Made by a program: the position numbers and the translations under genes. From a virus, in IMG/VR virus record IMGVR_UViG_3300031758_000339, positions 1 to 31,791 of that record: a stretch of DNA of 31,791 nt. One strand, written 5' to 3'. The notes beneath the pieces were generated by a model, which searched no databases, had not been told where the DNA came from, and saw nothing but the letters and a program-made list of their open reading frames with translations. Positions 1 through 31,791 of the stretch are shown here, piece by piece (position 1 is the stretch's first letter; the number at the start of each line of letters is the position of its first letter).

Positions 1-110
1 GCCTGCTGGATCGCCTCCAGGGCGATCAAGGCGTCACGGCCCGCGAGGCAGTACCGGTGCTCGCGGGCGTCGTCGGGGTCGCTGCAATCGAACCGGAGGA
101 TGGCTTGCAT
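1..110 (-). CDS. small phage protein, partial (runs off the left edge)
   Basis: An ATG at 110-108 opens a minus-strand frame that stays open to base 1, giving 36 complete codons. It begins MQAILRFDCSDPDDAREH. This resembles the short N-termini of small acidic phage proteins (hydrophobic strand, acidic turn, then a helix) often found near recombination or packaging genes; that family has no established function. There is no strong Shine-Dalgarno sequence in front of it. If the window is circular, the frame continues for six codons from base 31791 and stops (TGA at 31775-31773), giving 42 residues directly before the small terminase gene. That would be shorter than I expect for the family, so the join may not be real. 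Confidence 0.5.
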   Translation of the reverse strand, partial: MQAILRFDCSDPDDAREHRYCLAGRDALIALEAIQQ

Positions 111-191
111 GACCGCAGCCTATCGGACGGGGCAAATGGGTCAACGCTCGTTTTATCGCGATTTGCGAATCTGGAAAGCCCGGTCCCCAGC

Positions 192-237
192 GTTGCAAAA
201 CCTCGGCCCAAATTCACAACGACCGAGGTTTCGTAAC
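192..237 (-). terminator. strong imperfect hairpin between the tail-fibre genes and the left-edge gene
   Basis: The arms 198-206 (AAACCTCGG) and 223-231 (CCGAGGTTT) are perfect 9-bp complements. They extend to 15 bp (192-206 and 223-237) with two sequence differences. In a minus-strand transcript one of these is a G-U pair, leaving a single mismatch; the loop is 16 nt. The hairpin lies after the last minus-strand gene and before the gene starting at 110, where a terminator would fit. There is no run of U after the stem, so an intrinsic terminator is uncertain; it could also be a protein-binding dyad. Confidence 0.4.
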
Positions 238-264
238 AGGCCCACACCTACGGTGAGTGCGGCC

Positions 265-280
265 ATACCCATTTGGGTAT
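265..280. promoter_or_regulatory. 16-bp perfect palindrome, operator-like
   Basis: ATACCCA (265-271), TT, TGGGTAT (274-280) form a perfect dyad with a 2-nt centre. It lies in the non-coding stretch 111-304, which also holds the 192-237 hairpin and a loosely TTGACC-like -35 element on the minus strand near 140. I see no convincing -10 partner. A two-nucleotide loop suits binding by a dimeric protein better than an RNA hairpin. Confidence 0.35.
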
Positions 281-304
281 AGCCTGTACTCTGTGGGTGT
301 ACGG

Positions 305-394
305 TCATTTCGCCAACGCCGCTAACGCCTCGCGATCCTCTCGCATGACGCGACGGGCTACGGCGAGTTGTGCGACGTGCTGGGCGTCTTGCAT
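305..394 (-). CDS. possible 29-residue peptide at the end of the fibre operon
   Basis: An ATG at 394-392 opens a 29-codon frame ending in TGA at 307-305. The start is two bases past the TAG of the preceding gene. The composition (Met, Gln, Ala, Arg, Glu, Leu; predicted helix, charged) looks like a real short phage protein rather than random sequence. The site in front is only a weak GGGA. Nothing about function can be said, and the frame may be chance. Confidence 0.25.
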   Translation of the reverse strand: MQDAQHVAQLAVARRVMREDREALAALAK

Positions 395-396
395 GG

Positions 397-705
397 CTAT
401 CCCAGCGGCGGGCAAATCCATGTGCAGGATGCCTCATCTAAGACGCACTGATTGCTGGGCTTGGGCGGAATGAACGCATCGCGAGCGGCATCGTATGTGT
501 AGCCAATGCCGGCGTAGTTCTTCCGAAACGGCACGCCGCCGCTGGCATGAACGCCGCCGCGAGTGTTGTAGGAGGTGCGCTTGCACAGTTGGCCGCGAAA
601 CTGGCCGTAGTGTTCCTCCCAATCAACGCCGCCGTCGTTTTCGTCCCTGCCGACGATTACTTCTGTGACCGCCCCAGATGCGTCAATAAGTGCGTAGTGT
701 GCCAT
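397..705 (-). CDS. small virion-type protein of a family common in aquatic phages
   Basis: 102 residues. The segment FRKNYAGIGYTYDAARDAF (about residues 61-79), followed by PPKPSNQCVLDEASCTW, closely matches my recollection of a small protein widespread in cyanophage and other aquatic phage genomes, usually beside structural genes; its role is unknown. The ATG overlaps the stop of the upstream glycine-rich gene (TAATG), so the two are translationally coupled. Three Cys residues and a Trp-rich end suggest a compact beta fold. Base composition is less G+C-rich than the replication genes, as for the rest of this fibre block. A role at the tail tip or as a fibre accessory is inferred from position only. 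Confidence 0.75.
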   Translation of the reverse strand: MAHYALIDASGAVTEVIVGRDENDGGVDWEEHYGQFRGQLCKRTSYNTRGGVHASGGVPFRKNYAGIGYTYDAARDAFIPPKPSNQCVLDEASCTWICPPLG

Positions 706-1661
706 TACACAAACTGGACGGTGCCAGTCCCGGCTGTGAAGGTGTAAGCAGTAAGCCCGCCGCTGGTTGCAGATGTGTAAACAAGACCGACTGATGCAGA
801 GATGGTGGCGTTGCTTGGAACTCGCACCACAACAACCCCAGACCCGCCTGTACCACCAAGCTGACTATTTCCGCCAGAGGTTGTTCCGCCGCCTCCACCA
901 CCACCGCCGGAATTTGTCGTGCCGTTAGCTCCAGCAGACGAATGCGCGCCGCCCGCGCCGCCACCACCTGAACCGCCGCTGCCAGCAGTTAGCATTACAT
1001 CTTGACCGCCAGAGCCGCCGCCGCCGCCGCCCGCATAGCTCACCGAAGAGCCAGAAATAGTAGACGTTGCCCCCGCCCCGCCAGCCCCAGCAGCCGTTGA
1101 TGAGGTATTCCCTCCTACGGCACCAGCGCCGCCGCCTCCGGCACCGGCACGATGGCCCAAAGAGGCCAGCGTGCCACCATTATTGCCCTGCGCAGGAGAT
1201 GTGGACGGTGTATTGCCCGTCCCTGCGCCGCCGTTTGTTTGAGTGCTGCGAGAGCCAGCCCCGCCTCCGCTTCCGCCACTTCCGCCGCCAGTCTGCGTGC
1301 TATCCGTAGGCAATCGCGCGCACCCACCACCACCTCCCCCAGCAGACTCAAGCGAGCCAAATACGGAGTTGCTACCGGACGCGCCGCGAAGCGTTCCGTT
1401 TCCGCCAGACCCGGCGACACTTGCGCCGCCAGCGCCAACGGTTAGCTGGTAACTGACGCCACGCTGAATCAAAAAATCTGAGGCCGACCGAAACCCACCG
1501 CCACCTCCACCACCACCGCCGTCAGAGTAAGGAGTGGTGGAACTGGTCATAAATCCGCCGCCAGCGCCTCCGCCGCCGCCACCAGCAACGACTAGCAAGT
1601 CGGCAAGGATCGGGGATGTGCCGCTTGCCCTGGGGCGAAGCAACCTAGGCGACATGGGCAT
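705..1661 (-). CDS. glycine-rich tail adhesin
   Basis: 318 residues dominated by runs of Gly with Ser, Ala, Thr and Asn, broken by short variable segments, ending in a beta-type tail with GGSGVVVVRVP near residue 277 onward. This pattern matches the glycine-rich domain of phage tip adhesins such as T-even gp38, where polyglycine-II helices are packed and the variable loops between them bind the host receptor. It follows the tail-fibre gene and precedes a small virion-type protein, consistent with a receptor-binding module. Start: ATG at 1661, or two codons on at 1655; neither has a strong ribosome site, so expression may depend on coupling to the fibre gene. The repetitive glycine codons make this stretch prone to recombination. 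Confidence 0.8.
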   Translation of the reverse strand: MPMSPRLLRPRASGTSPILADLLVVAGGGGGGAGGGFMTSSTTPYSDGGGGGGGGGFRSASDFLIQRGVSYQLTVGAGGASVAGSGGNGTLRGASGSNSVFGSLESAGGGGGGCARLPTDSTQTGGGSGGSGGGAGSRSTQTNGGAGTGNTPSTSPAQGNNGGTLASLGHRAGAGGGGAGAVGGNTSSTAAGAGGAGATSTISGSSVSYAGGGGGGSGGQDVMLTAGSGGSGGGGAGGAHSSAGANGTTNSGGGGGGGGTTSGGNSQLGGTGGSGVVVVRVPSNATISASVGLVYTSATSGGLTAYTFTAGTGTVQFV

Positions 1662-1693
1662 GGAAGTGCGCTACCGTAGGGATGTGACGCCGT

Positions 1694-2599
1694 TCAGGTC
1701 ACGACCCAACGCGAGAGCGTCGAGTCGTACATGAGCAGCATGGAGCTATTGGCTGAGATCACCACGTCGCCCGCCCACGGAGAGATGATCCGGTTGGCGG
1801 CGGCGCTCGCGGCGTCCTGGTGGCGGAGCGTGATCGCGAACGAGCCGACGTTCCTGAGCAGGATCGCGTGGCCGTCAAACAGGCCAGCGGTGATTCCGGT
1901 GATGTTCCGGGCCGCGTCAGACGAGATCCGGAAGATGTCGGCGGTCGCAATGTCCAGGGCGTAGTCGTTCCGGTTGCTCGTGATCTGGGCCGGCGTGGTC
2001 GTGACGTTGACCGGCGCGGTCATCTGCTGCCAGTTTGCGGCGTTGAACGTCGCCCCGGTCGTTCCGGCCACGCTCCGGCGGTAGGTGATGCCCAGGTAGT
2101 GGACCAGTGCACCCTTCGCGTAGGCCGTGTTGGGTGCCCAGGGCGTGACCGCGACCCAGTTGATGCTCGAGGCCGACAGGCCGGCGGTCGCGATCTTGGC
2201 GTCCGTGACGCTGCCGTCCGTCGGGACGCGGGCGTCCGAGAGCCGAGCGTCGCCCGTGAGCACGACATTCGCCGAAAGCCTCGCGTCGGCCAGCGTGCCG
2301 CTCGTGAGGAGGCTGGCGTTCGTCGTGGCCGGGGCGGCGGCCTGGACGGCCGTCGTGAAGTCCGTGATCTGCGATGCCGTGTGCGTGTGGCTCGCCGCAG
2401 CGTAGCTGCCGGATGCTTGCTTGCCGTCCAGCTCCGCCTGCAGGCCCGTCACGTCGGCGATCGCGTGGTTGTGCGGGAGGTCGCGGATCGAGCCGAGCGT
2501 GACCTTCTGCGTCTGCGTGCCGGCGGCGTTGGTGGCGGGGACCACGGCGTTCGCGTTGGCCGTGCCGGCCGGGAGCTGCGAGATCTTCACGTCGGGCAT
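1694..2599 (-). CDS. tail fibre protein
   Basis: 301 residues. The N-terminus MPDVKISQLPAGTANANA is the typical start of phage fibre proteins that dock to the tail. It is followed by fibre-shaft motifs: VTGLQAELDGKQ (about residues 50-61), SHTHTASQITDF (about 70-81) and further Ser/Thr/Ala/Asp repeats (LTSGTLADARLS, LTGDARLSDARV). Around residues 146-192, aromatic residues in a WVAVTPWAPNTAY...GITYRR...NWQQ pattern resemble a small carbohydrate-binding (CBM5/12-like) module, followed by a beta-rich tip. Likely role: reversible binding to host surface sugars. It sits directly downstream of the early genes rather than next to the tail genes. Confidence 0.85.
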   Translation of the reverse strand: MPDVKISQLPAGTANANAVVPATNAAGTQTQKVTLGSIRDLPHNHAIADVTGLQAELDGKQASGSYAAASHTHTASQITDFTTAVQAAAPATTNASLLTSGTLADARLSANVVLTGDARLSDARVPTDGSVTDAKIATAGLSASSINWVAVTPWAPNTAYAKGALVHYLGITYRRSVAGTTGATFNAANWQQMTAPVNVTTTPAQITSNRNDYALDIATADIFRISSDAARNITGITAGLFDGHAILLRNVGSFAITLRHQDAASAAANRIISPWAGDVVISANSSMLLMYDSTLSRWVVT

Positions 2600-2600
2600 G

Positions 2601-2753
2601 TCACTGCTCCGTGCGGAGGTAAGCCCCAGCCTCGGTCCGGAGCTGGTCGCCGGCCTCGGTCAGGATGGTGTTGGGCGTGGCCGGTCGCCGGCGCAGCCTG
2701 CGGCGGAGCAGGCTGATAATCCGGAGGTTTCGCGGCCGAAAGACGATCGCCAT
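2601..2753 (-). CDS. 50-residue basic protein, unknown
   Basis: A short frame with ATG at 2753 and TGA at 2603-2601, two bases before the fibre ATG. The N-terminal half is strongly basic, with Arg-rich clusters (RPRNLRIISLLRRRLRRRP). The C-terminal half contains a short internal repeat (ILTEAGDQLRTEAGAYLRTEQ has two EAG.xLRTE units). Similar short proteins preceding fibre or structural genes occur in phages, without known function. The ribosome site is weak (GGCGGGA). The start was chosen because it fits the gap after the upstream HTH gene, which ends at 2767. Confidence 0.6.
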   Translation of the reverse strand: MAIVFRPRNLRIISLLRRRLRRRPATPNTILTEAGDQLRTEAGAYLRTEQ

Positions 2754-2766
2754 GGTCCCGCCAGTG

Positions 2767-3096
2767 TCACTGCCTCGTGCGATCGCTTGAACCGACCCAC
2801 CGCAGCTCGCGGACCTCGTCGGTCCATCTGGCTTGGACCTCGAGCACCCGCTTCCGCACCTCGTCGGGCGTCGGGTCCGGGGCCGGCGGCCGCCATCCGC
2901 CGCCGCGGCCACGCTTCGGGAGGTCGGCGAGCTGGTCCCTCAGCCTGGCCCGCAGCGTGTCGACCGTCACGCCGACGGCCCTCGCGATCTCCTGCTGGCA
3001 TCCTCCCGCCTTCCAGAGCCGGCGGACGTGCCGCTCCTGGGCTCGCGTGAGCAGCTTCTTCGCCGGGGCCGGTGGCCCGTCACGACGCCGCGGCAT
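2767..3096 (-). CDS. helix-turn-helix protein, possible late-gene regulator
   Basis: 109 residues. Residues about 17-50 form a clear helix-turn-helix (RAQERHVRRLWKAGGCQQ then EIARAVGVTVDTLRARL), resembling a sigma-region-4 or resolvase-type DNA-reading helix. A C-terminal segment DPTPDEVRKR...RWTDEVRE is a motif I recall from small phage DNA-binding proteins. The start at 3096 has GAGG seven bases upstream and overlaps the end of the RusA gene by 17 bp. Lying at the end of the early operon and just before the fibre genes, it could switch on late transcription; that is inference. It could also be a terminase-like small DNA-binding protein. Confidence 0.7.
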   Translation of the reverse strand: MPRRRDGPPAPAKKLLTRAQERHVRRLWKAGGCQQEIARAVGVTVDTLRARLRDQLADLPKRGRGGGWRPPAPDPTPDEVRKRVLEVQARWTDEVRELRWVGSSDRTRQ

Positions 3097-3541
3097 CGGG
3101 GAGCCTCGTGATCGTGACCACGGTCCGGGCCAGCTCGCCGCAGCCCGCGTAGCGTTTGCGGCATCGGCCGTCGACGACCTGGGTGTCGTCGTGCCAGACC
3201 GCCCCGGATGTCGTGATCGCGTCCTGGGCACCCTTCGCGAGGTTGTCCCAGTCGCCGGCCCGCATCCCCGGGAACGATGGCGAGCCGGTCCGCAGCTCGC
3301 CGCTACGCGTCAGGTGGGACGGAGGCCGCTCGAAGACACACTCGATGTCGATCGCGTGCGGCCCGTCGCTGGCCTCCCAGCCGGCCCGACGGGCCACGGC
3401 GGCGGCCTGGAGGGCCACGGCGGCCTTGAAGACCTTGATCCCGTTCTTCGTGGGCGTGTACGTGCGGCCGTTGGCCCAGCGTGCCCGCGGCTGCGGCACC
3501 GGTGGCCCCAGCACCTCGAAGGTGATCGTGGTCGCATCCAT
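3080..3541 (-). CDS. rusA: RusA-family Holliday junction resolvase
   Basis: 153 residues, near the usual 120-150 for RusA. The family signature is clear: GDWDNLAKGAQDAI (residues 96-109), then WHDDTQV (116-122) and KRYA. The acidic residues D97, D99 and D118/D119 would bind the metal that cuts paired strands of a four-way junction. The N-terminal strand FEVLGPPVPQPRARW is also typical. In lambdoid phages RusA resolves recombination or replication branches before packaging. It lies in the replication block with the ATPase and SSB-like genes, after the initiator, which fits. There is no strong ribosome site at 3541. Confidence 0.9.
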   Translation of the reverse strand: MDATTITFEVLGPPVPQPRARWANGRTYTPTKNGIKVFKAAVALQAAAVARRAGWEASDGPHAIDIECVFERPPSHLTRSGELRTGSPSFPGMRAGDWDNLAKGAQDAITTSGAVWHDDTQVVDGRCRKRYAGCGELARTVVTITRLPDAAAS

Positions 3542-3583
3542 GCGACCGTCGAAGGTAGGGCGGCCACCGCCTGAATCTAGGGT

Positions 3584-3883
3584 CTATCGCGTGGCGATCC
3601 GGGCTGCGTGGCGGGCCATCTCGTCTGGGTCCACGCGATCGTAGTAGATCACGAAAACCACGTTCGCCTTGTTGCCGTAGAGCGACTTAAGCGTCGACCG
3701 CAGCCGGTCGAGCTTCGTCGCCGCCGCGTGGCTGAACCGCTCCGGGAACGAGACCCGTAGGAACGTCGTGTCGTTCGCGAAGTGGTCCATCAGCACCTGG
3801 GCCGGGGCGTGCTGCCACCCGCTCGGCTCGTAGACCGTGCGGACGGCCGACGCGATCTGCTCGGTCGTCACATCGAGGATCAC
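3584..3883 (-). CDS. 99-residue protein of unknown function, GTG start
   Basis: This gene is easily missed because it starts with GTG (3883-3881), which overlaps the TGA of the initiator-like gene (GTGA). AGGAGG sits seven bases upstream, a strong site that decides the start. The protein begins VILDVTTEQIAS and continues through an amphipathic helix and a segment LYGNKANVVFVIYYDR that looks like a buried beta strand. No family is recognised. The coupled position between initiator and RusA suggests a replication accessory role, by context only. Confidence 0.7.
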   Translation of the reverse strand: MILDVTTEQIASAVRTVYEPSGWQHAPAQVLMDHFANDTTFLRVSFPERFSHAAATKLDRLRSTLKSLYGNKANVVFVIYYDRVDPDEMARHAARIATR

Positions 3884-4767
3884 GGGGCGGCCTCCTGGCG
3901 GAGCTTCTCGGCGAGGGCACGCTTCGTCGCCTCGAACCGCGCCGCGTCGTCGCCCTGGAAGGCCTGGGGCGGGCCGCGGTCTTCCGGCCCGCGGTAGCCC
4001 GTGGCCCGGGGGGTGTCCCGCGGGTTGTCGAACTGGCCGCCCAGCACCTTGTCCACGAAGCCGGGGGCCACGAGCTGCGGCAGCGTCACCGGATCGCGGA
4101 AGTACTTGCACCGCGGCAGGGCCTCGATCGCGGCCAGGGCCTTCTGGAACCAGCCTTCCTCGGCCAGCCGGTCGGCGGCCTTGTCTGGCGGGTCTGGCAG
4201 CTTCCAGGGGCGGCCGGTGCCTGCGGCCCAGGCCTTGCGAAGCGTGTCCCAGCCGGCCGGCCCGGCAGGGCCGGTGCCCTCCTGGGTTTGCGCAGCTTCA
4301 CCGGGGGAGGAAGAAGAATTTCTATCTCCTCTATCTCCTCTCTCTGACGCGCCGCGCGCGTTGTGCGCACGCGCCGCGCGCGTAGACGTACGCGCCGCGC
4401 GCGTATCGGGGTCCTTTTTGGCGTTTGCGACCTGGTTTCGCACGGTTTCCAGCGCCCGCGACTTGGCCGACTTCGAGAACCGACGCTCCCATCCGGGGAT
4501 CGCCACAGTTCCGTTGTCCGCGTCGATCACGAGCCAGCCGACCGCCTCGACCTCCCGCCAGAACTCCTCGTCGCCGCCGCAGATCCGCCCCAGGAGCCGG
4601 ACCGACATCCGGGCCGTCCCGTCGGAGCAGTTCAGGGCCGCCCAGCCCCAGAGCATCAGCAGCCGGCCGACGACCTGGTCGGGGGCCAGCCCCGTCCGGT
4701 CGACCAGCTCGAGCACCTCCGGTTTCTGGGGGAGGCAGACATCGTATGGAACCCACTCACCGGCCAT
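3880..4767 (-). CDS. replication initiator-like protein (lambda O / DnaD type organisation)
   Basis: 295 residues. The start is ATG at 4767, five bases after AAGGAGG; a GTG two codons upstream is too close to that site. The N-terminal 100 residues (GEWVPYDVCLPQKPEVLELV... WGWAALNCSDG... VGWLVIDADNGTVAIPGWERRF) look like the winged-helix domain of phage initiators and DnaD-like proteins. A low-complexity linker (about 115-165, TRAAR repeats, Ser/Gly) follows, then a helical C-terminal domain with WFQKALAAIEALPRCKYFRDPVTL (about residues 205-228), as in helicase-loader or primosome proteins. Iterons lie inside the linker DNA, as in lambda O. No helicase gene is visible, so it probably recruits host DnaB. 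The family assignment is inferred from pattern. Confidence 0.65.
   Translation of the reverse strand: MAGEWVPYDVCLPQKPEVLELVDRTGLAPDQVVGRLLMLWGWAALNCSDGTARMSVRLLGRICGGDEEFWREVEAVGWLVIDADNGTVAIPGWERRFSKSAKSRALETVRNQVANAKKDPDTRAARTSTRAARAHNARGASERGDRGDRNSSSSPGEAAQTQEGTGPAGPAGWDTLRKAWAAGTGRPWKLPDPPDKAADRLAEEGWFQKALAAIEALPRCKYFRDPVTLPQLVAPGFVDKVLGGQFDNPRDTPRATGYRGPEDRGPPQAFQGDDAARFEATKRALAEKLRQEAAP
4347..4404. repeat. three iterons inside the initiator gene: candidate replication origin
   Basis: The 15-bp sequence ACGCGCCGCGCGCGT occurs three times without change at 4347-4361, 4369-4383 and 4390-4404, spaced 22 and 21 bp start to start (two helical turns). Each copy is itself a dyad, with arms ACGCGC and GCGCGT around CGC. 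Next to it (about 4306-4346) is a more A/T-containing, strand-asymmetric pyrimidine tract with repeated TATCTCCTC. Initiator gene, internal iterons and an adjacent easily melted tract together copy the layout of the lambda origin within gene O. Function is inferred. Confidence 0.6.
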
Positions 4768-4954
4768 CGGCACCTCCTTTTGCCTTCAACCATTCGCGTC
4801 TGAAATCCGCCCAGAGCATGGTCCCGCCGGCCAGCCGGTGGGACGAGTAGGCGATCACGGCCTGCTCGGTCTCAGGGTCGCGGTTCTTCTCCTGCTGACG
4901 GAGCCGCTCCGACAGCTCGTCGCGGCGGCGTTGCTCAAGCCAGTTAGCTGGCAT
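4757..4954 (-). CDS. 65-residue charged protein, unknown
   Basis: Starts at ATG 4954, five bases after GGAGG, overlapping the end of the upstream zinc-ribbon-like gene by 11 bp and the start of the initiator gene by 11 bp. The first 30 residues are very rich in Arg, Glu and Gln (LEQRRRDELSERLRQQEK) and should form a helix or coiled coil. The rest (AVIAYSSHRLAGG, WADFRREWLKAKGG) looks helical too. No family is recognised. Tight coupling to the initiator gene suggests a small replication partner, but nothing in the sequence proves this. Confidence 0.65.
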   Translation of the reverse strand: MPANWLEQRRRDELSERLRQQEKNRDPETEQAVIAYSSHRLAGGTMLWADFRREWLKAKGGADGR

Positions 4955-5171
4955 TGCGGCCTCCGGCGATGACCTTGGCGAGCGCGAGCGTGATCACGTA
5001 GCCGAGCTTCCGGTCGTCCCACTTCTTCGCCCGGCATGCAGCGATGACCAGGCCGACGGCCTGCTCAAGTGCCGCGAAGCCGCTCGACTCCGCCTCCGGC
5101 GTCGGCGTGCCGCAGTCCTGGCACTTGGCGGCGTCCTCAAAGTACTTGGCGAGTCTGTTATGTGATGGCAT
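4944..5171 (-). CDS. 75-residue protein with a CxxC motif, unknown
   Basis: ATG at 5171 follows AAGGAGG at good spacing and overlaps the end of the GIY-YIG gene by 14 bp, fixing the start. Near the N-terminus is KCQDCGTPTPEAESSG, a CxxC that could be half of a metal site; a third Cys appears further on (AACRAKKW). The middle and end (ALEQAVGLVIAACRAKKWDD, LGYVITLALAKVI) are amphipathic helices. No family is recognised. The strong ribosome site and coupled arrangement make it a real gene. Confidence 0.7.
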   Translation of the reverse strand: MPSHNRLAKYFEDAAKCQDCGTPTPEAESSGFAALEQAVGLVIAACRAKKWDDRKLGYVITLALAKVIAGGRNAS

Positions 5172-6135
5172 GGGCGGCCTCCTTGCTTGCCGAGTCGTCC
5201 GACAGCAGCCTTTTCTGCCTGGACGCATTTGATTCGCGAACCTCTCTGTTCCTTTCCGGCCGGTGCAGCCAGATGAAGAACAGCTCCCAAGTGTGTATCT
5301 CTTCTGGCGGCATCTCGATGTATGTAACCTTGCAATCGGCCAACTCTTCACGCCGCGGATGCAGCCTGTTTCCGAGATTCTCCGACTTGCCGACGTAAAC
5401 ACATTTTCCGTCTGTAACACGCCAGCCAAAGTAAATGCCAGACTTTCCTGACAGCATCGACTTTGCATCAGCCAGACGCACAAAATCTGGGTAACAAAGA
5501 GCCATCATTGACTGTGCGTCAACGATCCGCGAGCTAAAGTCGACTGGGCACAAAGTCCATGTCGTCTTTCTTCCGACAAGCCGCCTGCCTTCAACGGCCT
5601 TGGCAAGCCTCTCCTCTGCGTCAGCTAGTGCTGCCTTGGTCGTTCTTAAGGCCTTGCTGGCCGATTCGTACGAAAACCACTCACGGTCCGCCGCGGCACG
5701 ATGAGACTTGGCCTCATCGTCCCATTTGGCGACTTGCTCTCTTAGTTCCCCTTGAGCCATCCTCACCAGCCCTTCGACCGCATAGTAGATGCCGTCGAAG
5801 AATGCGCACGGAACTTCTAATGCGTGAACGGCGTCAGCGGATGATCCGCAACTGATGGATTCTCCGTTTACAGTCAACCGCCTTTTCCCGTGCAAGTAGC
5901 CAACACAAACCACGGCAGGCCTCTTTTCGTCCCCGCCTATTTCGATGTCGACGTAAACTTGCAGTCCATCTATTGGGCACAGTCGCGAGCGAACGTTAGT
6001 AATCGCCCACGGCTTGTAATAGTGGCAGCGTTCGCAAAAAGCCCTGGCGATTTCGCAGAGTCTCGAATGATTGCCTTCCGAAATCGCTGCCGATATTTCG
6101 TCGTGGTAGATGTCGATAGTCGCGCCAAACATCAT
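5158..6135 (-). CDS. GIY-YIG domain protein, probable mobile addition
   Basis: 325 residues from ATG 6135 (GGAGG five bases upstream; a second ATG follows at 6132). The N-terminal 120 residues are unassigned and contain several Cys; about 123-188 is charged helix or coiled coil. The C-terminus carries a GIY-YIG nuclease core: GIY at 233-235, YVG at 247-249 (YVGKSENLGNRL), an Arg at about 257, and a Glu in TWELFF near 284. Such domains occur in phage homing endonucleases and T5orf172-like proteins, which nick or cut DNA. G+C is only about 50% (31 of 60 at 5281-5340 and 29 of 60 at 5461-5520) against about 67% nearby, so the gene is probably a recent arrival. It could be a homing nuclease or an anti-host nuclease. 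Confidence 0.75.
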   Translation of the reverse strand: MMFGATIDIYHDEISAAISEGNHSRLCEIARAFCERCHYYKPWAITNVRSRLCPIDGLQVYVDIEIGGDEKRPAVVCVGYLHGKRRLTVNGESISCGSSADAVHALEVPCAFFDGIYYAVEGLVRMAQGELREQVAKWDDEAKSHRAAADREWFSYESASKALRTTKAALADAEERLAKAVEGRRLVGRKTTWTLCPVDFSSRIVDAQSMMALCYPDFVRLADAKSMLSGKSGIYFGWRVTDGKCVYVGKSENLGNRLHPRREELADCKVTYIEMPPEEIHTWELFFIWLHRPERNREVRESNASRQKRLLSDDSASKEAAHAIT

Positions 6136-6440
6136 CCCGCCCTCCTGTACCTCATCTCCCGATTCCCCGTCGGCGAGACCGCCTCGCCGATCTCCACGAC
6201 CAGGCCACGACGCCGCAGCTCGTGCATGCGGCGGGCGACCTGTTGCTCCGTCAGCCCGCACCGGCCGGCCAGCTCGTCCTTCGTGCCGGGGCCGGCCGCC
6301 AGGGCCGCGAGAATCCGCTCCTCGTGACTGCCGGAGAAGGTCGGCGCGTTGGCCGCGGCCGACCTCGAGGTCGGCGGATCGGCCCGGCGGCAGAGCGCCA
6401 CGAGCGGTAGGTCCGCGTTACTTTCGATGAAGGTCGGCAT
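6132..6440 (-). CDS. winged helix-turn-helix protein
   Basis: 102 residues, AGGAGG in front of ATG 6440. The C-terminal 60 residues form a winged helix: EERILAALAAGPGTKDELA (helices 1-2), CGLTEQQVARRMHELRRRG (recognition helix) and LVVEIGEAVSP (wing). The N-terminal 35 residues are an unstructured Ser/Ala/Pro linker. This looks like an ArsR/MarR-type or phage-replication-type DNA-binding domain. It overlaps both neighbours by a few bases. It could regulate early genes or assist initiation; it is not a CI-type repressor, having no dimerisation or LexA-like domain. Confidence 0.75.
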   Translation of the reverse strand: MPTFIESNADLPLVALCRRADPPTSRSAAANAPTFSGSHEERILAALAAGPGTKDELAGRCGLTEQQVARRMHELRRRGLVVEIGEAVSPTGNREMRYRRAG

Positions 6441-6561
6441 CCGTGCCCTCCTTTTCCTTCTTCGCCGCGTCTTCCTTGACGCGTCCGCCAGCCGGCCGCC
6501 GCTTCGGCTGCGGCGTGGCCGGCTTCTTCTTCATGTTCTTCCAGCTATCGTGCCAAGCCAT
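6418..6561 (-). CDS. 47-residue lysine-rich protein
   Basis: Begins MAWHDSWKNMKKKPA at ATG 6561, which overlaps the TGA of the gene before (ATGA), with GGAGG five bases upstream. It is almost entirely Lys/Arg/Pro/Glu and should be disordered and nucleic-acid binding. The last 20 bp overlap the winged-helix gene. No family is recognised; expression is well supported by the ribosome site and coupling. Confidence 0.6.
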   Translation of the reverse strand: MAWHDSWKNMKKKPATPQPKRRPAGGRVKEDAAKKEKEGTDADLHRK

Positions 6562-6803
6562 CACGCCCTCCCGCGGTCGCGGCGGTCGAGGTACGTGATC
6601 CGGTCCTCGTGGGCCTGGATGGCCCGCTCGGTCGCGGCGGAGTTGAAACAAGGCCCCATGTCGAAGATCAGCGGCGGCGGGAGCTGCGGCTCGGCCTTCG
6701 CCTTCGCCGCCGCCTCCCGCTCCTCGCGGATTTCGTGGTCCACGTCGTCGATCATCGCGTTCCAGTCGCGGTTCTCCCGCATGCGGTCAGAATGGGATGG
6801 CAT
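6561..6803 (-). CDS. 80-residue charged protein, unknown
   Basis: ATG 6803 has GAGGAGG nine bases upstream and overlaps the end of the SSB-like gene by 17 bp. The sequence alternates charged helices (DWNAMIDDVDHEIREEREAA; AIQAHEDRITYLDRRDRGRA) around a short Pro-rich middle (PQLPPPLIFDMGP). It should be soluble and helical, perhaps a small partner of the SSB-like protein. No family is recognised. Confidence 0.65.
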   Translation of the reverse strand: MPSHSDRMRENRDWNAMIDDVDHEIREEREAAAKAKAEPQLPPPLIFDMGPCFNSAATERAIQAHEDRITYLDRRDRGRA

Positions 6804-7257
6804 CGGTGCCGGCCTCCTCTTGGAAGTCCGCGTGTGCCTTCGCCGCCTGGCTGCGGGCCGGGGCCCGCTTCGCTGGTGCTGCCTCTTGTGGCGGGAGGAA
6901 CTTCCGCACGTTGGCGAACGTCTTCCCGTTGTTCCCCAGCCGGTGGTAGATCTCCGCCTCGAGGCGGCGGCCGACCAGGTCGCCGGCCTCGGTCGCCTTC
7001 CACTCGGCAGGCGAGAGCCCCAGCGACCGGGCCAGCGTCCCGACGATGCGGGCCGCCCAGTCCTTGTCCTTCGGCAGCGAGACCCACACCCACGAAATGG
7101 CCTTGTCGTCGTGGGCGAGGACGACCGTAAGGTTCGTGTCGCTCTCCGCGACCCGCGTGATCTGGAACGCGTGCGTACCCTCCGGCACGATCTGCCGCTC
7201 GGCGTACACCGGGGCCGATGGTTCGTCGGCCGGAAAATCGTCGAATCCCCAATCCAT
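6787..7257 (-). CDS. single-stranded DNA-binding-like protein
   Basis: 156 residues, ATG 7257 with AAGGAG seven bases upstream. Strand-rich residues 20-120 (VPEGTHAFQITRV, LTVVLAHDD, ISWVWVSLP, LEAEIYHRLGNNGKTFANV) suit an OB-fold or DUF669-like core. An Ala/Lys/Pro linker (about 125-145) then leads to an acidic end finishing TDAIPF. A flexible linker with a terminal acidic xxIPF tip is the hallmark of bacterial SSB, where it docks partner repair proteins. Adjacent recombinase and Sak4-like ATPase genes support a role protecting and presenting ssDNA during annealing or replication. The core is divergent, so the assignment rests on tip, shape and context. Confidence 0.65.
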   Translation of the reverse strand: MDWGFDDFPADEPSAPVYAERQIVPEGTHAFQITRVAESDTNLTVVLAHDDKAISWVWVSLPKDKDWAARIVGTLARSLGLSPAEWKATEAGDLVGRRLEAEIYHRLGNNGKTFANVRKFLPPQEAAPAKRAPARSQAAKAHADFQEEAGTDAIPF

Positions 7258-7277
7258 GGAAAAACTCCTTGAAGGTG

Positions 7278-8114
7278 TCAGTCAATCGAAACGAGCACGG
7301 GTGTTTGGGGCGCGTGCTGCCGCACCTGGCCCCAGTCGATGTAGGCCTGGGCGGCGAGCGACGCCGTCCGGTGGCCCAGGTGGATAGTCGCCTTGCCGGG
7401 CGAGGAGATCTCGATGTGAGTCGCCCCGCTCCTGCGCAGGAACTTGGAAGTCCCAGGTAGGCCGCATGCGTCCAGGTGGAGCCGCATCAGCCGCATCGCC
7501 TGGCGAGGCTTGCAGGCCCAGCCCAGGATCCGCCCGTCGGGCGAGTCTTTGAGCATCGCGCGGCACGCGGCCACGCAGGCCGGCGAGAGCACCTTGACGA
7601 TGCCGTCGCCGGTCTTCGACTGCGTCCACCGGAGAACGTCGCCGTCGAGGTTGTCGCCGGCGAGCCTCCAGAGGTCGCCGTGACGGCTCCCGCACTCGTA
7701 GCCCAGGAGCATCCACGTTCGCAGCAAAAGCCCCTTGTCGGCCCCGCTGCGAAGCCTGCGGCCGTCGTGGGCGTGGGTCTGCTCGATCCCGTGCCGGAGT
7801 TGCTCCACGGTCCAGGCCCGCGTGGGCGGCTTGCGGGCCTTGATCCGCATCACGCCGCGCGGCAGCTCGTCCACGAGCCCCTGCTCGTAGGCGTCACGCC
7901 AGAGCGACATCAGGATCGTCCGCTCGCTGCGGACCGTGACCGCCGACACCTGTTCCAGGCGGCTGCGGAGGTACGCGTTGATCCGCTCGGCCGAGATGGT
8001 CGAGACCCGGCCCGCGATCCGCTTCACGTTGCCCTGGTGGGCAGCGCTGACGGACCGCTGGGAGAGGTACTTCTTCGCCACGACCGAGAACGTGAGGATT
8101 TCAGGTCGTGGCAT
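7278..8114 (-). CDS. second tyrosine recombinase, HxxR histidine replaced
   Basis: 278 residues, ATG 8114 with AAGGAGG upstream, overlapping the ATPase gene by 14 bp. An N-terminal SAM-like core-binding domain (about 1-95) precedes a catalytic domain. R144 (CGSRHGDLWRL), K167 (TQSKTGD), R227 (KFLRRSGAT), H248 (HLGHRTAS) and Y258 (AQAYIDWG) are in place. The first position of HxxR is Lys224 rather than His. Tyrosine recombinases cut and rejoin DNA through the Tyr. It sits in the replication operon, not beside the att region, and is separate from the plus-strand integrase. It may resolve multimers, act on another site, or be a domesticated DNA-binding relative. Some active family members tolerate changes at this His. 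Confidence 0.85.
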   Translation of the reverse strand: MPRPEILTFSVVAKKYLSQRSVSAAHQGNVKRIAGRVSTISAERINAYLRSRLEQVSAVTVRSERTILMSLWRDAYEQGLVDELPRGVMRIKARKPPTRAWTVEQLRHGIEQTHAHDGRRLRSGADKGLLLRTWMLLGYECGSRHGDLWRLAGDNLDGDVLRWTQSKTGDGIVKVLSPACVAACRAMLKDSPDGRILGWACKPRQAMRLMRLHLDACGLPGTSKFLRRSGATHIEISSPGKATIHLGHRTASLAAQAYIDWGQVRQHAPQTPVLVSID

Positions 8115-9063
8115 CGGCGGCCTCCTTCGGCTCGATCTCGTCGTGCCGCGCGTTGGCCCGGTCGGTCAGGTCGCTCCACTCGTCGTCGGAGAGCTTTCCC
8201 TCCGAGAGGAGCGTGTCGATGCGGTCGACGTACTGGGCCAGCTTCTTGACCGTCGGTGCGGTCGCGATGCACTCCGCGATTTGGTCGAAGAGCGCGGCCC
8301 CCGGCGCGGCCGCTTGGGCGGTCGGCCGCGCCGGGGTTGAAGGCGGCGGTGATGGAGGAGCACCGCCGGGCCGCTGCTGTCCGTTGTTCAGCCACGCCGC
8401 GAGCTGCCGGCCGAGATCCTCGCCGGCTTCGCGGATCACCGCGTCCTTCAGGAACGCGGCGCGGGTCTTCGTGACGACCAGGTCGTGGTCCTGGGTCACG
8501 TCGCCCACGACCGTGAACTCGTACTCGAGGCCGTCCCGCTGGACCGGCTGGAGCCCGACCTTTCGGACCTGGTTCCGGCCGCCGACGTTCTCGACCACGT
8601 ACTCGACTTTCGATCGCAGCGTGCAGATGACGTGCATCGGCGCGCCCAGGATCGCGTCGACCAGGGCGTTATGCCGGGGCGTGGCATCCCGCCAGGCCCC
8701 GAAGTTGCCGCCGCCCTGGTTCCGCTTCCCGGCCTTGTCGACGTATTCGAGGATGCCGCCCTTCCCGGCCCACGCGTGCGAGAGGCTGTCGATCACGAGC
8801 GTCGAGTAGCCGCCGGCCGCGGCGTCCTGGATCGCCTCCAGGAACCGCTCGACCTCGTAGCTGTCCAGCTCGTTGACATCGAAGTCGAGGCCGCGCTCGC
8901 CACTGTAGAGGCTGGCAGAGCCTCGCTCCGTGTCGATCACCGCCACGCGGCCGCCCAGGCCGGCGGCGATCCGGAGCGCCGTCATCGTCTTCCCGCTGCC
9001 AGCGGGTCCGATCAGTCCGAGCCGCAGCTTCGCCGCGGCCTTTGTTGCCTTCTGAAAGCCCAT
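8101..9063 (-). CDS. RecA-fold ATPase, Sak4-like (AAA_24 type)
   Basis: 320 residues. The start is taken as ATG 9063 because GGAGG lies eight bases upstream; another ATG at 9069 is too near the site. Walker A GPAGSGKT is at residues 19-26 and Walker B STLVIDS at 87-93, within a RecA-like core (VIDTERGSASLYS; ICTLRSKVEYVVE). A Pro/Ala linker follows at about 230-255, then a helical C-terminal region of unclear function. The core and length fit phage AAA_24 proteins; Sak4-type members anneal single strands together with an SSB, and the SSB-like gene lies two genes downstream. It is probably the phage's recombination mediator. A different AAA role in replication cannot be excluded. Confidence 0.8.
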   Translation of the reverse strand: MGFQKATKAAAKLRLGLIGPAGSGKTMTALRIAAGLGGRVAVIDTERGSASLYSGERGLDFDVNELDSYEVERFLEAIQDAAAGGYSTLVIDSLSHAWAGKGGILEYVDKAGKRNQGGGNFGAWRDATPRHNALVDAILGAPMHVICTLRSKVEYVVENVGGRNQVRKVGLQPVQRDGLEYEFTVVGDVTQDHDLVVTKTRAAFLKDAVIREAGEDLGRQLAAWLNNGQQRPGGAPPSPPPSTPARPTAQAAAPGAALFDQIAECIATAPTVKKLAQYVDRIDTLLSEGKLSDDEWSDLTDRANARHDEIEPKEAADATT

Positions 9064-9065
9064 GA

Positions 9066-9296
9066 TCATTCCCTCCAGTTAGTGTCGCCGCGGGCGGTCT
9101 CCGCCCCCCGCAGCTCGATCTTGCATCCCTTGCCAGGCCGCCTCCGGCGGCATCCTGCGGAAGGGCAATCCGTGCCCCTCCGCTCCTCATGAATCTTCAA
9201 GGCGACCAGGGCGACCGCCGCGACCGAGACGACGAACAGCGTCACGGCGGCGGAGCAGGCGGCCAGGATCAGCCCGTCGACTAGTTCCATGCTCAT
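9066..9296 (-). CDS. small single-pass membrane protein
   Basis: 76 residues from ATG 9296, which overlaps the TGA of the upstream gene; ATG 9302 is an alternative start two codons earlier. One long hydrophobic segment (about residues 6-33, LILAACSAAVTLFVVSVAAV) is followed by a basic, Cys-containing tail (TDCPSAGCRRRRPGKGCK). Probably N-out/C-in in the inner membrane, by the positive-inside rule. The function is unknown; small membrane proteins in early phage operons are sometimes host-takeover or superinfection-exclusion factors. Coupling to the ATPase gene (overlap within 4 bp) shows it is translated as part of the operon. Confidence 0.6.
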   Translation of the reverse strand: MSMELVDGLILAACSAAVTLFVVSVAAVALVALKIHEERRGTDCPSAGCRRRRPGKGCKIELRGAETARGDTNWRE

Positions 9297-9541
9297 CGCC
9301 ATGTCTCTCCGGTTTCGTCCTCGGCCAGTGGCCGCCACTCGTCGAGCGCGGTCTTCGCCCGGAGCATCAGCACGGCCCCGGCGCGAATGTGGTAGGTGTT
9401 GATCCCGACCGGCGTCATGTCGGCGATGAGCCGCTCGAGCACGCGGCCCGGGCCGGCCAGTCGCCGCAGCGCGTCGGCCCGGCGGCGGACCCACGCGTCG
9501 CGTTCCTTCTCGCGGTGATGTGCGGATCGCGGCTTCGCCAT
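9293..9541 (-). CDS. 82-residue basic protein, unknown
   Basis: ATG 9541 lies four bases after the stop of the preceding gene, with only a GGAG-type site. The N-terminal half is a long Arg-rich helix (KERDAWVRRRADALRRLAG). The second half (ADMTPVGINTYHIRAGAVLM, LDEWRPLAED) looks like a small alpha/beta unit. No family is recognised. A nucleic-acid binding role is possible from charge alone. Confidence 0.6.
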   Translation of the reverse strand: MAKPRSAHHREKERDAWVRRRADALRRLAGPGRVLERLIADMTPVGINTYHIRAGAVLMLRAKTALDEWRPLAEDETGETWR

Positions 9542-9544
9542 GGC

Positions 9545-9790
9545 TCAGAACTCCGCGAGCTGCGAGGCGTCGATCGTGTAGCTGACGCCGGCGTCGTCGC
9601 GGACGACGATCGAGCCGAACTCCGTGAACTGCTGAATCCGGCCGGGGCGGGGGAACGCCCCGACCATATGCTGGAACCAGACGGAGTCGCCGACGCTGGG
9701 CAGCAGGCCGCGTCGGCCGTAGGTCTCGGCCATCCCTGCGGCGGCCGCGGCGGCCTCCGCGTCACCCGGCATCCGATTGATGGCATCCAT
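9545..9790 (-). CDS. 81-residue small beta-barrel-like protein
   Basis: ATG 9790 is preceded by AGGAG at good distance. After an Ala-rich N-terminal helix, the segments VGDSVWFQHMVGAFPRPGRI, GSIVVRDDAG and SYTIDASQLAEF give the alternating strand pattern of a small SH3- or KOW-like barrel, often used for RNA or protein contact. The family is not known. It is downstream of a possible 23-residue peptide and the palindrome at 9921-9937, so it may be among the first genes read from a promoter in that gap. Confidence 0.65.
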   Translation of the reverse strand: MDAINRMPGDAEAAAAAAGMAETYGRRGLLPSVGDSVWFQHMVGAFPRPGRIQQFTEFGSIVVRDDAGVSYTIDASQLAEF

Positions 9791-9826
9791 GCCAAGTCTC
9801 CTGATCGTGAAAACGGTCGCGTGAAA

Positions 9827-9898
9827 TTAGCCGGCGAGGCCGGCGGAAAGAACACGAAGAAGAACGATTGCCAACTCGATCCAGACCGTGACGTTCAT
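9827..9898 (-). CDS. possible 23-residue hydrophobic peptide
   Basis: ATG at 9898-9896 is preceded by GGAGG five bases upstream, one of the best ribosome sites in this stretch, and the frame ends at TAA 9829-9827. The peptide starts MNVTVWIELAIVLL and ends SAGLAG; nearly all residues between are hydrophobic with one Arg, so it would span or insert in a membrane. It could be a real micropeptide, or a leader whose translation controls the gene at 9790. Too short to judge by composition. Confidence 0.4.
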   Translation of the reverse strand: MNVTVWIELAIVLLRVLSAGLAG

Positions 9899-9920
9899 AT
9901 GTGCCTCCATGCACTGAATC

Positions 9921-9937
9921 ACTTCGAGCGTCGAAGT
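9921..9937. promoter_or_regulatory. 17-bp dyad, candidate operator of the early operon
   Basis: ACTTCGA (9921-9927) and TCGAAGT (9931-9937) are perfect inverted arms around GCG. The dyad lies 23 bases before the micropeptide ATG, in a 268-bp gap (9791-10058) holding the most A+T-rich patch in this part (about 9960-10010, with a 7-T run at 10001-10007). A short hairpin CCCGCG/CGCGGG with a 5-nt loop is at 10021-10037. I see no clear -35/-10 pair. Taken together, this is the most promoter-like gap in the leftward early genes. Confidence 0.4.
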
Positions 9938-10058
9938 CATCCATGACGTGACGCGGAAGGTAGTCAATAGATCGTGAATTGATCAAGCCCAGGATCAGAA
10001 TTTTTTTGGCAGGGGCTTTTCCCGCGAGAAACGCGGGGTTCGCGGGCCGCCGGCGCTG

Positions 10059-10370
10059 CTAGCGTCCGGTGGCCTGGGAGATCATGTCGGAGAGCTGGCC
10101 CTTCGTGACGCCCTCCGGGACGACGAGGCCGAGCTGCTCCGCGTAGGCGAGCTGGCGATCAGTGGGCGGATCGGCTCGCCAGGCCTTCGGCATCCGCGGC
10201 CACGACAGGACCGACGCGGCGATCGCCAGGGCGGAGGCCGCGGCGACGAGGAGGCTCGGCTTCTGGCCGAATAGGCTGGCGAACAGCAGGAACACGGACA
10301 CGCCGGCGACGAGGGCCAGGCCGCCGGCACGGACGGCGTAGCGTCCGCCTTCGATCAGCAGCTCGAGCAC
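10059..10370 (-). CDS. membrane protein with a C-terminal helical motif
   Basis: 103 residues, ATG 10370. Two hydrophobic segments, about 15-34 (AGGLALVAGVSVFLLFASLF) and 41-57 (LLVAAASALAIAASVLS), make a hairpin in the membrane. The cytoplasmic tail ends PPTDRQLAYAEQLGLVVPEG and TKGQLSDMISQATGR. This tail pattern (xPTxxQLxYAxxLGxxxPxxxTxGELSxLI) is recurrent in bacterial and phage proteins as a small helical, SAP-like module, but here it is attached to a membrane hairpin. No specific function can be given. It follows the excisionase candidate with a 22-bp gap. Confidence 0.7.
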   Translation of the reverse strand: MLELLIEGGRYAVRAGGLALVAGVSVFLLFASLFGQKPSLLVAAASALAIAASVLSWPRMPKAWRADPPTDRQLAYAEQLGLVVPEGVTKGQLSDMISQATGR

Positions 10371-10392
10371 GACAACCTCCAGAGGATTCTGG

Positions 10393-10632
10393 TCAGGCCG
10401 CCGTGATTCCCTTTCGGGGCCGCCCGCCGCGCTTGGTTCTGGCCCGGGCCTTTTCCTTGCTCAGGCGCTCCACTTCGTCGAGATAGTAGAAGACCCGGCG
10501 AGGGGATTCCACCACGCGGTGCAGCTCGCCCGACAGGGCGAGCTTCCGGAAGTAGCTGTCGTCGCACCCAAACACCTTCGCGGCCTCGCGGGGCGATACC
10601 AGCTTCCGGCCCGTCTTCGGCTCGATCACCAT
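10393..10632 (-). CDS. small winged-helix DNA-binding protein, excisionase candidate
   Basis: 79 residues. ATG 10632 is chosen because GGAGG is eight bases upstream; ATG 10638 is only two bases from that site. Residues about 10-52 (LVSPREAAKVFGCDDSYFRK, LALSGELHRVVESPRRVFYY, LDEVERL) match MerR/excisionase-type winged helices, in which SPREAAK begins the recognition unit and a Tyr/Leu pair leads to the wing. The C-terminus is very basic (KARARTKRGGRPRKG). It is divergent from and next to the integrase gene, as is usual for recombination directionality factors. It could also repress the int promoter; both roles are common for such proteins. Confidence 0.7.
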   Translation of the reverse strand: MVIEPKTGRKLVSPREAAKVFGCDDSYFRKLALSGELHRVVESPRRVFYYLDEVERLSKEKARARTKRGGRPRKGITAA

Positions 10633-10677
10633 TGCCATAGCCTCCGATGCTAGGGGCGACGCTGCTCCATTCAAGCC

Positions 10678-10711
10678 CGCAGCCCGCTTGCCTTTCGGCC
10701 TGCGGGCTGCG
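10678..10711. promoter_or_regulatory. 10-bp-stem hairpin in the int/xis divergent gap
   Basis: CGCAGCCCGC (10678-10687) and GCGGGCTGCG (10702-10711) pair perfectly. The 14-nt loop between them contains a further GCC/GGC pair around TTTC, so the stem can lengthen to 13 bp with a small internal loop. It lies 46 bp upstream of the excisionase start and can form on either strand. No T run follows. It may be an attenuator of the divergent transcripts or part of the recombination site region. Confidence 0.45.
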
Positions 10712-10730
10712 TAGCGTTGATTTGGCCGCC

Positions 10731-10757
10731 GGTTGCGATCCCGTCGGGATTGCAACC
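10731..10757. promoter_or_regulatory. 12-bp-stem hairpin in the int/xis divergent gap
   Basis: GGTTGCGATCCC (10731-10742), loop GTC, GGGATTGCAACC (10746-10757): eleven Watson-Crick pairs and one G-U in a plus-strand RNA, followed by TTT. It is the second strong hairpin within 80 bp. It may end leftward or rightward leakage between the two operons, or be a dyad bound by the excisionase candidate. The remainder of this 268-bp gap (10633-10900) holds no open frame I can support. Confidence 0.45.
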
Positions 10758-10900
10758 TTTGGCAGTGGCGGGGACGGGAGGAAACTCTCGCGACCAACGG
10801 TGCGGCGGCCAACCGGCACCGGCGGAAAAACCGGAACCCGGCCAGGGAGGGGCGACACCGCACGGAAGTGTGACCTATCCCGTATTTGGAGGTTCACACC

Positions 10901-11800
10901 ATGACACTCAGCGCGTTCCTCGAAACCGTATACGTTCCCCTGCGTCTCCGCGGCCGCTCCCAGGAAAGTGTCCGGCTCCTGAAGCATGCCGTCACCCAGT
11001 TCAGCCGGTGGCTCGGCCGGCCGGCTCTGCTCGAGGACCTCGACGACCTGGTCGTCTCGCAGTGGCTCACGGCCCGGGGACAGAAGCTGTCCCCCAACTC
11101 CGTCGCCCGCGAGCGGAGCGGGATTCTCGCCCTCTGGAACTTCGCCCAGGCCCGCGGGCTCGTCCGCCTCCGGCCGGCCGTCGCGCCGGAGTTGATCCCG
11201 GAGCGGGTGCCGCGGGCGTTCACGACCGACGAGCTGGCGCGGCTCGCCGCCTCGGCCCGGCAGGCGAGCGGCTGGGTAGGGCCTGTGCCGGCGAGCGTGT
11301 TCTTCCCGGCCCTCGTCGCCGTCGGCCTAGAGACCGGCGAGCGGATCAACGCGATCCTCTCGACGCCGCGGCATTGTTGGAACCGGCCCACGCTGACGGT
11401 CCCCGCGGGCGTCAGGAAGGGCCGCAGGCAGGAGCGGGTGTACGAGCTGTCGCCGGAGGCCTCGGACCTGGTGGACCGCGTCACGGCCCACACGGGGCCG
11501 ACGGTCTTCTGGTGGATGGCCTCTGGCACCGCGTTGCGGAAGCGATGGAAGACGATCACCAAGCGGGCCGGCCTCGGTGAGGGCCGCGAGGTCCAGTTCC
11601 ACGCGTTGCGGCGGTCGACCGCGTCGCACCTGGCGGCGGCCGGCCTAGACGCGACTGCCTTCCTCGGCCACTCGTCCGACCGGATCACTCGCCGGAGCTA
11701 CCTCGACCCTCGCGTCGTCGACGCCCGCCGGCCGAAGGCCTGGCAGGCGATGCCGCGGATATTCAAGCCAGACGAGGATCCACCGGCGAAGACGGCGTAG
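10901..11800 (+). CDS. int: tyrosine recombinase (phage integrase)
   Basis: 299 residues. ATG 10901 has GGAGG eight bases upstream; an earlier ATG at 10886 lies before that site. An N-terminal core-binding domain (about 1-95) precedes a catalytic domain with all six positions present: R148 (TGERINAIL), K173 (VRKGRRQ), H234 and R237 (FHALRRST), H257 (LGHSSDR) and Y267 (RSYLDPR). It would recombine attP with a host attB to integrate the element. It is the only convincing plus-strand gene, divergent from the excisionase candidate and convergent with the gene ending at 11882. A 6-bp inverted repeat (10868-10873 and 10894-10899) overlaps its ribosome site and might hinder translation. Confidence 0.92.
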   Translation: MTLSAFLETVYVPLRLRGRSQESVRLLKHAVTQFSRWLGRPALLEDLDDLVVSQWLTARGQKLSPNSVARERSGILALWNFAQARGLVRLRPAVAPELIPERVPRAFTTDELARLAASARQASGWVGPVPASVFFPALVAVGLETGERINAILSTPRHCWNRPTLTVPAGVRKGRRQERVYELSPEASDLVDRVTAHTGPTVFWWMASGTALRKRWKTITKRAGLGEGREVQFHALRRSTASHLAAAGLDATAFLGHSSDRITRRSYLDPRVVDARRPKAWQAMPRIFKPDEDPPAKTA

Positions 11801-11846
11801 CGTCCCCGGATTTTGCCGACCGTCGAATCCTATGCGTCGCGATCCG

Positions 11847-11859
11847 TGCGACCGTCGCA
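11847..11859. promoter_or_regulatory. 13-bp dyad after the integrase gene
   Basis: TGCGAC, C, GTCGCA is a perfect inverted repeat in the 81-bp gap between the convergent integrase (ending 11800) and the gene ending at 11882. A one-base centre does not suit an RNA loop, so a protein-bound site is more likely; phage attP often lies beside int. I see no direct evidence of a crossover core. Confidence 0.25.
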
Positions 11860-11881
11860 GCCTGCCCCCGGCGGCGGAGGT

Positions 11882-12337
11882 CTAGCCCTCGCACTCCGCC
11901 CAGCACGCGGCATACCCTGCGGTGTCGACGAGGTTGTCGTGATGGGGTCGTTCCTGATGGCGGGCGAGCTTGTCGAGGATCATGATCTGTGCCCAGTCGG
12001 CCACGGTCAGCGGCTCGCGGAGCTTGTGGCCCATGATCGCGTTGATCGCTCCGACAGTTCTCGCGAAATGCTCGGCCGCGGGGCCGTAGGTTTGCCGCCG
12101 CTGGCGGATCGTCCGGGCCGTCTCGTCGAGGAGTCGCTCGCCGGCGTTCGCGTTGTCGACCGCGTGCTCCGTTTCGTCCTGCTCGCTCACTTCGTCTGCC
12201 TCCTGGTAGTGTCGAATCATGTGGATGGCCTGAATGAGAAGCCCGGCCAACGCGCCCGACGTGCCGGTATAAGCGCCGGAGAATTGCCGCGCCCGCTGCT
12301 CCGCGTCCCGCAGCTCGTCCTCGGTGAGCCAGTACAT
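11882..12337 (-). CDS. DUF6378-like protein
   Basis: 151 residues, ATG 12337 overlapping the TGA of the phosphoesterase gene (ATGA). The C-terminal half matches the pattern I know from the phage DUF6378 family: RRQTYGPAAEHFARTVGAI, then MGHKLREPLTVADWAQIMIL, DKLARHQERPHHDNLVDTAG and YAACWAE. The family is all-helical and of unproven function; related helical domains hydrolyse nucleotides (MazG-like), which suggests nucleotide-pool handling. The N-terminal 75 residues (TEDELRDAEQRARQFSG, acidic linker) are not recognised. It is paired with a metallophosphoesterase, so the two may act together. Confidence 0.7.
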   Translation of the reverse strand: MYWLTEDELRDAEQRARQFSGAYTGTSGALAGLLIQAIHMIRHYQEADEVSEQDETEHAVDNANAGERLLDETARTIRQRRQTYGPAAEHFARTVGAINAIMGHKLREPLTVADWAQIMILDKLARHQERPHHDNLVDTAGYAACWAECEG

Positions 12338-13338
12338 CAGGACGCCCTCACCTTGCCGTTGGCGATCCGCATGTTCTGAACGTCGAACTCTCCGCCCTCG
12401 TGAACGGTCACGACCGCGAACCCGTGGTTCCACGAGTTGATGCGGGCATATGCCGGCGTGAGATCGCACAGGCAACCCGTCGACCAGGTCGTCGTCTCCG
12501 CGTGCCACATGTCGCTCTCGGCATGCGTGCTCGAGCGATGCGAGTGGCCGACGAGCGTGGTGTGATGGGTCCGCATGAACGCCCCTCGCGCCGGGTTGAC
12601 GGGCGCGGCGACCCCCTTCTGTAGCTCGTGCCCGTGGAGGACCGGGAGCTGGCCCAGCATCACCGGCCGGCCCTCCTCGACGAGCGTGATGTCGTGCCTG
12701 TCCAGGTACAGCCAGGCCTGGAGGCTGCTCAGTTTGTCCTTCGACAGCTCCGGCGCATGTTGCCAGATGTAGTGTTGCCACCGCTCCTCGTGGTTGCCCG
12801 CCTTGTACACGATCGGAATGTCGGGGAACGTCTCGCGGATCCAGCCGACGAATTGCCGCTGGGCTTCCAGCTCGCCGGAGAAGTCGCGTTGCCGCGGGTC
12901 TTTCATCCACCGCGAGAGGGCGTAGAAGTCGCCGATGTCGCCGTTCAGGAGAAGAGCGTCGAGGCCCAGCTCGGCCAGGTGGCCGACCGCCGCCAGGACC
13001 GCGACCTCGTCGTGGTAGGGAACGTGAACGTCCGAGAGGATGCCGACCCGGCCGACGACCTCGAGGACTTGCGGCCGCCAGGGCTCCGCGTTGGTTGGCA
13101 TTAGGCGATACTCGACGCCGGCCATGCGGGGCGGGCGGCCGATGTTCTTCACGGTCTTGCGGTTCTTTTCGCCGTTCGTGCCGAGCTGGCGTTGGATCCG
13201 CTTCCTCGCCTGGTCGATCGTGAGCGCGCCGCGAGACTCCTGGACAAGCATCCGGGCGAGGCCGCGGGCCGGGTGGTCCGGGTTCTCGCGGACGATCCGC
13301 CGGGCTGCGGCGGTGAGGGGATCTCCTCCGGTTGGCAT
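12337..13338 (-). CDS. calcineurin-like metallophosphoesterase
   Basis: 333 residues. ATG 13338 follows AGGAGG at ideal spacing. The metal-binding blocks are in order: D103-x-H105 (ILSDVHVPYHD), G133-D134 (NGDIGDF), GNHEE 181-185, H235-G-H237, and GHSH 264-267, so a two-metal catalytic site is complete. The first 60 residues form an extra basic helical domain (TAAARRIVRENPDHPARG; QARKRIQRQLG) that could bind DNA. Phage enzymes of this type can be nucleases or cyclic-nucleotide/phosphate hydrolases; the substrate cannot be read from sequence. It stands between the tail genes and the int region with the DUF6378-like gene. Confidence 0.85.
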   Translation of the reverse strand: MPTGGDPLTAAARRIVRENPDHPARGLARMLVQESRGALTIDQARKRIQRQLGTNGEKNRKTVKNIGRPPRMAGVEYRLMPTNAEPWRPQVLEVVGRVGILSDVHVPYHDEVAVLAAVGHLAELGLDALLLNGDIGDFYALSRWMKDPRQRDFSGELEAQRQFVGWIRETFPDIPIVYKAGNHEERWQHYIWQHAPELSKDKLSSLQAWLYLDRHDITLVEEGRPVMLGQLPVLHGHELQKGVAAPVNPARGAFMRTHHTTLVGHSHRSSTHAESDMWHAETTTWSTGCLCDLTPAYARINSWNHGFAVVTVHEGGEFDVQNMRIANGKVRAS

Positions 13339-13388
13339 CCGTGCCTCCTGGGTGGGGTCTGGGCAGTGTGGCCGGCGGCCGGCCTGAG

Positions 13389-13844
13389 TCAATCGGCCGG
13401 CCGGGCCTTCGCCCTGGCCCTGCGGCAGGCCAGGCGGACGAGCTGCGTGGCCCCAAAGTCGCTCCAGGGCAGCCGCGTGCGGCCTTCGGACCACCTCTTC
13501 GCGTGCTCGGCCTGCATGACGCCGAGGATCTCGGCGAGGCCCGCTTCCGACTCGCACCAGTCGGGGCCGAGGTCGTTCATCCGCGACGCCATGGACTTGC
13601 AGCCGCAGCCCGCGTCGGCCTCGATGCCGAGCCAGTCGCGGAGGATGGCGGCCAGTTCTTCTCCAGGAAGGCATCCTGGGCTATCGCCTCGCTGCGGCGA
13701 TACTCCGCGAGCCATAACCTCGACGGGAAAGCCGCTCGCCGTGGGGCGATCATGCACAGCGCAATTTCTCCGCACCAACGCCGACACCGCCCGGCGGCCG
13801 CATGACACGCATCGCAAGTCTTCGCCGATAACGCAGTCATTCAT
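13389..13844 (-). CDS. Cys-rich protein at the end of the tail operon
   Basis: 151 residues, ATG 13844, overlapping the preceding structural gene by 8 bp. Residues near 9-16 contain LRCVSCGRR (CxxC) with another Cys shortly after. A second cluster, AGCGCKSMASRMNDLGPDWC (about residues 78-97), is conserved-looking, with Cys spaced around a helix, and I recall it from phage genomes without a known function. The C-terminus is basic helix (RLACRRARAKARPAD). It probably binds zinc. Position suggests a tail-tip or assembly role, but a regulatory zinc-ribbon protein is equally possible. Confidence 0.65.
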   Translation of the reverse strand: MNDCVIGEDLRCVSCGRRAVSALVRRNCAVHDRPTASGFPVEVMARGVSPQRGDSPGCLPGEELAAILRDWLGIEADAGCGCKSMASRMNDLGPDWCESEAGLAEILGVMQAEHAKRWSEGRTRLPWSDFGATQLVRLACRRARAKARPAD

Positions 13845-16020
13845 CAGAGTAGGAAACGAACCGGAAGCCGATGGACAGCGAGCCTTGCACCTCGGAGAAG
13901 GGAACAGAGTCTGACGAAACCGACCTGCCAGGCTCGCTGGCTCGAGCACCAAAAAACGAATCCGGATCGCATGGGCACTGAAGGCCGGGGAACGCCGTGC
14001 TTGTTATGGAGCCAGCGCGAATCCTGTCCAGCCCGTTCTGCGTGTCAATCTCCTGGCACGTCAGATCAGAGGCTTCTTTCTGCTGGCAATTTGCGCCGAC
14101 ACAGTCATGGTACAGAGCGGTCGCATCGGCGAGATAAATCTCCATGAGCGGCGGAGATTGTCGAACTAAAAATTCAATGTATGGAGAGCGGCCGCAAAAC
14201 AGCGCGTCGCCGCCGTAGTAATACCGAAACGCTTTCGCGCCGTTCCTCGGCGACTCTGTAACTGTGCGGTCGTATGTCAACTCGAAAGTGCCTGCGTATT
14301 TGCTTCCAGGCCAGTAGCGCGTGTTTCTCTGGTTTGGTTGCAACTGGCCCCTGGGCGTCGCGTAGAATTTGTCAACCCAGTCCTCGGCCGAAATCTCAAA
14401 CGTGACGGACGTAGCGCCGAAAAGAACGCCGCAGTCTGGTATGCCTCCGGCGTCCCCTGCCTCGACGCTGACCGTTCCGCCTAGAACCTCCGCCGCTGTA
14501 AACTTTATCGGATCGCAAGCAAACGGAGCCTTTGACTCGTCTGCCGTGAACGCGATCGTGCACTCGCCCGTAATGCTTGCTTGCGGCGGATTGTCAATGC
14601 CGCGAAATGTCACGCCAATCTTCGACCCGCCGCGGCATCGGCTGTAGGAGCACGACGTTGGCGAGGTCCTGCTAAGGACAAACGAGTTTCCGTTGAACTG
14701 CGCTGCGTTGCAGTCCTGGGTCACCCACGACCACGCCAGATAGCCGTCCCCTTTGGAGTCCAGGCTGAGCGACGCAATCTTGCCGAAATTGGGGCTCTTG
14801 GTGTTGCTTTCGACGGTTACGGACACGGCAGCGCCAGCTCCGTCGCTTGGTGCCTTTTGCGTTATGGTCGCCGCCACGGAAGCTACATACGGGGCGAGGC
14901 TTGCGTCCTCCCTGTAGTACTTGCCCCCATCGACAACATCGACCGCTGACGGCGTGCCTCCGCCTTCGTAATACGAGCCACCAAGCCAGACCGCCACAGA
15001 CTCGACTACTCCCGTGCTCTTGTAGTATTCGCCCCCGTATTCCACCTGGATCGACAGGACAGCACCGTTTTCGTCTACGGCGGAAACGTACGCGTAAAAA
15101 AACGAGTACGGACTCTCCTGGCCGTCTGTTACCGTGACGATAACTGAGTCAAACTCGGCGTGCCCGGCCCCCCCGTTGGCAACCGTAAAGGAAGCCACGG
15201 TCCAGATCGGCCGGCCAAGCCAGTCGGTGGACGGAGAAAGAACCGGCGAAATGACAGCCCCGGATCCTGCGTTGACCGAGGCGGAGAGCGTCGGCTGTTG
15301 CCTTCCGGTGACGACATATGCCTCGGCGGCCTGCTCCACGACGAGCTGCGGCCCGCCACTAAACGACACGACAGCGCCGTCCGCGTAGCCCGTCCCGCCG
15401 CTCGTCACTTCTACGCCTGAGACAGTCCAGCTTGCCGGGCTGAATGAATATATGCCGGTCGAAACCTTGAACGTCGCGCCGCTGCCGCCGGCGGCCGTGG
15501 CCTGAAGAACAGGCTCCACCCTCTGCGTCCTCACGACAGCCACGGCCGGTATTACCTCTGTGTCGCCTTTGGAGAAAGCCACGGAGAGCTGCTCGCCGTC
15601 GACGTATTTTGTCCCGCCGGTCACCGATACGGACTGTAGCGACCAGCTCGGCACGCCGCATGAATCGTTTGTCGCTGACAGGGCCGGAGTGAACGTCGCC
15701 CCGGTTCCGCTCCCGCCAGCCACGGCCAGCGTCGGGGCAACGCGGCCAAACAGTGCATAGCCTGCGCCTGGGCTGGCGAGCGTCACGGACTGAATCGGAA
15801 AACCTTCTTCGGCCGTGCCTCCGTTGGCTGCAACGGTGGCGACCGCGCCAGCCCCGAAGCAGCTCGACAACTGGACGCCGAGCAGGTTCTCCGCCTTTGA
15901 TGTGATGCTTTTTGTCAGGCCCGAAAACGTCACCGTGACCGCGCTCGGAAGCGACTGTCCCTCCGGGCACGCGCACGGATGGCAGCATGGACTGCAAGGC
16001 GAGCCTATCATCACGCTCAC
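13837..16020 (-). CDS. large repetitive beta-rich tail protein
   Basis: 727 residues. The start is taken as GTG 16020 with GGAG seven bases upstream (ATG 16011 is an alternative). A Cys-rich N-terminus (SPCSPCCHPCACPEG) is followed by about 400 residues of repeats built on a V..GG.GYxxG theme: SPGAGYALFG, TGGTKYVDGE, SGGTGYADGA, NGGAGHAEFD, YGGEYYKSTG, LGGSYYEGGG, DGGKYYREDA. Such glycine-tyrosine turns mark beta-solenoid or fibre domains of phage proteins. The C-terminal 300 residues are Cys-containing and beta-rich, with no recognised family. Following the tape measure and two tip genes, it is probably the tail-tip or central fibre protein. It is less G+C-rich than the head genes. Confidence 0.7.
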   Translation of the reverse strand: MSVMIGSPCSPCCHPCACPEGQSLPSAVTVTFSGLTKSITSKAENLLGVQLSSCFGAGAVATVAANGGTAEEGFPIQSVTLASPGAGYALFGRVAPTLAVAGGSGTGATFTPALSATNDSCGVPSWSLQSVSVTGGTKYVDGEQLSVAFSKGDTEVIPAVAVVRTQRVEPVLQATAAGGSGATFKVSTGIYSFSPASWTVSGVEVTSGGTGYADGAVVSFSGGPQLVVEQAAEAYVVTGRQQPTLSASVNAGSGAVISPVLSPSTDWLGRPIWTVASFTVANGGAGHAEFDSVIVTVTDGQESPYSFFYAYVSAVDENGAVLSIQVEYGGEYYKSTGVVESVAVWLGGSYYEGGGTPSAVDVVDGGKYYREDASLAPYVASVAATITQKAPSDGAGAAVSVTVESNTKSPNFGKIASLSLDSKGDGYLAWSWVTQDCNAAQFNGNSFVLSRTSPTSCSYSRCRGGSKIGVTFRGIDNPPQASITGECTIAFTADESKAPFACDPIKFTAAEVLGGTVSVEAGDAGGIPDCGVLFGATSVTFEISAEDWVDKFYATPRGQLQPNQRNTRYWPGSKYAGTFELTYDRTVTESPRNGAKAFRYYYGGDALFCGRSPYIEFLVRQSPPLMEIYLADATALYHDCVGANCQQKEASDLTCQEIDTQNGLDRIRAGSITSTAFPGLQCPCDPDSFFGARASEPGRSVSSDSVPFSEVQGSLSIGFRFVSYSDE

Positions 16021-16021
16021 G

Positions 16022-16375
16022 TCAGCACTCCGCGGCGACTAGAAGCCATGAACCTCCGACCGACACGCAGAGCACTTTTTTCGGACCGCCGGAAACGATC
16101 ACGGTCGCGAAATGATTTCGCGCCTCGAACGTCACGACAGGCGTGATCGCCGTTCCGTCCGCGTTGATCTGCGTCACCGTGGCAATCGTGTTTTTGTTCC
16201 ATGTTGCCGGGATCGTTCCGAGCCGCGGCTCCTCGCCGCCGCCGCCATCGTCGCCGCCGGCTGTCCGAAACCGCACTGGCGGCATATCCCGACTGCCGCG
16301 CTCGTAGGCGAGCGTCGCGGCCGCCACCCGGCGGGCGGCGTCCTCGGTAAACGCGACTTTCCGCTCGCCTGCCAT
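16022..16375 (-). CDS. 117-residue tail-region protein, unknown
   Basis: ATG 16375 is four bases past the stop of the preceding gene; the stop TGA is just before the next GTG start. The N-terminal helix (TEDAARRVAAATLAYERG) is followed by a Gly/Asp-rich linker (GGDDGGGGEEPR, about residues 40-51). A beta-rich C-terminus comes last (TIATVTQINADGTAITPVVT, HFATVIVSGGPKKVLCVSV). It looks like a small virion protein joining two larger tail components. No family is recognised. Confidence 0.65.
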   Translation of the reverse strand: MAGERKVAFTEDAARRVAAATLAYERGSRDMPPVRFRTAGGDDGGGGEEPRLGTIPATWNKNTIATVTQINADGTAITPVVTFEARNHFATVIVSGGPKKVLCVSVGGSWLLVAAEC

Positions 16376-16378
16376 GCG

Positions 16379-17308
16379 TCACGCCTGGATGATGAACGGC
16401 TGGCCGAACTTCGCCGAAAAAGCCGTTTTTGGGTAAATCTCCGCGCCCGCGCCATCTCCGATAATTGAAGGCGGCTCACCGTCTGGCTTCTTGGTTCCGA
16501 GGAAAGTCAACGCGACCGGCTGCCGAACGGGTTTCCCGTCGACGCCAAGAATGACCTTGCGCTGCCCGCCCACAAGCTCATGGAACCCGACATTCCATGG
16601 CAGGGCGTTCCACGTCTGCGGGTCGTAGCGGAACTCCCAGACGGTCTCGACGACCTTGATGTTGTCCTCGGTGCCGCCGTCGGCCGGCTCGCCTTCCGTA
16701 GCGTTGCTGGCCGCCTGGCCGCGGGCCACGTTCTGGATTTCTCGCAGCTTGGCCGACCTCAGTCCGCACTTCCACGTAAGAGGCGCGCCGCCGTCCCACG
16801 AGTCGCTGTTCATGCTGCCAGAGTACGCCTCAGCGTCTGCCATCCATGAGTCGTCGGTGTAGTACTTCGTAAGCGTCCAGCCCTTCTCCTCCCGCTCCTT
16901 CTGAAGTCCCTCGATCGGGTCGCCGGCGGAGTTGACGATCATCGCCCCGTCGTTGTCGATGAACACCGGCACCGTCGCGACTCCGCCGGATCGCTCCCAA
17001 AAGTCTTCCGGGACGCCGGTCGAGTCGCTGATCTTTTGCCTTGGTGGCGGCGGGTAGAACGCCACGTCGAGCCGCCACAGGAGGCCGTCCTGGTTCTTCG
17101 GCGAGAGCTTGAACTCCATCGCTTTACAGGCCGCGTTCTCCCAGTGGGCCGCGTACCACCCGCACGGGACCGCCTTCGTGATCGCCTGCTTCGATTCGGC
17201 AGGCGAGTCGCACCGGATCAGCCACGCCTCGTCGTAGCGCAGCGGCTCGCCGACCTTGCCGGAGAAGCCTGTCCCGTCCACAACGCGTCGCCAGCCTAAA
17301 ACCGCCAT
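16379..17308 (-). CDS. 309-residue tail-region protein, unknown
   Basis: ATG 17308 has AGGAG upstream, and the gene follows the tape measure stop by 11 bp. In siphophages this slot holds the distal tail or tip proteins. The sequence is soluble and mixed alpha/beta with many Trp residues (GWRRVVDG, CGWYAAHWENAAC, SDSWDGGAPLTWKC, WEFRYDPQTWNALPW). It contains no signal or membrane segment and no catalytic motif. No family is recognised. The assignment as a distal-tail-type component is from gene order only. Confidence 0.7.
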   Translation of the reverse strand: MAVLGWRRVVDGTGFSGKVGEPLRYDEAWLIRCDSPAESKQAITKAVPCGWYAAHWENAACKAMEFKLSPKNQDGLLWRLDVAFYPPPPRQKISDSTGVPEDFWERSGGVATVPVFIDNDGAMIVNSAGDPIEGLQKEREEKGWTLTKYYTDDSWMADAEAYSGSMNSDSWDGGAPLTWKCGLRSAKLREIQNVARGQAASNATEGEPADGGTEDNIKVVETVWEFRYDPQTWNALPWNVGFHELVGGQRKVILGVDGKPVRQPVALTFLGTKKPDGEPPSIIGDGAGAEIYPKTAFSAKFGQPFIIQA

Positions 17309-17319
17309 CGGTGCTACTC

Positions 17320-19014
17320 CTAGAAGTCGGCGACGAGGACTTCCTCGCCGCCGGCCGTGTTCTCCGCGATCTGCTCGAGCACGGTGAGCTGCTGCTGCTG
17401 CACGTCGGCTCCCTGGCCCCGCATCAGCCGGAACATTTCGGCCACGCCCTCCGTCGAGCGGGAGTCGATGCCCTTCAGCGCTTCGTTGATCGACGCGATC
17501 TCGACGGTTTGCTTCACGTCCACGGTAGCTGGCTTGGCTTGCGCTACCTGGTTGGCGGCATCCTTAGCCTTCGCAGCCGAAGCGTCGAGGGCTGTCACGA
17601 GCGGCCCGGAGATAGCCTGCCCGACCTTCGGGGCATCGGTCGCAAGCGCCTGACTGAAATTCGTCGCGGCAGAGTTCAGGTTCTCCGTGATGCCGCTCGA
17701 GATCTCGGCATTAAAGGCCTGCATGCCTGCGACCGCCGCGTCCAGGCTGTCGGTGTCGAAGCCTAGCCTGTCGCCGATAAACGCAGCAGCCTCGAGGAGC
17801 GACTGAACCGGACCGGTGATTCCCTGAATGATGAGCCCGAACGCGGCCTGGAGGCCGTCGGCGATACCGGAGAGGAATAGGGCTGTCCGGTTGAAGAAGT
17901 CGACCACGCCGCCCCACTGCTGCCCGACCTGTGACAGGTAGGAAAACACGCTCCCGAAGTTCTGGATGATGAAGTCGCCGATCTGGGCTAGGAACCGAGC
18001 GCCCTGGAGAATCCCGTCGCCGATCGCCTGGCCGACATTCTGGCCGTCGAACGTGCCCAGGAACTGAGTGAAGGCCGGCACGAGATTGGTGATCGCTTGC
18101 GAAATCCTGCCAACGGCCTCAGAAACGCCTTCGGCAACTTGGGCTATCACTGGCCGTACCGCTGTCAGCGACTGCGAGATAGCACTAGCCGCAGCATTGA
18201 ACGCAGGCTCAAAAGCCTTTCCGATGTCCGTCGTGATGTCGGTCGTCTGCGCGTTGATCACCCTGCCCAGGTTGGCGAGCGACCCGCTCGTCCTGGCAAA
18301 GTCGCCTTGTGCTGTTCCGGTCTGCTTCAGGATGGCGGCGTATGCGGCCTGGGCCTTGATTGCAGGCGTCAGGGCCTGGTTCGTGGACGCCACTAGCCCA
18401 GCGTTCAGGGCCTCTTGCTTTAGCGTGGCATCGTCAAGCAGCACGCCGAACCTGCGGATCGGCTCTGCCTCGCCGCGGAGGGCCGCGCCGATTGCGGCGA
18501 GCGACTCCTCGACGGTCGCATTGTTGAAGCTGGCGAGGTCGGCACCGAGCCTCGTCATCGACTCGGCGTACTGCGCCGCCTGGCCCTGGCCGAGCCCCAT
18601 GGCTGCAAACAGATTGCCAAACGTGCCAGTCGCCTGGAGCGCGGCCTGCTCGGAAAGACCAATCGCGCTTGCGCTCTGCGCGAATTCGGCGATCCGCTCC
18701 GCGGCCTGTCCGAAAATTACGCCACTTTTGCTCGTCTCCTCGCCCAGGCTCGTAGCAGCAGAGACGGCGGCCGAGATCCCGGAGGCTGCATTTTGCCCTA
18801 GCCTGAGAAACGCTCCCGCGGCGCTTGCCGCACCAGAAGCGATTGAGCCGAACAACTGCGCTCCCTGGATCGCCACCAGCGCCCGCATGCCAGACTGGAG
18901 CGACCGCGTCGAGGCCTCGAGCTGTTTCAGCGACGACGACGCACGATTGACGCCGGTCGTGAGCCCGCTCGTGGAGGCCGTGAAGACAGCCGATACCTTG
19001 CCGATGGCGGCCAT
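17320..19014 (-). CDS. tail tape measure protein
   Basis: 564 residues. The N-terminus (KVSAVFTASTSGLTTGVNRA) and the long Ala/Ser/Gln-rich helical body are typical. The recognisable tape-measure block is FGVLLDDATLKQEALNAGL through AYAAILKQTGTAQGDFARTS and LANLGRVINA (about residues 190-260). Hydrophobic helices in the middle (about 335-430) fit the membrane-inserting part released into the host at infection. From the lambda ruler relation of about 0.15 nm per residue, the tail would be roughly 85 nm; this is an estimate. The ATG overlaps the stop of the chaperone frame (TAATG). No lysozyme or peptidase domain is visible, unlike many tape measures. Confidence 0.9.
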   Translation of the reverse strand: MAAIGKVSAVFTASTSGLTTGVNRASSSLKQLEASTRSLQSGMRALVAIQGAQLFGSIASGAASAAGAFLRLGQNAASGISAAVSAATSLGEETSKSGVIFGQAAERIAEFAQSASAIGLSEQAALQATGTFGNLFAAMGLGQGQAAQYAESMTRLGADLASFNNATVEESLAAIGAALRGEAEPIRRFGVLLDDATLKQEALNAGLVASTNQALTPAIKAQAAYAAILKQTGTAQGDFARTSGSLANLGRVINAQTTDITTDIGKAFEPAFNAAASAISQSLTAVRPVIAQVAEGVSEAVGRISQAITNLVPAFTQFLGTFDGQNVGQAIGDGILQGARFLAQIGDFIIQNFGSVFSYLSQVGQQWGGVVDFFNRTALFLSGIADGLQAAFGLIIQGITGPVQSLLEAAAFIGDRLGFDTDSLDAAVAGMQAFNAEISSGITENLNSAATNFSQALATDAPKVGQAISGPLVTALDASAAKAKDAANQVAQAKPATVDVKQTVEIASINEALKGIDSRSTEGVAEMFRLMRGQGADVQQQQLTVLEQIAENTAGGEEVLVADF

Positions 19015-19319
19015 TACTTGCGTCCCTTGAACACGGTGAGCTTCTTCAACTCGGCCTCGATCTCGTCTGGCGTCATCTCACGATTCGGGTCATAGCCCGG
19101 CAGGAACTTTTCCTCGAAGTCTTCGTCCACCTTGCAGCCCAGCCCCCGGAGGATCGTCACGGTCGACCGTGCCGTTCGCAGCCAGTCCTCGCCGAATGGT
19201 TCGACCTTGTAGGCCGCGATCCATCGCAATAGCTGCCGGATGTTGATCTCGTACTTCCACTCCTCCACGTTCCAAATTCGGTGATGCGCTGCCAGCCGGT
19301 ACAGGAACCGCTCGATCAT
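19014..19319 (-). CDS. tail assembly chaperone, downstream frame (T part of a G-GT pair)
   Basis: 101 residues if started at ATG 19319, which overlaps the TGA of the upstream frame. The same frame is open further upstream across the slippery site at 19337-19343, so the main product is probably a -1 frameshift fusion of 222 residues: 115 from the upstream frame, then LRSRSG and this frame. The sequence (FLYRLAAHHRIWNVEEWKYE, INIRQLLRWIAAYKVEPFG) is helical and acidic to basic, with an end LKKLTVFKGRK. In lambda, G and GT coat the tape measure and recruit tail tube subunits. Position directly before the tape measure gene supports this. Confidence 0.8.
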   Translation of the reverse strand: MIERFLYRLAAHHRIWNVEEWKYEINIRQLLRWIAAYKVEPFGEDWLRTARSTVTILRGLGCKVDEDFEEKFLPGYDPNREMTPDEIEAELKKLTVFKGRK

Positions 19320-19343
19320 TCCTGACCGGCTGCGGAGTTTTTT
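19295..19343 (-). promoter_or_regulatory. programmed -1 ribosomal frameshift signal
   Basis: In the frame of the upstream chaperone gene, codons 113-115 are GAA AAA AAC, so the heptamer A AAA AAC (19343-19337) fits X XXY YYZ exactly. A spacer of six bases (19336-19331) is followed by a stem: GCCGGTCAGGAA (19330-19319) pairs with TTCCTGTACCGGC (19307-19295), 12 bp with one bulged base and an 11-nt loop. After slipping, the ribosome enters the frame that runs to 19014. The stop/start overlap lies inside the structure. All elements are seen directly; efficiency is not known. Confidence 0.85.
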
Positions 19344-19681
19344 TCCAGCTCCGCTACGGTCTCGTCGTCGCTTTTGAGCACGGTCTCCCAGCACTGCCTG
19401 TAGAGCCACATGACCGACCGCGGGCTCGCGTCGAGCAGGCCGCGGGCCTTGTCGGACGAGAGCTTCCGCTTCCCGGCGTCGTCGGCGATACAGGCCGCGA
19501 TCGTGTCGATGATCAGAGCCGCGTCCGGAGCCTTGCCGGCGAGCTGCTGATGGGCCACGGCGAGCTTGTGCCATTCGCCGTAGGTGGGATAGCGGAGCTT
19601 GACCGGCCGGTCCGAGCCGGGGGGCGTGACCTCGACCAGCTCGGGCTTCCACTCACCAAATACTTCCGATGCGATGCTCAT
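19316..19681 (-). CDS. tail assembly chaperone, upstream frame (G part)
   Basis: 121 residues from ATG 19681, ending TGA 19318-19316. The N-terminus (KPELVEVTPPGSDRPVKLRY, PTYGEWHKLAVAHQQLAG) and the acidic C-terminal helix (SDDETVAELEKNSA) match the size and style of gpG-type chaperones. The slippery heptamer is at codons 113-115, seven codons before the stop. Two products are expected: this short form in excess, and the frameshifted form. The gene lies between the tail tube candidates and the tape measure, the standard siphophage location. Confidence 0.8.
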   Translation of the reverse strand: MSIASEVFGEWKPELVEVTPPGSDRPVKLRYPTYGEWHKLAVAHQQLAGKAPDAALIIDTIAACIADDAGKRKLSSDKARGLLDASPRSVMWLYRQCWETVLKSDDETVAELEKNSAAGQE

Positions 19682-19688
19682 GGGTTCC

Positions 19689-20093
19689 TCAGTCGTTGTC
19701 GACCTGGCCGGCGATCCTGAACCGGGCCGACCCCGTCAGGAACTGCCCTACACTGCCTGTGACATCGAACGTCTCGAGGTACGCCTGAAACTCGAAGCCG
19801 CCTTCGGCGAACGAGATCACGAGCGAACCAGACAGCCCGATATGCGTCACCAGGTAGGGCGGGCATCCGAACAGGTTGACCTCTACCGTGCCTGGTTCAA
19901 TCCCAGTACAGGCAATTTCTCGCAAGACGCGGGCGTCCCAGCCGGTGCCGATCACGTCGCTCCCGACGTTCGTCACGTCCTCAAACACGGCCGTGCCGGG
20001 GGAGACCCGGAAGCCCGTCAGGAGGCCGATCGGCGTCCCGCCGAACGACACGGCCGCGCCTTGCGACGTTGGTGTCGACACTTGCTCTGACAT
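19689..20093 (-). CDS. tail tube-type protein
   Basis: 134 residues, ATG 20093. Beta-rich: PIGLLTGFRVSPGTAVFEDV, EVNLFGCPPYLVTHIGLSGS, EFQAYLETFDVTGSVGQFLT. The pattern of an N-terminal arm, a strand pair with PGT/EDVTN, and a final FLTGSARFRI strand is what I expect of a major tail tube subunit. It sits immediately before the tail chaperone genes, where the tube gene normally is. The two preceding genes share a similar general architecture, so which is the main tube subunit is not certain. Confidence 0.65.
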   Translation of the reverse strand: MSEQVSTPTSQGAAVSFGGTPIGLLTGFRVSPGTAVFEDVTNVGSDVIGTGWDARVLREIACTGIEPGTVEVNLFGCPPYLVTHIGLSGSLVISFAEGGFEFQAYLETFDVTGSVGQFLTGSARFRIAGQVDND

Positions 20094-20123
20094 GCTGGCC
20101 CTCGGTTTTGTGGCCGCATGCCG

Positions 20124-20483
20124 TTAGGGAGTGGGCGGCGTGTATTCTGACGTGTAGGAGGCAGACCACCCCATCAGCTCGCCGACGCTGGCGTCCTCGG
20201 AGGACTCGATGCAGGTAAGTGTTTTGCCTCCGTACGACAGAGTCGCGCCAGCTCCAGGAGGAGATCCGTAGCCGTTCGCTGTGGCTGTGTACACGATGCC
20301 GTCCTCGGACCCCGAAGGCCCTAAATCAATAAGGCCGTCCTCGTACGTACGATAGGCCCCGTGGGCGAGCGAAAGCGTCGACGAATCGAGCTTATTGTCG
20401 CCGGCGCGCGACGACCGCGACCCCTTGATGGAGATCTTCGTCGCGCCTGGAATCAAGGAATTGCCCTGCGATGAGGTAGGCAC
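20124..20483 (-). CDS. tail-region protein B, GTG start
   Basis: 119 residues. The start is GTG 20483, eight bases after AAGGAG; no ATG fits better. It resembles the upstream neighbour (20504-20848) in layout: a PGATKISIK strand near the N-terminus (as GATQVSVK there), a region with TYEDGLID (as YADPPLKD), then a TATANGYGSP/TASGFLEG turn, and a Ser/Tyr/Trp-rich end (GWSASYTSEYTPPTP). The pair is probably an old tandem duplication. It is beta-rich and lacks any catalytic motif. Probable role: tail tube or tube decoration. Confidence 0.6.
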   Translation of the reverse strand: MPTSSQGNSLIPGATKISIKGSRSSRAGDNKLDSSTLSLAHGAYRTYEDGLIDLGPSGSEDGIVYTATANGYGSPPGAGATLSYGGKTLTCIESSEDASVGELMGWSASYTSEYTPPTP

Positions 20484-20503
20484 TTGAACGGCTCCTTACG
20501 ATG

Positions 20504-20848
20504 TCAGGTTGACTGCGGCTCGTAATACGACCAAGATCCGGACCAAGTGGCATATTTGCCCACTTCGTACGTGACCTCTGATTCCTCGCAGATCCAGCCC
20601 TCTGTGACGTTTGCCGGGGTGATCTGCGGCGGGGCTCCTTCTAGGAATCCGGACGCCGTGCACGATGCCGTTGCGCCGCCAGCCTCGACATCCTTCAGCG
20701 GCGGATCGGCGTAGACTCTTTGAGAGTCGCTCAGTGTGGTTACGTCTTCTTTCTGGGTGGTCGCGCCGGGGAGCAGCGTTTTCACCGACACCTGAGTCGC
20801 GCCAGCCGGGATGCCAGGGCCGCCGCCTGGAACGCTAGAGATGGGCAT
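20504..20848 (-). CDS. tail-region protein A
   Basis: 114 residues, ATG 20848, beginning MPISSVPGGGPGIPAGATQV. It is the likely paralogue of protein B downstream (see the shared GAT.(V/I)S(V/I)K, TA(S/N)G(F/Y) and terminal Trp/Tyr patterns). Secondary structure should be mostly beta, ending in an aromatic strand (ATWSGSWSYYEPQST). No family is recognised. Position between the tail terminator-type gene and the tube candidate indicates a tail role. Confidence 0.6.
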   Translation of the reverse strand: MPISSVPGGGPGIPAGATQVSVKTLLPGATTQKEDVTTLSDSQRVYADPPLKDVEAGGATASCTASGFLEGAPPQITPANVTEGWICEESEVTYEVGKYATWSGSWSYYEPQST

Positions 20849-20851
20849 GTC

Positions 20852-21268
20852 TCACTCCTGCCAGGAGATCGTGTAGGTCTGTTCGACGATGTAGGTCGGG
20901 TCTTCCCGGCCCTCGAGGCGGACGGCGTCGCCGTCCCGCTCGTCGGCCAAAAGACAGTGGTCGATTGTCAGGCCGTCCACCGTCCCCTTGAACCGATTGA
21001 GGGCCGCGGCGATCGCCTCGGCGATCTCCCAGGCCTGGACGTGGGAGTCGGCGTAGATGTCGAGCCGGAACGTAGCGACCGGCGGGAGCTGATTCGGCTC
21101 CGGCGTGGCGTCGAGCGTGTCGGCCAGGACAAGCTCGCGGGCCGTGCCCTCGCGGAAGTAGACGACATAGGGCGGCTCGCCCGTGCCCGTCATGGCGACC
21201 GGCCAGGCGAGGCAGTCCTCGACGGCGTCCTCGATCGCGCCTTTGATCCACTTTTCGGGGATGGGCAT
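20852..21268 (-). CDS. tail completion/terminator protein (DUF3168-like)
   Basis: 138 residues, ATG 21268. It begins PIPEKWIKGAIEDAVEDCLA, typical of the helix that opens gpU/DUF3168-type terminators, followed by a strand-rich middle (PYVVYFREGTAREL, PVATFRLDIYADSH), a conserved-looking helix AWEIAEAIAAALNRFKG, and a final strand pair ending VEQTYTISWQE. These proteins cap the tail tube and join tail to head. It follows the gp10-like gene by 3 bp, exactly the HK97 order. Confidence 0.8.
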   Translation of the reverse strand: MPIPEKWIKGAIEDAVEDCLAWPVAMTGTGEPPYVVYFREGTARELVLADTLDATPEPNQLPPVATFRLDIYADSHVQAWEIAEAIAAALNRFKGTVDGLTIDHCLLADERDGDAVRLEGREDPTYIVEQTYTISWQE

Positions 21269-21271
21269 GGG

Positions 21272-21784
21272 TCAGCCTGCGTATCCGGGATTTTTCTTTG
21301 CGGCCACCTCGCGGACCGCCTTCTCGAGGGCGGCGGCCATTTCGGCCTCCAGCTTGCCGGCGAGCGGGCCCCCCCATTCCGCCATGGTCTTGCGGAGGAT
21401 CTGCCGCGGCTGGATGCCGTTGTCCGTGCCGAACTCCAGCCAGATCGCTTTGCGGCTCTCAAACCCGTAGCGGTAGCCCAGGACTCCGTAGACGACGCCG
21501 CCTTCGTTCGTTTTCTTGTAGACGGCCTTTACGGTCGCGGCTCGCCGCAGCCCGCCGCCCTTCACCTTCGACGCCCCGTACTCGCCGGCTGGGCCTCGGT
21601 TGTGGAATACAGTCCGGTTTCTTTGCTTTGGCGTGTTCCGCTTCAGGATCGGAACGCCCGTTTTCCCGGCCCGCTTGACGGCCGCCATCATGTGCTTCTT
21701 CGCGATGTGACGAGGCAGGGCGCGGTAACGCGCCATCATCGCCTCCGTCTCGTCGCGAAACTCTTTGAGGTTCATAGCGATCAT
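21272..21784 (-). CDS. HK97 gp10-like tail/connector protein
   Basis: 170 residues. ATG 21784 overlaps the stop of the head closure gene (ATGA) and has GGAGGA nine bases upstream; a second ATG lies three codons on. After a helical N-terminus, the segments AAVKRAGKTGVPILKRNTPK, VVYGVLGYRYGFESRKAIWL, EFGTDNGIQPRQILRKTMAE and a final amphipathic helix give the HK97 gp10 pattern: G-x-x-A-x-x-x-E-F-G-T followed by P and R-x-I-L-R. The family connects head completion and tail. Confidence 0.85.
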   Translation of the reverse strand: MIAMNLKEFRDETEAMMARYRALPRHIAKKHMMAAVKRAGKTGVPILKRNTPKQRNRTVFHNRGPAGEYGASKVKGGGLRRAATVKAVYKKTNEGGVVYGVLGYRYGFESRKAIWLEFGTDNGIQPRQILRKTMAEWGGPLAGKLEAEMAAALEKAVREVAAKKNPGYAG

Positions 21785-22119
21785 GCGACCTGTTCCTCCA
21801 CCGTGATCTCTAGCTCCGTCCGGTTGGCCCGCTCCACCACGCTCGACACGTAGAGCAGGCGGTCCGACCTCGAGGCCCACCGCAGCCGCATGCCGCCGAC
21901 GATGTCCGGGAAGAACCGGCAGCGGACCAGGGCCTGGACCGTGCCGCCGACCTTCGCCCGCGTCTCGGTCTCTACGTAGGCCTGGGCCTCGTAGGAGCCA
22001 TAGAACGACCGGACGGTCGTCCACTCCTGGCCGGCCGACAGGCCGCCGTGGTCGTCACGCGTGGCCGTCGGGCGGGCCTCCGCGACGAACTTCTCGGTGA
22101 GCAGGGCGGCCGGGATCAT
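21781..22119 (-). CDS. head closure / head-tail adaptor protein
   Basis: 112 residues, ATG 22119 overlapping the stop of the connector gene. The ending LLYVSSVVERANRTELEITV and the central strand run (EWTTVRSFYGSYEAQAYVET, VRCRFFPDIVGG) match the SPP1 gp16 / phage_H_T_join fold, a small beta barrel that plugs the portal after packaging. Order gp6, closure, gp10, terminator is as in HK97. Confidence 0.85.
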   Translation of the reverse strand: MIPAALLTEKFVAEARPTATRDDHGGLSAGQEWTTVRSFYGSYEAQAYVETETRAKVGGTVQALVRCRFFPDIVGGMRLRWASRSDRLLYVSSVVERANRTELEITVEEQVA

Positions 22120-22664
22120 CACCAGCCCCCGTTGTGTGATTCGCTGGCGAGCAGCGTCTCGAAGGCCTGCGGCAACTCGACTGAGCTGTTCGCGGCCAGG
22201 ACGCCGCGGTTCTCGAACAGGTGGACCACGTAGAGCAGGATCGCCGCCTTGATTCGCTTCGACACGCTGCCGCCGGCCCACCACTCGACGACCACCGGCC
22301 CGACGGGTGCCGTGTCAAACTCGATGTAGGCCGGCCGGGCGTCGCCCTCGACCTCGTACTCCGAAGACGAGACCGCGTCGCCGTCGTCGGTCACGGTGAG
22401 CGGATGCTCCGCGTCGAGGACGAGCGGCGGGTTGGGGAGCGTCAGATTCCGGTCGGGCGTCTTCCACTTGGCCCGGAACTTCTTCACGGCCACCGACCGG
22501 CCCAGCCGCGACTCGACCAGCTCGCGGCCGACGGAGATCTTCTCCAGGAGGAACGCGTCCCACTCCTCGAAGTCTTCCATGATGCCGAGCTGCTGCTTCG
22601 CCTCGGAGAGCGAAACCGGCTCGACCTCCGGCTCCTCCGTCACGACGCAGGTGTCCGGCTTCAT
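22119..22664 (-). CDS. HK97 gp6-like head-tail connector
   Basis: 181 residues, ATG 22664. Motifs: VSLSEAKQQLGI (residues 17-28), DAFLLEKISVGRELVESRLG (36-55), then a strand pair with WKTPDRNLTLPNPPLVLD, and a C-terminal helix KRIKAAILLYVVHLFENRGV. This is the gp6/phiE125 gp8 connector pattern; the ring of these subunits bridges portal and closure protein. The gene is three bases from the small head gene. Confidence 0.88.
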   Translation of the reverse strand: MKPDTCVVTEEPEVEPVSLSEAKQQLGIMEDFEEWDAFLLEKISVGRELVESRLGRSVAVKKFRAKWKTPDRNLTLPNPPLVLDAEHPLTVTDDGDAVSSSEYEVEGDARPAYIEFDTAPVGPVVVEWWAGGSVSKRIKAAILLYVVHLFENRGVLAANSSVELPQAFETLLASESHNGGW

Positions 22665-22667
22665 GGT

Positions 22668-22877
22668 CTACCTCGTTTCAGCGGCGGCGGGGGCGACGGC
22701 TCGTTCCAGGCGGCTCGACCGATCGGCGTCGGCCGGCGTGGCCCAGACGGCCCAGCCGGCCTCGACCAGGTGCTCGGCCAGCCCCGGCGTCGCCGCGATC
22801 ACCGAGCCCGCGGGGCGGCCCCGGTAGGACCGCACGAGCCGCAGGATCCGGTGGGCTGGCGTGGAGCCGATGAGCAT
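22668..22877 (-). CDS. small head-region protein
   Basis: 69 residues from ATG 22877 (weak GAGG upstream; an earlier ATG at 22919 lies inside the hairpin region and is less likely). The pattern RLVRSYRGRPAGSVI, AATPGLAEHLVEAGWAVW resembles short phage proteins placed between capsid and gp6 genes, which contain a YxGxxxGxVV strand and a helix ending A..LI..G.A. They are thought to be head accessory or connector parts, not proven. Confidence 0.65.
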   Translation of the reverse strand: MLIGSTPAHRILRLVRSYRGRPAGSVIAATPGLAEHLVEAGWAVWATPADADRSSRLERAVAPAAAETR

Positions 22878-22903
22878 GGGCCGCCTCAGTCCAGATATGG
22901 GGC

Positions 22904-22937
22904 GGCCGGGGGGCTGCATCCTTGCGGCCCCCCGGCC
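22904..22937 (-). terminator. 11-bp hairpin just after the capsid gene
   Basis: GGCCGGGGGGC (22904-22914) and GCCCCCCGGCC (22927-22937) are perfectly complementary, with a 12-nt loop. The hairpin begins 27 bases past the capsid stop and ends before the next gene (22877). It is extremely stable but lacks a U run on the minus strand. It could cut transcription partly or protect the abundant capsid message from 3' decay. Confidence 0.5.
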
Positions 22938-22963
22938 TCAACATCAGCGTGAAGGTTCAGTCG

Positions 22964-24166
22964 TCAGCCGGCGGCCTCGACGAGCTTCGCGACGAAGCTG
23001 GCGTCGTGGTTCGCGATGCCGACCCGTTGCGTGCCGCGGTAGACCACCTGGTCGTTCGCGAAGCCCGCGTCGGTCGACGCCGCGATCTGGAGGCCGTTGG
23101 CCTTGTAGGCCACCGCGGTCGCCATCGAGAAGTCGCCGTACAGGGCCAAGGTGCCCGCAGGCAGACCCAGGCAGCGGAAGACCGGGGCACCCATCACGAC
23201 AGGGAGGACGCGGTCGCCGATCGTCGTCGACTGCGTGACCACCGAGGCCTTCATGATGTGAGCCCAGCCGGCCGAGCTGACCACCCAGGCCGTGTTCGTC
23301 GCGCGGCTGTCGATCTTGCCGACCAGCTCCGCGAGGTCCACGCCGTCGTTGTCGGCACCGGCTTCCAGCGTGTTCGCTTCGCTGATCTCACCGACGAGGC
23401 CGTCGATGCTCTTGGCGACCGAACCCTGGAGCCACACCTCGTCGATCTTCTTGCCGATCGCCATGGCGAGCCGGTTGGCGACCGTCTGGGCGAGGGCCAC
23501 GCCGGCGGCCACGTCCTCGACCAGCTCGTTCGACACCTTGATCAGGCGGCCGAGCTTGTGGAGAGCGATCTCCACGTCGTCGGTCGGAGCGTCGGCGTCG
23601 GTGATCGCCTGGTTCTCGTTGAAGAAGTCAGCCGTCACCTCGCCGATCTTCGGCACGGTGATGCTGTTCGACGAGGTCGGATAGAGGCTGGCGAGCTGCA
23701 CGCCCACCGAGCTGTAGCCGAGAACGTCGATAAAGCCGTTGAACAGCTCGGGGATCACCAGCTCGCCGCCGGTGCTGTCCGTGCTGCCCGACATGGCCCG
23801 CAGCTCGCGAACGTCCCGACGGGCCAGAGCCCGCAGGGCGCGACCGGCGACCTCCATGTCGGCGTGCCGCTTGTCGGCACGGCCCGGCATCACATGCACG
23901 GCCGGGGCCTTGCGGGCCTCGACGGTCGCGATCGTGTCGGAGTCGCTGGTCCGGACGCTGCGGAGCGAAGCCAGGCGAGCGTCCAGCTCGTGCTCCTTCG
24001 CGGCGAGCTTCGCCACCTCGTCGGCGCGGGCGGACCGCTCGGCGAGCCGCTCCTCGATTTGCGCCTTCTCGGCGTCGTCCTTCGGCTCGATGGCGCGGAG
24101 ATCGACGATCTCCTTCTCGATGGTGACCGATTCGTCCTGGAGCTGGGCGAGCTTGGCGCTGGGCAT
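22964..24166 (-). CDS. major capsid protein, HK97 fold with N-terminal delta domain
   Basis: 400 residues from ATG 24166 (AAGGA eight bases upstream; upstream ATGs at 24175 and 24211 lack a usable site). Residues 1-70 form a charged coiled coil (QDESVTIEKEIVDLRAIE; LAERSARADEVAKLAAKEHE), the built-in scaffold that the prohead protease removes. The mature part starts near 124-137 (AMSGSTDSTGGELVIPELFN) and shows the HK97 pattern: a spine helix, VPKIGEVTADFFNENQAITD (E-loop/P-domain), and LIKVSNELVEDVAAGVA. An 82-bp gap upstream (24167-24248) may hold control signals; I saw only repeated CGTAGGACG. Confidence 0.92.
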   Translation of the reverse strand: MPSAKLAQLQDESVTIEKEIVDLRAIEPKDDAEKAQIEERLAERSARADEVAKLAAKEHELDARLASLRSVRTSDSDTIATVEARKAPAVHVMPGRADKRHADMEVAGRALRALARRDVRELRAMSGSTDSTGGELVIPELFNGFIDVLGYSSVGVQLASLYPTSSNSITVPKIGEVTADFFNENQAITDADAPTDDVEIALHKLGRLIKVSNELVEDVAAGVALAQTVANRLAMAIGKKIDEVWLQGSVAKSIDGLVGEISEANTLEAGADNDGVDLAELVGKIDSRATNTAWVVSSAGWAHIMKASVVTQSTTIGDRVLPVVMGAPVFRCLGLPAGTLALYGDFSMATAVAYKANGLQIAASTDAGFANDQVVYRGTQRVGIANHDASFVAKLVEAAG

Positions 24167-24248
24167 GGTTCGCATCCTTGCGTGTGTGCGGGGTTCCGAA
24201 ACTGCCCACACCGTAGGACGCGCCGACCAGCGCTTGAATCGTTTTGTC

Positions 24249-24563
24249 CTAGCGTAGGACGGTCGGACACTTGCCGTCGGGGCAGGGCGGGGCGGCCTTC
24301 GACCGCTCGGCCACGCATCGCTTGCACTGGCAGCGGCACGTCTGCGAGACGCGGCCGTCGGGCTTCCACACGCCGCGGACGCACGTCTGGCCGCAGTCGC
24401 ATGCCACCGGGGCCGGGCCGGGGCCGGGGGCCGGGGCCTCGGGGAGCATCGACGCCCGTGCGGCCGCCACGGCGGCGAAGGCCCGCGGCTGCTCGAGGTC
24501 GATCACGGCCGGGTCGGCCGAGAGCCAGACGAGGAACGAGATGATCCACTGCCAGAGCGACAT
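24249..24563 (-). CDS. Cys-rich protein with N-terminal membrane segment
   Basis: 104 residues, ATG 24563. A hydrophobic N-terminus (SLWQWIISFLVWLSADP) is followed by an Ala/Pro linker and a C-terminal half with ten Cys in a tight pattern: CDCGQTC, CRCQCKRC, CPDGKC. This could be a zinc-binding or disulfide-linked domain; with an N-terminal signal/anchor the domain would face the periplasm, favouring disulfides. The block resembles no family I can name. Position is the last gene before the capsid. Confidence 0.65.
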   Translation of the reverse strand: MSLWQWIISFLVWLSADPAVIDLEQPRAFAAVAAARASMLPEAPAPGPGPAPVACDCGQTCVRGVWKPDGRVSQTCRCQCKRCVAERSKAAPPCPDGKCPTVLR

Positions 24564-24565
24564 GA

Positions 24566-24829
24566 TCAGAGCCCTCGTGCGTGGTCGATCACCGGAAACC
24601 CGTCGTCGCCGATGGTCGGGGCCTGGACGAGCCGCGCGTCCTGGCGAGCTGCCGCCGGCGGCGGGTCAGCGAACGCGGCGATCCAGAGGAGGTTCTTCGC
24701 GGCCCTGGCGAGCCACGTCAGGACCGGCCGGTCGGGTGGGCCGGGGCGGGGCGATCGGTCGCCCGCGAGCCAGTAGCCGAACGCCGCCGCGGCGACGAGA
24801 ACGAGGAGAGTGTTCCTGTCGAGCTTCAT
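24566..24829 (-). CDS. small membrane protein
   Basis: 87 residues; ATG 24829 overlaps the stop of the papain-like gene. A TM segment (about 7-22, TLLVLVAAAAFGYWLAG) follows a short basic N-terminus, then a Pro-rich linker and a weaker hydrophobic stretch (about 46-55, LLWIAAFADP). The rest is polar. In phages, such small membrane proteins next to a hydrolase are often spanin- or pinholin-like; nothing here proves this. Confidence 0.6.
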   Translation of the reverse strand: MKLDRNTLLVLVAAAAFGYWLAGDRSPRPGPPDRPVLTWLARAAKNLLWIAAFADPPPAAARQDARLVQAPTIGDDGFPVIDHARGL

Positions 24830-25935
24830 CGAATCACCTCAGTCGGAGCCGGCGTCAGAAACGCGCCGTTGTCGAGATCACGCCAACCGAAACCGGAAAC
24901 GCCGCCGATGGCCCACGTGTCCTCGCGGATCATTCGCTCGACGACGCTGCGACGTGCCAGGAACGCGCCGTCCGGTAGGTCGGCTGGGAACTTGCCGCCC
25001 TCGTACCGCAGCCATCGCGGACCCCAGCTATTCAGCACGACCGCCAGATCGTCGGGCGCTCCGTTCTTTTTGTGGAGAATCCCACAGATCATCATCTGGT
25101 GGTGCCACGTCCCGCTGGCTTCCGCGATGCCGCGATTCGCGACAGACGAAAAGCCTTGGGAGCTGGCGACCGTGCACGGATAGCCCGACTCCAGGGCCGC
25201 GGCCAGCTCGTCCCAGGTCTCGACTTTGACGACGTGCCGGCATGGGTGTTTCTTCGCCAGGCGGTCGAGCTTGTAGTCGTCGCCCTGGCCTCCGGCCCCA
25301 TACGCTCCTTCGTGCTTCTCGCGGGTGGCGTTGTAGGTCGTGTAGTCAAACACGCCAGGGTATGGCTTGCGGTACACGACGCCCCAGTCTCGGAGCCAGC
25401 GAGCGGCGGCGGCACCGAACGAGCCGTCCGACCACCCGCCGACAGGCTGCGACCCGTCGTAGCCTTCGGGGTTGCTTCGACGCGCTTCGACCCTGGACCC
25501 GCCGTACAGTGGCTCGGTCGCCGGCATCAGCGGAGGCTCGGCCAGCTCGCCGACTTCCCACGACACTGCCTCGGCACAATACACGGCGTGCATGGCACCC
25601 CACGCGACGCAGCTTCCGTTCATCTGCCGGCCGACAACGAAGTCCGTGCCGTACCTCGCGCGGTGTGCCTTGAACATCGCGCGATAGAGAAGCGTGTCCG
25701 TCCCCTTCGCCTTCTCCATGCACTCGGCACCGGCTTGCCTGAACAGCGGCTGCGGCAGCTCTGCCAGAAACTTCCGGACGCCTTCCGGGTTTGGCGTGTA
25801 CCCGTAGTTGTCCTGCCAGTCGCCAATCCAGCCGACGGGCCGGGGGCCGGCGACAAACTCGCCGACGATCACCGCGAACGCGATCCCTAGGAAGCCCGCG
25901 AGGGCCAGCCAGCGGTAGGTGTTGCGGCGGCTCAT
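24826..25935 (-). CDS. membrane-anchored papain-like (C1) cysteine protease
   Basis: 369 residues, ATG 25935 overlapping the stop of the gene before. A basic N-terminus and one TM segment (about 8-30) give a signal anchor. Q104 and C109 (VGRQMNGSCVAWGAMHAV), H279 (GTWHHQMMICGI) and N302 with W304 (VLNSWGPRW) occupy the papain catalytic order Cys, His, Asn, with the expected spacing, so an active enzyme is likely. The mature domain would be outside the inner membrane. Phage papain-like enzymes are rare and may process virion proteins, degrade host surface proteins or help lysis. It is flanked by membrane proteins and sits between protease and capsid. Confidence 0.85.
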   Translation of the reverse strand: MSRRNTYRWLALAGFLGIAFAVIVGEFVAGPRPVGWIGDWQDNYGYTPNPEGVRKFLAELPQPLFRQAGAECMEKAKGTDTLLYRAMFKAHRARYGTDFVVGRQMNGSCVAWGAMHAVYCAEAVSWEVGELAEPPLMPATEPLYGGSRVEARRSNPEGYDGSQPVGGWSDGSFGAAAARWLRDWGVVYRKPYPGVFDYTTYNATREKHEGAYGAGGQGDDYKLDRLAKKHPCRHVVKVETWDELAAALESGYPCTVASSQGFSSVANRGIAEASGTWHHQMMICGILHKKNGAPDDLAVVLNSWGPRWLRYEGGKFPADLPDGAFLARRSVVERMIREDTWAIGGVSGFGWRDLDNGAFLTPAPTEVIR

Positions 25936-26498
25936 TTCGCGGCGGCCTCCGCGGCGGCGGCGACCTCGCGATAGGCCGCGATCCAGGTGGCCCGCTGCTC
26001 CGGCGTCAGCGGCTTCCCGCTCGTCCCGGCGACGCGGTCGAGGTAGTCCTTCACGGCGGCCCGGACCCGCGGGTGGCGGTCGCCGATCGAGTCACCGCGG
26101 AGCCGGAGGTCGAAGGCCCGGACCCGCAGATCGTCGAACGCGACGCCGGTCGTGATGATCGGCGTCGACTGCATAGCGTCCCATTCCACCTCGCCGGCCA
26201 GCTCGCCGAACAGGGCCGCGAGCTTCGCCGCGTCGGAGGCGGCCTCGGGGTGGGCGTTGAACAGCCCGCGAAGGACGAGCGGGGCGTCGGGGGCCGGCGG
26301 GGCCGGCGTCGGCTCGGTGCGGTTTCTGCCCGACCAGACGAGGGCGAGGGCGGCGAGCAGGCCGGCCCCGACGACGTGCCGCAGTTCGACGGCCGGCAGC
26401 TTCGCGTGGGCGATCGCGACGAGCTGCTCGAGGCGGTCGCGGCCCAGGAACGCGTAGGCCGCCCCGGCGGCCAGGGCAACCAGGAGGAGCGTGTCCAT
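25932..26498 (-). CDS. two-TM membrane protein
   Basis: 188 residues, ATG 26498. Hydrophobic segments at about 3-18 (TLLLVALAAGAAYAFLG) and 41-56 (HVVGAGLLAALALVWSG) are followed by a soluble C-terminal domain of about 115 residues (LVLRGLFNAHPEAASDAAKL, AAYREVAAAAEAAAK). It is translationally coupled to the papain-like gene. No family is recognised. A lysis-type pore or an anchor for the protease are both possible. Confidence 0.65.
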   Translation of the reverse strand: MDTLLLVALAAGAAYAFLGRDRLEQLVAIAHAKLPAVELRHVVGAGLLAALALVWSGRNRTEPTPAPPAPDAPLVLRGLFNAHPEAASDAAKLAALFGELAGEVEWDAMQSTPIITTGVAFDDLRVRAFDLRLRGDSIGDRHPRVRAAVKDYLDRVAGTSGKPLTPEQRATWIAAYREVAAAAEAAAK

Positions 26499-26501
26499 GC
26501 G

Positions 26502-26873
26502 TCAGACCCTCACGAGTGGCAGCAGTTGCTCGATGGCACCGGCGGCGATCGCGATCACGAGCGACCGCACCGGCGAGCGGACGAGAATCCAGAGCGGGTA
26601 CACGGCGAGCGGGACCGCCTTGTCGGCGACCGCGTCGAACAGGCTCGCCACGGCCTCCAGGGCGAGGGCCTTCTTCTGGGCCCCGGTCATCGTTGAGACC
26701 GTGTCGAGAGCGGTCACGACGAGCCGCAGCAGGGCGAGCATCAGCTCGCCGAACTCCGCCCAGGTGATGCCGTCGGCGGCGGCGGACCTCGAGGTCGCGA
26801 TGAACGCGGCGATCTTCGCGAGCAGGCCGTCCTCCAGGTTGGAGGCGGCGGCGACCGGGGCGGCGGCGATCAT
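26502..26873 (-). CDS. hydrophobic helical protein, holin-like candidate
   Basis: 123 residues, ATG 26873 overlapping the TGA of the zinc ribbon gene, with GGAGGAG upstream. Helical segments at about 44-60 (ELMLALLRLVVTALDTV), 88-98 (PLAVYPLWILV) and 102-120 (VRSLVIAIAAGAIEQLLPLV) are amphipathic or hydrophobic. The conserved-looking TGAQKKALALEAVASLFDAV segment reminds me of a phage family of unknown function. Holin-like by size and topology only. Confidence 0.55.
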   Translation of the reverse strand: MIAAAPVAAASNLEDGLLAKIAAFIATSRSAAADGITWAEFGELMLALLRLVVTALDTVSTMTGAQKKALALEAVASLFDAVADKAVPLAVYPLWILVRSPVRSLVIAIAAGAIEQLLPLVRV

Positions 26874-27025
26874 CGGCTTCTCCTCCAGACGGCATCGGCC
26901 GGGACCACCTGGCGGCGGCGCTCGCGGCACTGTTGGCACTCCACGTAGCGGACCTGGCGGTCGCCCGCCCGCTTGCTCGACTCGACGCGGAGGCGGCCCC
27001 CGCACTTCGGGCAACTAGCCGGCAT
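26870..27025 (-). CDS. 51-residue zinc-ribbon protein
   Basis: ATG 27025, overlapping the protease gene by 11 bp. CPKCGG near the N-terminus and CQQC 25 residues later form a classic four-Cys zinc ribbon (PASCPKCGGRLRVESS; YVECQQCRERRR). Mu Com-like and Rpb9-type ribbons look like this; Com binds mRNA. The rest is basic. It probably binds nucleic acid or another protein. Confidence 0.7.
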   Translation of the reverse strand: MPASCPKCGGRLRVESSKRAGDRQVRYVECQQCRERRRQVVPADAVWRRSR

Positions 27026-27995
27026 GGGCTCGCATCCTCGCGACTGCGGCCGCGGCTGCGGCCCGGGCACCGGCGAGCGACGAGGTCTTCACGGCCGGGG
27101 CGACCTCGGGGGCCGGGATCTTCTCCGGCGAGTCGTCGATCCACACGTCGATCGAGATGCCGGCGTCCTGGGCGGCCGACCGCTTTTGCTTGTCAGCTCC
27201 GCACAGCAGGACGCCGGCTAGCTCGGCATACAGGTCGCCGAACGCGAGCCGCAGCTCGTGGCGGTTCTGCTCGGTGTCCTCGCGGCGCGTGATGCAATAG
27301 ACGCGCGAGCCGCGGCCGGTGGCGTCGGCCACGAACGACCGCCACAGGCCGGGGGCGGCCGTGAACGTCTGGTCGAAGTCGAGCGAGATCGTGAGCGACC
27401 GCTCGGCCTGGCCGTGCTGGACCATGCCGCGGGCGGCCCGCCAGGCGTCGAGGGATCGCGGGGCGATCGAGCTGGACGGGTAGGCCGGGCTTGTCACTGC
27501 GGAAATGTCGTAGAGGCCGGAGGCCTGATGCACGAGGCGGGTGATGCCGCCCCGCTCGTCCTCGGTCCAGGTCTCGCCGCCGTCGGCGACGGTGAACGCG
27601 AACGACGAGCCGGTGATCGTCCGGTCCTCGACCATCATCACGAGATCGCGGCCGTCGCTCGTCAGGAGCGGCGTGTGGCGGAAGGCCAGCCCGCGGGCCT
27701 CCTTCCGCAGCTCCAGGCGGCCGTTCGACGTGCGGCCGGTGATCCGGCTCGGGTCGTGATTGAAAAGGAATGGAACGTCGATCTTGCCGCGCGGGTCGGT
27801 CGGCTTGCGGTCGACCAGCCCGTCGAAGGCGGTCGGGCTGAACTTCTCGCGGAAGCCTCCGAGATCGACGGAGAGCGAATCCCACGGCGGCGAGATGCCT
27901 ACGAGGGCGGCCGGCTCGCCGTCCCGCTTCTCGACGCCGATCGCGTCGGGCGTGTCGGTCGTCAGGAGATAGCGGCGTTCAATTTGATGCGACAT
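27015..27995 (-). CDS. prohead protease fused to a HAD-like domain
   Basis: 326 residues from ATG 27995 (AGGAGGAAG upstream). Residues about 1-195 are an HK97 (U35/S78) prohead protease: PFLFNHDPSRITGRTSNG contains N79-H80 and TITGSSFAFTV contains S130-S131, the catalytic His and Ser region. Residues about 200-292 match a HAD-type fold: motif I LDFDQTFT (D206, D208), a Lys region near 269-271, and motif IV WIDDSPEKI (D287, D288). A short Ala-rich tail ends the protein. There is no stop or frame change between the domains. The protease cuts capsid delta domains; the HAD part could be removed, or act on nucleotides or sugars. The fusion is uncommon. Confidence 0.85.
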   Translation of the reverse strand: MSHQIERRYLLTTDTPDAIGVEKRDGEPAALVGISPPWDSLSVDLGGFREKFSPTAFDGLVDRKPTDPRGKIDVPFLFNHDPSRITGRTSNGRLELRKEARGLAFRHTPLLTSDGRDLVMMVEDRTITGSSFAFTVADGGETWTEDERGGITRLVHQASGLYDISAVTSPAYPSSSIAPRSLDAWRAARGMVQHGQAERSLTISLDFDQTFTAAPGLWRSFVADATGRGSRVYCITRREDTEQNRHELRLAFGDLYAELAGVLLCGADKQKRSAAQDAGISIDVWIDDSPEKIPAPEVAPAVKTSSLAGARAAAAAAVARMRAHAG

Positions 27996-29583
27996 CGTCT
28001 TCCTCCTGGCCGATCGGCTCGGCCGACAGCTCCGACACACGCTTGCCGACCGTGAACTCCGTCGGCTCGCCGTCCTCGTAGACGCGCAGGCTGGCGGCCG
28101 GCTCGTCCTCGGTTGCGACGATCGAGAACGGCGACCCATCGACACCCAGGACGCCGTCGATCATCAGATGCTCGATCGTGCCCTCGCCCCCGGCCCAGTA
28201 GACGTACTGGCCTTCGCGGAAGCCGCCGGCCTCCGGAACGCCGGCCCCGGGTGCCCGCGCGGGCTCATCGGCCGGAGCGTCCTCCGGCGCAGGCTCGGCC
28301 GGCGTGGCTGGCGGCTCCCCTGCGGCCGGAGCGGCCGGGTCAGCCTGGGCGGCGGCCGCGGCCAGTGTCGAGAACCCTAGCTGCATGTAGGTCTCGTCGG
28401 CGGCCGGATCCTCCAGGAGGTCGAAGTCCTCGAGGTCTCGCAGCTCATTCGGGGCCAGCGCCCCCATGTTGAACATCGACTGGTAGAGCTGGACGCGGCT
28501 GGCCGTGTCGCCGCGCAGTAGCCCGCGGTTGTCAAACTTCACGTACACGTCGTCGCCGTAGACCGGCTGGAGGGCCATGTCGAGCGGCCCCTCCATGCGA
28601 CGCATCCACGGGAGCAAACACCACACCTGGGCCGACAGGTGTTCCTGTTCGACGTTCGACCACCGGGCCATGCGGGCGTCGCCGAGAAGCGTCGAGGGCA
28701 CGCCCCAGCAGCGGCACACGTCGGGGAGGATCGCGTCCCGCAGCTCCTGGAACTGCGACTGCTCCATCGTGTTCGATTCAATGGGCTTCAGTCGCGTTTT
28801 CTTCGGGAGGACGGCGGTCTTCCCGCGGTTGCCCGCGCCGCCGTAGACCTGGTGGAGGGCGGCTCGCAGGGCGTCGACCGCCTCGTCTGGAATCTTCTCG
28901 TCCGTCTCGAGGACCATGTCGGGCCGGGCCGAGTTGTCCCAGAAGGACGTGGCCGCGGCGTCGAGCTTGCGGGCCAGGGCGATCGAGGTCGAGCACAGCT
29001 CAGGCGGGGCCATCCCCACGAGGCCGTTGTCCGACAGCCAGCGCCAGTGGAGGACTTCCTGCTGCCGCAGCGGAACCCAGCGGTGGTTCTCGTCGAGAAA
29101 CTCGTAGCTCACCGAGTAGTCGGCGTTCCGGTGGATCTTGACCCGCGTCGGGTGCATCGGCCGCAGCTCGGAACACCAGCCGCGATCGCCGGGCAGGATG
29201 CGGGCGAACGCGTTCCCGTGGAGGGCAGTCCAGTAGGCGATGAGCTGATAGAAGTCATAGGCCGACTGCCATGCGTTGGGCCGCTTCCGCATAGTGTAAG
29301 AGCATGGGAGCGTGGTGGCTTCGCGCCGGCCGGTGGGCAGGCTCCGCATCGTGTGGACCGGCATGACGGCCACGGCCTGGGCGATCCAGCGGACGACGCC
29401 CAGGATCGAGGTAACGCGGATCGCGGTCTCGGGGCCGATCGTGGCGGACCACGACGAGCCCCACGCTCCTGGATCGGAGAGGCTCCCGCGGAGAGAGATC
29501 ACATGCGAGACCGGCACGGCCCGCCTGGTCGGCGTGCGGCGGGTGGACGTTCGTCTGGGCTTCGCGGCCTTGGCTCGTGGCAT
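27979..29583 (-). CDS. HK97-family portal protein with a C-terminal extension
   Basis: 534 residues, ATG 29583, longer than the usual 400-460. The core is typical: a start like ATIGPETAIRVTSILGVVRW (48-67), MPVHTMRSLP, the wing region, PDVCRCWGVPSTLLGD and a clip/crown part LQPVYGDDVYVKFDNRGLLR. After about 410, a Pro/Ala-rich linker leads to about 85 residues of strand-like sequence (EGQYVYWAGGEGTIEHLMID, FSIVATEDEPAASLRVYEDG), which resembles a small SH3/tudor-like barrel seen on some phage head proteins. The portal forms the DNA entry ring. It overlaps the protease gene by 17 bp. Confidence 0.9.
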   Translation of the reverse strand: MPRAKAAKPRRTSTRRTPTRRAVPVSHVISLRGSLSDPGAWGSSWSATIGPETAIRVTSILGVVRWIAQAVAVMPVHTMRSLPTGRREATTLPCSYTMRKRPNAWQSAYDFYQLIAYWTALHGNAFARILPGDRGWCSELRPMHPTRVKIHRNADYSVSYEFLDENHRWVPLRQQEVLHWRWLSDNGLVGMAPPELCSTSIALARKLDAAATSFWDNSARPDMVLETDEKIPDEAVDALRAALHQVYGGAGNRGKTAVLPKKTRLKPIESNTMEQSQFQELRDAILPDVCRCWGVPSTLLGDARMARWSNVEQEHLSAQVWCLLPWMRRMEGPLDMALQPVYGDDVYVKFDNRGLLRGDTASRVQLYQSMFNMGALAPNELRDLEDFDLLEDPAADETYMQLGFSTLAAAAAQADPAAPAAGEPPATPAEPAPEDAPADEPARAPGAGVPEAGGFREGQYVYWAGGEGTIEHLMIDGVLGVDGSPFSIVATEDEPAASLRVYEDGEPTEFTVGKRVSELSAEPIGQEEDDVASN

Positions 29584-29610
29584 GCTGGTCGCCTGGGTCC
29601 AGGCGGCCGC

Positions 29611-29632
29611 CCGGACGTGTACCAGTGTCCGG
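29611..29632 (-). promoter_or_regulatory. hairpin between terL and portal genes
   Basis: CCGGAC (29611-29616) and GTCCGG (29627-29632), loop 10 nt, with further GCGGCC/GGCCGC pairing possible across a bulge. It lies in the 82-bp gap between the terminase stop (29666) and the portal ATG (29583), the longest gap in this part of the head operon. The portal has only a poor ribosome site, so the structure may set the portal-to-terminase ratio. Confidence 0.3.
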
Positions 29633-29665
29633 CCGCAGGCCGAAGGCTTGAACCGACCGCAGGCG

Positions 29666-31306
29666 TCAGATCACGCGGATCTTGTAGTCGTCCACGTTGG
29701 CCGGACCGCCGTCCTCGTCGTCCGTGCTCGCCAGGGCCAGGGCGTTCACGAGGGCCGCGATGCCGTCGATCTTCTCGGTCGACTTCGCCTTGTCCGGCTT
29801 GATCATGCCGGTCGCGTCCGTGTAGACGCAGACGTTGTTCGCGTTCCAGGTCGCGACCGGGTTCCCGCCGTGCCGCAGCCGCTTCTCGACGACCAGGGCC
29901 TCGAGCAGCTTGCAAGGGGCGTTGAGGTAGCCGGTCCGCTGCGGGATGTCGCGGACCGTGACGCCCTCCTTCTGGAGCAGCGTCTCCAAGGCACCGGCCT
30001 GCCACGGGTCGACGCCCACGGCCCGGATCGGGCACCGCTCGCCGTAGGCCAGGATGTCGCGGGCCACGGCCTCGTGATCCAGCCGGTAGCCGTCCGTGAC
30101 CGTGACCCAGCCGTCGCGGATCCAGGCATCGTATGGGATGCCTTCGCGGACGCGGTCGGCCACGGTCTCGCGCGGCACCCAGTATTTCCACTCGACCGAG
30201 TAGCTGCCGTCGGATTCCTTGAACACGAAGGCGGCCGCCGTCATGTCGAGGTTGCTCGCCAGGTCGACGCCGACCCAGCACGGCCGGCCGGCGGTCGGGG
30301 CGAGCAGGCCGGAGCTGCACGCGGGCCAGTCGATGTTCCCGACGAACCAGCGCGAGTCGCCGGCCTGCCAGACGTTGAGCGAGTAGCGGAGGAACTTCGA
30401 CATCTTCCGCGGGTCGGTCGTCGCGTCCTGAAAGTCGGCCGCGAACTCGTCCTCGGGGAACGCGACGCCCATCGACGGATTCGCCTTCCGCCAGACCGTC
30501 GGGTCGGAGAAGTCGTCGTCCTCCGCGGCCGCGTAGATCAGTCCGTAGAACGTCGGGTTCGTCTTCGGGTCTTTGATCACCAGCTCGCAGTCCTGCCACC
30601 AGCGCCAGCCGATGCCGTTCCGGTCGGAGCCGGCCGTCGAGATCGAGATCACGAGGCCGTTGGCCGTGCCGCGCGTCGCGTAGATCAGCGCGTCGACCAG
30701 GTCGGGCGTGCGGAAGCTATGGATCTCGTCCAGGATCACCGAGCCGTTGAGGCCTTCGTTGCGCCACGAGTCGGAGGAAAGACAGCGGATTTCCTTTCCG
30801 GTCTCGCGGTTGCGGATGATGCTCCGCGAGTCGACGACCTCGAGGAGCTGCGAGAGCTTGGGGCTGGCCTCCACGCTCTGCCTCACCATGCGGTACATCG
30901 TGCGAGCCTGGAGTCGGTCGTTCGCGGCGAGGAACACGTCCTGGGCCGGGGCGTGGCATGTCGCGATGTACTGGGCGAGCTGCGACATCAGCGACGACTT
31001 CCGGTTCTTCTTCGGCACGAAGATGCCGGCCCGCCGGAACCGGAGGCGGCCGTCGGCTCGACGCCAGCCGAACAGCGTTCGCAGCACGCGGTCCCGCTGC
31101 CACTCGATCAGCTTGATCCGCTGCGGCTCGCCGCCGCGCTCGTCGGGGTGGCGGCACAGGGTCTCGATGAACTCGACCGGCGCGTTCGCGGCGGCCTCGT
31201 CCCACTGATACCCCGGCACGTACTCCGGACGCTTCCTCGGGTCAGCCGCGGATCGAGAGCTTCGCGAGGACCTGGTCTTCTTCGTCGGCTTCTTTCTCGC
31301 CGGCAT
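29666..31306 (-). CDS. terL: terminase large subunit
   Basis: 546 residues, ATG 31306 with AGGAG seven bases upstream, overlapping the small subunit gene by 65 bp. ATPase part: Walker A-like FVPKKNRKSS (97-106), of the PKKNxKS form, and Walker B SVILDEIH (189-196) with D193-E194; STAGS (223-227) is the coupling motif. Nuclease part: VGVDLASNLDMTA (D348), VGVDPWQAG and a downstream Asp in the metal site. It packages DNA into the prohead and cuts the concatemer. Terminase_1-type, as in HK97 or phage 21-like relatives, so cos or pac cannot be decided here. Confidence 0.93.
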   Translation of the reverse strand: MPARKKPTKKTRSSRSSRSAADPRKRPEYVPGYQWDEAAANAPVEFIETLCRHPDERGGEPQRIKLIEWQRDRVLRTLFGWRRADGRLRFRRAGIFVPKKNRKSSLMSQLAQYIATCHAPAQDVFLAANDRLQARTMYRMVRQSVEASPKLSQLLEVVDSRSIIRNRETGKEIRCLSSDSWRNEGLNGSVILDEIHSFRTPDLVDALIYATRGTANGLVISISTAGSDRNGIGWRWWQDCELVIKDPKTNPTFYGLIYAAAEDDDFSDPTVWRKANPSMGVAFPEDEFAADFQDATTDPRKMSKFLRYSLNVWQAGDSRWFVGNIDWPACSSGLLAPTAGRPCWVGVDLASNLDMTAAAFVFKESDGSYSVEWKYWVPRETVADRVREGIPYDAWIRDGWVTVTDGYRLDHEAVARDILAYGERCPIRAVGVDPWQAGALETLLQKEGVTVRDIPQRTGYLNAPCKLLEALVVEKRLRHGGNPVATWNANNVCVYTDATGMIKPDKAKSTEKIDGIAALVNALALASTDDEDGGPANVDDYKIRVI

Positions 31307-31745
31307 GGATCGGCTCCTGGGGGAGGCGGGCGGCGGCCGCCGCCGTCAGCCCGAAGTCTCGGGCCAGGGCGACGAAGTCGCGGCGGGCGTCGCGGAGCAG
31401 CTTCGCCACCGGGCTCGCGGCCTGGCCCTTGTCGGTCGCGGTGATCCAGCCCTCGGCGTAGACCTGGTCGGCGAGCTGCTCGATGTCTGCATGGAGGCGG
31501 CAGCAGATCGCGAACGCGTCGATCCGGTCGCTCGTCAGCCGGCCGTCGGCGATCAGCGTCGGGGCGTTGCGTTCCCAGAAGCCGAGAGCGGCCGGCACCT
31601 TCGCCACGGACGGCGGCGGGTCGAGTGGAGTGGACTCCACTTTCGCGGCTGGCTTCGGAGCCGCGGCTCCGATCTGCCGAGCCCGGGCCACGGCGGCCTG
31701 GGATCGCTTCGAGTTGGGGTCGGGCAGGCGGCCGCGGCGGCCCAT
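31242..31745 (-). CDS. terS: terminase small subunit, P27 type
   Basis: 167 residues, ATG 31745 with GGAGG five bases upstream. A basic N-terminal arm (RRGRLPDPNSKRSQAAVARA) is followed by the P27-type body: PAALGFWERNAPTLIADGRL, then SDRIDAFAICCRLHADIEQL, WITATDKGQAASPVAKLLRD and a final helix with ARDFGLTAAAAARL. The protein recognises the packaging start and regulates the large subunit. It is the first gene of the head operon; only 46 bases lie upstream in the window. Confidence 0.88.
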   Translation of the reverse strand: MGRRGRLPDPNSKRSQAAVARARQIGAAAPKPAAKVESTPLDPPPSVAKVPAALGFWERNAPTLIADGRLTSDRIDAFAICCRLHADIEQLADQVYAEGWITATDKGQAASPVAKLLRDARRDFVALARDFGLTAAAAARLPQEPIHAGEKEADEEDQVLAKLSIRG

Positions 31746-31791
31746 GGGCTCCTCCAGTTTCTCAAAAGCCGGTCAGAAATTCGCGCCGAGG

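Follow-up and report, generated by a model that had tools for sequence, protein, structure and literature searches.

Five contiguous genes in a temperate phage record form one transferable unit around a predicted papain/cathepsin-like protease, and the best reading of this unit is that it works like a phage lysis cassette. The window, by which we mean the whole stretch of DNA analysed, is an IMG/VR record, linear and 31,791 bases long, from a temperate siphovirus-type phage, and the cassette (gA, gB, PROT, gD and gE) occupies positions 24249-26873 on its minus strand, between the prohead protease and capsid genes. We consider the chances about even that the cassette is a transferable late envelope-disruption (lysis/egress) device of Planctomycetia phages, proteolytic in action and perhaps assisted by thiol chemistry.

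The minus strand of the window carries the terS, terL, portal, S78 prohead protease, HK97 capsid, head-tail and tail genes, with an integrase on the plus strand. The upstream flank of the cassette is the prohead protease gene (27015..27995, minus strand; Pfam S78, 4.9e-27) and the downstream flank a gene for an HK97-type major capsid protein (22964..24166, minus strand; 1.1e-24). Fused to the prohead protease is an extra C-terminal domain (approximately residues 246-349 of the long ORF) which matches PHROGs 4919 and 4256 and has a DFDQT motif that looks HAD-phosphatase-like. A Zn-ribbon ORF of 66 aa (26870..27070, minus strand) is coupled directly upstream of gA; it goes with the window lineage and is absent from the mobile unit. 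Two tyrosine-integrase-like genes (both PHROG 1) are present at 10901-11800 and 7278-8114, one on the plus strand at the end of the late operon and the other in the replication region. At 11882-13338 a calcineurin-like metallophosphoesterase gene is followed by one for a DUF6378-type protein, and in most related planctomycete phages this pair stands directly before the cassette or the integrase.

The first gene of the unit, gA (26502..26873, minus strand), encodes a hydrophobic/amphipathic helical protein of 123 aa and is a holin candidate; its start is the ATG at 26873, the TTG at 27014 given in the ORF list being too far upstream. It is followed on the same strand by gB (25932..26498; 188 aa), with N-terminal hydrophobic segments, a Pro-rich linker and a soluble domain of ~110 aa, by PROT (24826..25935; 369 aa), by gD (24566..24829; 87 aa), with two hydrophobic segments and a conserved C-terminal GDDGF..DHARG, and by gE (24249..24563; 104 aa), which has an N-terminal hydrophobic anchor or signal, a Cys-rich domain and a C-terminal CxDGxC tail (24267..24284, minus strand). 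Overlaps of 4 bases join gB to PROT and PROT to gD, 2-3 bases separate gA from gB and gD from gE, and all five ORFs, described in the initial annotation as adjacent and coupled, are present and show coding-type GC at codon positions. The individual gene descriptions in that annotation hold overall, with two corrections: the hydrophobic segments of gB number one or two, varying by phage, rather than a fixed two, and gA has several weak ones with no clear single transmembrane segment. Pfam and PHROGs gave no family match for any of the five window genes (E 0.1), though gA alone matched >550 viral stretches; gA and gB showed no relation to solved proteins, nor to each other in a profile comparison. 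Both gA and gD are hydrophobic, and a PHROG 'holin' match of gA is weak (E 0.11, one orthologue only). A consensus scan of 22900-28200, confined to sigma-70 promoters and terminators, found neither on the minus strand, so that late co-expression of the cassette with the head genes is likely.

The N-terminus of PROT is Arg-rich and followed by one hydrophobic helix, which suggests that the enzyme domain is periplasmic. An AlphaFold2 model (pLDDT 87, pTM 0.82) consists of an N-terminal helix (residues 3-28, a predicted transmembrane helix), a low-confidence linker and then the enzyme domain, which matches xylellain (3ois) at Z 22.5 over 239 residues, cathepsin B at Z ~19 and many cathepsins at Z 17-19. 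Residues Q104, C109, H279 and N302 are invariant in 49 diverse relatives, and the minus-strand codons of the predicted catalytic residues lie at 25609..25611 (Cys109), 25099..25101 (His279) and 25030..25032 (Asn302, in an NSW motif). By its modelled fold PROT is a papain/cathepsin-like (C1A-like) protease with its predicted catalytic set intact, and the predicted helix, the model and the invariant residues all agree with the membrane-anchored papain-like protease recognised in the initial annotation. It shares with xylellain and cathepsin B the fold over residues 36-347, the Gln/Cys/His/Asn set and the NSW motif, but differs from them in having an N-terminal membrane anchor, in being part of a phage cassette and in placing the Gln five, not six, residues before the Cys. 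Sequence searches of Pfam and PDB gave no match to PROT, even with several members or a profile. Nine PROT members gave no match at E up to 10 to the Pfam families for Peptidase_C1 (PF00112) or C71 pseudomurein endoisopeptidases, and we therefore describe PROT as C1A-like instead of filing it as a PF00112 member. In the same between-phage comparisons, dN was ~0.15-0.18 at dS ~0.7-1.7 for PROT and mostly 0.3-0.6 at similar dS for its cassette neighbours, indicating that purifying selection on the enzyme is strong and its constraint much above that of the rest of the cassette.

An IMG/VR scan identified close orthologues of the cassette, in the same order, in 27 viral contigs, and a profile found PROT relatives in at least 116 IMG/VR contigs, and relatives occur in Planctomycetia genomes as well; the block is therefore far beyond chance, and the search for the same gene set in other phages proposed in the initial annotation was successful. 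Across 78 loci, in differing phage surroundings, the order gA-(c12)-gB-PROT-gD-gE is nearly always the same, and most of these loci are without homologues of the window's terL, portal and capsid; the five genes are one transferable unit. Three settings were observed. In the window lineage the order is prohead protease, cassette, capsid, and each of the 15 informative loci brought up by the capsid on its own keeps the block, whose absence from close relatives the initial annotation had named as evidence against its proposal. In most phages the unit lies at the end of the late operon (metallophosphoesterase-DUF6378-c7-c0-cassette-c6-integrase); at this second site the window lineage has metallophosphoesterase-DUF6378-integrase only, indicating that the unit occupies one site or the other. 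The third setting, RusA-cassette-HNH-terS-terL, occurs in a Pirellulales MAG contig (L100; RusA, terS and terL checked, HNH assigned by eye) and is an arrangement which we take to be the lambdoid lysis slot; in L133-L135, too, the cassette directly precedes terL. The late-operon end and the site upstream of the terminase are ordinary positions for lysis genes in temperate phages. PROT is present in exactly one copy in the window and in each of the other viral contigs checked (22/22).

Behind gA, and at the same two sites, one of two gene sets is found, type 1 (the PROT set; 103 distinct cases) or type 2 (24 cases), with both in 0 and neither in 0; 5 further gA loci cut by a contig end were left out of these counts, and the two totals are biased by the PROT and gA queries from which the loci came, the exclusivity being clean. 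Type 1 modules contain gB (103/103), gD (96/103) and gE (94/103). Type 2 comprises seven small genes including d16 (290 aa) and d18, for example at L209 3993-7145, L206 6375-9592 and ~22 other loci. The d18 product is a secreted trypsin-like protease (Trypsin_2, 1.4e-19) with a Cys-rich N-terminus and a CxDGxC tail, and d16, which is without a family match, has an invariant Cys and His (Cys82/His234). This pair is suggestive, and d16 may be a second papain, but its AlphaFold2 model has a pLDDT of 33 and a profile comparison with PROT gave nothing. Profile comparisons of c12 with d14, trx with d1b and gE with d18 gave no significant alignment, a short tail motif being all they have in common. 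It looks as if one required task has been solved in two ways, each of them involving a protease. In isolated phages and plasmids PROT, gA and d16 had no match, except that a divergent PROT gave one partial match (28% identity) to a marine single-cell virus.

Standard lysis genes were sought by Pfam in ~106 non-structural protein clusters of ~10 cassette phages, and lysozyme, amidase, transglycosylase, NlpC, CHAP, M15 and M23 were all absent among the matches listed; this search used a home-made gene caller, so that very divergent or missed enzymes are possible. PHROGs likewise found no peptidoglycan hydrolase in the window and recognised no standard endolysin, holin or spanin elsewhere in it, as the initial annotation had noted, nor the endolysin/holin pair which it had regarded as contrary evidence. 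Two features of a lysis cassette, a late-operon location and a conserved cluster of small genes, are present here, and a third, a peptidoglycan-degrading endolysin, was found neither in the window nor, among the matches listed, in the ~106 clusters. Because no peptidoglycan-hydrolase family was found, we describe the cassette as working like a lysis cassette and not as a holin/endolysin cassette. Its presence in the usual lysis positions, together with the lack of a recognised cell-wall-sugar-cutting enzyme in the same phages, suggests that it may act on a protein wall, which it would cut to open the host.

Thiol-related proteins recur around the protease. Thioredoxin is the commonest recognisable family near distant PROTs (7/100 neighbour proteins, 28 planctomycete chromosomal loci), and some phages have c30, a gene for a secreted thioredoxin-like protein, ahead of the cassette. 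In each of L136 and L137 one neighbour has a Cys-rich segment like that of gE together with a thioredoxin-like segment containing CGPC, and ends in a CxxGxC tail. This tail, which gE has in common with the type 2 trypsin-like protein and with thioredoxin proteins neighbouring distant PROTs, ends 29/38 gE and 16/16 d18 proteins and 0/1,946 other phage proteins, counts that are not independent since sequences within families are related. It also occurs in 4/500 proteins around chromosomal PROTs, each being PROT itself or close beside it, and is apparently specific to these modules; metal binding, disulfide anchoring and redox activity are possible roles. The tail-bearing proteins at or beside the distant chromosomal protease are at L136 8622-9323, L137 8692-9528, L243 7069-7806 and L239 5884-6942.

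PROT relatives were found in 11/392 sampled Planctomycetota and 91/388 sampled Planctomycetia. Published work describes YTV wall proteins rich in Cys and reports that most Planctomycetales are without peptidoglycan genes (PMC8567305), and peptidoglycan genes are dispensable in Planctopirus limnophila (PMC10632474), although lysozyme-sensitive peptidoglycan sacculi have been reported from planctomycetes (PMC4432640). Most sampled PROT-positive genomes lack mraY (68/80, with 12/80 over the cut-off), as do all nine with the closest PROTs (mraY 0/9), and planctomycetes outside Planctomycetia have it in 14/14 cases; within Planctomycetia, however, the comparison with PROT-negative genomes (mraY in 16/66) was not significant (Fisher p 0.21), and a link between PROT and mraY loss is not supported at that level. 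Similarly, at the phylum level all PROT-positive genomes are YTV-positive (11/11, against 40/392 YTV-positive overall), an overlap which arises because both are confined to one class; within the class 4/8 YTV-negative genomes carry PROT, and a YTV-specific target is not supported. Distant PROT relatives occur also in chromosomes without obvious phage genes nearby, several per genome. Three such chromosomal loci (L240, L242 and L246; 5-8 kb) have a secreted-looking protein of 216-228 aa upstream of the PROT relative and a small protein, possibly of thioredoxin type, downstream, and may be host envelope-remodelling loci.

As a lysis device the cassette would operate as follows. After late expression gA, with gD/gB, would permeabilise or organise the inner membrane, and PROT, tethered through its N-terminal helix so that the enzyme domain faces the periplasm, would cleave envelope proteins. 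Thiol/disulfide chemistry would be provided by gE, or in relatives by a thioredoxin-fold protein, either keeping the protease active or opening disulfide-linked wall proteins. The target would be a peptidoglycan-poor, Cys-rich wall, and the cassette would replace the holin/endolysin/spanin set in hosts with little reliance on peptidoglycan. We put forward more tentatively, as a possibility on the less probable side, that PROT and d18 are interchangeable wall-protein proteases which, helped by thioredoxin-fold/Cys-rich CxxGxC partners, open a disulfide-linked protein wall. The protease-based lysis or envelope attack proposed in the initial annotation is partly supported, gaining from the usual lysis positions, the lack of a hydrolase among the matches listed and the mostly mraY-less hosts; the gene set, order, coupling, mobility, single copy, fold, predicted catalytic set and anchor come from computation, and lysis, the holin role of gA, the thiol role and the substrate are inferred. 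Several observations count against lysis. Lysis enzymes are usually less conserved than PROT is, gA has no firm holin match, the unit of the window lineage lies among the head genes, where lysis genes would not be expected, and PROT shows no significant within-class association with mraY loss, is carried by some YTV-negative genomes and has distant relatives in chromosomes that lack obvious phage genes close by. Given the lysozyme-sensitive sacculi (PMC4432640), a protease alone might also not suffice in every host.

Part of this evidence would fit a moron, the alternative offered in the initial annotation: the anchored protease would trim or remodel proteins of the host envelope, serving to exclude superinfecting phages or to benefit the lysogen, and would not cause lysis. 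Morons, too, typically lie next to the integrase, strong conservation of PROT suggests a fixed host target, and related proteases stand in host chromosomes without clear phage context. This alternative is weakened, and we think it unlikely, since the consensus scan saw no promoter or terminator of its own, start/stop overlaps tie the cassette to the late genes, PROT is single-copy in all phages checked, the PROT set or the alternative set always follows gA, and no standard lysis genes were seen elsewhere among the matches listed. Less probable again is that the papain fold of PROT serves to hydrolyse peptidoglycan or isopeptide bonds, which would make it an unusual classical endolysin with its own anchor: NlpC/P60, CHAP and the C71 pseudomurein endoisopeptidases do have papain-like folds (PMC10318531), among the viral Foldseek matches of PROT are papain-like domains of phage proteins that bear the names N-acetylmuramidase, peptidoglycan binding-like and Lysin A, and peptidoglycan is present in some planctomycetes (PMC4432640), but the closest folds are C1A proteases with an NSW motif, most PROT-positive genomes are without mraY and the alternative module has a trypsin-like protease. 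The position between prohead protease and capsid in the window, and the frequent neighbour c0, by eye a beta-rich putative virion protein, would agree with a role in head assembly or with packaging for digestion of the envelope on entry. That role appears improbable with a prohead protease already there, the unit at the late-operon end or before the terminase in other phages, and membrane segments in most cassette proteins. A last alternative is non-lytic (chronic) release or membrane remodelling, with particles leaving living cells. Release without lysis has been reported for one planctomycete phage (PMC10945688), and a cassette rich in membrane proteins would suit this alternative; we regard it as very improbable here, as no budding machinery was recognised and the phages are tailed types with integrases.

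The preferred reading, a proteolytic lysis device, has partial parallels among known systems. The surface protease Cwp84 of Clostridioides difficile, which acts on a surface protein layer (S-layer), shares the C1A fold with the PROT model (Z 17.4) but is cellular and biosynthetic in role, with no phage cassette. PeiW and PeiP of Methanothermobacter are also cysteine peptidases used by phages on an unusual wall (PMC10318531), but they belong to another papain-like subfamily (C71), to which PROT has no Pfam match, and act as a single enzyme without this gene set. Holin/endolysin/spanin cassettes resemble the present one in that they are placed late, group small membrane proteins around a single enzyme directed at the envelope, have compact and coupled genes and are transferred as a unit; here, in contrast, the enzyme has a protein-protease fold, and no recognised peptidoglycan hydrolase and no holin or spanin family was identified. 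A literature search found no paper on the lysis genes that planctomycete phages carry. If the module is indeed aimed at a wall of protein and not at peptidoglycan, it would to our knowledge be the first such lysis module in a bacterial phage, and such a mechanism would be a larger step than the reading that the cassette works like a lysis cassette. The Planctomycetia envelope itself is disputed, early work having described a protein wall and later work peptidoglycan, with many genomes lacking the genes for its synthesis. Exit requires a phage to breach the layer that bears the load, so that its lysis enzyme points to this layer, and if PROT lyses cells its substrate would show what holds these cells together. 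If true, this would fill a gap for a phylum with almost undescribed phages and add proteases and their thiol partners to the lysis enzymes.
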